From Agromyces sp. NDB4Y10 (GTDB lineage Bacteria; Actinomycetota; Actinomycetes; Actinomycetales; Microbacteriaceae): a stretch of 64,000 bases of DNA. Positions within the stretch are counted from its first letter, which is position 1. Each line of letters opens with the position of its first letter. The notes beneath the pieces are model-generated. The model saw only the letters and a program-made list of their open reading frames with translations. It made no database searches and was not told the origin of the DNA. The stretch spans positions 1 to 64,000 of the forward strand of contig NZ_LQGY01000055.1 in NCBI RefSeq assembly GCF_001620055.1. Reading direction: 5' to 3'. Made by a program: the position numbers and the translations under genes. Shown here in pieces: positions 1 to 64,000 of this stretch.

Positions 1-214
1 GGCCGGGCACGAGCCGCGGCGACTCGGGCGGCGGACCGGAGGGCGTCGGCGGAGCGGAGGCCGTCGGCGGCGGCCCGGGCGTGCCGCTCGCGACCGGCGA
101 CCCGGGCACGAGCGCGGTGCACGAGGCGAGTGCCGTCGCCAGTAGGGCGGCCGACAGTGCCGTCCCGACGCGACGCGTGGGCCGGCGCGTGCGCGAGACG
201 GCCGCCTCCCCCAT
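1..214 (-). CDS. lipoprotein, N-terminal part (cut by window edge)
   Basis: Only the first 71 residues are present. They begin with a twin-arginine-rich n-region (RTRRPTRR, residues 8-15), then a hydrophobic stretch and a lipobox LASC with the lipidated Cys at residue 32. A Pro/Ser/Thr/Gly-rich linker follows, so the product should be an exported, membrane-anchored lipoprotein. The ATG at 214 is preceded at about 6-7 nt by TAGCGT on the minus strand, which suggests a leaderless transcript. Function cannot be told from this part. It could belong with the two Cys-containing lipoproteins near 56 and 60 kb, but too little is visible to say. Confidence 0.6.
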   Translation of the reverse strand, partial: MGEAAVSRTRRPTRRVGTALSAALLATALASCTALVPGSPVASGTPGPPPTASAPPTPSGPPPESPRLVPG

Positions 215-304
215 GCCTCCACGCTAACCTCCCGAGCCGGTTTCCCAGTCCGCCGCGAGCCTCGTGTCCCGGCGACGGCGCTGCGCCGCAGCTTGCGAGC
301 GCGA

Positions 305-326
305 AATCTTGCGCGGACGCAAGATT
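305..326. promoter_or_regulatory. inverted repeat, candidate operator upstream of the DUF6421-like gene
   Basis: The 9-bp arms AATCTTGCG and CGCAAGATT are perfect and are separated by CGGA. The site lies about 120 bp before the start at 444, and a -10-like TAGCCT lies near 365-370. The A/T-containing arms stand out in this GC-rich stretch. The regulator is unknown. Confidence 0.35.
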
Positions 327-443
327 CCCGCGCGCACCCGCAATCAATCGCGGAGAGGCTGCACGTAGCCTTGGACGAGCGGGGCGATTCGCGCCCCGAC
401 CACCAGCGCCGCGAGGCCCGATCCCCTGAGAACGGAGGTTCCG

Positions 444-1907
444 ATGTCACAGAACACCCTGTCTGCAATCGTTGGCGAGCCCGAGGTTCTCGAGGACGAG
501 ACCGGCATCGCGATCACCCCCGAGCTCATCGCCCTCGCCGACGGCGTCGAGACCGACCCGGCCTGGCTGCGCCTCAAGGAGTCCGCCACGCGCCTCCAGT
601 CGCTGCAGGTCAAGGACGGCTCGGTCCCCGAGGAGTCCGACCGGCCCGAGGCATCCGCCCTCGTCGACGCGATCATCGAGTCGGTCGCCGCGCTCGCGCC
701 GCGATTCCCGCACGAGGCCGCCTACCTCGAGGCGCTGCAGGCCGACTTCCGGAAGTGGCAGGCCGAGGGCCTCGGCGTGCCGGACTTCCTCGACTCGCTC
801 GTCGAGTTCCAGCCGCAGCTGCACCGTGTCGACGGCATCCGCCACCTCGTCGTGTTCCCCATGTACACGCAGAACGGTTCGTCCGACCGGCACGTCGAGG
901 CGCTCGTCGTCGAGACGATCTGGCCGGAGTTCATCGCGCACCTCGAGGCCGGCGACTACGGCAACAAGCTCTTCGTGAGCCTGCGCCTGGTCGACTTCAC
1001 CCCCGGCTACGACACCAACTCGGCCGTGCTCTTCCCCGAGACGGTCGCGATGCGCGAGATCCCGCCGTTCACCTGGGGCGCGATCTTCCAGGACCGCGAG
1101 GCGGCCCGCTACCGCCGGGTCGTGCGCGCGGCCTCCGAGATCACGAAGCTCGAGCTGCCGGATGACGCGGCGTCGCTGCTCGACGACCAGGAGCTCGCCG
1201 AGCGCACGTTCGTGATGTGGGACATCATCCACGACCGCACTCACATGCGCGGCGACCTGCCGTTCGACCCGTTCATGATCAAGCAGCGGATGCCGTACTT
1301 CCTCTACTCGCTGGAGGAGCTGCGCTGCGACCTGACCGCGTTCCGCGAGTCGGTGAAGATCGAGCGCAGCCTGCGCAAGCGGGTCGAGGCCGGCGACGAG
1401 CTCGACGCGGTCGACGCCCAGATGCTCGAGCACGCCAAGCTCGTGCAGTACGCGGTGATCTTCGACCGGATCTTCCGGTTCGCGATCACCGGCTCGCGCG
1501 TGCGCAACTACGACGGACTCGGCGGACAGCTGCTGTTCGCGTGGCTGCACCAGAAGCACGTGCTCGAGTGGACCGACGTCTCGCTGAGCTTCGACTGGGA
1601 CGCGGTGCCCGACGCCGTCGTCGAACTCGGCGACGCGATCGACGAGCTCTACTGGAAGTCGATCGACCGGCCGAAGACGGCGCACTGGCTCGCCGCGTAC
1701 GAGCTGGTCCGCTCGGTGCTCACGCCCAACCCGGCGTCGGTCTGGGCCGAGGGCCTGCCCCGCGAGGTGCTCGCGGGCCCGCCCAAGGGCTACACCGACC
1801 TCGTGATGGACGACGAGTTCCCGCTCTCGATGTTCTACGAGGCGCTCGACAAGAAGATGAAGCCGGTCATCGAGTCGACGGTGGGCATCACCGCCGCCGA
1901 CGCCTGA
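444..1907 (+). CDS. DUF6421-like protein of unknown function
   Basis: The product has 487 residues, no signal peptide and no membrane segment, so it should be cytoplasmic. It matches my memory of the actinobacterial family DUF6421, which is commonly followed by a short-chain dehydrogenase, as here. A conserved-looking stretch (HDRTHMRGDLPFDPF, about residues 263-277) contains two His and several acidic residues and could hold a metal, but this is inference. The start is supported by ACGGAGG five bases before the ATG. The gene ends 147 bp before the SDR gene, and a palindromic repeat lies between them. No reaction can be assigned. Confidence 0.7.
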   Translation: MSQNTLSAIVGEPEVLEDETGIAITPELIALADGVETDPAWLRLKESATRLQSLQVKDGSVPEESDRPEASALVDAIIESVAALAPRFPHEAAYLEALQADFRKWQAEGLGVPDFLDSLVEFQPQLHRVDGIRHLVVFPMYTQNGSSDRHVEALVVETIWPEFIAHLEAGDYGNKLFVSLRLVDFTPGYDTNSAVLFPETVAMREIPPFTWGAIFQDREAARYRRVVRAASEITKLELPDDAASLLDDQELAERTFVMWDIIHDRTHMRGDLPFDPFMIKQRMPYFLYSLEELRCDLTAFRESVKIERSLRKRVEAGDELDAVDAQMLEHAKLVQYAVIFDRIFRFAITGSRVRNYDGLGGQLLFAWLHQKHVLEWTDVSLSFDWDAVPDAVVELGDAIDELYWKSIDRPKTAHWLAAYELVRSVLTPNPASVWAEGLPREVLAGPPKGYTDLVMDDEFPLSMFYEALDKKMKPVIESTVGITAADA

Positions 1908-1928
1908 CCGGTCTCGACATCTGCAACG

Positions 1929-2010
1929 CCGGTGGTCGAGTAGCACGCGAAGCGCGCGTATCGAGACGACGGGTCTCGATACGGCGCCGAGCGGCCTACT
2001 CGACCATCGG
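1929..2010. repeat. about 85-bp palindromic intergenic repeat, copy 1
   Basis: Outer arms GGTGGTCGAGTAG and CTACTCGACCATC enclose a small GCGCGAAGCGCGC-type hairpin. Inner arms TATCGAGAC and GTCTCGATA lie inside. The same layout recurs at 32235-32320 and 51865-51953, with a left-half remnant at 42210-42247. Here it separates the DUF6421-like gene from the SDR gene. Confidence 0.75.
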
Positions 2011-2054
2011 CGCGTGGAGCGCGCGCCCCGAGACGCATGAGAGGATGCCCTACC

Positions 2055-2714
2055 GTGACTGAGCTGCAGGACAAGGTCGTGGTGATCGCGGGCGCGACGA
2101 GCGCCGCCGGACGCGCGGTGGCCCGCGCCCTCGCCGACGCGGGGGCGCGCGTGGTGGCCATCGGCAGCCACCAGGGCCGGCTCGACGAGCTCGAGGTCGA
2201 GATCCCGGGCGTCGTGGGCGAGCGCGCCGACCTCACCGACGGCGACGACGTCCTCGAGGCGGCCATGCGCGTGCACGCGAAGGTGGGCGACGTCGACGGC
2301 ATCGTGCACCTCGTGGGCGGATGGCGCGGCGGCGGCGGCATCGCGGGCCAGACCGAGGAGGACTACCGGTTCCTCGAGCGCTCCTTCACGGCGCTGCGCC
2401 ACGTCAGCCGCGTGTTCTTCGACGACCTGGTCGACTCCGACGCCGGGCGCATCGCGATCGTGTCGTCGACCACGGTCGAGAAGCCCACCGCGGGCGGCGC
2501 GAACTACACCGCGATCAAGGCCGCGAGCGAGTCGTGGATGCGCTCGCTCGCCGACGGGTTCCGCAAGGCGGACTCGCCCGCCGCCTCGGTGACCTTCCGC
2601 GTGAAGTCGCTCGCCGGCCTCGAAGGGCACCTCGCCGACGAGGTCGTCGCACTGTGGTCGACGGATGCCGCGGCATCCGACCTCAACGGGCGCGTCACCA
2701 CGCTCACGGCCTGA
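2055..2714 (+). CDS. SDR-family NAD(P)-dependent oxidoreductase
   Basis: The 219-residue product has a short-chain dehydrogenase fold. A nucleotide-binding GATSAAG (residues 13-19) stands for the usual TGxxxGxG, and the catalytic Ser138, Tyr151 and Lys155 (YTAIK) are all in place. The NNAG position reads LVGGW, which is unusual. The substrate is unknown. I chose the GTG at 2055 because the protein then begins at the usual place before the first strand; an ATG six codons upstream (2037) is possible. Pairing with the DUF6421-like gene suggests a shared pathway, but a palindromic repeat between them could affect co-transcription. Confidence 0.8.
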   Translation: MTELQDKVVVIAGATSAAGRAVARALADAGARVVAIGSHQGRLDELEVEIPGVVGERADLTDGDDVLEAAMRVHAKVGDVDGIVHLVGGWRGGGGIAGQTEEDYRFLERSFTALRHVSRVFFDDLVDSDAGRIAIVSSTTVEKPTAGGANYTAIKAASESWMRSLADGFRKADSPAASVTFRVKSLAGLEGHLADEVVALWSTDAAASDLNGRVTTLTA

Positions 2715-2731
2715 GCGATCGGCCCCGCGCG

Positions 2732-4090
2732 TCAGTCGACGGTGGGCGGCAGCGCGGCATCCGTCGTCGGCTCGTCGCCGGGCTGCGGCGCCGACGTCAC
2801 CTCGCGGGCGGTGTCGGCCGGGTCGTGCTGCGCCCGGCTCAGCAGGACGAACGGCACCGCGAGCGCCTGGATGACGCCGCTCCACAGCATGGAGAAGCCG
2901 TAGCCGCCGAGGTCGGCCGTGCGACCGAGGATCGGCTGGATCGCCGCGCCTCCCGCGCTGCCGAGCAGCGAATCGAACGACAGGACCGTCGCCCGCTGCT
3001 TCGACGGGATCATGTCGTTCAGGTACGCGCGGTGCACCGGGTCGTCGATGGACGACGACACGCCCCAGACGGCGATGAGCACCACGGCGACCCAAAAGTT
3101 CGCCGAGACGGCGAGCGCGACGAGCACCGCCGCGCTCGTGATCGTCGACAGCAGGATCACGGAGGTCCGCTTGCGGAAGCGGCGCCGGACGACGGGCGCG
3201 AGCAGGCCGCCCACGATGCCCGCACCCGAGAGCAGGGCGGCTGCGAGACCGGCGATCGAGTAGGCGCCCTCGTCGCCCCACAGCTCGAGCAGGTACGGCT
3301 GGAGGGCGTAGAACGCGTAGAAGCCCACACCCGTCGTGAACGGGGTGGTGAGCATGAGCCAGCGGACCGGGCGGTTGCCGAGTCCGTGCGTGATCGACGC
3401 CCGCAGCACGGTGCGCGTGGCCTTCAGCGGACCGGCGCCGCGCTCGGGGGTGAAGCCGAGGTCGCGCATGAGCACCGCGGCCACGACGAGCATCACCACG
3501 AGGATGCCGGCCCTGATGAGGAACGGCACGCCGAGGTTGGTCAGCTGCGCGATCACGCCGCCGAGCACCGAGCCGCCGAGCATCGCCACGCTGCCGACGA
3601 TCACGGCCCGGCCGAAGACGGCCTCGAGGCTGCCCGAGTATCCGGTCGCGGTCAGGGCGTCGACGAGCCAGGCGTCGACGGCGCCGGAGAAGAACGTGAA
3701 GCCGAGGCCGAGCAGGACCGACACGACCGCCCACGCCCAGAACGGCGACTGCCACACCCAGAGCATCCAGTACAGCGCGGTGGTGGCCGCGAGGGTCAGG
3801 GTGCCGAGCAGGTACGACGCCCGGCGGCCGAGGGTGTCGGCGACGACGCCCGTCGGGATCTCGAACACGAACATCCCGAGGCTGAAGAACGCGTTCGCAG
3901 CGAACGCCTCGAGATTGGTGAGGCCCGCGTCGAGGAGGAACAGGGTGTTGATGCCCCAGATGAACGAGGCGGCGAGCGTGTTGCCGAGCGTGAGCGTGTA
4001 GTACGTGCCCTGGACACGGCGCGCGGCGCGGCCGTCGGCAGTCGGGCGGCCGCCCTCCCGGCCGTCCGCGTCGGGCGCGTCGGCGGTCAT
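2732..4090 (-). CDS. MFS transporter
   Basis: The 452-residue membrane protein has about 12 hydrophobic segments and the loop 2-3 signature of the major facilitator superfamily (DTLGRR, about residues 84-89). N- and C-terminal tails are hydrophilic. Sequences of this type are usually drug or metabolite exporters driven by the proton gradient; the substrate here is unknown. The gene faces the SDR gene, with 17 bp between the stops. An alternative GTG or ATG further upstream would only lengthen an unconserved tail. Confidence 0.75.
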   Translation of the reverse strand: MTADAPDADGREGGRPTADGRAARRVQGTYYTLTLGNTLAASFIWGINTLFLLDAGLTNLEAFAANAFFSLGMFVFEIPTGVVADTLGRRASYLLGTLTLAATTALYWMLWVWQSPFWAWAVVSVLLGLGFTFFSGAVDAWLVDALTATGYSGSLEAVFGRAVIVGSVAMLGGSVLGGVIAQLTNLGVPFLIRAGILVVMLVVAAVLMRDLGFTPERGAGPLKATRTVLRASITHGLGNRPVRWLMLTTPFTTGVGFYAFYALQPYLLELWGDEGAYSIAGLAAALLSGAGIVGGLLAPVVRRRFRKRTSVILLSTITSAAVLVALAVSANFWVAVVLIAVWGVSSSIDDPVHRAYLNDMIPSKQRATVLSFDSLLGSAGGAAIQPILGRTADLGGYGFSMLWSGVIQALAVPFVLLSRAQHDPADTAREVTSAPQPGDEPTTDAALPPTVD

Positions 4091-4250
4091 GCGCCGTGCC
4101 GCCGGGCGTGATGTCGCATGGGCTCATCCTGCTCTTCGGAGGGCCGCGACGGAAGAGCGGAGCGCGCTGCGCCCCTTCGGCGGAGTCCACATGGCGCCGG
4201 GGCTTTTGTCGTAGAAAGTTGAAAGCCGCGCATCCAACAAACTCTTTTGC

Positions 4251-4280
4251 TTGACCTGCGACGGATTAATGCCGTAGCGT
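4251..4280 (+). promoter_or_regulatory. promoter of the sugar isomerase-like gene
   Basis: TTGACC (4251-4256) and TAGCGT (4275-4280) are separated by 18 bp. The surrounding 4205-4300 stretch is clearly less GC-rich than its neighbours, as expected for a regulatory region. The 292-bp gap from 4091 to 4382 holds no convincing gene. Confidence 0.4.
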
Positions 4281-4382
4281 CCGAGAAAGTTCGTGGACGC
4301 CAACTCACGAGCAACGGTGCGGAGAGTGGCTCGAAGGGCAACGCCGCCCGTCCCCCACAACGGTTCAGTGCAAGGGAGCATC

Positions 4383-5534
4383 ATGGATGAACTGACGGAA
4401 CAGGCCGAGCACGACGCCCGGGTCCTCGGGCGCAGCCTCGGCCTGAGCCGCCGGCAGCTGCTGGCGGCCACGACGGGCATGGCCGCGGCCGCCGCCGTGG
4501 GCCTCACGGGCGGCGGTCACGCGCACGCCGCGCCGCTCGCCGCCAAGCCGGGCAACGGCAACGGCGTGCTCGTCCCGCCCGGCAAGCGGGGCATCATCCT
4601 CTACACCGTCCGCGACGCCATCAGCCGCAACCCGCTCACGAGCGACCTGCCGTCCGGCTTCAAGGAGGTGCTGGAGGAGCTCGCACGCATCGGCTACAAG
4701 CAGATCGAGTTCGCCGGCTACACCCAGAACGCCAACTCCGAGGGCGGCAACAACCTGGGCACCCCGCAGGGCGCCCAGCTGCTGCGCACCTGGCTCGACG
4801 ACAACGGGCTCGAGGCCGAGGGCAACCACGGCAGCATCCCGTCGGTCATCAACGACACCACGCTCGCGCAGTTCGACGCCGCGTGCGAGGTGGCCAACAT
4901 CCTCGGATTCGGCCACATCGGCACCGGCAGCGACCCGACGGGCAGCGCCTACCTCGCCGACTGGCAGGCCGCGGCCGATCGCTGGAACATCCTCGGCGAG
5001 CGTGCCGCCTCGCACGGGCTGAAGCTCTACACGCACAACCACGACGCCGCGTACAGCTTCCTCCTCGACGAGGGCCCGCTGGACGCAGCCGGTCGACCCA
5101 CCCGCTCGTCGGGCCTGCGCCGCCTGGAGTGGTTCCTGCAGAACACCGACCCGAACACCGTGTACCTCGAGATGGACATCTACTGGGCGCACGTCGCACA
5201 GCACCGGTTCCAGAGCTACACCGCCGCCGACGGCACCGTCGTCGACGACATCTTCGACCCGGCCGGGCTCGTGGCCGAGCAGACCACGCGCTTCCCGCTC
5301 TTCCACGCGAAGGACGGCGCCCGCAACGGCAGCGCAGCCGGTTACTCGATCGTGCCGTTCGGCCAGGGCGACATCGACTACGTGACGTTCTTCCAGCGCG
5401 TCGGCGCCAAGGGCTACCACAACGCGATGTACGAGCAGGACAACGCCGCCACGATCCCGGCGCCCGCGTCGCCCTCGCTCTCGCTGGAGAACGCCGCGTC
5501 GTCGTACGCGAACCTGGCCGCCCTGCGCGGCTGA
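4383..5534 (+). CDS. Tat-exported sugar phosphate isomerase/epimerase-like TIM-barrel protein
   Basis: The 383-residue protein starts with a twin-arginine signal (LSRRQLLAAT, about residues 21-30) followed by an Ala-rich hydrophobic region, so it should be exported folded. The mature part resembles xylose isomerase-like TIM barrels (AP_endonuc_2 type). Landmarks are the GYKQIEFAGY strand, EGNHG, THNHD, EMDIYW and HAKDG, which place acidic and His residues where this fold binds a divalent metal. The substrate is not known. The start is the ATG preceded by GGGAG. It lies 97 bp upstream of a secreted sugar dehydrogenase, and the two probably act on the same extracytoplasmic sugar. Confidence 0.8.
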   Translation: MDELTEQAEHDARVLGRSLGLSRRQLLAATTGMAAAAAVGLTGGGHAHAAPLAAKPGNGNGVLVPPGKRGIILYTVRDAISRNPLTSDLPSGFKEVLEELARIGYKQIEFAGYTQNANSEGGNNLGTPQGAQLLRTWLDDNGLEAEGNHGSIPSVINDTTLAQFDAACEVANILGFGHIGTGSDPTGSAYLADWQAAADRWNILGERAASHGLKLYTHNHDAAYSFLLDEGPLDAAGRPTRSSGLRRLEWFLQNTDPNTVYLEMDIYWAHVAQHRFQSYTAADGTVVDDIFDPAGLVAEQTTRFPLFHAKDGARNGSAAGYSIVPFGQGDIDYVTFFQRVGAKGYHNAMYEQDNAATIPAPASPSLSLENAASSYANLAALRG

Positions 5535-5543
5535 CGCGAGACC

Positions 5544-5582
5544 CCGGGCCGCGCGGGTGACCAAACCCCCCGCGCGGCCCGG
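5544..5582 (+). terminator. GC-rich hairpin between isomerase and sugar dehydrogenase genes
   Basis: A perfect 14-bp stem (CCGGGCCGCGCGGG with CCCGCGCGGCCCGG) encloses an 11-nt loop. It has no U-tract. It may end or attenuate transcription between the two exported proteins. Confidence 0.55.
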
Positions 5583-5631
5583 TACCACATGGATCCCGCC
5601 GAACCTCCTTCCATCCGACTGGAGCACATCC

Positions 5632-8394
5632 ATGCACATCGCACGTTCGCGCCTCGCGGCGCTGGTGATCGGGTCCGCGGTCGCGGCATCCGTCGCCTTC
5701 GCGGGGCCCGCCGCCGCCCACCCCGGCCATGACCACGGAGACGAGGTCACGGCCACCACGTGGGCAAACTACGAGCGCGTGACGCTCGCCACCACGAACG
5801 GCGTGGGCGAGCCGATCGACCTCGCCGTGATGCCCGACTCGCGGGTCCTGCACACCACCAGGAACGGACAGCTGCGGCTGACCGACCCGGCGCAGGGAAC
5901 GACGACGACGGTCAACACCATCGACGTCTACGCCAACTCCGAGGACGGCCTGCAGACGGTCACCCTCGACCCCGACTTCGAAGAGAACGGCTGGGTCTAC
6001 CTCTACTACGCGCCCCGCGTGATGGAGGCGCCGTACCCGACGACCACGCCGGCCGGATCCGCCCCCAACACGCTTCCCGCGGGCGCCGACGCCTCGTACT
6101 GGGACCAGTGGCTCGGGTACAACCAGCTCAGCCGCTTCAAGTGGGACGCCGAGGCGAACGCCCTCGACATGTCGACCCAGCAGGACATCATCAAGGTCGA
6201 GGTCCAGCGCGGGCAGTGCTGCCACGTCGCCGGCGACGTCGCCTTCGACAACGACGGCAACCTGCTCCTCGCCACGGGTGACAACACCCCGGCGGGCACC
6301 CCGGGTGCCAACGGCTACGCGCCGAACAACGACCGTCCCGGCTACAACCCCGGGTTCGACGCCCGACGCGGCGCCGGCAACACGAACGACCTCCGCGGCA
6401 AGATCCTGCGGATCTCGGTCCAGGAGGACGGCAGCTACACGATCCCCGAGGGCAACCTGTTCGCGCCGGGCACGGCCGACGCCCGCCCCGAGATCTTCGC
6501 CATGGGCCTGCGCAACCCGTTCCGCATGGACTTCGACCCGGTGACCGGCGCGGTCACGTGGGGCGATTACGGCCCCGACGCGGGAACCGCGAACGACCTG
6601 CGCGGCCCCATGGGCTACGTGGAGTGGCAGTCGACGACGAAGCCGATCAACGGCGGCTGGCCGTTCTGCCACGGTCCCAACGCGAACTACAACGACTGGG
6701 ACTTCGAGACCGCGACCCCCGGCGAGTGGTTCGACTGCGAGGGCACGCTCATCAACACGAGCAGCTACAACACCGGCCTCGACCAGCTGCCCACCGCGAC
6801 CGCGCCGCAGATCTGGTACGGCGACCGCCCGGAGCACCAGCCGTGGCCCGAGTTCGGCTCGGGAGGCCAGGCGCCCATGGGCGGCCCGACCTACCGCTAC
6901 GACGCCGAGAACGAGTCCGACACGAAGTTCCCGGCCTACTGGGACGGCAAGACCTTCATGGGCGAGTTCTCGCGTGACCGCGTCTTCGTCTTCTCGCAGG
7001 ACGACCCGGACGGCGAGGTCACGAAGATCGAGGAGTTCCTGCCGAACAGCGCCCTCGGCGGCGCCGCGCTCGGCGCGTGGGACAACGTCATGGACCTCGA
7101 GTTCGGCCCCGACGGCGCGCTCTACGTGCTGAACTACGGCGACGGCTTCTTCCGCGCGAACCCGGACGCCGGGCTCTACCGGATCGACTACGTCGAGGGC
7201 ACCAAGGGCCCCCGCGCGGTCATCGAAGCATCCGTGACCTCCGGCGACGGTCCGCTGACCGTCGAGTTCGACGCCTCCGGCTCCTCGCACCCCGACGAGC
7301 TCGCGCTGAGCTACGCCTGGGACTTCGAGAACTCGGGCACCTTCACCGCGGGTGAGGCGACCGCCTCGTACACCTACGAGGAGGACGGCCAGTACCAGGC
7401 GCGCGTCCGCGTCACCGACGCCGGCGGCCGCGTGAGCCTCGCCTCGGTCACCATCACGGTGGGCAACACCGCCCCGATCGTGGAGATCGTCTCGCCCGTC
7501 AACGGCTCGTTCGTGGACTGGGGCGACGAGGTCGCCTTCGAGGTGAAGGTCACCGACCCGGATGAGGACATCGACTGCAGCCGCGTGCTGTGGAGCTACG
7601 GCCTCGGCCACGACAACACGCACACCCACCCGCTGTTCACGGGCTCCGGCTGCACCGCCACGATCGAGACCTCGCTCGAGGCCGGCCACGGCGAGACGGA
7701 GAACATCTACGGCCAGATCGGCGCCTCGTACACCGACGCGGGCACCGACACGGCGCCGGCGCTGACCGGTGACGACGTGGTGCTGCTCAACCCGCGCGCC
7801 CTGCAGGCGGAGCACAGCGACGCTCGCCAGGGCGAGGTCACGGTCGTCGACGACGAGACGGCGGAGGGCTTCCGCTACCTCTCGGGCCTCGGCTCGGGTG
7901 AGTGGATCGCCTACGACCCGGTCGAGTTCGGCGGCATCACCGGCGCAGAGCTCCGCGCCAAGGGTGCCGGCACGGTGCAGCTGCGCTGGGCCGAGGCCGA
8001 CGCCGAGCCGTTCGCCACCTTCGCGGTCGACTCGACCGGCTGGACCGACGTGTCCGTGCCGCTCGTGACGATCCCCGAGGGCACCGGCCGCGTGGTCGTC
8101 ACCTCGACGGGCGGGGTCGACCTCGACCAGTTCGTCTTCACGACCTCGACGGGCGACATCCGCTCGCTGCTCGCGTCGCTCGCCGGCGACAAGCGCATCA
8201 CCAAGGGCGCGATGAACTCGTTCGGCGACGTCCTCGACGAGGTCGACGCGGCCCTCGCCGCCGACGACACGGCGACGGCGACCGAGAAGCTGCAGTTCAT
8301 CGCCACCCAGGCTCCCAAGCGGATCCGCGGTGACGCCGACGCAGCCGCCCTGGTCATCCGCGCGGTCGAGGCGGTGATCGCCGACATCGCCTAG
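5632..8394 (+). CDS. secreted PQQ-type sugar dehydrogenase with PKD and carbohydrate-binding regions
   Basis: The 920-residue protein begins with a Sec signal ending at AAAHPGHDHGDE. Residues of about 40-510 are a glucose/sorbosone dehydrogenase beta-propeller with recognisable blades (GLQTVTLDPDFEENGW, RNPFRMDFDPVTG, FGPDGALYVLNYGDG). A PKD-type Ig domain follows at about 530-610 (FDASGSSHPD), then a His/Cys-containing region, then a CBM6-like module at about 720-845. The end is a short helical region. Family members oxidise aldoses or related compounds with PQQ; cofactor use here is inferred. ATG 5632 has GGAG seven bases upstream. Confidence 0.85.
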   Translation: MHIARSRLAALVIGSAVAASVAFAGPAAAHPGHDHGDEVTATTWANYERVTLATTNGVGEPIDLAVMPDSRVLHTTRNGQLRLTDPAQGTTTTVNTIDVYANSEDGLQTVTLDPDFEENGWVYLYYAPRVMEAPYPTTTPAGSAPNTLPAGADASYWDQWLGYNQLSRFKWDAEANALDMSTQQDIIKVEVQRGQCCHVAGDVAFDNDGNLLLATGDNTPAGTPGANGYAPNNDRPGYNPGFDARRGAGNTNDLRGKILRISVQEDGSYTIPEGNLFAPGTADARPEIFAMGLRNPFRMDFDPVTGAVTWGDYGPDAGTANDLRGPMGYVEWQSTTKPINGGWPFCHGPNANYNDWDFETATPGEWFDCEGTLINTSSYNTGLDQLPTATAPQIWYGDRPEHQPWPEFGSGGQAPMGGPTYRYDAENESDTKFPAYWDGKTFMGEFSRDRVFVFSQDDPDGEVTKIEEFLPNSALGGAALGAWDNVMDLEFGPDGALYVLNYGDGFFRANPDAGLYRIDYVEGTKGPRAVIEASVTSGDGPLTVEFDASGSSHPDELALSYAWDFENSGTFTAGEATASYTYEEDGQYQARVRVTDAGGRVSLASVTITVGNTAPIVEIVSPVNGSFVDWGDEVAFEVKVTDPDEDIDCSRVLWSYGLGHDNTHTHPLFTGSGCTATIETSLEAGHGETENIYGQIGASYTDAGTDTAPALTGDDVVLLNPRALQAEHSDARQGEVTVVDDETAEGFRYLSGLGSGEWIAYDPVEFGGITGAELRAKGAGTVQLRWAEADAEPFATFAVDSTGWTDVSVPLVTIPEGTGRVVVTSTGGVDLDQFVFTTSTGDIRSLLASLAGDKRITKGAMNSFGDVLDEVDAALAADDTATATEKLQFIATQAPKRIRGDADAAALVIRAVEAVIADIA

Positions 8395-8397
8395 TCC

Positions 8398-8433
8398 TTC
8401 GCGGCGGCGGGGCTCGTCACCCGCCGCCGCGAA
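8398..8433 (+). terminator. hairpin terminator after the sugar dehydrogenase
   Basis: A perfect 14-bp stem (TTCGCGGCGGCGGG with CCCGCCGCCGCGAA) with an 8-nt loop begins three bases after the stop codon. Confidence 0.7.
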
Positions 8434-8493
8434 CCTGAGCCGGTGCGGTCGGGACAACGACCTTGGCGGGATCCGCCGGCCGCACCAAGACCG

Positions 8494-8529
8494 AGTCGGG
8501 CCGTGCTCCACGTGGAGCACGGCCCGACT
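8494..8529. repeat. perfect 36-bp palindrome
   Basis: The half-site AGTCGGGCCGTGCTCCAC is followed directly by its exact reverse complement, with CACGTG at the centre. It lies between the terminator of the sugar dehydrogenase and the leaderless holin-like gene. It may be a second terminator or a dyad operator. Confidence 0.7.
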
Positions 8530-8578
8530 TGCGCGTGCGCTCACGACCCGCGGCGGTCGGCGGCGCTAGCCTGCGAGC

Positions 8579-8968
8579 ATGGTGCGCTTCCTCATCGGGC
8601 TCGCGATCTCGCTGATCACGGCCGCGCTCGGCATCCTGCTCGCCGCATGGCTCCTCGACGAGTTCCGGGTCGAGGCCGGCGGCTTCATCGTCGCCGTGGT
8701 CGTCTTCACGGTCGCGCAGGCGATCCTCTCCCCCTTCATCTTCAACGTGGCGCGCCAGTACGCCTCCGCGATCCTCGGCGGCATCGGGCTCGTCTCCACG
8801 TTCGTCGCGCTGCTCATCGCCTCGCTGTTCCCGGGCGGCATCCGCGTCGACGGCGCGGTCACGTGGGTGCTCGCGACGCTCATCGTCTGGATCGTCACCG
8901 CGCTCGGCACCTGGCTGCTCGGCCTCTGGTGGCTGAAGAACCGAGGCGGGCAGCGCAGGGACGCCTGA
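8579..8968 (+). CDS. small four-helix membrane protein, phage-holin 4_2 family
   Basis: The 129-residue protein consists almost entirely of four hydrophobic helices separated by short loops, with a basic tail (KNRGGQRRD). This layout fits the phage_holin_4_2 family, which is widespread in bacterial chromosomes outside prophages. The role is unknown, and no lysis cassette is near. The -10-like TAGCCT sits six bases before the ATG, so the mRNA is probably leaderless. Confidence 0.65.
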   Translation: MVRFLIGLAISLITAALGILLAAWLLDEFRVEAGGFIVAVVVFTVAQAILSPFIFNVARQYASAILGGIGLVSTFVALLIASLFPGGIRVDGAVTWVLATLIVWIVTALGTWLLGLWWLKNRGGQRRDA

Positions 8969-9017
8969 GCCTGTCAAGCCCGTCGGCGCGGTGGCAGGCG
9001 GTCCGTACACTCGCCGC

Positions 9018-9785
9018 ATGTCCGCCACCGCCGCACGATCCGACGCCCGAGCCCGAGAGGTCGCCGACGGCGTCTTCCTGATCGAACGGGCGCACGTCAA
9101 CTGCTACCTGATCGTCGACGACGACGGCCTGACCCTCGTCGACGCCGGCCTGCCCGGCTCCTGGGGTCCGCTGCTCGCCACGCTGCGCGCGCTCGGGCGA
9201 CGGCCCGGGCAGATCGCCGGCCTCGTGCTGACGCACGGCCACTTCGACCACGTCGGCGTCGCCCGCCGGTTCGCCGAACGCGGCATCCCGATCTGGGCGC
9301 ATCCGGGCGACCTGCGGCTGGTGCGGCATCCGTACCGCTACGCGCACGAGGCGGCCCGCATCCGCTACCCGCTGACGCACCCGCGCGCGGTGCCGGTCCT
9401 CGGTCGCATGGCGCTCGCCGGCGCCCTCACCGTCCGAGGGGTGGATGCCTCGGGTGAGCTGCTGGACGGCACGCCCGTCGACCTGCCGGGCCGGCCGGTG
9501 CCGGTCTGGTCGCCGGGGCACACCGACGGGCACTGCGGATTCCACCTGCCGGACCGCGACGTACTGCTCTCCGGCGACGCGCTCGTGACGCTCGACCCCT
9601 ACACGGGCGAGACCGGTCCGCGAGCCGTCGCCCGCGCCGCCACGGCCGACAGCACGCAGGCGCTCGAGTCGTTGGCCCGCCTCGAGACGACCGGGGCCGG
9701 GACGGTGCTGCCGGGCCACGGCGAACCGTGGACCGGCGGAATCGCCCGCGCCGCCGACCTCGCGCGGGCGGCCGGCGTCGCCTGA
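9018..9785 (+). CDS. MBL-fold metallo-hydrolase
   Basis: The 255-residue cytoplasmic protein has the metallo-beta-lactamase metal motif THGHFDHVG with His73, His75, Asp77 and His78. A later metal-ligand His lies in SPGHTDGH, and the Asp in LSGDAL and the C-terminal His in LPGHGEP complete the two-zinc site. Homologues include glyoxalase II-like thioesterases and lactonases; the substrate cannot be assigned. I start it at the ATG at 9018 because TACACT lies six bases upstream, the leaderless spacing seen repeatedly in this window. It converges on the iron transporter operon. Confidence 0.8.
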   Translation: MSATAARSDARAREVADGVFLIERAHVNCYLIVDDDGLTLVDAGLPGSWGPLLATLRALGRRPGQIAGLVLTHGHFDHVGVARRFAERGIPIWAHPGDLRLVRHPYRYAHEAARIRYPLTHPRAVPVLGRMALAGALTVRGVDASGELLDGTPVDLPGRPVPVWSPGHTDGHCGFHLPDRDVLLSGDALVTLDPYTGETGPRAVARAATADSTQALESLARLETTGAGTVLPGHGEPWTGGIARAADLARAAGVA

Positions 9786-9802
9786 CGGATCGGCGCCTCG
9801 CG

Positions 9803-10939
9803 TCAGACGGTCTCGGGCCGGTACGCGAGCACCGCGCCGGCGACCGTGAGGCGCACCTCGGTGCCGCGCGGCACGAGGCCCGACGCGGTCACCCGCGCAC
9901 GCAGCCGCATGCCGTCGGCCAGGGCCACCGCGAGCATCGCGTCGTGCCCGGTGTACTCCACGTCGGTCACGATGCCGTCGAGTGCAGCGGATGCCGCGGC
10001 GCCGGCCGCTCCGCCGGGTGCGGGTTCGGCGGGCGCACCCGGGCCGGCGGGCGTGACCCGCAGCTCCTCCGGCCGGATGAGCACCGTGACGTCGTCGCCG
10101 TCGGACGGCGCGAGCCCCGCGGCATCCGTCACCGGGACCGCGCGGAGCCGGCCGATCGACGTCGCGACCTCGTCGCCGTGGAGCACGCCCGGAAGGAACA
10201 CCGCATCGCCCACGAATCCGGCCACCCACGGGGTCGCGGGCACCTGGTACACCTCTTCGGGCGTGCCGAGCTGCAGCACCTCGCCGCCGCGCAGCACCGC
10301 GACGTGGTCGGCGATCGACAGGGCCTCCGCCTGATCGTGCGTCACGAGGATGCCGGTGACGCCCTCGGTGCGCAGCAGCTCGCGCACCGACGCGCGGAGG
10401 TCGGCGCGGAGCATCGGGTCGAGCGCCCCGAACGGCTCGTCGAGCAGCACGAGCTCGGGCCCGGCGGCGAGCGCGCGCGCGAGCGCCACGCGCTGGGCCT
10501 GCCCGCCGGAGAGCTGGCCGGGCGCCCGATCCGCGAGCTGGCCGAGGTCGACGAGGTCGAGCAGGCGGCGCACCTCGTCGGACCGCGCCGCGCGCCGGGC
10601 CGCGCGCGACGAGCCGCGGCCGGCGAGCATGCCGAACGCGACGTTCTCGGCGACGGTGAGGTGCGGGAACAGCGCCGCATCCTGCGGCACCCAGCCGATG
10701 CGCCGCTTCTCCGGTGCGAGGTGGATGCCGTGGGTCGTCACCATGCGCTGGCCGATGCGGATCTCGCCCGATCGCGCGCGGAGCAGGCCCGCGATCGTGC
10801 GCAGCAGCGTCGTCTTGCCGCATCCGCTCGGCCCGACGATGGCGAGGAGCTCGCCGTGCGGCACCTCGACGTCGACCGAATGCAGCACCGGGCCGCCCTC
10901 GTAGCCGACCGTCAGGCCGCGGACCTCGAGCCGACTCAT
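9803..10939 (-). CDS. fbpC: iron(III) ABC transporter ATP-binding protein
   Basis: The 378-residue ATPase powers import through the permease encoded just upstream. Walker A is GPSGCGKT (residues 36-43), the signature is LSGGQ (143-147), and Walker B ends with Asp167-Glu168 (LVLLDEP), followed by the switch His in THDQAE. A C-terminal extension of about 140 residues forms the regulatory domain common in iron and molybdate/sulfate importer ATPases. Its ATG overlaps the permease stop by four bases, so translation is coupled. The operon is fbpA-permease-fbpC. Assignment to iron rests mainly on the binding protein and the iron box. Confidence 0.85.
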   Translation of the reverse strand: MSRLEVRGLTVGYEGGPVLHSVDVEVPHGELLAIVGPSGCGKTTLLRTIAGLLRARSGEIRIGQRMVTTHGIHLAPEKRRIGWVPQDAALFPHLTVAENVAFGMLAGRGSSRAARRAARSDEVRRLLDLVDLGQLADRAPGQLSGGQAQRVALARALAAGPELVLLDEPFGALDPMLRADLRASVRELLRTEGVTGILVTHDQAEALSIADHVAVLRGGEVLQLGTPEEVYQVPATPWVAGFVGDAVFLPGVLHGDEVATSIGRLRAVPVTDAAGLAPSDGDDVTVLIRPEELRVTPAGPGAPAEPAPGGAAGAAASAALDGIVTDVEYTGHDAMLAVALADGMRLRARVTASGLVPRGTEVRLTVAGAVLAYRPETV

Positions 10940-12543
10940 GCGATGACCTCCCGGTTCGCCTCGCGCCCCGCCTGCGTGTCGGGCGCGATCGCCTCACGCG
11001 TCGCCTCGCGTCCGGCGCGGGCATCGGAGAGCAGGAACGCGGGCACGGCGGCGACGAGCAGCAGGGCGACCGCGTACGGTGCGGCGGCGCCGTAGGCGGA
11101 GACATCCGTTCGCTGCCACAGCTCGACGGCGAGCGTGTCGGTGCCGGTGGGGCGCAGCATCAGGGTGGCGGGCAGTTCCTTCATCGCGCTGACGGCGGCG
11201 AGCATCGCGGCGGCGAAGATGCCGGGCCGCGCCAGGCGTGCCGTGACCGTCATCCACGTGCGGGCGCGGGAGTTGCCGAGGGTGCGCGAGACGTCCTCGA
11301 GCGAGGTCGGCACCTGCCCGGTCGCGGCACGGATCGAGCCGATCGCCTTCGGCATGAACAGCACGCCGTAGCCGAAGGCGAGCACGAGGGCCGTCTGGTA
11401 CAGCGCGGGCACGACGCTGAGCGAGAAGAAGACGAGCGAGAGGCCCACGACGATGCCGGGCAGTCCGAGCGCGAGGTAGCCGGTGGACTCGACGGCGCGG
11501 ACCAGCCTGCCCCGGTGCCTGGCCGCGAGCACGCCGATGGGCAGCGCCAGCGCGACGGCGACGACCGCGCCGCCCGCCGAGAGCAGCACCGTGTTGCCGA
11601 TCGCGCTCGCGAGGTTCGCGGGGTCGAACGCGCGCAGGGTCTCGGCGGTCAGCACCCGGGAGACGAGCACCGCGACGGGGACCACGACCGCGATCACGGG
11701 CACGAGCACGAGGAGCGTCATGGCCGGCACGGCCCACCGGCCGAGCGGGGTCATCCGCCGTCGGCCCGCGCTCGGCGCGGCCTGGATGCGGCGTGCGGCA
11801 CGACCGCGCGCGAACTGCTCCCCCACGACGATGAGCAGCGCGAGCGAGACGAGCAGCACCGCGAGCACCGCGGCCTCGTCGCGGCTGAAGCTCGCGGAGT
11901 ACGCCTGCTGGATCGCCGTGGTCAGCACCGGGAAGCGGAACAGCGCCACGCCGCCGAAGTCGCTCAACGTGTACAGCGCCACGAGCAGGCCGCCCGCGAG
12001 CACCGCCGGGCGGATCTGCGGCCACGTGCCGAGCATGAACGAGCCCAGCGGGCCGCGCCCGAGCGTGCGGGCGACATCGTCGAGTCCGGTGCCGCCGATG
12101 CGCAGCGCCGCCGCGACCGGCAGGGTGACGTACGGCACCGAGACGAAGCTCAGCACCAGCCACGCCGCCCAGAACCCCTTCATCGACGGCTGCCACGCGA
12201 GCCAGCCGTACGCGGCGAGGTACGAGGGCATCGCGAGCGGCAGCGCGGCGAGCACTGCCCAGAACCCGCGCCACCGCAGCCGGGTGCGCGCGAGCAGGAA
12301 CGCGCTCGGCACGCCCAGCGCGATCGCGGTCGCCGTGACGGATGCCGCGAGCATCACCGAGTTGCCCACGAGCATCGGGATGCGGGGCCGCTCGAACACC
12401 GCCGCGAGCTCGGCCGGGTCGGCCGAGGCGACGCGCACGACGAGGTGCACGACCGGGATCGCGGCCAGTGCGACCGCGACCAGGGATGCCGCGATGAGCC
12501 CCCACGGACGGCGGGGGCTCGAGGTCGCGACCTGGGCAGTCAT
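10936..12543 (-). CDS. fbpB: iron(III) ABC transporter permease, fused double-domain type
   Basis: The 535-residue membrane protein contains two consecutive binding-protein-dependent permease domains of about six helices each, the FbpB-type architecture. Each half carries an EAA-like cytoplasmic loop (DDVARTLGRGP and EDVSRTLGN regions). A basic linker (about residues 245-265) joins the halves. It lies between the binding-protein gene, 73 bp upstream, and the ATPase gene, which overlaps by four bases. A -10-like TACGCT stands ten bases before the start, which may give a secondary promoter. Confidence 0.85.
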   Translation of the reverse strand: MTAQVATSSPRRPWGLIAASLVAVALAAIPVVHLVVRVASADPAELAAVFERPRIPMLVGNSVMLAASVTATAIALGVPSAFLLARTRLRWRGFWAVLAALPLAMPSYLAAYGWLAWQPSMKGFWAAWLVLSFVSVPYVTLPVAAALRIGGTGLDDVARTLGRGPLGSFMLGTWPQIRPAVLAGGLLVALYTLSDFGGVALFRFPVLTTAIQQAYSASFSRDEAAVLAVLLVSLALLIVVGEQFARGRAARRIQAAPSAGRRRMTPLGRWAVPAMTLLVLVPVIAVVVPVAVLVSRVLTAETLRAFDPANLASAIGNTVLLSAGGAVVAVALALPIGVLAARHRGRLVRAVESTGYLALGLPGIVVGLSLVFFSLSVVPALYQTALVLAFGYGVLFMPKAIGSIRAATGQVPTSLEDVSRTLGNSRARTWMTVTARLARPGIFAAAMLAAVSAMKELPATLMLRPTGTDTLAVELWQRTDVSAYGAAAPYAVALLLVAAVPAFLLSDARAGREATREAIAPDTQAGREANREVIA

Positions 12544-12570
12544 GTCGTCGTCAAGCGTAGGCGGCCGAAG

Positions 12571-12608
12571 ACGGATGCCTGCTGGGAGCGGGTCGCCGCG
12601 GCATCCGT
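12571..12608 (-). promoter_or_regulatory. stem-loop between the iron-binding protein and permease genes
   Basis: Perfect 9-bp arms (ACGGATGCC and GGCATCCGT) enclose a 20-nt loop. A hairpin here could trim or stabilise the operon mRNA so that the binding protein is made in excess, which is common for binding-protein operons. This role is inferred from position. Confidence 0.45.
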
Positions 12609-12616
12609 TCGCCTGA

Positions 12617-13636
12617 CTAGATGAGGCCGTTGTCGGCCAGGAGGCGCTGGGACTCGCCGACCGACTCGAGGTCGGACAGGTCGAGGCCCGGGTTCACGAG
12701 CGACTCGAGCGCGGGCAGGCCCTCGGGGGCGTCGATGCCGGGAAGCAGCGGGTACTCGAAGGTCTCCTCGACGAAGTAGCGCTGGGCCTCCTCGGACACG
12801 AGGAACTCGACGAACGCGCGTGCCTCGGGGTCGTCGGCGGCGTTCTTCAGGATCGCCGCGCCGGTGACGTTGACGATGCCGCCCGGGTCGCCGGGAAGGA
12901 ACTTCAGCTGCGCGCGCATGTTGTCGGCGCCGACCTCTGCGGCCTGGCGGTACCAGTAGTAGTGGTTGATGAGCCCGAGCTGCACCTGGCCGTTGTTGAC
13001 GAGGTCGAGCGTGGCGAGGTTGTTCTCGGTGAGCTCGGGGTCGTTCGCGGCCATGCCGGCCACCCACTCGGCTGCGGCGTCCTCGCCCTCGAGCACGCGG
13101 AGCGCGGTGACGAACGCCTGGAAGCTCGCGTTGCCGGGCGCGAAGGCGACCTCGCCCTTCCACTCCTCGCCGGTGAGCGCGTCGACGGTGTCGGGCACGT
13201 CGGCCTCGGCGAGCTGCTCGCCGTCGTAGGCGATGACGCGCGCGCGACCGGTGACGCCGATCCACGAGTCGTCCTGCGAGGTGAAGCCGTCGGGGATCAG
13301 GTCGGCGAGCTCGGCGGGGATCGTGGCTTCGAGGCCCGCGTCGGCCAGCGCGCCGAGGGCGCCGGCGTCCTGCGAGAGGAACACCTGCGCCGGCGTGCGG
13401 TCGCCCTCCTCGAGGAGGAGCGCCGCGAGCTCGGGGGTCGCGGCGTAGCGCGCCTCGACGTCGATGCCCGACTCCTCCTCGAACCGCTCGATGAGCGGGC
13501 CGACGAGCGCCTCATCGCGGCCGATGTAGACCGTGAGGGTGCCCTCCTCGGCGGCGGGGTCGGTCGCGCAGCCGGTCAGGGCGAGGGCGGCGGCGAGTCC
13601 GGTCGTGGCGAGGGCGATTCCGCGGTGGGCGCGCAT
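12617..13636 (-). CDS. fbpA: iron(III) ABC transporter substrate-binding lipoprotein
   Basis: The 339-residue protein has a lipoprotein signal ending in LTGC (Cys23). The mature part is a family 1 periplasmic-binding fold starting TLTVYIGRDEALV. The adjacent Tyr226-Tyr227 (NHYYWYRQ) matches the tyrosine pair that binds ferric iron in FbpA-type proteins. It would capture Fe(III) outside the membrane and deliver it to the downstream permease. The gene is first in the operon and is preceded by an IdeR-like box. Substrates such as thiamine or phosphonates are less likely given the tyrosines and the box. Confidence 0.85.
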   Translation of the reverse strand: MRAHRGIALATTGLAAALALTGCATDPAAEEGTLTVYIGRDEALVGPLIERFEEESGIDVEARYAATPELAALLLEEGDRTPAQVFLSQDAGALGALADAGLEATIPAELADLIPDGFTSQDDSWIGVTGRARVIAYDGEQLAEADVPDTVDALTGEEWKGEVAFAPGNASFQAFVTALRVLEGEDAAAEWVAGMAANDPELTENNLATLDLVNNGQVQLGLINHYYWYRQAAEVGADNMRAQLKFLPGDPGGIVNVTGAAILKNAADDPEARAFVEFLVSEEAQRYFVEETFEYPLLPGIDAPEGLPALESLVNPGLDLSDLESVGESQRLLADNGLI

Positions 13637-13696
13637 GGGCGTGCTGACTCCATCGGTCGGTGGGAGGTGAGGACCCGTCGAGATGCGGGGTGCTAC

Positions 13697-13715
13697 TTAG
13701 CTTAGCCTCACCTGC
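13697..13715 (-). promoter_or_regulatory. IdeR/DtxR-type iron box
   Basis: The 19-bp stretch TTAGCTTAGCCTCACCTGC agrees at 15 of 19 positions with the DtxR/IdeR consensus TTAGGTTAGCCTAACCTAA. It lies about 60 bp upstream of fbpA, so the operon should be repressed when iron is plentiful. Confidence 0.7.
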
Positions 13716-13758
13716 CTTGGGTCGCGTCATCGGCGAACGCCAGCGGCTCGTCCGGCTC

Positions 13759-13817
13759 TTGACGGGCCGAGCTGCCGGGCGTACGGTAAGCAGATCATTA
13801 ATTAAGGAGTTGCTTAC
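13759..13817 (+). promoter_or_regulatory. promoter and candidate operator of the arsR-srpbcc operon
   Basis: TTGACG (13759-13764) and TACGGT (13782-13787) are 17 bp apart. Starting at the -10, arms GTAAGCA (13786-13792) and TGCTTAC (13811-13817) form an inverted repeat around an AT-rich centre containing TTAATTAA. The second arm abuts the start codon. This is a natural autoregulatory operator for the ArsR-type protein. Confidence 0.6.
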
Positions 13818-14171
13818 GTGAAGGCGGCGGACGACGAACTCAGCCGGGTGTTCCACGCCCTCGCCGACCCGACGCGGCGCGCGATCCTCTCGCGCCTCCA
13901 CGCCGGACCGGCGACCGTGGGCGCCCTCGCCGAGCCGTTCGCGATGAGCCGACCCGCGATCTCCCAGCACCTCAACGTGCTCGAGCGCGCCGGGCTCATC
14001 GAACGCACCGCAACCGCGCAGTGGCGCACCTGCTCGCTGCGCACCGAACCGCTCGACGGAGCCTCGGCCTGGGTCGAACGGCACCGCGGCGAGTGGAACG
14101 AGCGGTTCAACCTGCTCGACGAGCAGCTCCGCCGGATGAAGGGGGACCATCATGACCGAACGAGCGGATGA
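13818..14171 (+). CDS. ArsR-family transcriptional repressor
   Basis: The 117-residue protein has a winged helix-turn-helix at about residues 10-85 (FHALADPTRRAILSRL, then MSRPAISQHLNVLERAGLI as the recognition region). It has no Cys pair for metal sensing. It belongs to the group that is co-transcribed with an AHSA1/SRPBCC gene and represses its own operon. The GTG start has AAGGAG upstream. The last 20 bases overlap the next gene. Confidence 0.85.
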   Translation: MKAADDELSRVFHALADPTRRAILSRLHAGPATVGALAEPFAMSRPAISQHLNVLERAGLIERTATAQWRTCSLRTEPLDGASAWVERHRGEWNERFNLLDEQLRRMKGDHHDRTSG

Positions 14172-14616
14172 CGCGCAGTTCACGATCACGCGGATCTTCG
14201 ACGCGCCCCGCGACCTGGTGTGGCGCGCCTGGACCGAGTCCGCGGATGCCGCGGAGTGGTGGCATCCGCGCGGCATCGAGATCAAGGAAGGGAGCGTCGC
14301 GGTCGACGCCCGGCCGGGCGGGCGATACGCCTACACGATGGTGAACCCGGCCGACGGCACCGAGTACCCGACGGCGGGGGTCTACCGCGAGGTCGTGCCG
14401 CCGCGGCGGCTGGTGTTCACGTGGGCCTCGCCGGGCGACCCGGATGACACGGCGCCGGTGATCACCGTCGACCTCCGCGAGCTCGACGGCGACCGCACCG
14501 AGATGCTGTTCCACCTGCGCGGGTTCGCCGGGGCCCCGGGCGACGGCGACGTGTACGACGGCTGGGACTCGGCGTTCGACCTGCTCGGCGAGCAGGTGAC
14601 GGCCCGGGCGCGCTGA
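14152..14616 (+). CDS. SRPBCC (AHSA1-like) domain protein
   Basis: The 154-residue protein is a START-like helix-grip fold. It opens with FTITRIFDAPRDLVWRAWTE and contains WWHPRG and the GGRYAYTMVNPADG strand typical of the AHSA1-like branch. Such proteins bind hydrophobic ligands; no ligand is known. Its ATG lies inside the arsR gene with GGGGG as the ribosome site, so the two are translated together and the protein probably acts on the signal sensed by the repressor. Confidence 0.8.
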   Translation: MTERADDAQFTITRIFDAPRDLVWRAWTESADAAEWWHPRGIEIKEGSVAVDARPGGRYAYTMVNPADGTEYPTAGVYREVVPPRRLVFTWASPGDPDDTAPVITVDLRELDGDRTEMLFHLRGFAGAPGDGDVYDGWDSAFDLLGEQVTARAR

Positions 14617-14675
14617 CCGCCGTCGCGGGTCGGCGCGGTGCGGGCGGCCGGGTCCAGCCGGCCCCGGCCGGATCT

Positions 14676-16097
14676 TCAGCGGCGCGGGTCGGCGGCGAGC
14701 CGATCGGCGTCGGTCGGCTCCTCGGCCGCCACCGAGGCCGCGCCGGTGAAGCGCTCGGAGAGCAGCCGGTACGACTTCGTCGCGAACGCCGCGAGGGCGA
14801 GCACGACCATGACCAGCCCGGCGAAGAGGAAGACGAGGGCGATGCCGCGGGCGTCGCCCTCGCCCAGCGCCCAGCCCCACGCCTCCCGGCCCGCCTCGGA
14901 CTCCATGAACGGGATGATCCAGAACTCCGCGATCGGGGCGATGAGGAACGCGGTGATCGGCGCGGCAGCGGACTCGACCGCCGCGGCGAAGCCGAACACG
15001 CGCCCCTGCCGGCGGAACGGCACGACCTTCTGGATGACCGTCTGCTCGGCGGCCTCGACCGCGGGCACGAGCGCCATGTACAGGAAGATCCCGACCGCGT
15101 AGAGCCACCACCACTCTCGGATGGTGAACGCCGCCCCGAGGACGCCCATGCCGACCACGACGAGCAGCATCGTGCGGATCGGATTGCGCCCGAGGCCGAA
15201 CTTCGCGATGACGACGCCGCCGATGATGAAGCCCGTCGACGCGACACCGAGGACGACACCCCACACCTCGACCGCGAAGAGGGTGAGGCCGTACGGGTCC
15301 ATGAGCGCGAGGTACACGCCGCCGATGAGGTTGTTGAAGGTCGCGAACAGGATGAGCGCGAACAGTCCCGGGACGCCGCGGATCGCGGTGACGCTCCCAC
15401 GGATGTCGATGGCCGGCGGGTGGTCGCCGTCGGGTTCGGGCCGCTCCTCGGGTATGCGGAGGAACAGGAGGTGGACGAGCGCGACGAGCGTCAGCCCGAT
15501 CGCGATCGCCAGGGTCCAGCCCATGCCGAGCAGGCCGATCGCGAGCCCGCTGAAGACGCTCGTGACGATGAAGGCGAGGCCCTGCACGGTGCCGACCATG
15601 CCGTTGGCGTTGGCATGGCGCTCGACGGGCACGAGGAGCGTCACGGTCGTGGACAGGGCGATGTTGCGCATGTGCTCGATGACCGAGCCGAACAGGATGA
15701 TGCCCGCGAACACCCAGAACCACGGGCCGCCGAGGTCGACGAGCGCCGACTCGGGCTGCAGCAGGTAGAGCAGGCCGGCGGCGATGAACGAGGCGAGCGT
15801 GACGACGCTCGAGAAGATCATCACCTGCAGCTTGCGGTGCCGGTCGACGATGGTGCCGAACAGCATCGCGAAGAAGGCGATGAGGAGCATGTAGGCCCCG
15901 CCGATGATGCCGGTCGCGAGCACCGAGCGGGTCTCGAGGTAGACCCAGAAGGTCAGCGCGAACCACAGGAAGCTCGTGGTGATGTTCGCGATCATCGTGT
16001 TCACGAGCACCTGCAGGAAGAGGCGCATGCCGTTCGCCGGCGGCTCGACGCCCGTCGACGACGGCGCCGGACCGGGGTCCGTGGTTCCGTCGGCCAT
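14676..16097 (-). CDS. MFS transporter
   Basis: The 473-residue membrane protein has about 12 helices, with a cytoplasmic VDRHRK-type loop after helix 2 and an insertion of about 20 charged residues in the middle loop. It fits the MFS_3-like exporter group. The open frame continues far upstream, but that part is antisense to the histidine kinase. The ATG at 16097 has the -10-like TACGCT seven bases upstream, so I place the start there. Cargo is unknown. Confidence 0.75.
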   Translation of the reverse strand: MADGTTDPGPAPSSTGVEPPANGMRLFLQVLVNTMIANITTSFLWFALTFWVYLETRSVLATGIIGGAYMLLIAFFAMLFGTIVDRHRKLQVMIFSSVVTLASFIAAGLLYLLQPESALVDLGGPWFWVFAGIILFGSVIEHMRNIALSTTVTLLVPVERHANANGMVGTVQGLAFIVTSVFSGLAIGLLGMGWTLAIAIGLTLVALVHLLFLRIPEERPEPDGDHPPAIDIRGSVTAIRGVPGLFALILFATFNNLIGGVYLALMDPYGLTLFAVEVWGVVLGVASTGFIIGGVVIAKFGLGRNPIRTMLLVVVGMGVLGAAFTIREWWWLYAVGIFLYMALVPAVEAAEQTVIQKVVPFRRQGRVFGFAAAVESAAAPITAFLIAPIAEFWIIPFMESEAGREAWGWALGEGDARGIALVFLFAGLVMVVLALAAFATKSYRLLSERFTGAASVAAEEPTDADRLAADPRR

Positions 16098-16190
16098 GGT
16101 CGGGAGCGTAGGTCGAACCACCGACATCCGGTAGCCCCACTCCCCCGAACGACGGATGACGGGTCGCCGAGCCGCGCCTAGCGTGGTGGC

Positions 16191-17501
16191 ATGCGTCCCC
16201 GCTCCACCCACACGCCCCCGGTGATCGACGGCGTGGAATGGGTGCGGCCCGGACCGACGTCGACGCAGGTTCGAGGCGACGTCGTGCTGGCGGTCGTGCT
16301 CATGGCCGCGGCGGCCGCGAGCGTGGCGCTGCACCGCGCGACCGGCTACGGCGACTCGGCGGAGTGGGGATGGTCGGCCCTGTGGGCGGCCGGCGTGACG
16401 CTGCCGCTCGCCGCGCGCCGCCTGGCGCCCGAGGTCGTCGTGGTCGTCATGTCGGCCGTGTTCATGGCCGGGGCGATCGCCGAGGTCGGCGAGGTCCTCA
16501 TCTGCAACATCGCCCTGTTCATCGCGATCTACACGGTCGGCGCATGGGGTCGCAGCCGCGTGCGCGCGCTCGTCGTGCGCGCGGTGATCGTCGTGATCAT
16601 GTTCGGGTGGCTGCTGTGGACGCTGATCTACTTCTCCGCCGTGCAGGACTACCTGCCCGATCTCGACCGCGAGGCCGACGGGCCGCTCTCCCCGTACGTC
16701 GCGTACGGGCTCATCAACGTGCTCACCAACCTGCTGTACTTCGGCGGCGCCTGGTACTTCGGCGACGCGGCCTACCGTTCCGCGCGTGCCCGTGCCGAGC
16801 TCGAGCAGCGCACGTCCGAGCTCTCGTCCGAACGCGAGCGGTCCCGTGAGCAGGCGGTCGCGCTCGAGCGCATGCGCATCGCCCGCGAACTCCACGACTC
16901 CGTCGCCCACCACGTGTCGGTGATGGGCGTGCAGGCCGGCGCGGCGCGTCGCGTGCTCGAGCGCGACCCGGACGCCGCGGCATCCGCGCTCGCGTCCATC
17001 GAGCAGAGCGCGCGCGACGCGGTCGACGAGCTGCACGGCACCGTGACCGCGCTGCGCGCACCCGACGACGCCGCCGCCTCCGGGGCGGACCCGGCGGGCA
17101 GCACCCTCGGCGTCGCGCGCCTGCCGCACCTCGTCGACGACGCCCGCGCGGCCGGCCTGCCCGTCGAACTCACCGTCGTCGGCGATCCGCACGACGTCAC
17201 GCCGATGGTCGACCTCACCGTCTACCGCCTGGCCCAGGAGGCGCTGACGAACGTCCGGAAGCACGCGGGCGCGGCGGCGCGGGCCGACGTCCGGGTGCGG
17301 TGGCTCGACGACGCCATCGAACTCGAGGTGACCGACACGGGAGTGGGCGACCGGGTCGCCGCCGGGAGCACCGCCGGGGTCGGGCAGGTGGGCATGCGCG
17401 AGCGCGTGGCCGCGGTGGGCGGCACGCTCGAACTCGGCACGCGGCCTCGGGGCGGCTACCTCGTGCGCGCCCGAGTGCCGTACCGGAAGGCGTCGCGATG
17501 A
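16191..17501 (+). CDS. sensor histidine kinase, NarL/DesK-like
   Basis: The 436-residue protein has several membrane helices between residues 30 and 190 and almost no extracytoplasmic domain, as in intramembrane-sensing kinases. A coiled coil at about 196-225 leads to the HisKA_3 motif RIARELHDSVAHHVS with the phosphorylated His235. The ATPase part shows the N-box (LAQEALTNVRKHA) and the G-box (GVGQVGMRERV). TAGCGT lies six bases before the ATG, so it is probably leaderless. It overlaps the response regulator by four bases and is followed by an ABC exporter. Confidence 0.85.
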   Translation: MRPRSTHTPPVIDGVEWVRPGPTSTQVRGDVVLAVVLMAAAAASVALHRATGYGDSAEWGWSALWAAGVTLPLAARRLAPEVVVVVMSAVFMAGAIAEVGEVLICNIALFIAIYTVGAWGRSRVRALVVRAVIVVIMFGWLLWTLIYFSAVQDYLPDLDREADGPLSPYVAYGLINVLTNLLYFGGAWYFGDAAYRSARARAELEQRTSELSSERERSREQAVALERMRIARELHDSVAHHVSVMGVQAGAARRVLERDPDAAASALASIEQSARDAVDELHGTVTALRAPDDAAASGADPAGSTLGVARLPHLVDDARAAGLPVELTVVGDPHDVTPMVDLTVYRLAQEALTNVRKHAGAAARADVRVRWLDDAIELEVTDTGVGDRVAAGSTAGVGQVGMRERVAAVGGTLELGTRPRGGYLVRARVPYRKASR

Positions 17502-18268
17502 GCGGCGGCGCAGCGGATGCCGCGGCGAGCGCGGCGGCGTCCGACATCCGCGTGCTCGTGGTCGACGACCAGGCGCTCGTGCGCGCCGGCTTCACGACCA
17601 TCCTCGACTCCGAGCCGGGCATCGCCGTCGTCGGCCAGGCGGCCGACGGAGGCAGCGCCGTGACGGCCGCCCTCGACCTCCGGCCCGACGTGGTCTGCAT
17701 GGACGTGCAGATGCCCGGCATGGACGGCCTCGAGGCGACCCGCCGCATCCTCGACGCGGCATCCGCTTCGCCCCCGGCGGTGCTCATGCTGACGACGTTC
17801 GACCGCGAGGACTACCTGTTCGCGGCGCTCGAGGCGGGCGCGAGCGGGTTCCTCCTGAAGAACTCCAGCCCGGAGCACCTCATCGAGGCGGTGCAGGTGC
17901 TCGCGCGCGGCGACGCCCTGCTCTCGCCCGACGTCACGCGGCGGGTCATCGAAGCGGCGTCCGTCAGCCGACGCTCGCCCGACCCCGACCCCGGCACCGG
18001 CCCGGGCCCCGGCGGCGCTGCGACCGCCCCGGACCGGCGCCCGGAACCGGAGGCGCCCGGCCTCGCCGAGCTCACCGAACGCGAGCGCGAGGTGCTCGGG
18101 CTGCTGGCCGAGGGCCTCTCGAACGCCGAGATCGCCGCGCGCATGTGGGTGGGCGAGGCGACCGTGAAGACGCACGTGTCGAAGGTGCTGATGAAGCTGG
18201 GCCTGCGCGACCGCGTCCACGCGGTCGTCTACGCCTACGAGCACGGCGTGGTGCGCCCGCCCCGCTGA
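17498..18268 (+). CDS. LuxR/NarL-family response regulator
   Basis: The 256-residue protein has a receiver domain with acidic residues Asp23-Asp24 and the phospho-acceptor Asp69 (CMDVQMPG). A C-terminal LuxR helix-turn-helix (LTEREREVLGLLAEGLSNAEI then VKTHVSKVLMKLGL) follows. Between them is an unusually long Pro/Gly/Asp-rich linker (about residues 148-182). It is translationally coupled to the kinase (ATGA overlap) and probably controls the adjacent ABC exporter. Confidence 0.85.
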   Translation: MSGGAADAAASAAASDIRVLVVDDQALVRAGFTTILDSEPGIAVVGQAADGGSAVTAALDLRPDVVCMDVQMPGMDGLEATRRILDAASASPPAVLMLTTFDREDYLFAALEAGASGFLLKNSSPEHLIEAVQVLARGDALLSPDVTRRVIEAASVSRRSPDPDPGTGPGPGGAATAPDRRPEPEAPGLAELTEREREVLGLLAEGLSNAEIAARMWVGEATVKTHVSKVLMKLGLRDRVHAVVYAYEHGVVRPPR

Positions 18269-18376
18269 GCCCTCGCGGCCGCCTCCGTCGCGTGGCGGAG
18301 CGCGACCCGCGCCGGCGCCGGGGAACCCGTCCCGAGGCGGATGCCGCGGGCCCGCCTCGTCCGTAGCGTGGGCCGC

Positions 18377-19261
18377 ATGCTCGAACTCAGCCACCTCACC
18401 AAGCGCTACGGCGAACGCCTCGCGCTCGACGACGTCTCGTTCACGGTCGGCGCCGGCCGCCTCACCGGCTTCGTCGGGGGCAACGGCGCGGGCAAGACCA
18501 CGACCATGCGCATCGTGCTCGGCGTGCTCTCCGCCGACGCCGGTCGGGTCGTGCTCGACGGCGCGCCCGTCACCGAACTCGACCGGCGCCGCTTCGGCTA
18601 CATGCCCGAGGAACGCGGGCTGTACCCCAAGATGCGCGTGCTCGAGCAGATCGTCTACCTCGCGAGGCTCCACGGCTGGAGTCCCGCCGCCGCCCGCCGC
18701 AACGCACTCGACCTCCTCGAGCGCCTCGGCCTCGAGGGCCGCCTCGACGACACCGTCGAATCGCTCTCGCTCGGCAACCAGCAGCGCGCCCAGATCGCCG
18801 CGGCTCTCGTGCACCGGCCGGAGGTCCTCGTGCTCGACGAGCCGTTCTCGGGGCTCGACCCGATGGCCGTCGAGACGGTGCAGTCGGTGCTGACGGATGC
18901 CGCGGCATCCGGAGCACCCGTGCTCTTCTCGTCGCACCAGCTCGACGTCGTCGAGCGGCTGTGCGACGACCTCGTCATCATCGCCGACGGACGCGTCCGG
19001 GCGTCCGGCTCGCGCGACGCGCTCCGCGAGCAGCACGGCGGCGAGCGCTGGGAGCTGCTCATGGCCGGTGACGTCGGCTGGCTGCGCGAGCAGCCCGGCA
19101 TCCGCGTCGCCCGGTTCGACGGCGGATGGGCGCTCTTCGAGGCGGAGACCGAGGCGGCCCGGCAGGCCGTCCTCGCCGAGGCCCTCTCCCGCGGCGAGGT
19201 CGTCGCGTTCGCCCGCGAGCACACCACGCTCGCCCAGATCTTCAAGGAGGTCGTCCGATGA
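18377..19261 (+). CDS. ABC exporter ATP-binding protein, NatA-like
   Basis: The 294-residue ATPase has Walker A GGNGAGKT (residues 34-41), an LSLGNQQ signature instead of LSGGQ, and Walker B LVLDEPFSGLD. The C-terminal region of about 80 residues matches the DUF4162 extension of NatA-type exporters. It pairs with the permease at 19258 and would drive efflux of sodium, a drug or an antimicrobial peptide. TAGCGT seven bases before the ATG suggests leaderless initiation. Confidence 0.8.
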   Translation: MLELSHLTKRYGERLALDDVSFTVGAGRLTGFVGGNGAGKTTTMRIVLGVLSADAGRVVLDGAPVTELDRRRFGYMPEERGLYPKMRVLEQIVYLARLHGWSPAAARRNALDLLERLGLEGRLDDTVESLSLGNQQRAQIAAALVHRPEVLVLDEPFSGLDPMAVETVQSVLTDAAASGAPVLFSSHQLDVVERLCDDLVIIADGRVRASGSRDALREQHGGERWELLMAGDVGWLREQPGIRVARFDGGWALFEAETEAARQAVLAEALSRGEVVAFAREHTTLAQIFKEVVR

Positions 19262-20370
19262 CCACCGACGCGCGACTCGAGCCCGAGCGCACGACCCCAC
19301 GCTTCACCCGCATCGTCGGGCTCGTCGCCGGCCGCGAGATCATGTCGCGGCTGCGCTCGAAGGCGTTCCTGATCTCGACCGGCATCCTGATGCTCGCGGT
19401 CCTCGCGTCCGTCATCCTGCCGAGCGTGTTCGCCTCGGACGACGAGGCGGCGCCGGTCGCGGTGGTGGGCGCCGCGGCATCCGTCGCCGACGGCGTCGAC
19501 GGCCTCGAGCCCGTCGCCGTGACGGACCGCGCCGAGGGCGAGGAACTGCTGCGGGACGGCGAGGTCGACGCGGTGCTCGTGCCCGCCGGCGGCGACGGCG
19601 TCGGGGTGAGCGTCATCGGCCTCGACCAGCCGCCCGGCCAGGTCGTCTCCGCGCTGTCGGTCTCGCCCGCCGTCGAGCTCCTCGACCCGGCGCCCGTCGA
19701 CACGGGCCTGGCCTACCTCGTCGCGTTCGGTTTCGGGATCGTCTTCTTCATGTCGGCCATCACGTTCGGCTCGACGATCGCGTCGTCGGTGGTCGAGGAG
19801 AAGCAGACGCGCGTCGTCGAGCTCCTGCTCTCCACGGTCACGGCGCGTTCGCTGCTCACGGGCAAGATCGTGGGCAACTCGGTGATGGCCTTCGGGCAGA
19901 TCGTCGCCATCGCCGGACTCGCGCTCATCGGGCTCGCGGCGACCGGTCAGCGCGTGCTGCTCGGGGGCGTCGGCCCGTCGATCGTCTGGTTCGCGATCTT
20001 CTTCACCGTCGGGTTCGTGATGCTCGCCGCGCTGTTCGCGGGCACCGCCTCGATGGTCTCGCGCGTCGAGGACGTCGGGTCGACCACGACGCCGGTCACG
20101 ATGCTCATCATGATCCCGTACTTCCTCGTCGTGTTCTTCTTCGACGACCCGGCGGTGCTCGCGGTCATGAGCTACGTGCCGTTCTCCGCACCGATCGGCA
20201 TGCCCGTCCGGATCTTCCTCGGCGACGCGGCGTGGTGGGAGCCGATCCTGTCGCTCGGGATCCTCGCCGCGACCACGGTCGCCGCGGTGCTCGTGGGCGA
20301 GCGGATCTACCGGAACTCGCTGCTGCGCATGGGCAGCCGGGTCAAGCTCGGCGAGGCGCTCGCGCGGTAG
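19258..20370 (+). CDS. ABC exporter permease, NatB-like
   Basis: The 370-residue protein has one N-terminal helix (about residues 38-58), a large extracytoplasmic domain (about 60-155), then a run of five or six helices. This is the ABC-2 layout of NatB/YhaP-type permeases, and the EEKQTRVVELLLSTV loop is typical. The start overlaps the ATPase stop by four bases, with AAGGAGG upstream. Regulation is probably through the adjacent kinase/regulator pair. Confidence 0.8.
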   Translation: MTTDARLEPERTTPRFTRIVGLVAGREIMSRLRSKAFLISTGILMLAVLASVILPSVFASDDEAAPVAVVGAAASVADGVDGLEPVAVTDRAEGEELLRDGEVDAVLVPAGGDGVGVSVIGLDQPPGQVVSALSVSPAVELLDPAPVDTGLAYLVAFGFGIVFFMSAITFGSTIASSVVEEKQTRVVELLLSTVTARSLLTGKIVGNSVMAFGQIVAIAGLALIGLAATGQRVLLGGVGPSIVWFAIFFTVGFVMLAALFAGTASMVSRVEDVGSTTTPVTMLIMIPYFLVVFFFDDPAVLAVMSYVPFSAPIGMPVRIFLGDAAWWEPILSLGILAATTVAAVLVGERIYRNSLLRMGSRVKLGEALAR

Positions 20371-20377
20371 CGCGGCG

Positions 20378-20518
20378 TCAGCGGACGCCGGCGGCCGACG
20401 AGACGGCCGCCGGCCGCTCCGCGTCGCCGCCGCCCTGAGTGCACGCGGCGAGCACGAGCACGCTTCCGACGCATACGAGGAAACCTGCGAGGTAGGGCAC
20501 CACAGTCCGATCGATCAC
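20378..20518 (-). CDS. very small lipoprotein (46 residues)
   Basis: Reading the minus strand of the gap gives a 46-residue ORF. It starts with GTG (20518) and has a hydrophobic segment (VVPYLAGFLVCVGSVLVLAAC) ending in a lipobox LAAC, then a short Gly/Ala-rich tail. AGGGGAA lies about eight bases upstream. Short lipoproteins of this type are easily missed. The function is unknown. The gene converges with natB, and its end contains a 10-bp GC-rich hairpin (20387-20414). Confidence 0.5.
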   Translation of the reverse strand: MIDRTVVPYLAGFLVCVGSVLVLAACTQGGGDAERPAAVSSAAGVR

Positions 20519-20624
20519 CGTGACACGTTCCCCTGTCGGGGGTACCCGAGTCAACCCGTTGCGTCATCCGTTCGCTGCGCGTTCACCGCGCGACCGGCCC
20601 GGTCGCATCTGGGAGAATCATCCG

Positions 20625-21710
20625 GTGACCCACGAGTTCCAGCCCCTGCACGACCCTGCCTTCCGCGGATTCGCCTCCGACAACTACTCCGGCGTGCATC
20701 CCGAGGTCCTCGCCGCGATCGCCGCCGCGAACGGCGGGCACCAGGTCGCCTACGGCGACGACGAGTACACGGCGCACCTGCACGAGGTCGTCGCGCGCCA
20801 CTTCGGCGACCCCGTCGAGGTCTATCCGGTGTTCAACGGCACGGGTGCGAACGTCACGGCGCTCCAGTCGATGCTCCCCCGCTGGGGCGCGGTCATCGCC
20901 GCATCGACGGCGCACATCAACGTCGACGAGGGCGGCGCTCCCGAGCGGGTCGGCGGCATCAAGCTGCTGACGGTGCCGACGGATGACGGCAAGCTCACGC
21001 CCGAACTCGTCGACCGCGAGGCGTGGGGCTGGGGCGACGAGCACCGCGCCCAGCCGCTCGTCGTGTCGATCACGCAGACCACCGAGCTCGGCACCGCCTA
21101 CTCGGTGGAGGAGATCCGGGCCCTCGCCGACCACGCGCACGAGCGCGGCATGAAGCTGCACATGGACGGTGCGCGCATCTCCAACGCCGCGGCCTCGCTC
21201 GGCGTGCCGCTCCGCGACTTCACCCGCGACGCCGGCGTCGACGTGCTGAGCTTCGGCGGCACCAAGAACGGGGCGCTGCTCGGCGAGGCCATCGTGGTGC
21301 TGAACCCCGAGGCATCCGAGGGCCTGAAGTACCTGCGGAAGCTCAACATGCAGCTGTCGTCGAAGATGCGGTTCGTGTCGGCTCAGCTCATCGCGCTGCT
21401 CGACGGCGACCTCTACCTGCGCAACGCCGCCCACGCGAACGCGATGGCCCGTCGCCTGCGCGACGCGCTCGACGCCGGCATCGCCGCGGGCGAGCTGCCC
21501 GGCCTGTCGTTCACGCAGGAGACGCAGTCGAACGGCGTCTTCGCCGTGCTGCCCGCCGGCGTCGCCGACCGCCTCCGCGACCGCGGCTTCAAGTTCTACG
21601 ACTGGGACGCCGCGCGTGGCGAGGTCCGCTGGATGTGCGGGTTCGACACCACCGAGGACGACATCGACGCGTTCGTCGCGGGCATCCGCGAGGAGCTCGC
21701 CCGCGCGTGA
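20625..21710 (+). CDS. low-specificity threonine aldolase / beta-eliminating lyase family
   Basis: The 361-residue PLP enzyme opens with FRGFASDNYSGVHPEVL, typical of the threonine aldolase group. The cofactor Lys lies in SFGGTKNGAL, with the Asp that pairs with the pyridine nitrogen in LHMDGAR. Family members cleave L-threonine or L-allo-threonine to glycine and acetaldehyde. The GTG start is chosen because the conserved N-terminus begins a few residues later; the upstream frame is unconserved. An AT-rich AGAATC stands six bases before the start, but no clear ribosome site is seen. Confidence 0.8.
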   Translation: MTHEFQPLHDPAFRGFASDNYSGVHPEVLAAIAAANGGHQVAYGDDEYTAHLHEVVARHFGDPVEVYPVFNGTGANVTALQSMLPRWGAVIAASTAHINVDEGGAPERVGGIKLLTVPTDDGKLTPELVDREAWGWGDEHRAQPLVVSITQTTELGTAYSVEEIRALADHAHERGMKLHMDGARISNAAASLGVPLRDFTRDAGVDVLSFGGTKNGALLGEAIVVLNPEASEGLKYLRKLNMQLSSKMRFVSAQLIALLDGDLYLRNAAHANAMARRLRDALDAGIAAGELPGLSFTQETQSNGVFAVLPAGVADRLRDRGFKFYDWDAARGEVRWMCGFDTTEDDIDAFVAGIREELARA

Positions 21711-21806
21711 CGGGCGGCGCTCGGGAATAGCCCGGCGGTCCATGCGTTGTCATGGATCAGGCCGATGGCGTCCCATCCGAATCCGCACGATCCGAAAGGC
21801 GACGCC

Positions 21807-22397
21807 ATGACCCTCACCGCGACCGGCCCCCGTCACGCCGACACCGACGCCCCCCTCATCGCCCCGCTCATCGAGCGCTGGAGCCCCCGGGCGTACGACC
21901 CCACGGCCGAGCTCACCGACGCCGACGTGCGCACCCTCCTCGAGGCCGCGCGCTGGGCGCCGTCGGCGATGAACCTCCAGCCGTGGCGCTTCGTCGTCGC
22001 CCGGCGCGGCAGCGAGAGCTTCACGCTCATCCACGACGCGCTCATGGGCTTCAACCAGGCCTGGGCCGACTCGGCCGCCGCGCTCATCGTCAACATCGCC
22101 GAGCTCACCGACGAGGACGGCAAGCCCCGCCCGTGGGCGAAGTACGACCTCGGACAGGCCGTGGCGCACCTGACCGTGCAGGCCCAGCACGACGGGCTCC
22201 ACACCCACCAGATGGGCGGGTTCGACGGGGCGCGCCTGGCCGAGGCGTTCGACCTGCGCGAGGGCCTCGAGATCGTGTCGATCACCGCGGTCGGCAAGGT
22301 CGGCGACGCCTCGAGCCTGCCCGAGCCGCTCCGCGAGCGCGAGGTCGCCCCGCGCAGCCGCAAGCCGCTCGACGAGCTGGTCATCACCGCGGCCTGA
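21807..22397 (+). CDS. nitroreductase-family FMN oxidoreductase
   Basis: The 196-residue protein carries the nitroreductase pattern: RWSPRAY near the N-terminus, then ARWAPSAMNLQPWRFVV, which binds FMN, and a middle helix AVAHLTVQAQHDGLHTHQMGGF. Family members reduce nitro groups, quinones or enones with NAD(P)H; the substrate is unknown. The ATG at 21807 has GAAAGG upstream. Confidence 0.8.
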   Translation: MTLTATGPRHADTDAPLIAPLIERWSPRAYDPTAELTDADVRTLLEAARWAPSAMNLQPWRFVVARRGSESFTLIHDALMGFNQAWADSAAALIVNIAELTDEDGKPRPWAKYDLGQAVAHLTVQAQHDGLHTHQMGGFDGARLAEAFDLREGLEIVSITAVGKVGDASSLPEPLREREVAPRSRKPLDELVITAA

Positions 22398-22426
22398 GCG
22401 GGCAGCGCGCGGCGTCAACGGCGTCA

Positions 22427-22490
22427 AGTGCGCGTGAAAACGACGAGCGCGCGAGTCCTTGACCACGCGCTCGACGCGAACCCGCGCACT
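22427..22490. terminator. bidirectional stem-loop between nitroreductase and alcohol dehydrogenase genes
   Basis: Outer arms AGTGCGCG and CGCGCACT and inner arms GAGCGCG and CGCGCTC form a long imperfect hairpin between two convergent genes. Confidence 0.5.
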
Positions 22491-22494
22491 CGAC

Positions 22495-23544
22495 CTACGG
22501 ACGCAGCAGCACCTTGACGGCCCGGCGCTCGTCCATCGCGGCGTAGGCCTCAGCGGCCTCCGTCAGCGGCAGCTCGAGGTCGAAGACGAGTCCGGGGCGG
22601 ATGGCGCCGGAGCGCACGTCGGGCAGCAGCTCGCCGATGTACCCGCGCACCGGCGCGACGCCGCCGTTCACGCCCACGTTGCGGTTGAACATCTGCCGGA
22701 TCGGCAGCTCGGGGCCGCCGTTCGGCACGCCGACGTAGCCGACCATCCCGCCGGGCCGCGCCGAACGCAGCGCCTGGTCCATCGACTCCTTCGTGCCGAC
22801 GCACTCGAGTACGCGGTCGGCGCCGATGCCGCCCGTGAGCTCCTGCACCGCCGCGACGCCCTCGTCGCCGCGTTCCTCGACGACGTGGGTGGCACCGAAC
22901 TCCCGGGCCAGGGCCTGCCGGTCGGCGTGGCGCGACATCGCGATGATCGTCGTCGCACCGAGGCGCTTCGCGGCGATGATCGCGCACAGGCCGACCGCGC
23001 CGTCGCCCACGACCACGACGGAGTCGCCCGGGCCGACGCCCGCCGAGACCGCCGCATGGTGGCCGGTGCCCATGACATCCGACAGCGTCAGGAGGCCGGG
23101 GACCTCGTCGTCGGCGACCGGACCGGGCACGACGAACAGGGTGCCGTCGGCGAGCGGCACGCGCACGCGCTCGCCCTGGCCGCCGTCGGCGACGCCGCCG
23201 ACCCGGTCGTCGCCGCCCCACCAGCTGCCCTGCAGGCACGAGGTGCTCACGCCGTTGCGGCAGTTCGCGCACGTGCCGTCGCAGACGTAGAACGGCGCGA
23301 TCACGAAGTCGCCCGGCTGCACCTGACGCACGTCGGAACCCACCGACTCGACGACGCCGACGAACTCGTGGCCGATGCGATGCGGTTCGCGCGTGGGCGT
23401 CACGCCCCGGTACGGCCACAGGTCGGAACCGCAGACGCACGAGGCGACGACCCGCACGACGGCGTCGCCGCCGGTCGACAGCTGCGGGTCGGGCACCTCT
23501 TCGACGCGGATGTCACGGGCGGCGTGGATGACGGTGGCGAGCAT
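22495..23544 (-). CDS. zinc-dependent alcohol dehydrogenase (MDR family)
   Basis: The 349-residue protein has the catalytic zinc Cys in CVCGSD, the GHE signature (HRIGHEFVG) and a structural-zinc region that keeps CDGTCANCRNGVSTSC. The Rossmann motif is VVGDGAVGL, so it should use NAD(P). The substrate is unknown. The frame runs on upstream without similarity. The ATG at 23544 has TAGGCT seven bases ahead, which supports a leaderless start. It is divergent from the small membrane protein gene at 23615. Confidence 0.8.
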   Translation of the reverse strand: MLATVIHAARDIRVEEVPDPQLSTGGDAVVRVVASCVCGSDLWPYRGVTPTREPHRIGHEFVGVVESVGSDVRQVQPGDFVIAPFYVCDGTCANCRNGVSTSCLQGSWWGGDDRVGGVADGGQGERVRVPLADGTLFVVPGPVADDEVPGLLTLSDVMGTGHHAAVSAGVGPGDSVVVVGDGAVGLCAIIAAKRLGATTIIAMSRHADRQALAREFGATHVVEERGDEGVAAVQELTGGIGADRVLECVGTKESMDQALRSARPGGMVGYVGVPNGGPELPIRQMFNRNVGVNGGVAPVRGYIGELLPDVRSGAIRPGLVFDLELPLTEAAEAYAAMDERRAVKVLLRP

Positions 23545-23614
23545 GCGTGCGAGCCTACGCGCGGCATCCGTCAACCCCCTGCAAGCCGGCCCCGGGGGCA
23601 CGTAGCGTCGCCGC

Positions 23615-23971
23615 ATGACCGACGACACCCGACGAGACGACGACCGACGAGACGACATCCGCGACCGCGACCTCGTGGAGGGCCTCGAGCCGGGAGTTCG
23701 CGACACCGGAGCCGGGGTCGGCGAGTACGGCCCGGGCGGACGCACCAAGACGCCCGTGCACCTCGTCGTCGGCGCGATCCTCGTCGTGATCGGACTCATC
23801 GGCATCGGCCTGTACGCGTTCATGCCGCGGAGCACCCCCGTCGAGGGCGACGCCCAGGCCGACTACGTGCTGCAGGCGACCATCATCATCGGCGCCGCCG
23901 CGTTCTTCGGCGTCGGCCTGCTGCTGATCGCGCGCGGGCTGGTGCTGCGGCGCCGCGGCCGACGCACCTGA
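23615..23971 (+). CDS. small two-helix membrane protein
   Basis: The 118-residue protein has a highly charged N-terminus (Asp/Arg-rich, residues 1-30), then two hydrophobic helices (about 48-68 and 88-108) and a basic tail. I do not recognise a family. TAGCGT lies six bases before the ATG, so it is probably leaderless. Confidence 0.65.
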   Translation: MTDDTRRDDDRRDDIRDRDLVEGLEPGVRDTGAGVGEYGPGGRTKTPVHLVVGAILVVIGLIGIGLYAFMPRSTPVEGDAQADYVLQATIIIGAAAFFGVGLLLIARGLVLRRRGRRT

Positions 23972-23989
23972 CGCCGGCCGCGGGCCCGG

Positions 23990-26209
23990 TCACTCCTCGA
24001 CGATCTCGGCGTCGATCACGTCGTGGTCGCCGCCCTGCGGGGCGTCGCCCGGTTCGGGCGCACGGACGACGGTGAGGTGCTCGCCGCTCTCGTCGAGTTC
24101 GACCACGACCGTGTCGCCGTCGCGGATCTCGCCGGCCAGCAGGGCGCGGGCGAGCCGGTCGGCCACCTCGGTCTGGATGAGTCGGCGCAGCGGCCGCGCG
24201 CCGTACAGCGGGTCGTACCCGCGCTCGGACAGCCAGGTCCGCGCGTCGGGCGTGACGCCGACCTCGAGCCGACGCTCGTGCAGCCGGGCGGTGAGGCGAT
24301 CGATCTGCAGGTTCACGATCTCGCCGAGTTCCTCCTCGGTGAGCGTCGAGAACACGACCAGGTCGTCGAGGCGGTTCACGAACTCGGGCTTGAACGCCTG
24401 GCGCACCGCCGCCATGACCGCGGCCTCCTTCTCCTCCCACGAGAGCGTGGGGTCGATGAGGAACTGCGAACCGAGGTTCGAGGTGAGCACGAGGATGACG
24501 TTGCGGAAGTCGACCGTGCGGCCCTGACCATCGGTGAGGCGCCCGTCGTCGAGCACCTGCAGCAGCACGTCGAACACCTCGGGGTGCGCCTTCTCGACCT
24601 CGTCGAGCAGGATCACCGAGTACGGGCGGCGACGCACGGCCTCGGTGAGCTGGCCGCCCTGCTCGTAGCCGATGTAGCCGGGAGGGGCGCCGACGAGCCG
24701 GGACACCGAGTGCTTCTCGCCGTACTCCGACATGTCGATGCGCACCATCGCGTGCGCGTCGTCGAACAGCACCTCGGCGAGCGCCTTCGCGAGCTCGGTC
24801 TTGCCGACGCCGGTCGGGCCGAGGAACAGGAACGAGCCGGTCGGCCGGTCGGGGTCGGAGACGCCGGCACGCGCGCGGCGCACCGCGTCGGCGACCGCGC
24901 CGACCGCCCGCTTCTGCCCGATGACGCGACGCCCGAGCTCCTGCTCGAGGTGCAGCAGCTTCTCGGTCTCGCCCTGCATGAGCCGGCCGACGGGGATGCC
25001 GGTCCACTGGGCGATGACGGCGGCGATGTCCTCCTCGGTCACCTGCTCGTTCACCATGCGCGGCTCGTCGGGTGCCTGCTCGGCGCGCTCGGCCTCCTCG
25101 AGGTCGCGCTGCAGCCGGGCGATGGTCTCGTACTCGAGTCGCGACGCGGTGGCGTAGTCGGCCTCGCGCATGGCGCGGTCGCGCTGCGTGATGGCCTCGT
25201 CGAGCTCCTTCTTCAGCTCGCCGACGCGGTTCAGCGACATCCGCTCGCGAGCCCACCGCTCCTCGAGCTGCGCGAGTTCGCGCTCGAGGCCGACGAGCGT
25301 CTCCTGCAGGGTCGCGAGGCGTTCCTTCGACGCGTCGTCCTTCTCCTTCTTGAGGGCCAGCTCCTCGAGCTTCATGCGGTCGACCTGGCGCTTCAGCTGG
25401 TCGATCTCGACCGGGCTCGAGTCGATCTCCATCTTGAGGCGGCTCATGGCCTCGTCGATGAGGTCGATGGCCTTGTCGGGCAGTTGACGGGCCGAGATGT
25501 AGCGGTTCGACATGGATGCCGCGGCCACGAGCGCGGCATCCGTGATCGTCACCCCGTGATGGGCCTCGTACCGGCCCTTGAGCCCGCGGAGGATCGCGAC
25601 CGTGTCTTCGACGCTCGGCTCGCCGACGAACACCTGCTGGAAGCGGCGCTCGAGCGCGGCGTCCTTCTCGATGTACTCGCGGTACTCGTCGAGCGTGGTC
25701 GCGCCGATGAGCCGCAGCTCGCCGCGGGCGAGCATGGGCTTCAGCATGTTGGAGGCCGCGACGGAGCCCTCGCCGCCGCCCGCACCCATGAGCAGGTGCA
25801 GCTCGTCGACGAACGTGATGATGCGCCCCTCGGCCTCGTTGATCTCCTTCAGCACGGCCTTGAGGCGCTCCTCGAACTGGCCGCGATACATGGCGCCGGC
25901 GACCAGCGCGGAGATGTCGAGCGCGACCAGCTGCTTGTCCTTCAGCGAGTCGGCGACGTCGCCGGCCACGATGCGCTGCGCGAGCCCCTCGACGACGGCG
26001 GTCTTGCCGACGCCGGGCTCGCCGATGAGCACGGGGTTGTTCTTGGTGCGCCGGGTCAGCACCTGGCTGACGCGGCGGATCTCGGCGTCACGACCGATCA
26101 CCGGGTCGAGCTTGCCCTGGCGGGCGATCTCGGTGAGGTTGACGCCGTACTGTTCGAGCGCCGACTTCTGCTCCTCCTGCGTGCTCGGCGCGCCCTGCAT
26201 GTTGGCCAC
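23990..26209 (-). CDS. clpB: ClpB-type disaggregase lacking the N-terminal domain
   Basis: The 739-residue AAA+ chaperone begins only about 20 residues before the first ATPase domain ([20 protein letters not shown]). The substrate-binding N domain of about 140 residues found in full-length ClpB is absent. NBD1 has Walker A GEPGVGKT (residues 63-70). The ClpB middle coiled coil is present (about 260-390). NBD2 has GPTGVGKT and FLFLGP, and the ClpP-binding loop is absent. It would rescue aggregated proteins together with DnaK. The GTG at 26209 follows AAGGGA, and upstream the frame runs into the HAIR site and loses similarity. HspR is the likely repressor. Confidence 0.85.
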
Positions 26210-26227
26210 GGAGTTCCCTTCGACAAA

Positions 26228-26248
26228 GTTGAGTGTACTACGCTCAAC
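26228..26248 (-). promoter_or_regulatory. HAIR element of clpB
   Basis: Arms GTTGAGT and GCTCAAC are separated by 7 bp, close to the HspR operator consensus CTTGAGT-N7-ACTCAAG. It lies about 20 bp before the clpB start. Reading toward clpB, GGAAT is followed 18 bp later by GTTG, a SigH/SigR-like arrangement overlapping this site. Confidence 0.75.
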
Positions 26249-26273
26249 TCTCCCGGCGCGAGCGCTATTCCAT

Positions 26274-26330
26274 CGAGTGTCCAGCGGATGTCGCCCGCGG
26301 GGCCCGGAAGCGGCATCCATCGGACACTCG
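26274..26330. repeat. 57-bp imperfect hairpin, clpB copy
   Basis: Arms of 20 bp (outer CGAGTGTCC and GGACACTCG perfect, inner GGATG and CATCC) enclose a variable centre. A second copy of identical length lies upstream of dnaK (54757-54813). The gap 26210-26393 otherwise holds only the clpB control region. Confidence 0.75.
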
Positions 26331-26393
26331 CTCGACGCGGGGCGGGACCGGCGCCGCGGCGTGCGGCCCGGCGGCGCGGCGTGCCGCCCGGGC

Positions 26394-26729
26394 TCAGTCG
26401 GACTCGCCGGGCGCGAGCCCGGCCTCCTCCTCGGTGACGCTCGCCTCCTCGGCGCGGGCCCGGTCGGCCGCGACCTCGCCGGCGCCCGCACGCGGGTCGT
26501 CCGCGGCATCCGACGCCTCGGCCGGGCCGCCGCCGACGAGGCCCGAGTGGTCCTCGTCGCGCCCGTCGTACTGCGCGTCGTCGTCCCGCGCGGCATCCTG
26601 ATGCTCGCCCGGGACGCGCCGCCCGTCGGCACCCCCGGAGATGCCATCGCCGAACGCGGCCTGCTGCCCCGCGCTCATCGCCGCGGCATCCGCTCGCCCT
26701 CGGTCTTCGCCCTCGCCCTGCATGTCCAT
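26394..26729 (-). CDS. small acidic hydrophilic protein of unknown function
   Basis: The 111-residue product is rich in Asp, Glu, Ala and Gly and has no hydrophobic core, so it is probably disordered. Its ATG has a strong GGGGGAGG six bases upstream, and a -10-like TACGCT lies further up, which supports a real gene. I do not recognise a family. It lies downstream of nothing obvious and is divergent from the deazaflavin-type reductase gene. Confidence 0.55.
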
Positions 26730-26889
26730 CGTCGTCCTCCCCCTCGGTCGTGCGGCCAGCGTAGGCGCGACCTGCGGGCGGCGCACCGGGGTTGCGCGAA
26801 CGCACCCACCCCTTCGCGAGAGGTCGGAATGCGCGCGGCACGGGTCGCGTTGGGGCAGACGACGCAGGAAACCGAACGAGGAGGAACGG

Positions 26890-27342
26890 ATGCCGCTGCA
26901 GGGCGAGTACGCACCGAGCACGTCGAAGTGGGCGCGCGACCAGGCCGAGACCTACGAGGCCAGTGGGGGTCGCGAGGGGACCGAGCTGCGCGGGCGTCCC
27001 GTGATCGTGCTGACCACCGTCGGCGCGAAGAGCGGCAAGCTGCGCAAGACCGCCCTCATGCGCGTCGAGCACGAGGGCGAGTACGCGGTGGTCGCCTCGC
27101 AGGGCGGCGACCCGGAGCATCCGGCCTGGTACTTCAACATGAAGCGGCAGCCGCACGTCGAGCTGCAGGACGGCCCCGTGAAGCGCGATTACCTCGCGCG
27201 CGAGGTCACCGGCGACGAGAAGGCGACCTGGTGGAAGCGCGCCACCGACGTGTGGCCCGACTACGACAAGTACCAGGCGAAGACCGACCGCGAGATCCCG
27301 CTCTTCGTCCTGACGCCGTTCGATCCGGAGGCCGACGCGTAG
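26890..27342 (+). CDS. deazaflavin (F420)-dependent nitroreductase family protein
   Basis: The 150-residue protein shows the split beta-barrel Ddn family signature: [36 protein letters not shown], then [12 protein letters not shown]. These enzymes use reduced F420 to reduce nitro compounds, quinones or other electron-poor substrates; F420 use here is inferred. The start has GAGGAG upstream. Confidence 0.8.
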
Positions 27343-27355
27343 GAACCGGGTTCCC

Positions 27356-27389
27356 GCGCCGGAACCCGCCAACGGCGTGGTTCCGGCGC
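27356..27389. terminator. hairpin terminator between convergent genes
   Basis: A perfect 11-bp stem (GCGCCGGAACC with GGTTCCGGCGC) and a 12-nt loop lie between the reductase gene and the end of the polyketide operon. Confidence 0.55.
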
Positions 27390-27429
27390 CGGAAGATGGT
27401 TCCGCGGCGCGAGGGGCGCGGGCGCGGCC

Positions 27430-28602
27430 TCAGAGCCAGCGCATCGTGAATGCCCGCGCGAGCACCGAGCGCGCGGGCGGCAGCCCGAGCAGGCGCACCG
27501 ACGCGTTCCGCACCCGCAGCCGCAGGCCCGTGACGGGCGCGCCCATGCGCATGTTGAAGGCGGCCTGCCGCATCGCGCGCGTCGCCGCGGCCCGGCGCGC
27601 GCGCTCGTAGCCGGCGAACGCGTCGAGTGGGGCGCCCGCGGCGAGCGCCGCGTCGAGCTCGTGGTCGAGGTGCTGTGCGGCGATCCACCCGAGGTTCATG
27701 CCCTGTCCGCCGATGGGGCTGACCTCGTGGGCGGCGTCGCCGACGAGCGCCACCCGCCCGGCGGCGATCGGCGTGGCGAGGTGCTGCCGCGCGTCGAACG
27801 CGGTCGGCTCGCCGGCGGCATCCGTGTCGAACCCCTGCCCGGTGCGCGCCTCGACGATGGCGGCGACGGCGGCGGCGTCGAGCACCGACGGCCGGCGCCG
27901 CACGCGCGCGACGTAGCGCCGCACGCCGCCCGGCATCGGGAACGACTCGACCACGCCGGTCGGCTCGAAGTGCAGCAGCGCGGTCTCGCGGGCGCCGGTG
28001 TCGTCTCGGGTGTCGCACATGACGTAGGTCGCGCCGCGGCCGCGCGGGCGCCAGCGCGCGTCGATGAGCGAGCGGATGCCGCTGCGCACCCCGTCGGCAC
28101 CGACGACGTAGCGCGCCGGCACCGCGACCTCGTCGTCGCCCGCGGCACCCGTGACGACCACATGCGTGCCGCGGTCGCGGAGCCCCGTGACCTCGACGCC
28201 CCGGCGCAGCCGCACGTTCGGCAGCTCGGCGAGGCGTTCCTCGAGCAGGGCCTCGACCTCGCGCTGCGGCAGCGAGCGCACCAACCCCGAGCGGGGGAAC
28301 CGCATCGCGCCGAGCGTGCGTCCCTCGCACGTCACCCGACCCTCGCGGATCACCACGGCCCGGTCCCGCACGGCGTCGCCGATGCCGGCGTGGTCGAGCA
28401 CCTTGAGGCCGGGCGGGTGCACGCCGATCGCACGCGACGGCGAGCCGGGCGGGGGCGGGTCGGTGCGTCGTTCGAGCACCACGACGTCGCGCCCGCGCCG
28501 GCCGAGGAGGCACGCGAGCAGCAGCCCCACGGCGCCGCCGCCGACGATGGCGACGTCGTGGATGCGGGTCTCGGAGCGGTCGGCCCCGACGGGGTCAGTC
28601 AT
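27430..28602 (-). CDS. FAD-dependent monooxygenase (UbiH/PHBH-like)
   Basis: The 390-residue flavoprotein has the dinucleotide motif IVGGGAVGL (residues 19-27), the DG motif VGADGVRS and the second FAD motif [19 protein letters not shown]. These define the aromatic hydroxylase group. It is third in an operon with a type III polyketide synthase and a methyltransferase, and overlaps the latter by 8 bp. It probably hydroxylates the aromatic ring made by the synthase, as SrsC does for alkylresorcinols. Confidence 0.8.
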
Positions 28603-29356
28603 CGGCGATCTCGCTGCCCCAGACCAGTTCGAGGCGGGCCGGGAACCCGCGCTTCACGCGCCACCCGCGCGGGAGGGCGCGCGCGAGTTCCGGCGCGCTG
28701 TAGCTGCGCCGCACCGAGGTGAGCCCGTCGGCGCGGATGAACGACCCGCGGAAGAGCGTCGCCGCGAACGGCAGCGTCGCCGCCCAGAACGCCAGGTATG
28801 CGCCCCGGCTCCGCTCGATGTCGCCGTGCACCGCGATGCCGCCGCGCGCGACGAGCCGCTCGGTGTCGGCCAGCAGCGCGCCGAGCTCGGCGGGCGTGAG
28901 GTGGTGCAGCACGTGGTTCGACCAGACGACGTCGAAGGTCTCGCCCTCGGCGACGAGGTCGGCGGTCGTCGCCGTCCGGACCTGCAGGCGCGGCTCGGCG
29001 TGGCGCGACGCGTACCGCACCGCGCGTTCGTCCGGGTCGATCGCGAGCACCTCGAGGCGGAGTCCGTCGCGTTCGGCGTGCCGGAGGATCTGCAGCGGCA
29101 GGTCGCCGCCGCCCGCGCCCACGTCGAGCAGCCGCGAGGTCCGCGTCGGCGAGAGGTGCGGGCGCACCCACTCCTCGTACACCGCGGCGGGCCGCGACAC
29201 GATGCGGTTCACGATCCCGAAGCGGCGGTACGTGCGGTCGAGCGCCTCGGGGTCCGCGGCGGGGTCGTCCATGAGCTCGATCGCGTGGTCGTCGCGGCGG
29301 TCGAGGCTCGCGAGGGCGCGCAGGAGCCCCGGTTCGCGGGCGGCGGGACGCGGCAT
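28595..29356 (-). CDS. class I SAM-dependent methyltransferase
   Basis: The 253-residue protein has the SAM motif LLDVGAGGGDLPL (about residues 76-88), an acidic residue at the end of strand 2 (VLAIDPDE) and WSNHVLHHL as motif IV. It follows the polyketide synthase by three bases and overlaps the monooxygenase. It is soluble, unlike the membrane methyltransferase SrsB of the Streptomyces griseus phenolic lipid operon, so it may be a functional substitute or make a different product. Confidence 0.8.
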   Translation of the reverse strand: MPRPAAREPGLLRALASLDRRDDHAIELMDDPAADPEALDRTYRRFGIVNRIVSRPAAVYEEWVRPHLSPTRTSRLLDVGAGGGDLPLQILRHAERDGLRLEVLAIDPDERAVRYASRHAEPRLQVRTATTADLVAEGETFDVVWSNHVLHHLTPAELGALLADTERLVARGGIAVHGDIERSRGAYLAFWAATLPFAATLFRGSFIRADGLTSVRRSYSAPELARALPRGWRVKRGFPARLELVWGSEIADD

Positions 29357-29359
29357 CCG

Positions 29360-30508
29360 TCAGCCCTTCACGGTCAGGAGCGCGGACTCGACGGTGAGGC
29401 CCGGCCCGAACGCCATCGCGGCGACCCGGTCGCCGTCGGCCGACGTCGCGCGGTCGAGGATGTCGCGGAGCACGAACAGGACGGTCACGCTCGACATGTT
29501 CCCGTAGTCGCGCAGGGTGGACCGCGCGGGCACGAGCTGCTCCTCGGCGAGCCCGAGCCGCGACTCGACCTTGTCGAGGATGCTGCGACCGCCCGGGTGG
29601 ATCGCCCAGTGGGCGACGTGCTGGCCCGCGGCATCCGTCGCCAGCGCCTCGGCCAGGTCGTCGTCGGGGGCGAACAGCGGCTCGAGCGCGCCGGTGATGT
29701 GGTCGTCGATGATCGACGGCACCGCGTTCGAGAGCACCATCTCGAAGCCGTGGTCGCCGATCTTCCATGCCATGTCGCCCTCGCCCACGGGCGTGATGCG
29801 CGTCTCGAAGCGGTCGAGCGAGAAGCCCCGTTCGCCGGGCTCGAGCGGTCGGGCGGTGACGATTCCGGCGCCCGCGCCGTCGGCGAACAGCGACGACGCG
29901 ACGATGGTGTCGGGGTCGTTCGACGAGCGCAGGTGCAGCGTGCACAGCTCGACGCTCACGACGAGCACGACCGCGTCGGGGTCGGCCTCGCAGTACTGCT
30001 TGGCCGTGCGCAGCGCCGGCATCGACGCGTAGCAGCCCATGAAGCCCAGGTGGTACCGCTGCACGGCCGGGCCGAGGCCGAGCTCGCGCACGAGCATGTA
30101 GTCCGGTCCCGGTGCGTAGAAGCCGGTGCACGAGACGGTGACGACGTGCGTGATGTCGGATGCCTCGATGCCGGGCGTCGCCGCGATCGCGTCGCGGGCG
30201 GCCTCGACGTACAGCTTGGTCGCCTCGATCGCGTAGATGTCGTTGCGGGCCTTCGTCCCGGGCATGAGCAGGTCGCCGGTCTCGCGGTCGAAGAACACCG
30301 GGTCGCCGTCGACGTCGTCGAAGGTGAGCTCGTCGAGCACCGTGTAGCGGCGCTCGATGCCCGACACGTCGAACGAGGTGGCGATGATGCGCTGCGCGAG
30401 GCGGTTGAGCCCGGGCTGGGCGGCGAAGACGTCGCGGACGGCGGCCTGCGGCAGCTCGGTCCGCGGCACGACGGTCGAGAGTCCCCGGAGGGTCACGCCC
30501 GGGCTCAT
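29360..30508 (-). CDS. type III polyketide synthase
   Basis: The 382-residue chalcone synthase-like enzyme has the complete catalytic triad Cys159 (GFMGCYASM), His304 (WAIHPGG) and Asn337 (DYGNMSS). It condenses malonyl-CoA onto an acyl-CoA starter, often giving alkylresorcinols or pyrones in actinobacteria. It is first of three tightly packed genes (synthase, methyltransferase, monooxygenase). The ATG has GAGGA seven bases upstream, and TAGTCT near 30565 may be its -10. Chain length and starter cannot be read from the sequence alone. Confidence 0.9.
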   Translation of the reverse strand: MSPGVTLRGLSTVVPRTELPQAAVRDVFAAQPGLNRLAQRIIATSFDVSGIERRYTVLDELTFDDVDGDPVFFDRETGDLLMPGTKARNDIYAIEATKLYVEAARDAIAATPGIEASDITHVVTVSCTGFYAPGPDYMLVRELGLGPAVQRYHLGFMGCYASMPALRTAKQYCEADPDAVVLVVSVELCTLHLRSSNDPDTIVASSLFADGAGAGIVTARPLEPGERGFSLDRFETRITPVGEGDMAWKIGDHGFEMVLSNAVPSIIDDHITGALEPLFAPDDDLAEALATDAAGQHVAHWAIHPGGRSILDKVESRLGLAEEQLVPARSTLRDYGNMSSVTVLFVLRDILDRATSADGDRVAAMAFGPGLTVESALLTVKG

Positions 30509-30592
30509 GCCGTCGTCCTCGGGTCGGTTCCTCGCTGCGGCATGGGTGCCCCCTCTCCCGCTTGCAGACTAACGAGCGGGTCGCGCACGGGT

Positions 30593-31699
30593 CTAGGGAT
30601 CGCGGCCGGGAGTGTGCTGGGACCGCGCGCCGGCGATCCGACCGTCGTCGTCGGGGACTCGCGCGTCGCCCGAGAGCCAGCGCAGCCAGCGCGCGCCCGG
30701 GTCGCGGTCGAGGAGCACGTCGCGGAACAGCAGCGTCAGCGGGATCGACAGGATGGCGCCCAGCGGGCCGATCACGAACGTCCAGAACACCACCGAGAAG
30801 AAGCTCAGCGTGAGCGACAGGTCGACCGTGTCGCTCACGAACTTCGGCTGCACGAGCACCTGCAGCACCACGTTCACGACCGAGTAGATGGCGATGACGG
30901 CGAGCATGAGCGGCATCCCGCCGACCACGAACGCGAGGACGGCCGGCGGCACCAGTCCGAGCACGAACCCGATGTTCGGGATGAAGTTGGTGACGAACGC
31001 CAGGATCGCCCACACGACCGGTGCGGGCACCCCGAGGGCCCACAGCGCGAGCCCGTCGATGATCGCGACGATCGCGCCGAAGCTCGCGTTGACGACGTAG
31101 TACCGGCGCACCGACGAGTTGTAGGCGCGGATGCGCTCGACCGTCGGGCGGATGCCGGGTCCGAACGCCCGCTCGGCGCGCGTGTACCGCGCGGCGTCCG
31201 CGGCCATGAAGATGACGTAGGCGAGCACGAAGAAGGCGGCGGTGGCGAAGCCGAGCAGCCACGCGCTCACGCCCGACGCGAGGTCGACCAGCACCGACGG
31301 GTCGAGGGCGGATGCCGCGGCATCCGCTGCCTGCTCGCCCAAGCCGATCGACGACAGCCACCCGGCGAAGGATGCCGCGGCGGCCTCGAGCTCGTCGAGC
31401 ACGTCGGTCACCAGCACGCCGAACTCGAACCCGGCGAACACGAGCAGTGCCGCGAGCCCCGCGAGGATCAGGTACGCGACCGCGACCACGACGGTCGTCG
31501 CCGCCCAGTGGTGCCAGCCGCGGCGCTCGAGCGGATGCCGGATCGGGTGCACGATGATCACGAGCACCGCGGCGAGCGCGAGCGGCGCCACGATCTCGCG
31601 GGCGAACCAGAGGGCGGCGAGCACGGCCACGACCGCGATCACCGTGATCAGGCTGCGCGAGCCCGGCGACGGCTCCGCGCGGGCGCCCTCCGCGTCCAC
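30593..31699 (-). CDS. AI-2E (PerM/UPF0118) family membrane protein
   Basis: The 368-residue protein has two N-terminal helix pairs, a middle amphipathic region (about 95-140) and a C-terminal bundle containing NFIPNIGFVLGLVPP and the LVQPKFVSDTVDLSL loop, hallmarks of AI-2E_transport proteins. Family members are exporters or ion antiporters; the substrate is unknown. The start is GTG with TAGGGT six bases upstream, giving a likely leaderless mRNA. Confidence 0.8.
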   Translation of the reverse strand: MDAEGARAEPSPGSRSLITVIAVVAVLAALWFAREIVAPLALAAVLVIIVHPIRHPLERRGWHHWAATTVVVAVAYLILAGLAALLVFAGFEFGVLVTDVLDELEAAAASFAGWLSSIGLGEQAADAAASALDPSVLVDLASGVSAWLLGFATAAFFVLAYVIFMAADAARYTRAERAFGPGIRPTVERIRAYNSSVRRYYVVNASFGAIVAIIDGLALWALGVPAPVVWAILAFVTNFIPNIGFVLGLVPPAVLAFVVGGMPLMLAVIAIYSVVNVVLQVLVQPKFVSDTVDLSLTLSFFSVVFWTFVIGPLGAILSIPLTLLFRDVLLDRDPGARWLRWLSGDARVPDDDGRIAGARSQHTPGRDP

Positions 31700-31829
31700 G
31701 GGACCACCCTAGGTTCGACGCGCCGTCGCCGGGTGCCGAAAGTCCCGGTGGGTCGCGGGCCCGTGAGTAGTGTGACGCTCGAGGGAGCAGGTCTTCAGTC
31801 CCTCCTGATCGAGAGAAAGGCGCACCCCC

Positions 31830-32225
31830 GTGGACTTCTGGAGCAACTTCTGGAACTTCGTGTGGATCTTCTTCTGGAGCTTCGCATTCATCGCCTACCT
31901 GTTCGCGTTGTTCGCGATCATCGGCGACCTCTTCCGCGACCACGAGCTCAACGGCTGGCTGAAGGCGATCTGGATCGTCTTCCTCGTCTTCCTGCCGTTC
32001 CTGACCGCGCTCGTCTACCTCATCGCCCGCGGCGACGGCATGGCGCGCCGCTCCGCGAAGCAGGCGTCGGAGATGCAGGCCGCGACCGACCAGTACATCC
32101 GGCAGACGGCGGGCGCCCACAGCCCGTCCGACGAGATCGCCAAGGCCAAGGCCCTCCTCGACGCCGGCACGATCACGCCCCAGGAGTACGAGTCGCTCAA
32201 GGCGAAGGCCCTCGCCCACTCCTGA
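31830..32225 (+). CDS. membrane protein with PLDc_N-like helices and SHOCT domain
   Basis: The 131-residue protein has two tryptophan/phenylalanine-rich helices (residues 5-30 and 43-65), as in phospholipase D-nuclease N-terminal proteins. A C-terminal SHOCT motif follows (DEIAKAKALLDAGTITPQEYESLKAKAL). Such small proteins are common in actinobacteria; a function in envelope stress is only a guess. The GTG start has GAGAAAGG upstream, and TAGTGT near 31768 may be the -10. Confidence 0.75.
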   Translation: MDFWSNFWNFVWIFFWSFAFIAYLFALFAIIGDLFRDHELNGWLKAIWIVFLVFLPFLTALVYLIARGDGMARRSAKQASEMQAATDQYIRQTAGAHSPSDEIAKAKALLDAGTITPQEYESLKAKALAHS

Positions 32226-32234
32226 CCGACCATC

Positions 32235-32320
32235 CGGTGGCCGAGTAGGGCGCGAAGCGCCCGTACCGAGACCCGTTCGCCCGGCCTCGGTACGCGACTC
32301 CGTCGCTACTCGGCCACCGG
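32235..32320. repeat. about 85-bp palindromic intergenic repeat, copy 2
   Basis: Outer arms CCGGTGGCCGAGTAG and CTACTCGGCCACCGG are perfect. The left half has the GGGCGCGAAGCGCCC hairpin, and inner arms GTACCGAG and CTCGGTAC follow. It lies between two convergent genes, where it could act as a bidirectional terminator. Confidence 0.8.
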
Positions 32321-32324
32321 CATG

Positions 32325-33455
32325 TCAGGCGGTGACCGCGACCACCCGGCGCGGACCGGCCGGGCCGGTGTTGCGGAGGAACAGGATGATCCAGCTGAAG
32401 ATGAGCACGCCCGCCACCAGTTCGACCGCGGTCAGGTTGTAGTAGCCGATCGCGAAGAAGATGCCGAGCAGCACGATCACGCCGACGTACACCCAGCCGA
32501 GGACCACGAAGACGCGGGGCATCGACGGCAGGAACCGCGGCAGGCCGATGACCATCACCGCGTAGACCACGGCCATGCCGGTGGCGACGGTGTTGTGGAT
32601 GAGGAAGAGCCGGTCGACGGGGAACACGCCCACGAGCGCCAGCAGGATGCCGATGAGCACGAGCCCCCAGCGCACCACGTCGCGCCCGCGGCGCTCCCGG
32701 TCGGTGCCCGCGGGCAGCCCGGCGGTGGCGTAGCGTGCGACGATCGTCACGATCGCCCCGGCGATGATGAGCGTGAGGTTGAAGGCGAACGCCGACAGGT
32801 CGTCGGTCATGCCGAGCGCGCTGAGGTTCTCCTGCCACCACAGCGGATCGCTCGCGCTCAGCATGGCGGTGATGACGCCGACGACGAGGAACACCGCGAG
32901 CACGATCGACAGCAGCATGGGCGTCATCCGCACCGACGACAGGAAGCACACGTAGGCGGTCACGGCGAGCGCGACGCCGAACAGGAGGGCACCCGGGATC
33001 GTGAACACCACGGCGCCGCGGAAGCTCTGCTCGAGCACGTCGGCGAGGCCCGTCCACCCGAGCAGCGCGATCACCGCGTGGGCGAGCGAGAGGGCTGCCA
33101 CGTCGAACCAGTGCAGTCGCGGCCCGGGGTGGTCGGGTGCGCCGGGCGAGCCGGCCGGGGCCCTGGTGCCGCCGGTGTCGGCATCGACGGCGGATGCCGC
33201 GCCGAACCGCCGTCGCAGCACGAGCCGCCCCGCGACGAAGGCGAGGGCCGCGGCGACCGCCGCGCCCAGCGCGACCGCCATGCCGAGCGAGCCCCGACCC
33301 GCGATCGGCAGCGAGTCGCCCCAGAACAGCAGCAGCCCGAGCGGCGCGGCGACGACGAATACCGCCGCGCCGACGATCAGCGCCGACGACTCGATCGACT
33401 CGGTCGTGCGGGTCGGCTCGCGCAGGATGCCGATGATGGACGCCGGCTGGGACAT
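32325..33455 (-). CDS. DUF998-like polytopic membrane protein
   Basis: The 376-residue protein has two N-terminal helices, a hydrophilic segment (about 85-115), then seven or eight helices. The VGVFPVDR...HNTVATGMA portion resembles DUF998-type membrane proteins. The role is unknown. Its stop lies four bases from the palindromic repeat. Confidence 0.6.
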   Translation of the reverse strand: MSQPASIIGILREPTRTTESIESSALIVGAAVFVVAAPLGLLLFWGDSLPIAGRGSLGMAVALGAAVAAALAFVAGRLVLRRRFGAASAVDADTGGTRAPAGSPGAPDHPGPRLHWFDVAALSLAHAVIALLGWTGLADVLEQSFRGAVVFTIPGALLFGVALAVTAYVCFLSSVRMTPMLLSIVLAVFLVVGVITAMLSASDPLWWQENLSALGMTDDLSAFAFNLTLIIAGAIVTIVARYATAGLPAGTDRERRGRDVVRWGLVLIGILLALVGVFPVDRLFLIHNTVATGMAVVYAVMVIGLPRFLPSMPRVFVVLGWVYVGVIVLLGIFFAIGYYNLTAVELVAGVLIFSWIILFLRNTGPAGPRRVVAVTA

Positions 33456-33529
33456 GCTCGCCTCCGCTCAGCGGCCGCGGCCCGCCGTCCCCCGGCGCGT
33501 GCCCGCGGCTCGCGGAACCAGCCTGCCAG

Positions 33530-34027
33530 TTACCGGCCGATGGGGTCGAGCACTTCGAGCATCGATCCCTGCACCACGCCGGCCCACTCGTACGCGGCGC
33601 GCAGGTAGTCGTCGCGCTCCTCGTCGGCGGGCTCGGCCTCGTCGGGATCGGTGGCCCCGACCCGCTCGGCGAGGATCAGCCGCAGGTCGGTGAGGAACGT
33701 CAGCCAGCCCCACGCCTGCGCCTGGTCGAGTTCGATCTCGACGACGCCGTCCCCGCGGCGCACGGCCGTGGCATCCCGCACCGCCTGCGCCGCCTGGCGC
33801 TTGCCGTCGACGAGGCTGTCGCGCGTATAGCGCTCGAAGTCGCGGGCGGCGGCCTCGTCGTCGCGGTACGCCGAAGGGAAGAGACGGTCGAGCGCCGGGT
33901 CGTCGTCGCCGCCGAGGAGCAGCACGGAGTCGACCTGGTCGGCGAGCTCGGACAGGAGCATCGCCTCCTCGGTCTCGAGGACGATGCGGACGCCGTCGGC
34001 GCCGCCCTCGCGGCCGGCCACGATCAC
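33530..34027 (-). CDS. DUF2017 family protein, partner of ClpS
   Basis: The 165-residue soluble protein matches DUF2017, a family that in actinobacteria follows clpS. Features are [20 protein letters not shown] near the start and [16 protein letters not shown] near the end. The function is unknown, but the conserved pairing suggests a link to Clp proteolysis. The GTG start overlaps the clpS stop by four bases; the frame upstream is a shadow of clpS. Confidence 0.8.
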
Positions 34028-34320
34028 GGCTCGGCCCTCGACACCGTCGCCTGGAGTCCGTAGCCGTGCATGGCGTGCACGTGGCGTTCCATCGCCTCGC
34101 GGTTGCCCGTGGCGACGACCGCCCGGCCCTCGTGGTGCACCTGCAGCATGAGCCGCTCGGCCTCCTCGCGCGGGTAGCCGAAGTAGCTGCGGAACACGTA
34201 GGTGACGTAGGTCATGAGGTTGACCGGGTCGTCCCACACGATGGTCTGCCACGGCACGTCGGGCCGCACGACCTCATCGGTGACGAGGTCGGCGTCGAGC
34301 TGCTCGATCGTGGACGACAC
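34024..34320 (-). CDS. clpS: ClpS adaptor of Clp protease
   Basis: The 98-residue protein has the ClpS fold: [21 protein letters not shown], then [32 protein letters not shown]. ClpS binds proteins with destabilising N-terminal residues and hands them to ClpA or ClpC. The N-end pocket residues (Asp-Asp before Pro-Val-Asn and Met) are present. The start is GTG with an adjacent GGAAGG and a GACAGT eight bases up, so leaderless initiation is likely. Confidence 0.9.
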
Positions 34321-34332
34321 CCTTCCAGACTG

Positions 34333-37011
34333 TCACGGACCCGGGGCCGATCGCACGTCCCCCGTCGGGCCCAGCGCCGAGGCGACGGCCTCCTCGAGGC
34401 TCATCTCCATGCCCGCCCGGTACAGCGGTGCCAGGTCCGGGCGGGTCGGGTCGAGCTCGGCGATCGAGAGGCCGCGGATGCGGGTCACCTCGTGGTCGAC
34501 GATCCTCGTGCCGGAGGAGTTCCTGAGTCCGCGCGCCGCACCGAGGAGTCGAGCCGCGCGTTCCTCGTCGTCGGCCGCCTGGGCGAGTGCCGCCGCGAGC
34601 GAGAGGAACATCACGACCGCGGAGACGTCGCGGTGCGGCGCGAAGAGTTCGAGCCCCTGCTCGAGGTACTCCCATGCCGTCTCGAGGTCGTCCATCCGGG
34701 CGCTGAAGACGGCGACCTCGAACATGCCCCAGCCCATGCCGAACTCGTCGCCCGCACGTCGGTAGTGCTCGATGCTCTCGTGGAAGAGCCGGAGGGCGCG
34801 CGCCTGGTCGTCGTCGAAGTCGGCGACCGCCTGGCCCAACCCCCAGGCGATGTTGCCGAGGCCGTCCTCGTCGCCGAGCCCGCGGTAGATGGCCTCCCCC
34901 TCGTCGTAAAGGGCGAACACCTCGCGCCGGACCTCCTCCGTCGCCCCCGTGGAGGCGGCGGCCACGGACTGCCCGATCGCGGCGTTGTAGATGGCGTTGG
35001 CGATCTCGGCGGGGCCGCCGAACTCCCGCTGGATCGCGAGGGCCTCGCGGTAGGGCGCGACGCAGCGGTCGATCTCGCCCTGCCACCAGTAGACGCCGCC
35101 GAGGGCCTCGAGCGCTCGCGCACGGTTCGCGGGCTCGCCGCCCGGGAGGGAGACGACCGTCTCGAGCCGGCTCCGGCCCTCGTACAGGTGGCCGCGCGAC
35201 TGCCAGAACCGCCACGAGGCCGCCGCGAGGCGTAGGGCGAGGTCGGCCTCGCCGTGGACGGCGGCCCAGTCCAGTGCGGTGCGCACGTTGTCGTGGTCGG
35301 CGTCGAACCGGTCGAGCCACGCCGAACGGTCCTCCCCCAACACGTGGGCGGCGACCTCCTCCGCCCAGTCGACGTACGCCTGGAGGTGCCGCCGGTGGAT
35401 GGCCTCGCCCGTCCCGCTCGCCTCGAGCTTCAGCAGGGCGACCTCGCGGATGACGTGCAGCGTCCGGAAGCGGGCGCGACCGCCGGGCGCCGCGACCTGT
35501 CGCAGCAGGCCCTGGTCGACGAGCTCGGCGAGGCCGCTCAGCAGGTCGACGTCGACGTCGTCGCACACCCGCTCGATCTGCTCGAGGTCGGCGCCGCCCG
35601 CGAACACGCCGAGCCGCGCGAAGAGCTCCCGCACGGGCGGGTCGAGCAGGTCGTGGCTCCACGCGATCGCGCCCTCGATCGTGCGCTGGCGTTCGGGCAG
35701 GTCGATCGTGCCGGTGCCGGGCCTGGCCGGGTCGAGGCGGGCGAGGATCTCGGGCACCGGCAGGAGCCGGACCCGGGACGCGACGAGCTCGATCGCGAGC
35801 GGAAGGCCGTCGAGGCCGCGGACGAGCTCGGTGACGGCCTCGACGTTCTCCGGCGTCACCGCGAAGTCCGGGCGCACGGCCATCGCGCGATCGAGGAACA
35901 GCGCCACCGCGTCGGACTCGGCGGCGCCCACCGCGTCGTGCCGGTCGGGCAGCTGCATGGGCTCGAGGGGCATCTCCTGCTCGGCGGCGATGCGGAGCGG
36001 ACCGCGCGACGTGACGAGGAAGCGGGACCTCGGCGACGCGGTCACGAGGTCGGCCACGACGGATGCCGCGGCGATCACCTGCTCGAAGTTGTCGAGGATG
36101 AGCAGCACCTCCCGGTCGGCGAGCCGGTCGAGGAGCGCGTCCCTGGGCAGCCGGTTCCCCGGTGCGGAGTCCTCGCCGAGCGCGCGCAGCACCTGCGAGG
36201 GGACGACGTCGGGGTCGTCGACCGGCGCGAGGTCGACGAAGTACACGCCGTCGCTGAAGCGCGCTCCGATCTCGGCGCCGACCTGGAGGGCGAGGCGGGT
36301 CTTGCCCGTGCCGCCCGTCCCGGTGATCGTGACGACGCGCGAGGACTCGAGCAGCTCGCGCACGCGGGCGCTCTCGCGGCGACGGCCGACGAAGTGGGTG
36401 ACCTGCACGGGCAGGTTGTTCGGCACGCTCTCGAGCGACCGCAGCGCCGGGAAGTCGTGCTCGAGCCCCTCGACGTCGAGCTGGAGGATGCGCTCGGCCC
36501 GGGAGAGGCCCCGGAGCTGGTGTCGGCCGAGGTCGCGCATCGCCACGCCGTCCGGCAGGTCGTGGTCGACGAGCGCGGCCGTGGGGGCCGACATCACGAC
36601 CTGGCCGCCGTGCGCCGCGGCGCTGATGCGCGCGGCGCGGTGGACGTCGATGCCCACGTAATCGTCGCCGCCGAGGAGGCCGAGCCCGGTGTGCAGTCCC
36701 ATCCGCACCCTCGGCGCGAGTCCCGCGGGCCAGTCGTGCGCGGTGATGGCGCGCTGGGCGTCGGCGGCGGCGGACACGGCGTCGGCGGCCGATGCGAACG
36801 CCGCGAAGAACCCGTCGCCCTCGGTCTTCACGACGACGCCGTCGTGCCGCGTGATGGCGTCGCGGACCAGCCGGTCGTGGTCGGCGAGCAACGCCGGCCA
36901 CCGATCGGCGGCCGCTTCCAGCAGGCGGGTCGATCCCTCGACATCCGTGAACAGGAAGGTGACCGTCCCCGTCGGGAGACGACGACGGCTTCGCGACGCC
37001 GTGGTGGTCAC
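34333..37011 (-). CDS. class III cyclase-homology, STAND ATPase and TPR regulator
   Basis: The 892-residue protein begins with a cyclase homology domain (residues 12-180): metal-binding Asp23 (FTDVEGS) and Asp66 (TEGDGFF), Lys62 and Arg128 are present. The transition-state Asn position is His124 (VHRAAR), so catalysis is uncertain. A nucleotide-binding ATPase domain follows, with Walker A GTGGTGKT and Walker B LLILDNFEQV, then helical repeats of TPR type to the end. Unlike many mycobacterial relatives it has no LuxR helix-turn-helix at the C-terminus. It may be a signalling hub that senses ATP and a partner protein. The GTG 37011 start precedes the conserved domain closely. Confidence 0.75.
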   Translation of the reverse strand: MTTTASRSRRRLPTGTVTFLFTDVEGSTRLLEAAADRWPALLADHDRLVRDAITRHDGVVVKTEGDGFFAAFASAADAVSAAADAQRAITAHDWPAGLAPRVRMGLHTGLGLLGGDDYVGIDVHRAARISAAAHGGQVVMSAPTAALVDHDLPDGVAMRDLGRHQLRGLSRAERILQLDVEGLEHDFPALRSLESVPNNLPVQVTHFVGRRRESARVRELLESSRVVTITGTGGTGKTRLALQVGAEIGARFSDGVYFVDLAPVDDPDVVPSQVLRALGEDSAPGNRLPRDALLDRLADREVLLILDNFEQVIAAASVVADLVTASPRSRFLVTSRGPLRIAAEQEMPLEPMQLPDRHDAVGAAESDAVALFLDRAMAVRPDFAVTPENVEAVTELVRGLDGLPLAIELVASRVRLLPVPEILARLDPARPGTGTIDLPERQRTIEGAIAWSHDLLDPPVRELFARLGVFAGGADLEQIERVCDDVDVDLLSGLAELVDQGLLRQVAAPGGRARFRTLHVIREVALLKLEASGTGEAIHRRHLQAYVDWAEEVAAHVLGEDRSAWLDRFDADHDNVRTALDWAAVHGEADLALRLAAASWRFWQSRGHLYEGRSRLETVVSLPGGEPANRARALEALGGVYWWQGEIDRCVAPYREALAIQREFGGPAEIANAIYNAAIGQSVAAASTGATEEVRREVFALYDEGEAIYRGLGDEDGLGNIAWGLGQAVADFDDDQARALRLFHESIEHYRRAGDEFGMGWGMFEVAVFSARMDDLETAWEYLEQGLELFAPHRDVSAVVMFLSLAAALAQAADDEERAARLLGAARGLRNSSGTRIVDHEVTRIRGLSIAELDPTRPDLAPLYRAGMEMSLEEAVASALGPTGDVRSAPGP

Positions 37012-37069
37012 CCTTCGAGAGTGGCACGACCGGCGCTCGACCGCACCCCCTGTCGGCCGGTCGGCGGCC

Positions 37070-38200
37070 TCAGCGCACGGAGGCGGTGACCGTGAACTTC
37101 GCGTTGCGCGCGACCTGGCGCGTCGGGCCGACGGTCCGCTCGAGCAGCGGCCGGTACCGCAGGTGCGAGTTCCACACGCACCACAGCTCGCCGCCGGGCT
37201 CGAGCACGCGCGCCGCCTCAGCGAAGAGGTGCGCGGCGATGCCGGTGTGCACGGCGGCATCCGAGTGGAACGGCGGGTTCAGCACCACGAGGCGCTCGCT
37301 CGCGTCGGGCAGGTGCTCGAGGCCGTCGGCTCGGGTCACGCGAACGCGGTCGTCGACGCCGTTCGCCGCGGCGGTCAGGGCAGCGGATACCGCGGCCGCG
37401 GCGCTCCGGTCCGATGCGTGCACCACGAGTCCGGGTCGCTCCCGCGCGAGCCACGCCGCGACGACGCCCGACCCGCAGGCGAGATCGACCGCGCTCGCGG
37501 CGTCCGTGACCGCATCGCCGAGGACCCCGAGCAGGAACCGGGTGCCGATGTCGACCGACGTGCCGGCGAACACGCCGCCGTGGGCGACGATCGTGAGTCC
37601 GAGCTCGTCGTCGCGCCGCTGCGCGGGCCGGAGGGGTTCGGCGGGACGCGCGCCGATGCCCGAGGCGACGAGGACGCGCGACTTCTGCCGGGCGTGCGAA
37701 ACGTCGACCCGCTCGAATCGGCGACCGAGCACCTCGTTCATGGCGAGCGACATGTGCTTGATGCGGCCGCCCGCGAACACCCGCACGTCGGGCGCCGCTC
37801 CGGACGCGATCGTCGCCGCGACCTCGTCGAGCCGGTCGAGCGACCTCGGCAGCCGCATGAGCACGACCCGCGCGCCCGCGACCAGCTCGGGCGAGAGCGG
37901 CAGGCTGCGCGGCCGGTCGGACTCGGGCACGCCGAGCCGCCGGGCGTTCGCGGCGAGCGCCCGTTCGCCCGTGATCGGGTCCTGGTGCACGCGGACCTCG
38001 TGCGCGCCGGCGTCGACCGCGCCGAGGGCGAGGGCGCCGTACGCGTCGTCGATCACCACCACGGCACCCGGCATCCCGGCCGCCGCGGCGAGCGCATCGG
38101 CGGCCTCGTCGAGGATCAGCCGGTCCGCGGCATCCACTGCCACGAGGTTCGGCCCCTCGAGATCGGGGGCGCGCCGGAGGGCGTCGAGGTCGATGGCCAC
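37070..38200 (-). CDS. RlmG/RsmC-like rRNA guanine-N2 methyltransferase
   Basis: The 376-residue protein has a degenerate N-terminal methyltransferase-like half and a C-terminal catalytic half. The latter has the SAM motif DLACGSGVVAAWLA and the catalytic NPPFH, typical of the RlmG/RsmC group that methylates guanine N2 in rRNA. The exact target cannot be chosen. GTG 38200 is preceded at five bases by TACGAT, supporting a leaderless start; a longer frame exists but lacks support. Confidence 0.75.
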   Translation of the reverse strand: MAIDLDALRRAPDLEGPNLVAVDAADRLILDEAADALAAAAGMPGAVVVIDDAYGALALGAVDAGAHEVRVHQDPITGERALAANARRLGVPESDRPRSLPLSPELVAGARVVLMRLPRSLDRLDEVAATIASGAAPDVRVFAGGRIKHMSLAMNEVLGRRFERVDVSHARQKSRVLVASGIGARPAEPLRPAQRRDDELGLTIVAHGGVFAGTSVDIGTRFLLGVLGDAVTDAASAVDLACGSGVVAAWLARERPGLVVHASDRSAAAAVSAALTAAANGVDDRVRVTRADGLEHLPDASERLVVLNPPFHSDAAVHTGIAAHLFAEAARVLEPGGELWCVWNSHLRYRPLLERTVGPTRQVARNAKFTVTASVR

Positions 38201-38298
38201 ACCGAATCGTAGCCCCGGCGAACGCGGCACCCGTGGCGTCAACCCCCTGTCGGCGCCGTGCGCGAGGCCGGGAGGATCGCGGCAATGAAGGAGGCATC

Positions 38299-38775
38299 AT
38301 GACCGTCAATGACCGCACCGGGGTCCGCTACGCGGAGACACCGGTCCAGAAGGCCGCACTGATCGTGGGAATCGTGTTCCTCGTCGTCGGGATCCTCGGG
38401 TTCATCCCCGGCATCACGACGAACGTGGACCAGATGCAGTTCGCCGGGCACGAGTCGGAGGCCCTGCTCATGGGGATCTTCCAGGTCTCGATCCTGCACA
38501 ACATCGTGCACCTGCTGTTCGGCGTGGTGGGGCTGCTGCTCGCGCGCTCGTACAGCGGCTCGAAGAACTTCCTCATCTGGGGCGGCGCCGTGTACGCGCT
38601 GCTCTGGCTCTACGGCCTACTGGTCGCCGAGGACAGCGCGGCGAACTTCGTACCGATGAACGACGCCGACGACTGGCTGCACTTCGTGCTCGCCGTCGGC
38701 ATGATCGCGCTCGGCGTGCTGCTCACGCGCAACCGCACGGGCGCGCGCCGGCCCGGCGTCGCCGACCGCCGCTAG
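38299..38775 (+). CDS. DUF4383 membrane protein
   Basis: The 158-residue protein has four hydrophobic helices with LHNIVHLLFGVVGLLLAR in the second, the pattern of DUF4383 proteins common in actinobacteria. The function is unknown. A strong AAGGAGG precedes the ATG. Its TAG stop overlaps that of the convergent peptidase gene: the four bases CTAG serve both. Confidence 0.75.
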   Translation: MTVNDRTGVRYAETPVQKAALIVGIVFLVVGILGFIPGITTNVDQMQFAGHESEALLMGIFQVSILHNIVHLLFGVVGLLLARSYSGSKNFLIWGGAVYALLWLYGLLVAEDSAANFVPMNDADDWLHFVLAVGMIALGVLLTRNRTGARRPGVADRR

Positions 38776-40202
38776 CCCGAGGAAGGGCCGCTCGCGCCCG
38801 GCGCCCCCTCGAGGGCGCCGGGCGCTCGGCGCCAGAACTCGGCCAGGGTGAGCGCGCCGCGCTCGAGCACGTCCATCCGCACGTGCTCGTCGGGCGCATG
38901 CCACCGGTCGCTCGGCAGGCCGGTGCCGAAGAACACGAGCGGCGCCCCGGCCGTGCGCGCGAGCAGCGTCGCCGGGCCGCCACCGCCGTTGCCCATGCGA
39001 CCCACCTCGTCCGGTTCGACCTCGAAGCCGACCGCCATGGCCGCCGCGAGCGCGTCCAGCGCCGGGTGCTCGGGCGTCCGGTACGGCGCCTCCGCGGTGA
39101 GGTGGTCGAACTCCAGGTCGTAGCGGATGCCGCGCAGCCGGTCGGCCATCCACGCCTCGAGGTGCTCGGCCACCGCCTGCGGATCCTGGTCGCCGACGAG
39201 CCGGATGCTGAGGTCGGCGGTCGCGGTCGCGGGGATGACCGACCGCGGCAGGCCCTCCGTGTCGCCTCCGGTGATGCTGATCACCTCGATGGCCGGACGC
39301 GCCCACAGGCGCTCGGGCAGGGAGTGGTCGCCGTCGCCGACCACGCGGGCCGTCTCGGTCCGTTCCGCCCAGTCCTCGGGTTCGAGCGCGAGGCCGTCGA
39401 ACTCGTCGCGGTCGCGGTCGTCGGGCGAGGCGACGTCGCCGATGCCCGGGACGACGATGCGGCCCTCGTCGTCGTGGAGGTCGGCGATGACCGCCGCGAG
39501 GTCGTGGATCGGATTGGGGGCGGCGCCCGAGACGGTGCCGCTGTGCACGTCGACCAGCGGCCCGTGGACGGTGAGCGTCGCCCCGATCATCCCCCGCACG
39601 CTCGTGCACAGGGCCGGCCGGTCGGCGTCGGCGAGCAGGGTGTCGGAGTACAGCACGAGGTCGGCCGTGACGTCGTCACGGTGGGCCTCGAGCAGATCGG
39701 CGAGGTGGGGCGAACCGAGCTCCTCCTCGCCGTCGATCAGGAACCGCACGTTCACCGCCGGGCCCCCGTCGACCGCGACGTGCGCCGCGAGGGCCAGCAG
39801 GTGCGCCGCGACCTGGCCCTTGGCGTCGGACGCACCGCGGCCGAACATCACGCCGTCGCGGACCGCCGGTTCGAACGGCGCGGTCTCCTGCCAGTCCTCG
39901 GCGTGCACCGTGCGGACGTCGTGGTGGCTGTAGACGAGCACCGTCGGAGCGCCCGGATGCGGCATCCACTCGCCGTAGACCGCGACGGTGTCACCCTGCG
40001 GCCAGACCTCGACGCGCGGGAAGCCGACCGCGCGCATCCGGGCCGCGAGGTGCGCCGCCGACCAGCGCATCGCATCGGCGCGGTCCGGATCGCCGGCCAC
40101 CGAGGGGATGCGCACCCACTCGGCGAGTTCCTCCGCGAACGCAGCTCGCCGCCCCTCCACGAACCGCCGGGTCCGCGCCGCCGCATCCATCAGGTCGCTC
40201 AT
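38772..40202 (-). CDS. M20 family metallopeptidase (dipeptidase-like)
   Basis: The 476-residue zinc enzyme has YSHHDV (first metal His and Asp), GRGASDAKG (bridging Asp), DGEEELGSP (catalytic and metal Glu) and a late GTGLPSDRWHAPDEH containing the last metal His. The dimerisation domain lies in the middle (about 200-385). Members cleave dipeptides or N-acyl amino acids in the cytoplasm. Its start is about 250 bp from the divergent nucleotidase gene. Confidence 0.85.
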   Translation of the reverse strand: MSDLMDAAARTRRFVEGRRAAFAEELAEWVRIPSVAGDPDRADAMRWSAAHLAARMRAVGFPRVEVWPQGDTVAVYGEWMPHPGAPTVLVYSHHDVRTVHAEDWQETAPFEPAVRDGVMFGRGASDAKGQVAAHLLALAAHVAVDGGPAVNVRFLIDGEEELGSPHLADLLEAHRDDVTADLVLYSDTLLADADRPALCTSVRGMIGATLTVHGPLVDVHSGTVSGAAPNPIHDLAAVIADLHDDEGRIVVPGIGDVASPDDRDRDEFDGLALEPEDWAERTETARVVGDGDHSLPERLWARPAIEVISITGGDTEGLPRSVIPATATADLSIRLVGDQDPQAVAEHLEAWMADRLRGIRYDLEFDHLTAEAPYRTPEHPALDALAAAMAVGFEVEPDEVGRMGNGGGGPATLLARTAGAPLVFFGTGLPSDRWHAPDEHVRMDVLERGALTLAEFWRRAPGALEGAPGASGPSSG

Positions 40203-40392
40203 GCGTCACGGTAGCCACGCCGGACTTCGCCGCGGTACGGGATTGACCCGGTCGGGCACCGCGGGGTACTGGGGCGGCGTACCCGACCGGGGCCGAGGGC
40301 GTCAAGATCTTCCGCGACGTCGGTGGTCGGGGCGATGATCGCCCGACGCGCATCGGTCGACGGCGGTTCACGCGCAGGGAACCCACGTGGCC

Positions 40393-40398
40393 TAGCGT
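40393..40398 (+). promoter_or_regulatory. -10 element of the 5'-nucleotidase gene
   Basis: TAGCGT stands 54 bp before the GTG, giving a transcript with a leader. A GTTCAC lies about 24 bp upstream as a possible -35. The 250-bp gap from 40203 also has inverted arms CCCGGTCGGG (40247-40256) and CCCGACCGGG (40282-40291). Confidence 0.4.
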
Positions 40399-40452
40399 GT
40401 GCCCGGGCGGGCCGCCGCCCTGAACGAACCACCTCGAGAGGAATCCCGACAC

Positions 40453-42222
40453 GTGAAGACCCGACTCCTGGGGGCTGCGGCGACCGCCGCCCTGCTCCTC
40501 GGCGGTGGCGCCGCCCTTCCCGCCGCCGCCGCACCGAACACCGCGAACGAACTCGACCTCACCCTGCTCGCGACCACCGACCTGCACGGTCGCGTCCTGA
40601 ACTGGGACTACTTCAGCGACCGCGCCTACAGCGACCGCGCCGGCGACTCCGTCGGCCTCGCCAAGGTCGCCTCGGTCGTCGACGAGGTCCGCGCCGAGGT
40701 CGGCGACGAGCGCCTGCTCGTGGTCGACAACGGCGACGCCATCCAGGGCACGCCGCTCAGCTACTACTACGCGGTGCAGGAGCCCGTGCAGGAGACCGGT
40801 GCCGACCACCCGATGGCGGCCGCGTACGCCGCCATCGGCTACGACGCCCAAGTGGTCGGCAACCACGAGTTCAACTACGGGCTCGACCTGCTGGCCGCCT
40901 ACGAGGACGACCTCGGGTTCCCGCTGCTGGGCGCGAACGTGCTCGACGCCGAGACCGGCGAGCCCGCGTTCGACCCGTACACGCTCGTCACCAAGAAGGT
41001 GAAGGGGCACAAGCCCGTCACGGTCGGCATCCTCGGCCTCACCACGCCCGGCTCGGCGATCTGGGACAAGGCGAACGTCGAGGGCGAGCTCGAGTTCCGC
41101 GACATGGTCGACGCCGCCGAGGAGTGGGTGCCGAAGGTCCGCGCGGCGGGCGCCGACGTGGTGGTCGTGCTCTCGCACGCCGGCACGGGGGGCTCGTCGT
41201 ACGACGAGTCGATCGCCCCGCCCGAGAACGCGACGGCCGACATCGCCCGCGAGGTGCCCGGCATCGACGTCATGGTCGTCGGGCATTCGCACCTCGACAA
41301 GCCGAGCGAGGTCGTCGTGAACGAGGTCACCGGCGACGAGGTGCTGCTCACCCAGCCCTACCGCTGGGGCTCCACCGTCTCGCGCGTCGACCTCTCGCTC
41401 GAGAAGGTCAAGGGCAAGTGGGATGTCGCCGACGCCGAGGCGTCCGCGATCCGCACGGCCGCCTACCCGGAGTCCCCTGCGATCGTCGACCTCGTCGCCG
41501 ACCAGCACGCCACGACCGTCGCGTACGTGAACCAGGTCGTCGCGCGCTCGACCGAGGAGCTGTCGGCGGTCACCTCGCGGTACGAGGACACGGCGATCAT
41601 CGACTTCATCCAGCAGGTGCAGACGGATGCCGTCGCGGGCTCGCTCGCGGGCACGGCCTACGCCGACCTGCCCGTGCTGTCGATCGCCGCGCCGTTCAGC
41701 CGCACCGCCGTCTTCCCGCAGGGCGACGTCACCGTGCGCGACATCGCCGGCCTCTACATCTACGACAACACCCTGCAGGCCGTCACGATGACCGGTGCGC
41801 AGGTGAAGGACTACCTCGAGTACTCGGCGAAGTACTACGCGCAGGTGCCCGTCGGCGGCACGTTCGACCCCGAGGCGCACACCGCCGCGGGCGGCACCCC
41901 CGACTACAACCTCGACATCATCGCGGGCGTCGAGTACGAGATCGACCTGTCGCAGCCGGTCGGGTCGCGCATCGAGGGGCTGGTCCTGGCCGACGGCACG
42001 CCGCTCGCCGACGACCAGGAGGTCGTGGTCGCCGTGAACAACTACCGCCGCTCCGGCGGCGGCGGGTTCCCGCACATCGCCTCGGCCCCGGTCGTCTACG
42101 ACGAGCAGAAGGAGATCCGCCAGCTGCTCATCGACTGGGCGCAGGAGCGCGGCGTCATCGACCCGGCCGACTTCGCCGACGAGTCGTGGTGGCTCACCAT
42201 CGGCGGCACGGTGGTCGGGTAG
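40453..42222 (+). CDS. secreted bifunctional metallophosphatase/5'-nucleotidase
   Basis: The 589-residue protein has a Sec signal ending in LPAAAA. The metallophosphatase domain has TTDLHGR, GNHEFNYG (the usual Asp after Phe is Asn) and VVGHSHLDK. The C-terminal 5'-nucleotidase domain ends with NNYRRSGGGGFP. It would release phosphate from nucleotides or cyclic nucleotides outside the cell. It has no cell-wall anchor. GTG 40453 follows GAGAGGAA. The last codons and the TAG stop lie in the left arm of a palindromic repeat. Confidence 0.85.
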   Translation: MKTRLLGAAATAALLLGGGAALPAAAAPNTANELDLTLLATTDLHGRVLNWDYFSDRAYSDRAGDSVGLAKVASVVDEVRAEVGDERLLVVDNGDAIQGTPLSYYYAVQEPVQETGADHPMAAAYAAIGYDAQVVGNHEFNYGLDLLAAYEDDLGFPLLGANVLDAETGEPAFDPYTLVTKKVKGHKPVTVGILGLTTPGSAIWDKANVEGELEFRDMVDAAEEWVPKVRAAGADVVVVLSHAGTGGSSYDESIAPPENATADIAREVPGIDVMVVGHSHLDKPSEVVVNEVTGDEVLLTQPYRWGSTVSRVDLSLEKVKGKWDVADAEASAIRTAAYPESPAIVDLVADQHATTVAYVNQVVARSTEELSAVTSRYEDTAIIDFIQQVQTDAVAGSLAGTAYADLPVLSIAAPFSRTAVFPQGDVTVRDIAGLYIYDNTLQAVTMTGAQVKDYLEYSAKYYAQVPVGGTFDPEAHTAAGGTPDYNLDIIAGVEYEIDLSQPVGSRIEGLVLADGTPLADDQEVVVAVNNYRRSGGGGFPHIASAPVVYDEQKEIRQLLIDWAQERGVIDPADFADESWWLTIGGTVVG

Positions 42223-42247
42223 CACCCGAAGGGCGCGTGCCGAGACC
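42210..42247. repeat. remnant half of the palindromic intergenic repeat
   Basis: The left half only (CGGTGGTCGGGTAG, then the CCCGAAGGG core and CCGAGACC) aligns with the other three copies. It overlaps the last four codons and the stop of the nucleotidase gene, so the repeat supplies the protein's C-terminus. Confidence 0.6.
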
Positions 42248-42266
42248 GGCCGTCGCGCCCATCCGG

Positions 42267-42299
42267 AGGGCGCGGACCGAGACCCTCGGTCCGCGCCCT
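42267..42299 (+). terminator. hairpin terminator after the nucleotidase gene
   Basis: A perfect 15-bp stem (left arm starts AGGGCGCGG, right arm ends CCGCGCCCT) has a 3-nt loop and is followed by TCGCGCG rather than a U-tract. Confidence 0.7.
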
Positions 42300-42328
42300 T
42301 CGCGCGTTCGCGCGAGTACGCTCGCCGT

Positions 42329-43687
42329 ATGCCCGCCACTGACCTCGCCGGCCTCGCCCGCGCGATCGGCGCCGACGAGGCCGTACGGCGCCGTGTGCAG
42401 CGTCGCACGCTCGCCGTCGTCGTCGCGAGCCAGGTGCTGGGCGGCGCCGGTCTCGCGGCCGGCATCACCGTCGGTGCGCTGCTCGCGCGCGACCTGCTCG
42501 GCTCCGACAGCCTCACCGGCGCCCCCGCGGCCCTGTTCACCCTCGGGTCCGCGCTCGCGGCCTTCCTCGTCGGCCGCGTCACCCAGCGATGGGGCCGCCG
42601 GACCGGCCTCGGCCTCGGGTTCGCCGCAGGCGGCGCCGGCGCGATCGGCGTGGTCGCCGCCGCGGTGTCGGGCAACGTGCCGCTGCTGTTCGCCTCGCTG
42701 TTCGTCTACGGGGCCGGCACGGCCACGAACCTGCAGGCCCGGTACGCGGGCACCGACCTCGCCCTGCCGACGCAGCGCGGCACCGCCGTGAGCGTCGCGA
42801 TGGTCTCGACCACGCTCGGTGCGGTCGCGGGCCCGAACCTGGTCGAGCCGCTCGGCGCGCTCGCCGTCTCCCTGGGCATCCCCCCGCTCGCCGGGCCCTT
42901 CCTGCTCGCCGCAGCCGCCTACCTCGGTGCGGGCAGCGTCCTGTTCCTGCTGCTGCGGCCCGACCCGTTCCTCGTGGCGCAGCACCTCGATCACGCGCCC
43001 GGGCTCCCGCCCGCCGTCGCCCCCGAGGTCCCGACCCCCGCCGAGCCCGCCCAGCCCGCCGCGCCCGCCCAGCCCGGCGCATCGCAGCCGGAGCCGTCCG
43101 CCCCCGCCCGGGGCGACCGCTTCGCACCGGGCGTCGTGCTCGGCGCGACGATCATGATCCTCACGCAGGCCACCATGGTCGCGATCATGACCATGACCCC
43201 CGTGCACATGCGCGGACACGACCACGCCCTCTCGGCCGTCGGGCTGGTGATCGGCATCCACATCGGCGCCATGTACCTGCCGTCGCTCGTGACCGGCGTC
43301 CTCGTCGACCGCATCGGCCGCATCCCCATGGCCGTCGCCGCGGCGGTCACGATGCTGCTCGCGGGCGGCGTCGCCGCCCTCGCACCGAGCGACTCCCTCG
43401 GGCTCCTGATCGTCGCACTGACGCTCCTCGGCCTCGGCTGGAACTTCGGCCTCATCTCGGGCACCGCGCTCGTCGTCGATGCCACCTCGCCCTCCCACCG
43501 CGCGAAGACGCAGGGGTCGATCGACGTGCTCATCGCGCTGTCCGGGGCCGGCGCGAGCGCCCTGTCCGGCCTGGTGCTCGCGGCCACCGACTACGCCACG
43601 CTGTCGGTCGTCGGCGGGCTCCTGTCGCTGCTGCTCGTGCCGGTCGTCATCTGGGCCCGACGGGCCGCGGTTCGACGTCGGCGCTGA
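42329..43687 (+). CDS. MFS transporter
   Basis: The 452-residue membrane protein has 12 predicted helices, GRVTQRWGRRTG after helix 2, and a Pro/Ala-rich middle loop of about 50 residues (about 225-270). VDRIGRIPMA after helix 8 repeats the MFS signature. Homologues are exporters of unknown cargo. TACGCT six bases before the ATG suggests leaderless initiation. Confidence 0.75.
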   Translation: MPATDLAGLARAIGADEAVRRRVQRRTLAVVVASQVLGGAGLAAGITVGALLARDLLGSDSLTGAPAALFTLGSALAAFLVGRVTQRWGRRTGLGLGFAAGGAGAIGVVAAAVSGNVPLLFASLFVYGAGTATNLQARYAGTDLALPTQRGTAVSVAMVSTTLGAVAGPNLVEPLGALAVSLGIPPLAGPFLLAAAAYLGAGSVLFLLLRPDPFLVAQHLDHAPGLPPAVAPEVPTPAEPAQPAAPAQPGASQPEPSAPARGDRFAPGVVLGATIMILTQATMVAIMTMTPVHMRGHDHALSAVGLVIGIHIGAMYLPSLVTGVLVDRIGRIPMAVAAAVTMLLAGGVAALAPSDSLGLLIVALTLLGLGWNFGLISGTALVVDATSPSHRAKTQGSIDVLIALSGAGASALSGLVLAATDYATLSVVGGLLSLLLVPVVIWARRAAVRRRR

Positions 43688-43722
43688 CGGCGCCCAGCCG
43701 GGTTTGCTACCCTCAGCCCGCA

Positions 43723-44493
43723 ATGCGACATTCGGCGCAGCACCTGGGGGAGCGCCGCGCGGCGGTTCGAACGCCCGCGCGGCGCCCGTCACGTGCGCCC
43801 GAGGGTCGGCGTCGCGCGACCCGCCCCGAGCGCGGGTCGCGTCGCCTCGCCAGGCGACGCAGCGTCGCGGCGCTCGTCGCCGCGGTCGCCGTGGGCGGCC
43901 TGCTCGCCACGGTCGCGCTCGCCCCGCTCCCGCGCCCGTCGGTGGCGCTCGCCGACGCGGCCGCCGGTTCCGTCTCCCCGTTCCGGGGCGAGGTGCAGGA
44001 GGTCGCCGTCCCCGGCGACCTCAGCGTGGCCGGGGTGTCGCGCGAGCGCTACATCACGGCGACCGGACCGGAGACGCTCGTGGCATCCGGCACCAACTAC
44101 GACTGGGCGAAGCTCGTGCTCGTGTTCGGCGACTGGCCGGTGACCGACGAGAACGTGCGGTTCATGGTCGAGTGGATGCGCGAGGAGAACGGCCCCGACA
44201 ACTGGTGGAACCGCAACAACCCGCTGAACAACGGGTACGGATCGGGCGGCGGCAGCGGCCTGGGCAGCTACACGACCCTCGTCGACGCCGCCCGGTACGC
44301 GGCATCCAACCTGCAGAAGCGCACGTTCTACGCCGACATCGTCGCCGCCCTCGAGGCCGGCACGTCAGCGGATGCCGCGGCGCGGGCGGTCTGGGCGTCG
44401 CCCTGGGCCGAGAGCCACTACGGGTACGGTACGTGGTGGTCGACCTCGCCGGTGCCCGTCGTGCCGGCCCCGCCGACGGCGTGGGGTCGCTGA
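43723..44493 (+). CDS. exported protein with lysozyme/glucosaminidase-like region
   Basis: The 256-residue protein has a long Arg-rich N-terminus, one hydrophobic helix (about 48-75) and an exported domain. That domain contains WPVTDENVRFMVEWMREENGP, NNPLNNG and a Trp-rich end. The NNPLN core recalls glucosaminidase and endolysin-like domains, but I cannot identify a catalytic set. It precedes the photolyase gene by six bases. The -10-like TACCCT is nine bases upstream of the start. Confidence 0.55.
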   Translation: MRHSAQHLGERRAAVRTPARRPSRAPEGRRRATRPERGSRRLARRRSVAALVAAVAVGGLLATVALAPLPRPSVALADAAAGSVSPFRGEVQEVAVPGDLSVAGVSRERYITATGPETLVASGTNYDWAKLVLVFGDWPVTDENVRFMVEWMREENGPDNWWNRNNPLNNGYGSGGGSGLGSYTTLVDAARYAASNLQKRTFYADIVAALEAGTSADAAARAVWASPWAESHYGYGTWWSTSPVPVVPAPPTAWGR

Positions 44494-44499
44494 GCCCCC

Positions 44500-45990
44500 G
44501 TGCCCGTGCGCTGGATCTTCGCGGAGCAGCTCGGGTCGCAGTTCGACGACGGCGGGCGGATGCTGCTCGTCGAGGCCCGCGCGGCGTTCGGCCGCCGGCC
44601 GATGCACCGGCAGAAGGCGCACCTGTACCTCTCCGCGATCCGGCACCGGGCGGCGGAGCTCGGCGACCGCGTCGAGTTCCGGCAGGTGGAGCGGTTCGGC
44701 GAGGCCGTCGACGGGCGCGACGACCTCGAGGCGGTCGCCCCGGTGTCGTGGGCGGCGAGGGTGGCGCTCCGGCGCCGTGGCATCCGGATGCTGCCGAGCC
44801 GGGGCTTCGTCACCTCGGAGACGGACTTCGCCGAGTGGATGGCGGGTCGCGAGGGCCGTCGCCCGCGCATGGAGGACTTCTACCGGTGGACGCGCGAGCG
44901 CACCGGGATCCTGATGCGCGGACCCGAGCCGGAGGGCGGCCGCTTCAACCTCGACCGCGAGAACCGGCAGCCGCCGCCGAGGGGAGCGGTCACGCTGGGC
45001 CTGCCGGAGCCGTGGTGGCCCGAGGAGGACGAGATCGACCGCGAGGTGCGCCGCGACCTCGATCGCTGGCAGGCCGACGGACGCGTGCAGCTCATCGGCG
45101 ACGACGGCCCGCGCCGCTTCGCCGTCACCGAGACCGAGGCCGAGCACGCGATCGCCGACTTCATCGAGACGCGCCTCGGCGACTTCGGCCCGTACGAGGA
45201 CGCGGTGCTCACCCACGACTGGGTCATGGCGCACTCGCTGCTCAGCGTGCCGCTCAACCTGGGCCTGATCGACCCGCTCGCGCTCGCCGAGCGCGTCGCC
45301 GCCGAGCACGCCGCCGGCCGTGCGCCGTTGCAGAGCGTCGAGGGCTTCGTGCGGCAGGTGATCGGATGGCGCGACTGGATGTGGCACCTCTACTGGCACC
45401 TCGGGCCCGGCTACCGGCGCGTCCACAACCGCCTCGAGGCGACCCGACCGGTGCCCCGCCCGTTCGCGACCCTCGACACGGCCGGCGTGGACGCCGCCTG
45501 CATCCGGCACACGCTCGACGACGTGCGCGCGCACGGCTGGGCGCACCACATCCAGCGGCTCATGGTGCTCGGGAACTGGGCGCTGCAGCGCGCGGTCGAT
45601 CCGGCCGAGCTCACCGACTGGTTCGCCGGCGCGTTCGTCGACGGCACCCCCTGGGTCATGCCCGCGAACGTGGTCGGGATGTCGCAGCACGCCGACGGCG
45701 GCCTCGTCGCGACGAAGCCCTACGCGGCCGGTGGCGCGTACGTCTCGAAGATGACCGACTACTGCGGCGGATGCCGATTCGACCCCAAGGTGCGCCTCGG
45801 CCCCGACGCGTGCCCGGTCACCGCCGGGTACTGGGCGTTCCTCGACCGGGCCGAACCGCACCTGCGCGGCAACCACCGGATGGCCCAGCCCCTCGCCGGA
45901 CTGCGACGCCTGTCGGACCGCGAGGCGGTCGTCGCGCAGGAGCGGGCACGGGACCTCGACAGCGAGGGCTTCGGGCCGGCTCCGGGCTGA
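44500..45990 (+). CDS. phrB: iron-sulfur bacterial cryptochrome/photolyase (FeS-BCP, PhrB-like)
   Basis: The 496-residue protein belongs to the prokaryotic (6-4) photolyase group. Four cysteines, Cys334, Cys422, Cys425 and Cys438, have exactly the spacing of the [4Fe-4S] ligands in Agrobacterium PhrB (350, 438, 441, 454). The active-site His-His pair is at 349-350. It should bind FAD and a lumazine-type antenna and repair (6-4) photoproducts in UV-damaged DNA using blue light. The GTG start at 44500 lies close to the upstream gene; a second GTG two codons later is possible. Confidence 0.9.
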   Translation: MPVRWIFAEQLGSQFDDGGRMLLVEARAAFGRRPMHRQKAHLYLSAIRHRAAELGDRVEFRQVERFGEAVDGRDDLEAVAPVSWAARVALRRRGIRMLPSRGFVTSETDFAEWMAGREGRRPRMEDFYRWTRERTGILMRGPEPEGGRFNLDRENRQPPPRGAVTLGLPEPWWPEEDEIDREVRRDLDRWQADGRVQLIGDDGPRRFAVTETEAEHAIADFIETRLGDFGPYEDAVLTHDWVMAHSLLSVPLNLGLIDPLALAERVAAEHAAGRAPLQSVEGFVRQVIGWRDWMWHLYWHLGPGYRRVHNRLEATRPVPRPFATLDTAGVDAACIRHTLDDVRAHGWAHHIQRLMVLGNWALQRAVDPAELTDWFAGAFVDGTPWVMPANVVGMSQHADGGLVATKPYAAGGAYVSKMTDYCGGCRFDPKVRLGPDACPVTAGYWAFLDRAEPHLRGNHRMAQPLAGLRRLSDREAVVAQERARDLDSEGFGPAPG

Positions 45991-46200
45991 GTCGGAGGGC
46001 CCCCACGGCGGGCGCGATACCGGGTTCGTCGTGCCCGTGGCATCCGCCGCATACCGGCTCAGGAGGACGCTCGTCAATCCCCCTTGACCGAACCGTCCAA
46101 ACTATGTCGGTCGGCTCGTGGCGGGATAGAGTCCGGGCAGGATGCCACCGAGGCGCCGTCGCGTCCGCGGAACCCGAACCCCGCGCCGATCAGGAGCACC

Positions 46201-47022
46201 ATGAGCACGATTGCCAGCGCCGCCCGGTCGCAGGTGCTCCGACGCAACAACGTCACCGTCACCGGCGACCCGGCAGGGCGGCCGATCGTGTTCGCGCACG
46301 GGTTCGGTTGCAGCCAGGAGGTGTGGCACGCCGTCGCGCCGCGGTTCGAGTCCGACCATCGGGTCGTGCTGTTCGACGCCGTGGGATCGGGCGCGTCCGA
46401 CCTCGGCGCGTACGACCCGGCGCGCTACGACTCCCTCCACGGCTACGCCGACGACCTCCTGGAGATCCTCGACGCCCTCGACCTGCACGATGCGGTGTTC
46501 GTCGGGCACTCCGTCGCCGCGATGGTGGGGGTCCTGGCCTCGAACGTCGACCCGTCGAGGTTCGGCGCGCTCGTGCTCGTCGGTCCGTCTCCCCGGTACC
46601 TCGACGACGACGACTACACCGGCGGCTTCAGCCACGCGGACATCGAAGGGCTGCTCGACGCCCTCGACGCGAACTACCTCGGATGGTCCGAGACGATGGC
46701 TCCGCTCATCATGGGCAACCCCGCTCGGCCGGAGCTGGGTTCCGACCTCACCGAGAGCTTCTGCAGCGTCGATCCGCGCATCGCGAGCCAGTTCGCTCGG
46801 GTCACCTTCCTCTCCGACAACCGGCGGGACCTCGAGCAGGTGCGCACGCCGACCCTCGTCCTGCAGTGCTCCGAGGACGTCATCGCCCCGCCGGCCGTGG
46901 GTCGGTACGTGCACGAGCAGATCTCCGGAAGCCGGTTCGTCCAGCTCGCGGCCACCGGCCACTGCCCGAACCTGTCGGCGCCCGAGGAGCTCGCCGCGGA
47001 GATCACGGCGTTCCTGCGATGA
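46201..47022 (+). CDS. RsbQ-like alpha/beta hydrolase
   Basis: The 273-residue hydrolase opens with VLRRNNVTVTGDPAGRPIVFAHGFGCSQEVW and has the triad Ser104 (GHSV), Asp226 (SEDVIAP) and His254 (TGHCPNLS). It resembles Bacillus RsbQ and plant KAI2/D14-type receptors, small hydrolases that prepare or sense a ligand for a partner PAS protein. Its stop overlaps by ATGA the PAS-GAF-GGDEF gene, the same pairing as RsbQ with the PAS phosphatase RsbP. The start has AGGAG upstream. The ligand is unknown. Confidence 0.85.
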   Translation: MSTIASAARSQVLRRNNVTVTGDPAGRPIVFAHGFGCSQEVWHAVAPRFESDHRVVLFDAVGSGASDLGAYDPARYDSLHGYADDLLEILDALDLHDAVFVGHSVAAMVGVLASNVDPSRFGALVLVGPSPRYLDDDDYTGGFSHADIEGLLDALDANYLGWSETMAPLIMGNPARPELGSDLTESFCSVDPRIASQFARVTFLSDNRRDLEQVRTPTLVLQCSEDVIAPPAVGRYVHEQISGSRFVQLAATGHCPNLSAPEELAAEITAFLR

Positions 47023-48470
47023 CGATCTCCTCCAGCCCGCCGCCCACCAGGAGCGGCGAAGACGAACTCCACGAGTCGTACGTCGAGCTGTTCCACGATG
47101 CGCCGTGCGGATACCTGACGACCACGGCCGACGGCGTGATCACGCGCGTGAACCGGACCCTCGCGACCTGGACCGGGCTCGGCGAGGACGAGCTGCTCGG
47201 CACCGCTTTCGTCGACCTCCTCACCACGGCGGGGCAGCTCTTCTACGAATCCCGGTTCGCCACCGTCCTCCGGCTCTCCGGCGAGGTCCGCGAGGTCGCC
47301 CTCTCGATGCGCTGCGCCGATCTCCGCGACCTGCCCGTGCTCATCAACGCGCTGATCGTCCCCGCACACGGCGAGCGAGCCGAAGAGATCCGCATCGCCG
47401 TCTTCGACGCCACCGAGCGCCAGGACTACGAGCGCCAGCTGCTCGTGGCCCGCCGCCAGGCCGAGGCCTCCGAAGCACGCGTGCGCGTGCTCCAGGACGC
47501 GTCGAGCGCCTTCGGCCTCGCCATGAGCGTCCAGGAGCTCGGGGAGGCGCTCATCACCGCCGCGCGCACGGGACTGCTCGCCGCGAGTGCGGCGGTCCTC
47601 CTCCCCGGCGAGCGCGACGGCCGGGACCTCATCGTCGACGGCGTCCAGATGGACCCCCTCATCTCCGCGGGCCTCATGGACCTCGCCATGCAGGCGATCG
47701 AGGGAGACGAGGTCGTCACGGTCGCGAGCCTCGACCAGGCGGCGACCATCCGCCCCGATCTCGACGTCGCGCTGCAGGAGCAGCGGCTCGCTGCCCTCAG
47801 CATCGCGCCGCTCCGAGGCGACTCCGGCGCCCACGGCGTCGTCGTCTGCTTCTTCGGGCGCGACCAGGTCTTCGACGACGACACGCGCGACATCCACGCC
47901 GCGCTCGCCCGTCAGGCCTCCCAGGTGCTGCGGCGCGTGCGACTGCAGGAGGAGCTGGCCCATCGTGCGCTCCACGACCAGCTCACCGGCCTGGCCAACC
48001 GCAAGCTGCTCCAGGTGCGACTGGACGAGGCCCTCGCCGGCGCACGGCGCGACGCGCGCCCGCTGTCGATCGTGTTCATCGACCTGGACGGCTTCAAGGC
48101 GGTCAACGACGCCCTCGGCCACCGCGTGGGCGACGAGGTGCTCGTCGAGGTCGCCGAGCGGCTCCGCGGCGTCGCGCGCGCATCGGACCCCGTGGCGAGG
48201 TACGGCGGGGACGAGTTCGTGATCGTGTGCGAGAACGCGGATGCCGAGGCGGCCGGGGTCATCGCGGAGCGGTTCCGGCACGAGGTGGGCCGTCCGTTGA
48301 CGAGCGTGCCCCCCAGCTACAGCGTCGCGGCGAGTGTCGGCGTGGCGACCTGGACTCCCGACGACACGGCCGACGATCCGGAACCCGAACGGCTGATCCG
48401 GCTGGCCGACGAGGCGATGTACGCCTCGAAGCGCGGCGGCCGCGATCGGGTCACATCGGTGACGGTGTAG
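47019..48470 (+). CDS. PAS-GAF-GGDEF diguanylate cyclase
   Basis: The 483-residue protein has an N-terminal PAS domain (residues 17-130, YVELFHDAPCGYLTTTADGVI). A short helix follows, then a GAF domain (about 153-305) and a GGDEF domain (about 320-480). The active site YGGDEF is intact (396-400), with an I-site RASD five residues before it, so it should make cyclic di-GMP and be inhibited by its product. It has no membrane segment. It is coupled to the RsbQ-like gene and probably receives its signal through the PAS domain. Confidence 0.9.
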   Translation: MTISSSPPPTRSGEDELHESYVELFHDAPCGYLTTTADGVITRVNRTLATWTGLGEDELLGTAFVDLLTTAGQLFYESRFATVLRLSGEVREVALSMRCADLRDLPVLINALIVPAHGERAEEIRIAVFDATERQDYERQLLVARRQAEASEARVRVLQDASSAFGLAMSVQELGEALITAARTGLLAASAAVLLPGERDGRDLIVDGVQMDPLISAGLMDLAMQAIEGDEVVTVASLDQAATIRPDLDVALQEQRLAALSIAPLRGDSGAHGVVVCFFGRDQVFDDDTRDIHAALARQASQVLRRVRLQEELAHRALHDQLTGLANRKLLQVRLDEALAGARRDARPLSIVFIDLDGFKAVNDALGHRVGDEVLVEVAERLRGVARASDPVARYGGDEFVIVCENADAEAAGVIAERFRHEVGRPLTSVPPSYSVAASVGVATWTPDDTADDPEPERLIRLADEAMYASKRGGRDRVTSVTV

Positions 48471-48568
48471 TCGGGCACACCGCTCACGGCGCACCGCACG
48501 GCTCGCCCGCCGGCTTCGGTGACGACCTGCGTACCGCCCTGGAATGTATCGCTCGCGAAGGAGGCGAC

Positions 48569-48880
48569 ATGGGAACACTGGAATACAACTCGAAGCTCTC
48601 GGCGACGTTCGACGACCGGACACTCGCCCACCTGCAGGTGGCGATCTGGTCGAAGCTGCGCCGCGGTGAGCACTTCGCATTCACCTGGGTCGACGAGGAG
48701 GCGACACCGCCGAGGACCTCCGTCTGGTGCAGCCCCACCATTCCGATGACGTTCCAGTTCGACCGGGCCGAGCCCGCCGAGCTGAACCCCCGGTGGGTCG
48801 AAGTGCTCACCAAGGCGGCCAACTCGGCAGGTGGGCTGCGACTGATCCCCGAGCCCGTCGAGGCGACCCCCGCTCGATGA
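48569..48880 (+). CDS. small DUF7882-like protein (first of tandem pair)
   Basis: The 103-residue cytoplasmic protein starts MGTLEYNSKLSATFDDRTLAHL and continues with a KLRRGEHFAFTW strand, SVWCSPTIPMTFQF and NPRWVEVLTKAANSAGGL. It aligns well with the next gene product. I recall such proteins as DUF7882; in some databases they are called ATP-dependent DNA ligases, but no nucleotidyltransferase motif is present. The ATG follows AAGGAGG. It sits 98 bp after the cyclase gene. Confidence 0.75.
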   Translation: MGTLEYNSKLSATFDDRTLAHLQVAIWSKLRRGEHFAFTWVDEEATPPRTSVWCSPTIPMTFQFDRAEPAELNPRWVEVLTKAANSAGGLRLIPEPVEATPAR

Positions 48881-48908
48881 GCGCGACACGAACAGGAGGA
48901 GGAACGGG

Positions 48909-49223
48909 ATGGGCACCCTGATCTACGGTCAGCGGATCTCGGAGTTCGAGATCGAGGACCGCACGCTCGCGCACCTGCAATTCGTCATTGCGGCGAAGCT
49001 GCAACGCGGCGAGCAGTTCATGTTCACCTGGAGCCACGGGATGGAACGCGGCAGCGGCCGCAGCGTCATCTGGATCAGCCCCGCAGCGCAGGTGCACTTC
49101 CGCTTCAGCGGCAATCGCGCACCCAAGCTCAACCGGGCCTGGCTCGAGATGCTGATGGACAGCGCGAACAGCCGCGCCGGGCTCCAATGGGTGCCCGAGC
49201 CGGCCGACGCCGCCGGACCCTGA
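48909..49223 (+). CDS. small DUF7882-like protein (second of tandem pair)
   Basis: The 104-residue product begins MGTLIYGQRISEFEIEDRTLAHLQFVI. It shares with its neighbour the KLQRGEQFMFTW strand, the IWISPAAQVHFRF strand and the LNRAWLEMLMDSANSRAGLQWVPEP end. AGGAGGA precedes the ATG. No catalytic motif is visible. Tandem duplication within a c-di-GMP gene set is notable. Confidence 0.75.
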   Translation: MGTLIYGQRISEFEIEDRTLAHLQFVIAAKLQRGEQFMFTWSHGMERGSGRSVIWISPAAQVHFRFSGNRAPKLNRAWLEMLMDSANSRAGLQWVPEPADAAGP

Positions 49224-49264
49224 CACCGCACCCCCGACGACGGAACGAGAGAACGGAGCATCCC

Positions 49265-49537
49265 TTGAAGATCCACCGGCTGACGGTCGACGGCAAAGAC
49301 TACTTCCTGCCCGACCCCATCGACGAGCTTCGCGCGCAGATCCTCGCCGCCATCCAGGCCGGCGGCGGTTACGTCACCATCCCCCCGCTTCGAGGCGGCC
49401 CGGGAATCGACATCCTCTTCTCGCCGGGGATGCCGGTGAGCTGGACCCAGCTCGACATCGGCGATTCCGGCGACGCCTCCGGGACGTCGTCGGGGCAGGA
49501 CCCCGACGAGTTCGCGGATCCCTACAGCTCGCTCTGA
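49265..49537 (+). CDS. small protein, distant relative of the DUF7882-like pair
   Basis: The 90-residue product has a rare TTG start (49265), supported by ACGGAG at a good distance and by similarity beginning there. Its order of elements (IDELRAQILAAIQAGGGYVTI, then GIDILFSPGMPVSW) parallels the two upstream proteins, but identity is low and the tail is acidic. The end overlaps by 16 bp the end of the convergent EAL gene. The function is unknown. Confidence 0.65.
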   Translation: MKIHRLTVDGKDYFLPDPIDELRAQILAAIQAGGGYVTIPPLRGGPGIDILFSPGMPVSWTQLDIGDSGDASGTSSGQDPDEFADPYSSL

Positions 49538-50355
49538 GCCGGACCGCCCGCTTCCGCCCGGAGGCGGGCGGTCATCCGTTCGGGCGTCGACGGTCGGCCG
49601 AACAGGAACCCCTGGGCCCGGTCGAATCCCAGCTCTCGCACCGCTTCCCATTGCAGCTCGGTCTCGACGCCCTCGGCGACCGTGCGCAGCCCTCGATCGC
49701 GGGCGAAGCGCACCAGTCGAGCGACCTCCGTGCGCTCCTCGGTGACGTGCTGGATCAGCGAGCGGTCCACCTTGAGCTCGGTGATCGGCAGCGCGCCCGC
49801 GCGGAACTCGGCCTCCTCGACGGATCGCACGTCGTCGAGCGAGACTCCGACCCCGTGGGCGCGCACCCGGCGGAGGTTGTCTTCCGCGGCGGCGGGCGAC
49901 GGTCGCGACTCGGTCAGCTCCAGCATGAGCAGCTCGGGTCGGATGCCATCAGTCCGCAGCCGGTCGAGCACCCGATCGGCGAAGTCGGCCCGCTCGAGCT
50001 GCACGGCGGCGACGTTGACGGCGACCTCGATCCGTCGTCCCGCGGAGGTCAGGTCGGCAGCGAAGCGGCAGGCGCACCGGAGCATGGCGTCGCCGATGGC
50101 ATCCATCGACCGGGTCTCCTCGGCGATCGGGATGAAGTGCTGCGGCCCGAGCACACCTCGCTGGGGATGGCGCCACCGGCTCAGCGCCTCGACCGCCACC
50201 GTGCGCCCGTCCCGGGCGTCGACCTGCGACTGGAACTCGGCGACGATCTCGCCGCGCACCGCGGCACGCCGCAGGTCGCGCACCACTCGCTGGTTCCCGT
50301 GCACGACACCCTCCCCCGGGCTCTCCGACAGCCCCGGCCATTGTGCGTGCAACAT
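49522..50355 (-). CDS. EAL-domain protein, probable c-di-GMP phosphodiesterase or sensor
   Basis: The 277-residue protein is almost only an EAL domain: EAL at 56-58, Asn114, Glu146, Asp174-Asp175, Lys195, Glu228 and the closing QGFLFGRP. Most metal and catalytic residues are therefore kept. Loop 6, normally DDFGTGxSS, reads DDVRSVEEAE, which may weaken catalysis and dimer coupling. It faces the GGDEF operon with overlapping ends. The start could be ATG 50355 or GTG 50304; the latter has GGGGGAGGG just before it. Confidence 0.8.
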   Translation of the reverse strand: MLHAQWPGLSESPGEGVVHGNQRVVRDLRRAAVRGEIVAEFQSQVDARDGRTVAVEALSRWRHPQRGVLGPQHFIPIAEETRSMDAIGDAMLRCACRFAADLTSAGRRIEVAVNVAAVQLERADFADRVLDRLRTDGIRPELLMLELTESRPSPAAAEDNLRRVRAHGVGVSLDDVRSVEEAEFRAGALPITELKVDRSLIQHVTEERTEVARLVRFARDRGLRTVAEGVETELQWEAVRELGFDRAQGFLFGRPSTPERMTARLRAEAGGPAQSEL

Positions 50356-50415
50356 CCGATTTCGGACAAAGGCGAGACACGAGGCGCTCCGCGCCCTATA
50401 ATCCGCTCGCCGACC

Positions 50416-50838
50416 TCAGCTCCGGTCGAGCGGCCGCCACACGACGACGGCGTTCTCGCGCCGCACGCGCGTGCCGGCCTTGAGCGACACGACCTCGCCG
50501 TGGGCCCCGGCGGCGAAGACCCGGCGTCCGGGCCGGTTGAGCATCTCGTCGGCGAGCGCGCGCTCCAGCTCGCGGACGCGTTGGCGGAGGTCGGTGACCT
50601 CGTTCTCGAGATCGAGGATGCGGCGGATGCCCTCGAGGCTCACGCCCTCGCTCGAGAGCTGCTGGATCTCGCGGAGCTGCGCGACGTCCCGCATCGAATA
50701 GCGACGCGACTTGCCCGCCGTGCGCTTCGGGGACACGAGCCCCATGCGGTCGTACTGGCGGAGCGTCTGCGGGTGCATGCCGGCGAGCTCGGCCGCGACC
50801 GAGATCACGAACAGGGGGCTCTCGCCGTCGACCTGCAT
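50416..50838 (-). CDS. hspR: HspR heat-shock repressor, MerR family
   Basis: The 140-residue protein has a MerR helix-turn-helix (FVISVAAELAGMHPQTLRQYDRMGLVSPKRTAGKSRRYS), then a coiled coil (about 72-98). Family knowledge is that HspR binds HAIR sites and uses DnaK as co-repressor. HAIR sites are present upstream of dnaK and clpB in this window. Its ATG shares a base with the dnaJ stop (TGATG), so it is the last gene of dnaK-grpE-dnaJ-hspR and represses its own operon. Confidence 0.95.
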   Translation of the reverse strand: MQVDGESPLFVISVAAELAGMHPQTLRQYDRMGLVSPKRTAGKSRRYSMRDVAQLREIQQLSSEGVSLEGIRRILDLENEVTDLRQRVRELERALADEMLNRPGRRVFAAGAHGEVVSLKAGTRVRRENAVVVWRPLDRS

Positions 50839-51833
50839 CAGTGGCCCCGGGCCTTGGCGAGGAGGTCCTCGCGGGGATTCTCGTCGGGCAGGAGCGCGGC
50901 GAACTCGCGCAGCTTCTCCTCGGCCTCCTTCGACAGGTGCGACGGCACGGCGACCTGCACGACGGCGAGGAGGTCGCCCGTGCCCTTCTTCGTCTCGACG
51001 CCGCGACCCTTCACGCGCAGCACGCGGCCGCTCGGAGTGCCCGGCGCGACACGCAGCTTGACCGGCTCGCCGCCGAGCGTCGGCACCTGGATGGTGGCGC
51101 CGAGCGCGGCCTCGACGAAGGTGACGGGCACGTTGACGCGGAGGTTGAGCCCGTCACGTTCGAACACCGGGTGCTTGCGCACCTTGACGGTGAGCACGAT
51201 GTCGCCGGCCTCGCCGCCGTCGGGCGACGGGTGGCCCTTGCCGCGCAGCCGGATCTTCTGGCCGTCGGCGACTCCCGCGGGCACGTTGACGGTGATCTCG
51301 CGCCCCTCGGCGGTCTGCAGCGTGATGCGGTCGCCCTTGGTGGCGGTGACGAAGTCGAGCGTCGTCGACGCGGTCACGTCACGCCCGCGGGTGGGGCCGC
51401 CGAAGCCGCCGTAGCCGCCGGTGGGCTGGCCGAACCGGCCGCCGCCGAAGAGGCCGCTCAGCAGGTCGTCGTACTGGCCGGCGCCCTGCTGGGTGGTGTA
51501 GCGCGTGCCGCGGCCGCCCGGGCCGCCGAACATGCCGCCGAAGACGTCCTCGAAGCCGCCGGCGCCGCCGGCGCCGGGCGCGGTGAACCGGGCGCCCTGC
51601 CCCATCGCGCGGACCGCGTCGTACTCCTTGCGTTCCTCGGGATCGGAGAGCACGGAGTGCGCCTCGCTGATCTCCTTGAACTTCGACTCGGCGGCGGCAT
51701 CCCCCGGGTTCTGGTCGGGGTGGTACTTGCGCGCGAGCTTGCGGTAGGCCTTCTTGATGTCGGCGTCGCTGGCGTCCTTGGAGACGCCGAGGATCGCGTA
51801 GAAGTCCTTGTCGAACCAATCCTGGCTGGCCAT
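50838..51833 (-). CDS. dnaJ: DnaJ/CbpA-type co-chaperone without zinc finger
   Basis: The 331-residue J protein has an N-terminal J domain (HPD in [11 protein letters not shown]), a Gly/Phe-rich segment (about 85-150) and two C-terminal beta domains. It contains no cysteine, so the zinc finger of classical DnaJ is missing and it is a class B (CbpA-like) co-chaperone. It stimulates the ATPase of DnaK encoded upstream. A palindromic repeat separates it from grpE. Confidence 0.9.
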
Positions 51834-51864
51834 CGGCGCCTCCTTCCTCGAAATCTAGTGCGGA

Positions 51865-51953
51865 TCGGTGATCGAGTAGCGCCGCCTGCGGCGCGTATCG
51901 AGATCGGGTGACCCGGTCTCGATACGGCCGCGGGCGGCCTCCTCGACCAGCGG
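51865..51953. repeat. about 85-bp palindromic intergenic repeat, copy 3
   Basis: Outer arms CGGTGATCGAGTAG and CTCCTCGACCAGCG and inner arms GTATCGAGA and TCTCGATAC surround a GCCGCCTGCGGC hairpin. It occupies most of the gap between grpE and dnaJ inside the operon, where it could reduce downstream expression. Confidence 0.75.
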
Positions 51954-51960
51954 TGCCCCG

Positions 51961-52632
51961 CTACGCGGGCGTCTTGACGACGACCTTCGCCGCACGCAGC
52001 AGCGTGCTGCCGAGCAGGTACCCGGTCTCGACGACGTCGGCGACCGTGTCGACCTCGACCTCGTCGGAGTGCTGCTGGAAGATCGCCTCGTGCCGCTGCG
52101 GGTCGAACGCCTCGCCCACCTCGCCGAACGGGGTGAGGCCGAGCTTCTCGACCGACGCGCGCAGCTTCGCCGCGATCGTCGCGAACGGGGTGTCGCCCTC
52201 GAGGTCGCCGTGCTTCTCGGCGCGGTCGAGGTCGTCGAGCACGGGCAGCAGCACGGCCACGGCCGCGCCGATCGCCCGCTCCCGCTCGACCTCGCGGTTC
52301 GCCTCGGTGCGCTTGCGGTAGTTCGCGTACTCGGCGGTGACCCGCTTCAGGTCGGCCAGGTGCTCGGCCGACGGGTCGTCGACCTCGGCCTGCGCGGCGT
52401 TCAGGATGTCGTCGACGGTGAGGGCCTCCTCGTCGAGCACGTCCGAGACGTCGGGTGCAGCACCCTCGGCCGTGCCGGCGGCATCCGTCGACCCCGCCTC
52501 GGGGGCGGACTGCTCGCCCGCCCCCTCGGCACCGGAGTCGGCATCGGGCTTGCGAACCTGACCCGTCTCGGGGTCGATCCGCCGCTTGTCGCGGATGATC
52601 GGCTCGTCGTGGTTCTGGTTCTCGTCAGCCAT
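51961..52632 (-). CDS. grpE: GrpE nucleotide exchange factor
   Basis: The 223-residue protein has an acidic, probably disordered N-terminus of about 70 residues, a long coiled coil (about 75-125) and the GrpE core with RKRTEANREVERERAIG and VLDDLDRAEKHGD. The beta end contains GEAFDPQRHEAIFQ and ADVVETGYLLGSTLLRAAKVVV. It releases ADP from DnaK. It begins two bases after the dnaK stop. Confidence 0.95.
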   Translation of the reverse strand: MADENQNHDEPIIRDKRRIDPETGQVRKPDADSGAEGAGEQSAPEAGSTDAAGTAEGAAPDVSDVLDEEALTVDDILNAAQAEVDDPSAEHLADLKRVTAEYANYRKRTEANREVERERAIGAAVAVLLPVLDDLDRAEKHGDLEGDTPFATIAAKLRASVEKLGLTPFGEVGEAFDPQRHEAIFQQHSDEVEVDTVADVVETGYLLGSTLLRAAKVVVKTPA

Positions 52633-52634
52633 GG

Positions 52635-54691
<2,057 letters not shown>

Positions 54692-54756
54692 CCGACCTCG
54701 CCCGTCCGCATTCCCCCTGCGCCCCATCCCCCGGGCCGGGCCTCAGCCCTCGCGTG

Positions 54757-54813
54757 CGAGTGTCCAATGGATGTCGCCGCGACGCTCCCGTGGCGGCATC
54801 CATTGGACACTCG
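54757..54813. repeat. 57-bp hairpin, dnaK copy
   Basis: Arms of 22 bp with one mismatch (outer CGAGTGTCC and GGACACTCG, inner AATGGATG and CATCCATT) enclose a 13-nt centre. It has the same length and outer sequence as the element beside clpB at 26274-26330, and again stands just outside the HAIR sites. Confidence 0.8.
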
Positions 54814-54924
54814 ATGGGGGTGCGGAGCGGCGACCGGTCCTGCACAGGCCGCGATGAGGCGAGTGGACCCACCGCACGCGCCTCGGCGCCGGTACGCCGT
54901 GGGCGCGGCGCGCAGCATGGTCCG

Positions 54925-55827
54925 GTGCCGGCGCGCCCCCTCCCGCCGCAACTCCGCCGAGTGCCGTTCTCGGTGCCGCGTGCCGATGAGCTCGGCGTCC
55001 CGCGTGGGCGGCTCCGCGCGCTCGACCTCTCCGCGCCCTTCCACGGCGTACGCGCCACCGTCCCCCCGGCGACCCATGCCGAGCGCTGCGCCGCGTTCGC
55101 CGCCCGCATGCCCGTCACCCAGGTGTTCAGCCACGCCACGGCCGCCCTGCTGTGGGGCGTGCCGCTGCCGTCCGCGCTGGAACGGGGGCCGCTGCACGTC
55201 TCCGCCCTGCGCGGACGCGAGCCGCGCGTGCCGGGCGTGGTCGGCCACCGGCTCCGCGCCGATCGGGTCCGGGTCGGCGCCGTCCGCGGGCTCCCCGTGG
55301 TGTCGGCGTGCGACTCGTGGTGCCAGCTCGCGACCGCGCTGTCCCACGACGACCTCGTCGCCGCCGGAGACCGGCTGCTCGGCTGGCCCCGCCCGCTCGT
55401 CTCGGCCGACGAGCTCGACGCGGCGATCGAGCGGCATCGCGGCGGACGCGGGACGAGCGCGCGGGATGCGGCACGGCTCGACCTCCGGCCGGGTGCGGCG
55501 TCGCCGCGGGAGACCCGGCTGCGGCTGCAGGTGATACGCGCCGGCTTCCCCGAGCCGGAGCTCAATGCGCCGATCCCACTGAGCGCGGGGTGGACCGCGC
55601 ACGGCGACCTCGTTTTCCGCGCGTACGGGGTGCTGCTCGAGTACGACGGCGAGCAGCACCGCGGCGACGACGCGCAGTTCCACCGAGATGTCGAACGGCT
55701 CAACGACCTCGCCGCAGACGGGTGGATCGTGATCCGGGTCGGGCGCCGGCTGCCGATGCAGCGCGCGCTCGACCAGCTCGAACGCGCGATGCGCAGCCGC
55801 GGCTGGCGTGGCGTTCGTGCGAGCTAG
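54925..55827 (+). CDS. DUF559-type endonuclease-fold protein with AbiEi-like N-terminal region
   Basis: About 300 residues from the GTG at 54925. The C-terminal part (HGDLVFRAYGVLLEYDGEQHRGD, then RDVERLNDLAADGWIVIRVGR) matches the Vsr/PDDEXK-like DUF559 fold, with an acidic pair and a His that could form a nuclease site. The middle (VFSHATAALLWGVPLP) resembles AbiEi-like antitoxin regions. Such proteins are abundant in actinobacteria and their activity is unproven. The start is uncertain: an ATG at 54814 and the open frame before it are alternatives. Confidence 0.6.
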   Translation: MPARPLPPQLRRVPFSVPRADELGVPRGRLRALDLSAPFHGVRATVPPATHAERCAAFAARMPVTQVFSHATAALLWGVPLPSALERGPLHVSALRGREPRVPGVVGHRLRADRVRVGAVRGLPVVSACDSWCQLATALSHDDLVAAGDRLLGWPRPLVSADELDAAIERHRGGRGTSARDAARLDLRPGAASPRETRLRLQVIRAGFPEPELNAPIPLSAGWTAHGDLVFRAYGVLLEYDGEQHRGDDAQFHRDVERLNDLAADGWIVIRVGRRLPMQRALDQLERAMRSRGWRGVRAS

Positions 55828-55906
55828 GGTCGACGGATGCCGCGGGGCGGACATCTCGGGGTGCACACCGACGTCGGTGCGGGGCGCGGGCGATACGGTG
55901 GGGCGC

Positions 55907-56458
55907 ATGACCCGGACCCTCGCGCCGCGCGTGCTCGCGGCATCCGCTGCCCTGACCCTCTCGCTCGGCCTCGCGGCCTGCGCGAGCGACGACCCCGCCG
56001 AGACGGCGGCGCCCACGACGCCGGCCGCCGCTTCGCCCGAGCCGACCACGGAGCCGACGACCACGGAACAGCCCGCGATCGGCGCGAGCTGCGAGGACGT
56101 GCTCGCGCCCGACGCGTACGCGAAGCTCGAGGCCGACGGGCTCGAAACGCGCAATCCCGACCCGGTCGACCCGGTCGCCCAGCGGATCGTCGAGGACGGC
56201 GGGATCGCCTGCGCGTGGGTGAAGCCGCAGACCGACAACATGCTGAACCTCGCCCACGCGACCGGCGTGGACGAGGGCGAGTGGACGACCGCCCTCGCCA
56301 AGGCCGGGTATGCGCAGACCGACGAGCCCGTGGCCGGCGCGTGGACGGGTCCCGCCGAGCCGGGCAGCGGCGTGAGCCCGGTCGTGGTGCTCGCCGACGG
56401 GACGATCACGTGGGTCAGCGCGCCCGACTTCGCGCAGTGGGTCCGTCGGGCGAGTTGA
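55907..56458 (+). CDS. lipoprotein with two conserved cysteines (copy A)
   Basis: The 183-residue protein has a lipoprotein signal ending in LAAC (Cys25), a Thr/Pro/Glu-rich linker and a small domain with two Cys (ASCEDVLAPDAYAKLEADGLE and GGIACAWVKP). The domain resembles that of the lipoprotein at 59583 in order and motif. The two Cys could form a disulfide. TACGGT seven bases before the ATG suggests leaderless initiation. The function is unknown. Confidence 0.7.
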   Translation: MTRTLAPRVLAASAALTLSLGLAACASDDPAETAAPTTPAAASPEPTTEPTTTEQPAIGASCEDVLAPDAYAKLEADGLETRNPDPVDPVAQRIVEDGGIACAWVKPQTDNMLNLAHATGVDEGEWTTALAKAGYAQTDEPVAGAWTGPAEPGSGVSPVVVLADGTITWVSAPDFAQWVRRAS

Positions 56459-56539
56459 TCCGTCGACATCGCTGTCCGGATCGGCGGTGACGCACGGAAC
56501 ACGCGTGACGCGCTGAACGACGCAGGAAACCTGCGCGCT

Positions 56540-56605
56540 TCCCCGCTCGGGGGTCTGTTGCGCGCCAAGCGCTTTCCCCTAGGGTGCAGCCACCGGCATC
56601 AGGAA
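56540..56605 (+). promoter_or_regulatory. promoter region of the M1 peptidase gene with AAGCGCTT palindrome
   Basis: A CCAAGCGCTTTCC stretch with an 8-bp palindromic core resembles LacI-family half-operators. It is followed closely by a -10-like TAGGGT. The link to a LacI regulator is a guess. Confidence 0.3.
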
Positions 56606-56614
56606 AGGGTGAGC

Positions 56615-58156
56615 ATGATTCGGCACAGGATGAGGTTGATCGGCGGGGCGACCGCCGCGATGGTGGTCCTCGGCGCGTTCGGCGCGACGGCGGCTGCGGC
56701 GGCTCCGGGCAAGGGTCCCGACAATGCGGGACCGCGGTATACGGCCGGCGCCTCGGGCGTCGGCGACGCGTACTTCCCCCTCGCCGGCAACGGCGGATAC
56801 GACGTCCAGCACTACGACCTCGCCATCCGCTACGCACCGCCCGCCCCATCCCCCGCGCCGCTGTCGGGCCAGTTCGACGGTGTCGCCACGATCGACCTCG
56901 TCGCCACGCAGGATCTCGACCGGTTCAACCTCGACCTGCGCGGGATGGACGTGCGGTCGGTCAGCGTCGACGGCAAGCCTGCGACGGGCATCCAGCCGCC
57001 GCTCGCCGGTCAGGTCGTCGACGGCGCCGCGTACTGGCACGTGCAGAACGCCGACCAGCGCGAATGGGAGCTCACGATCCAGCCTCGGCCGAAGCTCAAG
57101 GCCGGCCAAGCCGTGCAGGTCGTCGTGGAGTACGGCGGTGCCACGACGCGACCGCTGGACATCGAGGGCGCACTGTACGGGTGGGTGACCACGCGCGACG
57201 GCGCCATGGTCGTGAGCGAGCCCGACGGATCCATGACCTGGTATCCGGTGAGCGACCACCAGACCGACAAGGCGACGTACTCGTTCGAGATCACGGTGCC
57301 CGAGGGCAAGACCGCCGTCGCGAACGGAATCCAGCCCAAGCCGGCGGAGACGGTCGACGGCTGGACCACCTGGTTCTGGGATGCCCCCGACCTCCAGGCG
57401 AGCTACCTGACGACGGCATCGGTCGGCGACTTCGACCTCGTCGAGACCACGTCGACGGGCGGCGACATCCCGATCATCGACGCCATCGACCGGAAGCTCA
57501 CCGCCGCGCAGCGCACTGCCCTCAACACCCGACTCGCGCTGCAGCCCGCGATGCTGGACTTCATGGAGGGGTACTTCGGCGAGTACCCCTTCGTGGCGTA
57601 CGGGTCGATCATCGACAACGACACGGTGGGCTACGCCCTCGAGACGCAAACCAGACCGGTGTACGGCATCGGACAGTCCGGCGAGGGCACCCTCCTGCAC
57701 GAAGCGGCGCACCAGTGGTTCGGCAACGCGGTGAGCCCCGAGCGGTGGCAGGACATCTGGCTCAACGAGGGCTGGGCGACGTACGCCTCCTGGATGTGGA
57801 CCGAGCATCGCGGCGGCATCAGCGCGCAGCAGGCGTACAACAACTGGTACGCGCCCGCTCGCACCACCGCCTACTGGAACCTCCAGATCGGCGACCCGGG
57901 CAACATGGGTCTCTTCGCCACGCAGGTCTACAACCGGGGCGCCGCGACCCTCCATGCCCTGCGGGTCGAGGTCGGCGACGACGACTTCTTCGAGGCGAGC
58001 CGGCTCTGGCTGGAGCGCTACGACGACTCGGCGGGCACGTCGGAGGACTTCCAGGCCATCTACGAAGAGGTCTCGGGCAAGGACCTCGACGGGTTCTTCC
58101 AGACCTGGCTGTACGACCAGGTGAAGCCGCCGGCCACCTGGACCATCACCCCGTAG
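56615..58156 (+). CDS. secreted M1 family metallopeptidase
   Basis: The 513-residue protein has a Sec signal (hydrophobic residues 8-30) and an M1 aminopeptidase fold. The zinc site is His362, His366 and Glu385 in HEAAHQWFG, followed 19 residues later by NEGWA. The N-terminal beta domain begins YDVQHYDLAIRY. The usual C-terminal ERAP1-like domain is absent, so this is a short form. It would cleave peptides outside the cell. ATG 56615 has AAAGG six bases upstream. Confidence 0.85.
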   Translation: MIRHRMRLIGGATAAMVVLGAFGATAAAAAPGKGPDNAGPRYTAGASGVGDAYFPLAGNGGYDVQHYDLAIRYAPPAPSPAPLSGQFDGVATIDLVATQDLDRFNLDLRGMDVRSVSVDGKPATGIQPPLAGQVVDGAAYWHVQNADQREWELTIQPRPKLKAGQAVQVVVEYGGATTRPLDIEGALYGWVTTRDGAMVVSEPDGSMTWYPVSDHQTDKATYSFEITVPEGKTAVANGIQPKPAETVDGWTTWFWDAPDLQASYLTTASVGDFDLVETTSTGGDIPIIDAIDRKLTAAQRTALNTRLALQPAMLDFMEGYFGEYPFVAYGSIIDNDTVGYALETQTRPVYGIGQSGEGTLLHEAAHQWFGNAVSPERWQDIWLNEGWATYASWMWTEHRGGISAQQAYNNWYAPARTTAYWNLQIGDPGNMGLFATQVYNRGAATLHALRVEVGDDDFFEASRLWLERYDDSAGTSEDFQAIYEEVSGKDLDGFFQTWLYDQVKPPATWTITP

Positions 58157-58174
58157 CGGGCGGGCACGCACGAC

Positions 58175-58213
58175 GGGGGCGCCCGGGCATCCAGCGGATG
58201 CTCGGGCGCCTCC
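58175..58213 (+). terminator. strong hairpin terminator after the M1 peptidase gene
   Basis: A stem of about 18 bp with two G-U pairs has a 3-nt loop. Its inner part is GCATCC and GGATGC, the frequent word of this genome. Confidence 0.7.
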
Positions 58214-58228
58214 GCGTACGCTGGAGGG

Positions 58229-59539
58229 ATGCCGACCGACGCGCCCGACACCCCTGCCCGCACCGCGGAGCCGGCGGCGACCCCGCGCGACGGCGCCGTG
58301 CGCGAGACGCGCGGCAGCGGCATCCGCTCGACCAAGCCCCGCCAGGTGCGGCCGAAGACCGAGGGATGGCAGCAGGCGAAGGACGCCGACGGCCGCCCGC
58401 TGCTGCAGTTCGCGTCGCCGAAGCGCGGCAAGCCGCCCGCCCACCTCGCCGACCTCGCGCCCGAGGAGTGGAAGGCGAAGGCGGACGAGCTCGGCGTGCC
58501 CGCGTTCCGACTCAAGCAGGTCGCCCGCCACTACTTCACGCGCTGGACCACCGACCCCGCCGAGATGACCGACCTCCCGGCTGAGGGCCGCGAGGAGCTC
58601 GTCGCCGGGCTGCTGCCGCCGCTGCTCACCGAGGTGAAGCGCCTCGAGACCGACCGCGGCGACACGATCAAGTTCCTCTGGAAGCTGCACGACGGTGCGC
58701 TCGTCGAGTCGGTGCTCATGCGCTACCCGGGCCGCATCACGCTGTGCGTGTCGAGCCAGGCCGGCTGCGGCATGAACTGCCCGTTCTGCGCGACCGGCCA
58801 GGCGGGCCTCACGCGCAACATGTCGGCCGCCGAGATCCTCGACCAGGTCGTCGCCGCGAACCGCGTCATCGCCGCGGGTGCGCTGCACGGCAAGCGCGCC
58901 GACGACGGCACGCCCGAGCGCGTCTCGAACATCGTGTTCATGGGCATGGGCGAGCCGCTCGCGAACTACGCCCGGCTCATGCGGGCCGTGCGCACCATGG
59001 CCGCGCCCGCGCCGAACGGCCTCGGCATGTCGGCCCGCAACATCACCGTCTCGACGGTCGGCCTCGTGCCCGCCATCCGCAAGCTCGCCGACGAGCACGT
59101 GCCCGTCACGTTCGCGCTCAGCCTGCACGCGCCCGACGACGGGCTGCGCGACGAGCTCATCCCGGTGAACTCGCGCTGGAAGGTCGACGAGGCGCTCGAT
59201 GCCGCACGCGAGTACTTCGAGAAGACCGGCCGGCGCGTGTCGATCGAGTACGCCCTCATCAAGGACATGAACGACCACGGATGGCGCGCCGACCTGCTCG
59301 CCGAGAAGCTCAACGAGCGCGGCCACGGGTGGGTGCACGTCAACCCGATTCCGCTGAACCCGACGCCCGGCTCGATCTGGACCGCGTCCGAGGTCGACGT
59401 GCAGCAGGAGTTCGTGCGTCGCCTCACCGCCGCCGGCATCCCCACCACGATCCGCGACACGCGCGGCAAGGAGATCGACGGCGCCTGCGGGCAGCTCGTC
59501 GCGACCGAGGAAGACGAGGCGGTCGCCGCCCGCGCCTGA
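58229..59539 (+). CDS. rlmN: RlmN, 23S rRNA (adenine-2503-C2)-methyltransferase
   Basis: The 436-residue radical SAM enzyme has the cluster motif [24 protein letters not shown], and a late Cys (DGACGQL) that acts as the methyl-carrying residue. It methylates A2503 of 23S rRNA, and in some species A37 of certain tRNAs. Its N-terminal extension of about 65 residues is longer than usual and Pro/Arg-rich. TACGCT is six bases before the ATG. Confidence 0.92.
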
Positions 59540-59582
59540 CCGCCTCACCCGCCCGATCCGGAGCCGCGGGTACGCTACCGCC

Positions 59583-60155
59583 ATGATCCGAACGTCGCTT
59601 CCGGCGCTCGCCGGCGCGGGGCTCGTCCTGGGCCTCTTCACCGGATGCGTCGCGGAGCCCGCCCCGCCCGCGTCGCGCCCCACCGGCAGTGCGCCCCCGA
59701 GCGCGTCCGGGTCCGCCGACTCGGCGAGCCCGACCGCGAGCGCGGCGCCCGCGCCGACCACGTCGTCCGGCGAGGAGGTCACCTGCGAGAACGTGCTCGC
59801 GACCGAGGACGCCGCCCGCCTCGAAGCCGACGGGCTGGAGTACCGCGCGGACCGCTCCGAGCCCTTCGGTCCGGCCGCCGCCGAGCTCGCCGCCGACGGC
59901 GGGTTGTCGTGCACCTGGCTCGGCGGCGGCGACCTCGGCGTTTGGTTCACGATCCTGTCCGAGACGGATGCCGCGTGGCAGGCGCGTTCGGCCGGGCTAC
60001 AGGGGTCCGGGTGGGTCGAGACCGGCTACCCGCTCCCCGGCGCCCTGGAGGCCCCGCCGGACTACGACCCGAACTACATCCCCGTCATGGCGCACGTCGA
60101 CGGCGTGACGTACTTCACCACCTCGGCCGACTTCCTCGTGGCCGTCGCCGACTAG
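59583..60155 (+). CDS. lipoprotein with two conserved cysteines (copy B)
   Basis: The 190-residue protein has a signal ending in FTGC (Cys22), a Ser/Pro/Ala linker, and a domain with VTCENVLATEDAARLEADGLEYR and DGGLSCTWLGG. The order and spacing match those of the lipoprotein at 55907, so the two are paralogs. TACGCT is six bases upstream of the ATG. The function is unknown. Confidence 0.7.
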   Translation: MIRTSLPALAGAGLVLGLFTGCVAEPAPPASRPTGSAPPSASGSADSASPTASAAPAPTTSSGEEVTCENVLATEDAARLEADGLEYRADRSEPFGPAAAELAADGGLSCTWLGGGDLGVWFTILSETDAAWQARSAGLQGSGWVETGYPLPGALEAPPDYDPNYIPVMAHVDGVTYFTTSADFLVAVAD

Positions 60156-60174
60156 CACCGACCGGGCGCGGGTC

Positions 60175-60248
60175 TTTACGGATGCCGCGGCACCGGCGTA
60201 TGCTCGTGCGGGCCGCGCCACGCGGCATCCGTCGCCTCGATCGAGGCG
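60175..60248 (+). promoter_or_regulatory. promoter and structured leader of the RIO kinase locus
   Basis: TTTACG (60175-60180) and TATGCT (60199-60204) are 18 bp apart. Arms GGATGCCGCG (60180-60189) and CGCGGCATCC (60221-60230) bracket the -10. The 16-bp perfect palindrome CGCCTCGATCGAGGCG (60233-60248) follows in the leader. Confidence 0.5.
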
Positions 60249-60289
60249 AGCACGAGCGCCCAGCGGGCCGAGACCGGAAGGAGTGAGCG

Positions 60290-60349
60290 ATGAACACCGT
60301 CCTTGTCGCGCGTATCGCAGACACCCTTCCCTGCGAGGCCGCCCGCTAG
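60290..60349 (+). CDS. 19-residue leader peptide upstream of the RIO kinase
   Basis: The ORF encodes MNTVLVARIADTLPCEAAR and is preceded by GGAGTG at a good distance. Its stop lies 39 bases before the RIO kinase GTG. The position, ribosome site and structured leader fit a translated regulatory peptide, but translation is not proven. It has one Cys and two Arg; no run of a single amino acid points to a clear attenuation signal. Confidence 0.45.
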   Translation: MNTVLVARIADTLPCEAAR

Positions 60350-60388
60350 CATCCGCGACGGTGGCCTCCACGATCTCGGAGAACCACC

Positions 60389-61288
60389 GTGAACATGCTG
60401 TCGTCACTCGACGATTCCGCCGCGCGCCGCGCGGCATCCGCCACGCCGCTCGCCGCGGCGTTCGCCCACGACCTCGCCTTCGCCGACGTCGAGCCGGGCG
60501 AGGACCAGCGCTGGTCCACCTGGCCGGCCACCCAGCCCAGCGAGCGCGGGCCTCTCCCGCGCCCCGACTGGGTCGTCACCTCCGCCGCCGCGATCGACAC
60601 CGAACTCGGCATCGTGAAGACCGGCAAGGAGGCCGACCTCTGGCTCATCGAACGCGCGGTGCCGGGTGCGCCGCCCGAGGTACCCGGCAACCGCACGCTC
60701 CTCGCCGCGAAGCGCTATCGCGGCACCGAACATCGGATGTTCCATCGCTCGGCGGTGTACACCGAGGGCCGCGCGGCGCCGCGCCGCAGCCGTGACGTGC
60801 GCGCCGTGCAGCGCTCGTCGTCGTACGGCCGCGAGGTCGCGCGCACCGAATGGGCGTACGCCGAGTTCGCCGCGCTCAGCCGGCTGGCCGAGCTCGGCGC
60901 GGCCGTCCCGTATCCCGTGCAGGTCGGCGAGACCGAGGTGCTCATGGAGTTCATCGGCGAGGGGCGGGTGGCGGCGCCGCGGCTCGCGCAGGTGCGCGCC
61001 TCGCGCGACGAGCTGCGCGACCTGTTCCACCAGGTCGTCGACTTCATGCACACGCTCGCGTTCGCGGGGCTCGCACACGGCGACCTCTCGCCCTACAACC
61101 TGCTCGTGCACCGCGGGCGGGTGGTCGCGATCGACCTGCCGCAGGTGGTCGACGTCGTCGCGAACCCGAACGGGTTCGACCTGCTGCACCGCGACTGCGT
61201 CAACGTGTGCGAATGGTTCACGCGGCAGCGGCTGGAGTGCGACGCCGAGGACCTGTTCGCGCAGCTCGTCGGCGACGTGACCGGCTGA
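60389..61288 (+). CDS. RIO1-like serine protein kinase/ATPase
   Basis: The 299-residue protein has the atypical RIO kinase core. It shows IVKTGKEADLWL (glycine-poor loop, residues 75-86), Lys108 in LLAAKRY, the catalytic HGDLSPYN (230-237, Asp232) and the metal motif IDLPQ with Asp249. The N-terminus of about 60 residues is unlike eukaryotic RIO. The role of bacterial RIO kinases is unknown. The GTG start has GGAGA upstream. Confidence 0.85.
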   Translation: MNMLSSLDDSAARRAASATPLAAAFAHDLAFADVEPGEDQRWSTWPATQPSERGPLPRPDWVVTSAAAIDTELGIVKTGKEADLWLIERAVPGAPPEVPGNRTLLAAKRYRGTEHRMFHRSAVYTEGRAAPRRSRDVRAVQRSSSYGREVARTEWAYAEFAALSRLAELGAAVPYPVQVGETEVLMEFIGEGRVAAPRLAQVRASRDELRDLFHQVVDFMHTLAFAGLAHGDLSPYNLLVHRGRVVAIDLPQVVDVVANPNGFDLLHRDCVNVCEWFTRQRLECDAEDLFAQLVGDVTG

Positions 61289-61332
61289 GCCGCGGCATCC
61301 GCTCGCCGTGGTGGACGCCGCCGAGCACAGGT

Positions 61333-61381
61333 CGGACGGGAATCGTCGGTACCGGATCGCCGGTCCGACGATTCCCGTCCG
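61333..61381 (+). terminator. long hairpin after the RIO kinase gene
   Basis: A perfect 17-bp stem (CGGACGGGAATCGTCGG with its complement) is topped by a second 5-bp stem (ACCGG with CCGGT) and an ATCG tetraloop, with one bulged T between the two stems. Confidence 0.7.
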
Positions 61382-61386
61382 GCGGG

Positions 61387-61424
61387 ACCCGGCAGCTCGG
61401 GGACCCGGGCAGCTCGGGGACCCC
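61387..61424. repeat. two direct repeats of about 18 bp
   Basis: The unit ACCCGGCAGCTCGGGG occurs twice in tandem, with an extra G in the second copy. It lies in the 196-bp gap before the next gene. Confidence 0.55.
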
Positions 61425-61484
61425 GGCGACCCGGGCGGCGCAAGGGGCTCGCGATCGCCGGCGCTCGCGCCTACGCTGCCGCGC

Positions 61485-62273
61485 ATGCGACTCGCGACGT
61501 GGAACGTGCTCTGGCGGTTCGCGCCCGACTGGCGGGCGCGCGAGCGCGGGATCCTGACGACGCTCGAGCGCGTCGCGCCGGACGTGCTCGGCCTGCAGGA
61601 GTGCTGGGCGACCCGGACGGAGTCGCAGGCCGATCGCATCGCCGCGCACCTCGGGATGCACGCCGCCTTCGCGGGCCCATCGCTGCCGCCGGTGCCGGAG
61701 CCGCCGGAGCACGACGACCAGGCGGGCGTGCGGATGGGCGTTGGCCTCGTCAGCCGGTGGCCGATCGCCGGCACCGTGGAGCACGAGCTGCCCGTGAGCC
61801 ACCGGCAGGTCGCCCCGGTCGCCCTCGAGGCGCGGATCGCGCACCCCGAGACGCCGTTGCGCGTCGTGGTCGCGGCGACCGAGTGGGAACCGGCGTACGC
61901 CGACGACCACCTCGCCCAGACGAGGCGGCTCGCCGAGTTGATCGGCGCGCCCGACCTGGCGCCACCGACGTTCCTCCTCGCCGACCTCAACTGCGACGTC
62001 TCCCAGGCCGAGTTCGCCCCGCTGGCGCCGGTGGCGGTGGATGTCTGGGCGATCGCCGGCGGTGCAGCGGATGCGGTGACGCTGAGCTCCGCGGTCCCGT
62101 TCGCGCCGCTCGAGGCCGTCAAGGAGATGGATCGGAGGATCGACCACATCCTCATGGCCAACGGATCCGGCGCCGTCGTGGAAGGCGCGTCGATCATCGA
62201 CGAGCCGGTCGACGGGCTCTTCCCCAGCGACCACTTCATGGTGACGGCCGACGTGCGCCTGCCGCCGCGGTGA
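61485..62273 (+). CDS. endonuclease/exonuclease/phosphatase (EEP) family hydrolase
   Basis: The 262-residue protein begins MRLATWNVLWRF and has LGLQECW (metal Glu), LLADLNCD (catalytic Asp-Asn) and FPSDHFMV (Ser-Asp-His) at the end. This is the complete EEP motif set. Substrates range from DNA to phospholipids and sugar phosphates; none can be chosen. TACGCT lies seven bases before the ATG, supporting this start over the longer open frame. Confidence 0.8.
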   Translation: MRLATWNVLWRFAPDWRARERGILTTLERVAPDVLGLQECWATRTESQADRIAAHLGMHAAFAGPSLPPVPEPPEHDDQAGVRMGVGLVSRWPIAGTVEHELPVSHRQVAPVALEARIAHPETPLRVVVAATEWEPAYADDHLAQTRRLAELIGAPDLAPPTFLLADLNCDVSQAEFAPLAPVAVDVWAIAGGAADAVTLSSAVPFAPLEAVKEMDRRIDHILMANGSGAVVEGASIIDEPVDGLFPSDHFMVTADVRLPPR

Positions 62274-62421
62274 CGCACGGCGGGTCGGGCGACGGGCGGC
62301 GGCGGGTCCCGGCACTTCCGCAGGGGCGTTGCGAGCCGCTAGCCTGCACGGGATCGACGCGGATCGGCCCGGCCGGGCGCGCCGTCACCGCCCGTTCACC
62401 CCGCGCCGGAAGACTGCCCCC

Positions 62422-63882
62422 ATGACCGACCCACAGCCCCCGGCGGAGCGCGCCTCGACCGCGACCGCCCCGCACCTCTCGACCGGCGAGCTGCGGGTCA
62501 TCACGGGCCTGGAGCTCGCCGGCGACCGGCCCGTGCCGCGCCGGCAGGTGTGGTCGTGGGCGCTGTGGGACTGGGCGACGCAGCCGTTCAACTCCGTCAT
62601 CACGACGTTCGTCTTCTCGGTGTACCTCACGAGCGCCCTGTTCCTCGCGCCGCAGGTGGCCGGGCTGTCGCCCGACGATCCCGCGTACGAGCGCGGCCTC
62701 GCCGAGCTCTCGTCGCAGCTGGGGCTCGCGGTCGGCCTCGGCGGCATCCTCATCGCGGTGCTCGCGCCGGTGCTGGGGCAGCGAGCGGATGCCGCGGGCC
62801 GGCGCAAGTTCTGGCTGGCCCTCGCCACGGGCGGGGTCGTGCTCTGCCAGGCGATGATGGTGTTCGTCGAGGCGGACTGGCGCTTCTTCTGGCTGGGGGC
62901 GGGGCTGCTGGCGGCCGGCACGGTGTTCCAGGAGATCGCGGGCGTGAACTACAACGCCATGCTCGTGCAGGTCTCGAACGCGCGCACGGTGGGTCGCGTG
63001 AGCGGGCTCGGCTGGGGCTTCGGCTACCTCGGCGGCATCGTGGTGCTCGCGCTGGTCGTCGTGGCCGACTTCGCCGACTGGTTCGGCATCCCGACCGACG
63101 GCGGGCTCAACATCCGGCTCGTGGCGCTGTTCTGCGCGATCTGGACGGTGGTGTTCTCGCTGCCGATCTTCCTCAACGTGCCCGAGGCCCCGGCCGCGCC
63201 GGGCCGTGAGCGCGTCGGCTTCTTCCGCAGCTACGTGGTGCTCGGGCGGGACATCGCCCGGCTCTGGCGCGAGGCGCGTCCGACGTTCTGGTTCCTGCTG
63301 GCGAGCGCGGTGTACCGCGACGGGCTCGCGGGCGTGTTCACGTTCGGCGCGGTGATCGCGAGCATCACGTTCGGCTTCTCGTTCAACGAGGTCGTGATCT
63401 TCGGCGTCGCCGCGAACGTGGTGGCGGGCGTGTCGACGATCGTGGTCGGCCGGCTCGACGACCGGTTCGGTCCGCGGGCCGTGATCCTCGCGACCCTGGG
63501 CGGGCTGATCGTCTCGGCGGTCGTCGTCTTCGTCGCGCACGACGCCGGCAAGACGGTGTTCTGGGTGTTCGGCCTGTTCCTGTCGGCCCTTGTCGGGCCC
63601 GCCCAGGCCGCGAGCCGGTCGTTCCTCGCCCGGGTGACGCCGGCCGGACGCGAGGGTGAGATCTTCGGGCTGTACGCGACCACGGGTCGCGCGGCGAGCT
63701 TCCTCGCACCGCTCGCGTGGGCGGGATTCATCGCGGTGTTCGGCGCGCAGTACTGGGGCATCCTGGGCATTGCGCTGGTCCTCGCGGCCGGGTTCGTGAT
63801 GATGCTGTTCGTGCGGCTGCCGAAGCGGGTCGCGGATGCCGCGCACGCGACCCCGTCCTCAGTGACCCGCTCCGACGGCTAG
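62422..63882 (+). CDS. UMF1-family MFS transporter
   Basis: The 486-residue membrane protein contains WSWALWDWATQPFNSVI, the signature of the UMF1/Atg22-like branch of the major facilitators, with 11 or 12 helices and a long second loop. Relatives export amino acids or other small molecules. The ATG at 62422 has no strong ribosome site; the frame extends 31 codons upstream without similarity. It faces a MarR-like gene. Confidence 0.8.
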   Translation: MTDPQPPAERASTATAPHLSTGELRVITGLELAGDRPVPRRQVWSWALWDWATQPFNSVITTFVFSVYLTSALFLAPQVAGLSPDDPAYERGLAELSSQLGLAVGLGGILIAVLAPVLGQRADAAGRRKFWLALATGGVVLCQAMMVFVEADWRFFWLGAGLLAAGTVFQEIAGVNYNAMLVQVSNARTVGRVSGLGWGFGYLGGIVVLALVVVADFADWFGIPTDGGLNIRLVALFCAIWTVVFSLPIFLNVPEAPAAPGRERVGFFRSYVVLGRDIARLWREARPTFWFLLASAVYRDGLAGVFTFGAVIASITFGFSFNEVVIFGVAANVVAGVSTIVVGRLDDRFGPRAVILATLGGLIVSAVVVFVAHDAGKTVFWVFGLFLSALVGPAQAASRSFLARVTPAGREGEIFGLYATTGRAASFLAPLAWAGFIAVFGAQYWGILGIALVLAAGFVMMLFVRLPKRVADAAHATPSSVTRSDG

Positions 63883-63902
63883 CCGGGCCGGCACCGGCGC
63901 GG

Positions 63903-64000
63903 TCAGCGGCCGCGCTCGCGGCGGAGGCCCTCGGCGAACCGCGTGAGGAGGTCGGCGAACACGACGCGCTCCTCGTCGCTGAATCCGTCGAGGGCGGACT
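63903..64000 (-). CDS. MarR-family-like regulator, C-terminal end (cut by window edge)
   Basis: The last 32 residues (ALDGFSDEERVVFADLLTRF then AEGLRRERGR) match the last helix of MarR-type repressors, where this helix builds the dimer. The rest lies outside the window. Its stop is 21 bases from the UMF1 stop. Confidence 0.5.
   Translation of the reverse strand, partial: SALDGFSDEERVVFADLLTRFAEGLRRERGR

What the first reader, a model, noticed from the sequence alone, without database searches (positions are those of the whole stretch)
46201..50355. RsbQ-like receptor wired to a diguanylate cyclase, with tandem DUF7882-like proteins and a facing EAL gene
The RsbQ-like hydrolase overlaps by ATGA a protein whose PAS domain leads not to the PP2C phosphatase of RsbP but to GAF and an intact GGDEF with I-site. 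Three small proteins and an EAL protein complete the set, with the last two genes overlapping tail to tail. This would be a ligand-sensing module that ends in cyclic di-GMP, with the small proteins as possible effectors. I know of no description of this combination. It is my best candidate for a new system.
Basis: partly seen in the sequence, partly recalled or inferred. Interest (0 to 1): 0.8.

Follow-up and report, generated by a model that had tools for sequence, protein, structure and literature searches.

The report
Sensor-swappable c-di-GMP gene cassette
A bacterium keeps the only enzymes we could find in it for making and breaking the messenger cyclic di-GMP in one small gene cluster with small proteins of unknown function, and relatives carry the same cluster with either a chemical sensor or a red-light sensor plugged in, which makes those small proteins good candidates for new parts of this signalling system.

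Summary
The genes are as described. An RsbQ hydrolase overlaps by ATGA a PAS-GAF-GGDEF protein with intact active site and I-site, followed by two DUF7882 genes, a third small gene from another family ("S", no Pfam or NCBIfam match), and a facing EAL gene. They hold the only GGDEF and only EAL domain found in the 3.34 Mb genome.

The RsbQ-PAS-diguanylate cyclase pairing is not new: Nadezhdin, Brody and Price described it in 2011. DUF7882 was named in 2025 as putative CryoRhodopsin transducers.

New here, as far as my searches reach, is a conserved Microbacteriaceae cassette. Of 80 S loci, 78 have an EAL gene, 76 a DUF7882 gene and 70 a GGDEF gene within 5 kb. The sensor is RsbQ (37 loci), a bacteriophytochrome-GGDEF (31), or both (2). 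Homologues of the latter from Agromyces and Microbacterium are red-light-activated in vitro (published). All 39 of 299 family genomes with S also have GGDEF and EAL. Fifteen loci of distant S paralogues have neither.

So the module works with interchangeable sensors. That S and DUF7882 read or relay c-di-GMP is inference. The window's EAL keeps its catalytic residues but has a degenerate loop 6, so its activity is uncertain.

The parts
46201..47022 (+). RsbQ-type alpha/beta hydrolase (Ser/Asp/His triad kept)
   Evidence: Pfam; PDB 1WOM E 1.3e-87; triad
47019..48470 (+). PAS-GAF-GGDEF diguanylate cyclase, ATGA overlap with rsbQ, intact GGDEF, RxxD I-site and GTP-pocket N/D
   Evidence: Pfam; residues; only GGDEF found in the genome
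48569..48880 (+). DUF7882 protein D1
   Evidence: PF25355
48909..49223 (+). DUF7882 protein D2
   Evidence: PF25355 E 5.6e-39; AF2 pLDDT 89.8
49265..49537 (+). S: small protein of an unnamed family, TTG start, overlaps the EAL gene tail to tail by 16 nt
   Evidence: no Pfam/NCBIfam match; 60-sequence alignment; 80 loci
49522..50355 (-). stand-alone EAL protein; catalytic residues kept, loop 6 degenerate (DDVRSVEEA)
   Evidence: Pfam; only EAL found in the genome; residues

Best explanation
The cluster is a self-contained c-di-GMP signalling cassette found in many Microbacteriaceae. RsbQ binds or hydrolyses an unknown small molecule and touches the PAS domain of the cyclase (mechanism known from Bacillus RsbQ-RsbP; inferred here). 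PAS and GAF then gate the GGDEF domain, which makes c-di-GMP (active site intact; activity inferred). The facing EAL protein removes or binds c-di-GMP (in relatives with an intact loop 6 probably a phosphodiesterase; in this lineage uncertain). S and the DUF7882 proteins are small dedicated partners that sense c-di-GMP or dock on the enzymes and pass the signal on (inferred). The sensor is interchangeable: other genomes attach a red-light phytochrome-GGDEF to the same S/EAL/DUF7882 core.
For: Only one GGDEF and one EAL found in the genome, both here, and no PilZ or MshEN hit, with controls that rang. GGDEF directly 3' of RsbQ in 55 of 57 hits. Of 80 S loci: 72 with a convergent EAL within 600 bp, 78 with EAL, 76 with DUF7882, 70 with GGDEF within 5 kb; of 68 loci with at least 4.5 kb on both sides, 60 have all three. 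Inputs: 37 RsbQ, 31 phytochrome-GGDEF, 2 both, 2 other GGDEF, 8 none (Pfam of 4 phytochromes). S genomes: 39 of 39 have GGDEF (154 of 299 overall) and 39 of 39 have EAL (120 of 299), hypergeometric 4e-13 and 4e-18 (from the lists). Control: the 15 fetched loci of distant S paralogues have 0 EAL and 0 GGDEF. Active-site residues: GGDEF 74 of 74, RsbQ triad 92-93 of 94, EAL catalytic residues 80-81 of 81, the one miss being a gap. Gene order differs between loci while membership is kept. Red-light upregulation of enzyme activity was published for phytochrome-cyclases of Agromyces sp. Leaf222, Microbacterium trichothecenolyticum and M. mangrovi (PMC9587094, section 9).
Against: DUF7882 is a multi-copy family also present in genomes without GGDEF (DUF7882 in 193, GGDEF in 154 of 299; two genus mates, G079 and G280, have DUF7882 and no GGDEF), so DUF7882 as a whole is not a dedicated c-di-GMP effector. 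Eight of 80 S loci show no GGDEF nearby; three of them are cut by contig ends, five are not. One full S locus (L164) has neither EAL nor DUF7882 within 5 kb. 32 of 57 RsbQ loci lack a separate EAL. Loop 6 of the window's EAL is degenerate, and the loop varies in many relatives too (G, T, G of DDFGTG present in 63, 32 and 71 of 81). Related genomes are not independent, so the hypergeometric values are overstated. BldD-like and other c-di-GMP receptors were not searched; the riboswitch search had no working control.
Confidence: 0.6

Rival explanations
1. Known RsbQ-PAS-diguanylate cyclase module and an ordinary EAL regulator; the small genes are passengers of the same neighbourhood with unrelated roles.
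For: The Q-PAS-DGC pairing is published. DUF7882 occurs without c-di-GMP genes, e.g. beside ligD and near a uracil-DNA glycosylase in this genome and beside CryoRhodopsins.
Against: S genomes have EAL and GGDEF in 39 of 39 cases and S stays near EAL in several gene orders. In RsbQ loci DUF7882 is present in 20 of 25 with a separate EAL and in 1 of 32 without. In a quick tree cassette DUF7882 copies have a nearest neighbour from the same place in the cassette in 59 of 60, 19 of 20, 31 of 32 and 8 of 8 cases (and 6 of 8 for unclassed ones; non-cassette copies 10 of 18), though close relatives inflate this.
Confidence: 0.2
2. The window's EAL protein is itself the c-di-GMP receptor (catalytically weak), so the cassette makes the signal and reads it with the EAL protein, while S/DUF7882 tune it.
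For: Loop 6 is lost in 6 of 81 EAL sequences: the window, four Agromyces loci (L100, L101, L102, L104) and L176. No PilZ or MshEN hit in the genome.
Against: All metal- and substrate-binding residues looked at are kept. The other 75 of 81 keep more of the loop, although it varies in many of them, so a full loss would be specific to this lineage.
Confidence: 0.2

Closest known systems
RsbQ-PAS bipartite sensing module with diguanylate cyclase output (Nadezhdin, Brody, Price 2011, PMC3183031)
   Same: RsbQ gene directly upstream of a protein whose most N-terminal domain is PAS and whose output is GGDEF; triad kept; several of the listed PAS residues kept
   Different: A GAF domain sits between PAS and GGDEF; a D-A-T stretch follows the PAS, while the paper says its RsbP-PAS sequences lack the DIT motif; the parts I read (abstract, sections 5, 6, 11 part 1 of 2) say nothing of DUF7882, S or a facing EAL gene
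B. subtilis RsbQP (sigma-B energy stress)
   Same: hydrolase plus PAS input, adjacent genes
   Different: GGDEF in place of the PPM/PP2C phosphatase; no partner-switch gene among the cluster genes scanned
Phytochrome-activated diguanylate cyclases, PadC -4 branch (PMC9587094)
   Same: PAS_2-GAF-PHY-GGDEF proteins of the sister cassettes; characterised homologues come from Agromyces and Microbacterium and are light-activated in vitro
   Different: The window has RsbQ-PAS-GAF-GGDEF in its place; the passages I read of that paper do not treat neighbouring genes
CryoRhodopsin putative transducers, DUF7882/PF25355 (PMC12227055)
   Same: D1 and D2 match PF25355 far above its cut-off
   Different: Partner here is a c-di-GMP cassette; no rhodopsin among the 9 window proteins scanned; I did not compare my model with theirs

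Membership tests
RsbQ-PAS module | RsbQ homologue directly upstream of the PAS protein | tested here: met
   ATGA overlap; 55 of 57 RsbQ hits have the GGDEF protein next
RsbQ-PAS module | intact Ser/Asp/His triad in RsbQ | tested here: met
   window S, D, H; 93/92/92 of 94
[quoted passage not shown]
   Pfam
RsbQ-PAS module | nine distinguishing PAS residues (C10, L13, L48, Q53, F55, C56, Y59, E72, P86 of B. subtilis) | tested here: inconclusive
   window C, L, L, Q, F, Y, R, E, P by spacing; the legend gives consensus classes (C, L, E, P, h, b, a, n) but the text I saw does not tie each to a position
RsbQ-PAS module | no DIT motif after PAS | tested here: not met
   window D-A-T; D in 38 of 41, T in 28 of 41; whether D-A-T counts as DIT is open
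RsbQ-PAS module | coiled coil of 21 or more residues between PAS and output (36 of 45 in the paper) | not tested
   no coiled-coil prediction was run
RsbQ-PAS module | physical RsbQ-PAS contact | not testable with these tools
   needs pull-down or two-hybrid
Diguanylate cyclase | GGDEF, RxxD I-site, metal D and GTP-binding N/D | tested here: met
   window and 74 of 74
EAL phosphodiesterase | catalytic Q, E, N, E, D, D, K, E, Q | tested here: met
   window, and 80-81 of 81
EAL phosphodiesterase | loop 6 DDFGTG(Y/H)SS | tested here: not met
   window DDVRSVEEA
DUF7882 (PF25355) | Pfam score of D1 and D2 over cut-off | tested here: met
   112 and 132 bits vs 27
DUF7882 (PF25355) | S is a member | tested here: not met
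   no Pfam hit; hhalign probability 0.4-0.9%, though the predicted order b-b-a-b-b-b agrees

The most novel reading that the evidence does not exclude
S is the founding member of a new c-di-GMP receptor or enzyme-docking family. Its stretch IPPLRGGPGID together with R5, D12, F14, Y36, F52 and W60, conserved in S but largely absent from paralogues that lack c-di-GMP neighbours, is the ligand or partner site. With the cassette DUF7882 proteins (rings, if they pentamerise as predicted for CryoRhodopsin transducers) it forms the common output of chemically (RsbQ) and light (phytochrome) gated cyclases, in this genome without any PilZ protein.
Probability: 0.35. Interest if true: 0.85.

Novelty: new variant of a known kind. 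Interest (0 to 1): 0.6.

Why it matters
Two open questions become testable in one small system: what DUF7882 does, and how a bacterium with a single cyclase and no PilZ hit reads c-di-GMP. It also gives RsbQ (the bacterial relative of plant karrikin and strigolactone receptors, signal unknown) a measurable output, and the sister cassettes offer red light as an experimental switch for the same core.

Tried and rejected
S as a DUF7882 member: rejected on sequence, although the same order of predicted elements leaves distant homology open. Fold of S and DUF7882 in the PDB: no match with E below 0.001 for either; the S model is of moderate confidence (pLDDT 74, pTM 0.50). A link between the neighbouring photolyase-related gene (44500-45990) and the cassette: rejected, no homologue at E<=1e-12 in the 136 locus stretches compared (L044-L179, some of them the same region twice). 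The dnaK operon as part of the system: rejected, found only in 3 Agromyces loci of these 136. c-di-GMP-I riboswitch as effector: no hit, but the control rang nowhere, so uninformative. Sensors beside other DUF7882 copies and S paralogues: 20 neighbours scanned, mixed and partly without match (LigD, UDG, desaturase, M23 peptidase, transporter and others); no common theme. The gene behind the one RsbQ hit without GGDEF (L088) was not identified.

Rows dropped: S statistics use the 39 genomes with E<=1e-35; the 18 weaker S hits were treated as paralogues, 15 of 18 fetched, 14 of these 15 used in the residue comparison (L198 left out as partial). The search for related loci kept 80 of 86 relatives. 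Alignment A3 uses the window and 59 of the 80 loci. S and EAL reading frames overlap in 12 of 72 convergent pairs; in 11 by 4-16 nt, and in L107 the EAL frame stays open 549 nt through S. Two of the 39 RsbQ-bearing S loci (L113, L123) show no GGDEF because the contig ends. DUF7882 counts per genome may be capped at 16.
Full report
OBSERVATION. The window lies in contig C55 of a 3.34 Mb, 69-contig assembly rated 100% complete. ORFs and Pfam scans confirm rsbQ (46201-47022+), a PAS-GAF-GGDEF gene (47019-48470+), two DUF7882 genes (48569-48880+, 48909-49223+), a third small gene S (49265-49537+) without a Pfam match, and an EAL gene (49522-50355-). Gaps are -4, 98, 28, 41 and -16 nt, so the first five genes look like one operon (inference; no terminator-like site in the gaps). 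The hydrolase matches B. subtilis RsbQ 1WOM at E 1.3e-87, ahead of the plant D14/KAI2 receptors. Searches of the whole genome found one GGDEF and one EAL, both here, and 11 DUF7882 copies, two of them here. PilZ and MshEN gave no hit, with working controls.

ORGANISM. Three Agromyces loci (L100, L102, L104) share the cassette order and the flanking hspR-dnaJ-grpE-dnaK genes (DnaK 94% identical), so the window is probably from Agromyces or a close relative. The five other genomes of the genus in the sample have no RsbQ hit at E<=1e-40, and two of them no GGDEF (G079, G280), so the cassette is patchy.

RSBQ LOCI. In 299 genomes of the family, 52 have an RsbQ hit at E<=1e-40, 57 hits in all. In 55 of 57 a GGDEF protein follows directly; the misses are L088 (a more distant hydrolase, no GGDEF found) and L092 (contig end). 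A separate EAL gene is near in 25, an EAL fused behind GGDEF in 8, S in 22, DUF7882 in 21 (interval -3 to +4.5 kb). With at most about 16 DUF7882 copies scored per genome (16 may be a cap), chance would give roughly 3% per locus (my estimate). DUF7882 goes with the separate EAL (20 of 25) and not with RsbQ alone (1 of 32).

S LOCI. One scan of 84,980 species genomes with the S alignment kept 80 loci of 86 relatives, labelled Microbacteriaceae genera or unresolved actinobacteria, except one MAG labelled Acidobacteria (L124). Of 80: convergent EAL within 600 bp in 72, EAL within 5 kb in 78, DUF7882 in 76, GGDEF in 70, RsbQ in 39. Of the 68 with at least 4.5 kb on both sides: 61, 67, 65, 63, 31; all of EAL, DUF7882 and GGDEF in 60. 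The two without EAL are L103 (contig end) and L164. Where RsbQ is missing the cyclase is mostly a bacteriophytochrome PAS_2-GAF-PHY-GGDEF (Pfam on 4 of them; a profile built from these 4 for the rest). Typing all 80: 37 RsbQ, 31 phytochrome-GGDEF, 2 both, 2 other GGDEF, 8 none, of which 3 are cut by contig ends. Gene order varies (S/EAL convergent in 72, else divergent or apart; DUF7882 divergent from S, on the same strand, beyond EAL or behind the cyclase), so membership outlives rearrangement.

CO-OCCURRENCE AND CONTROL. 39 of 299 genomes hold S at E<=1e-35. All 39 have GGDEF (154 of 299 overall) and all 39 have EAL (120 of 299); in 29 the EAL is the only one and in 13 both domains are single. 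Relatedness makes the hypergeometric values (4e-13, 4e-18) too small. Distant S paralogues are a built-in control: 15 of 18 weak hits were fetched, 5 of 15 have DUF7882 within 1 kb, none has EAL or GGDEF in the stretch fetched (about 6 kb a side, 3 kb on one side of L180). Residues R5, D12, F14, P18, Y36, P40, P41, L42, R43, G47, F52 and W60 are kept in at least 54 of 60 S and in at most 4 of 14 paralogues (R43 falls in a gap there).

ENZYME STATE. GGDEF, I-site and GTP-pocket residues are intact in 74 of 74. EAL catalytic residues are intact in 80-81 of 81. Loop 6 is lost in the window, L100, L101, L102, L104 and L176, and varies in many others (G, T, G of DDFGTG in 63, 32 and 71 of 81). That loop 6 matters for activity is recalled; the passages seen in PMC12900916 only label it.

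SMALL PROTEINS. DUF7882 was deposited by the authors of PMC12227055 as putative CryoRhodopsin transducers predicted to form pentamers (section 13 read in full). My AF2 model of D2 (pLDDT 89.8) is b-b-a-b-b-b-a; that of S (pLDDT 74) is b-b-a-b-b-b. Neither has a PDB match below E 0.001. Sequence comparison does not show S and DUF7882 to be related. Cassette DUF7882 copies cluster by their place in the cassette in a quick tree of 147 short sequences.

KNOWN AND NEW. Known: RsbQ-PAS with diguanylate cyclase output (PMC3183031; abstract, sections 5, 6 and part 1 of 2 of section 11 read); red-light-activated cyclases from Agromyces sp. Leaf222, Microbacterium trichothecenolyticum and M. mangrovi (PMC9587094; passages and section 9 read). 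Loci L158 and L135 from the last two species carry phytochrome hits beside S; that these are the published proteins is inference. Not found in print: the S family, and any link of DUF7882 or S to c-di-GMP. Searches: 'DUF7882' (one paper), 'Microbacteriaceae' with 'diguanylate cyclase' (listing only), 'bacteriophytochrome' with 'diguanylate cyclase' and 'Microbacterium', 'Agromyces' with 'c-di-GMP' (listing only apart from PMC9587094), 'RsbQ' with 'diguanylate cyclase', with 'GGDEF', and with PAS/hydrolase/strigolactone terms. Only open-licence PMC papers are held, so this is a limited negative; S has no name to search by.

MECHANISM. Shown: gene content, conservation, residue state, sensor exchange. 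Inferred from established families: RsbQ gates PAS; GGDEF makes and EAL removes c-di-GMP. Inferred only from association: S and DUF7882 read or relay the signal.

Noticed in passing
44500-45990: Photolyase-related gene (PF04244 DPRP) directly upstream of the cassette; no homologue at E<=1e-12 in the 136 cassette stretches compared.
   Followed up: partly
L182 (G000:C34:40000-58000): A DUF7882 gene sits directly behind ligD (LigD primase-polymerase/ligase) in this genome, and another copy lies near a uracil-DNA glycosylase gene (L181). Possible link of DUF7882 to DNA repair or UV response, not tested.
   Followed up: partly
L189:6625-7295: By my simple gene calls a distant S paralogue and a DUF7882 gene overlap by 4 bases on one strand, a hint that S-like and DUF7882 proteins may act as pairs beyond the cassette.
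   Followed up: no
L149 (Agromyces allii): Carries both a phytochrome-GGDEF and an RsbQ-PAS-GAF-GGDEF gene in one cassette; one of two such loci among 80.
   Followed up: partly
43867-44493: Gene without Pfam match; in Agromyces L100, L102, L104 its homologue lies on the other side of the cassette, between EAL and hspR.
   Followed up: no
L107: The EAL reading frame stays open 549 nt, antisense through S.
   Followed up: no
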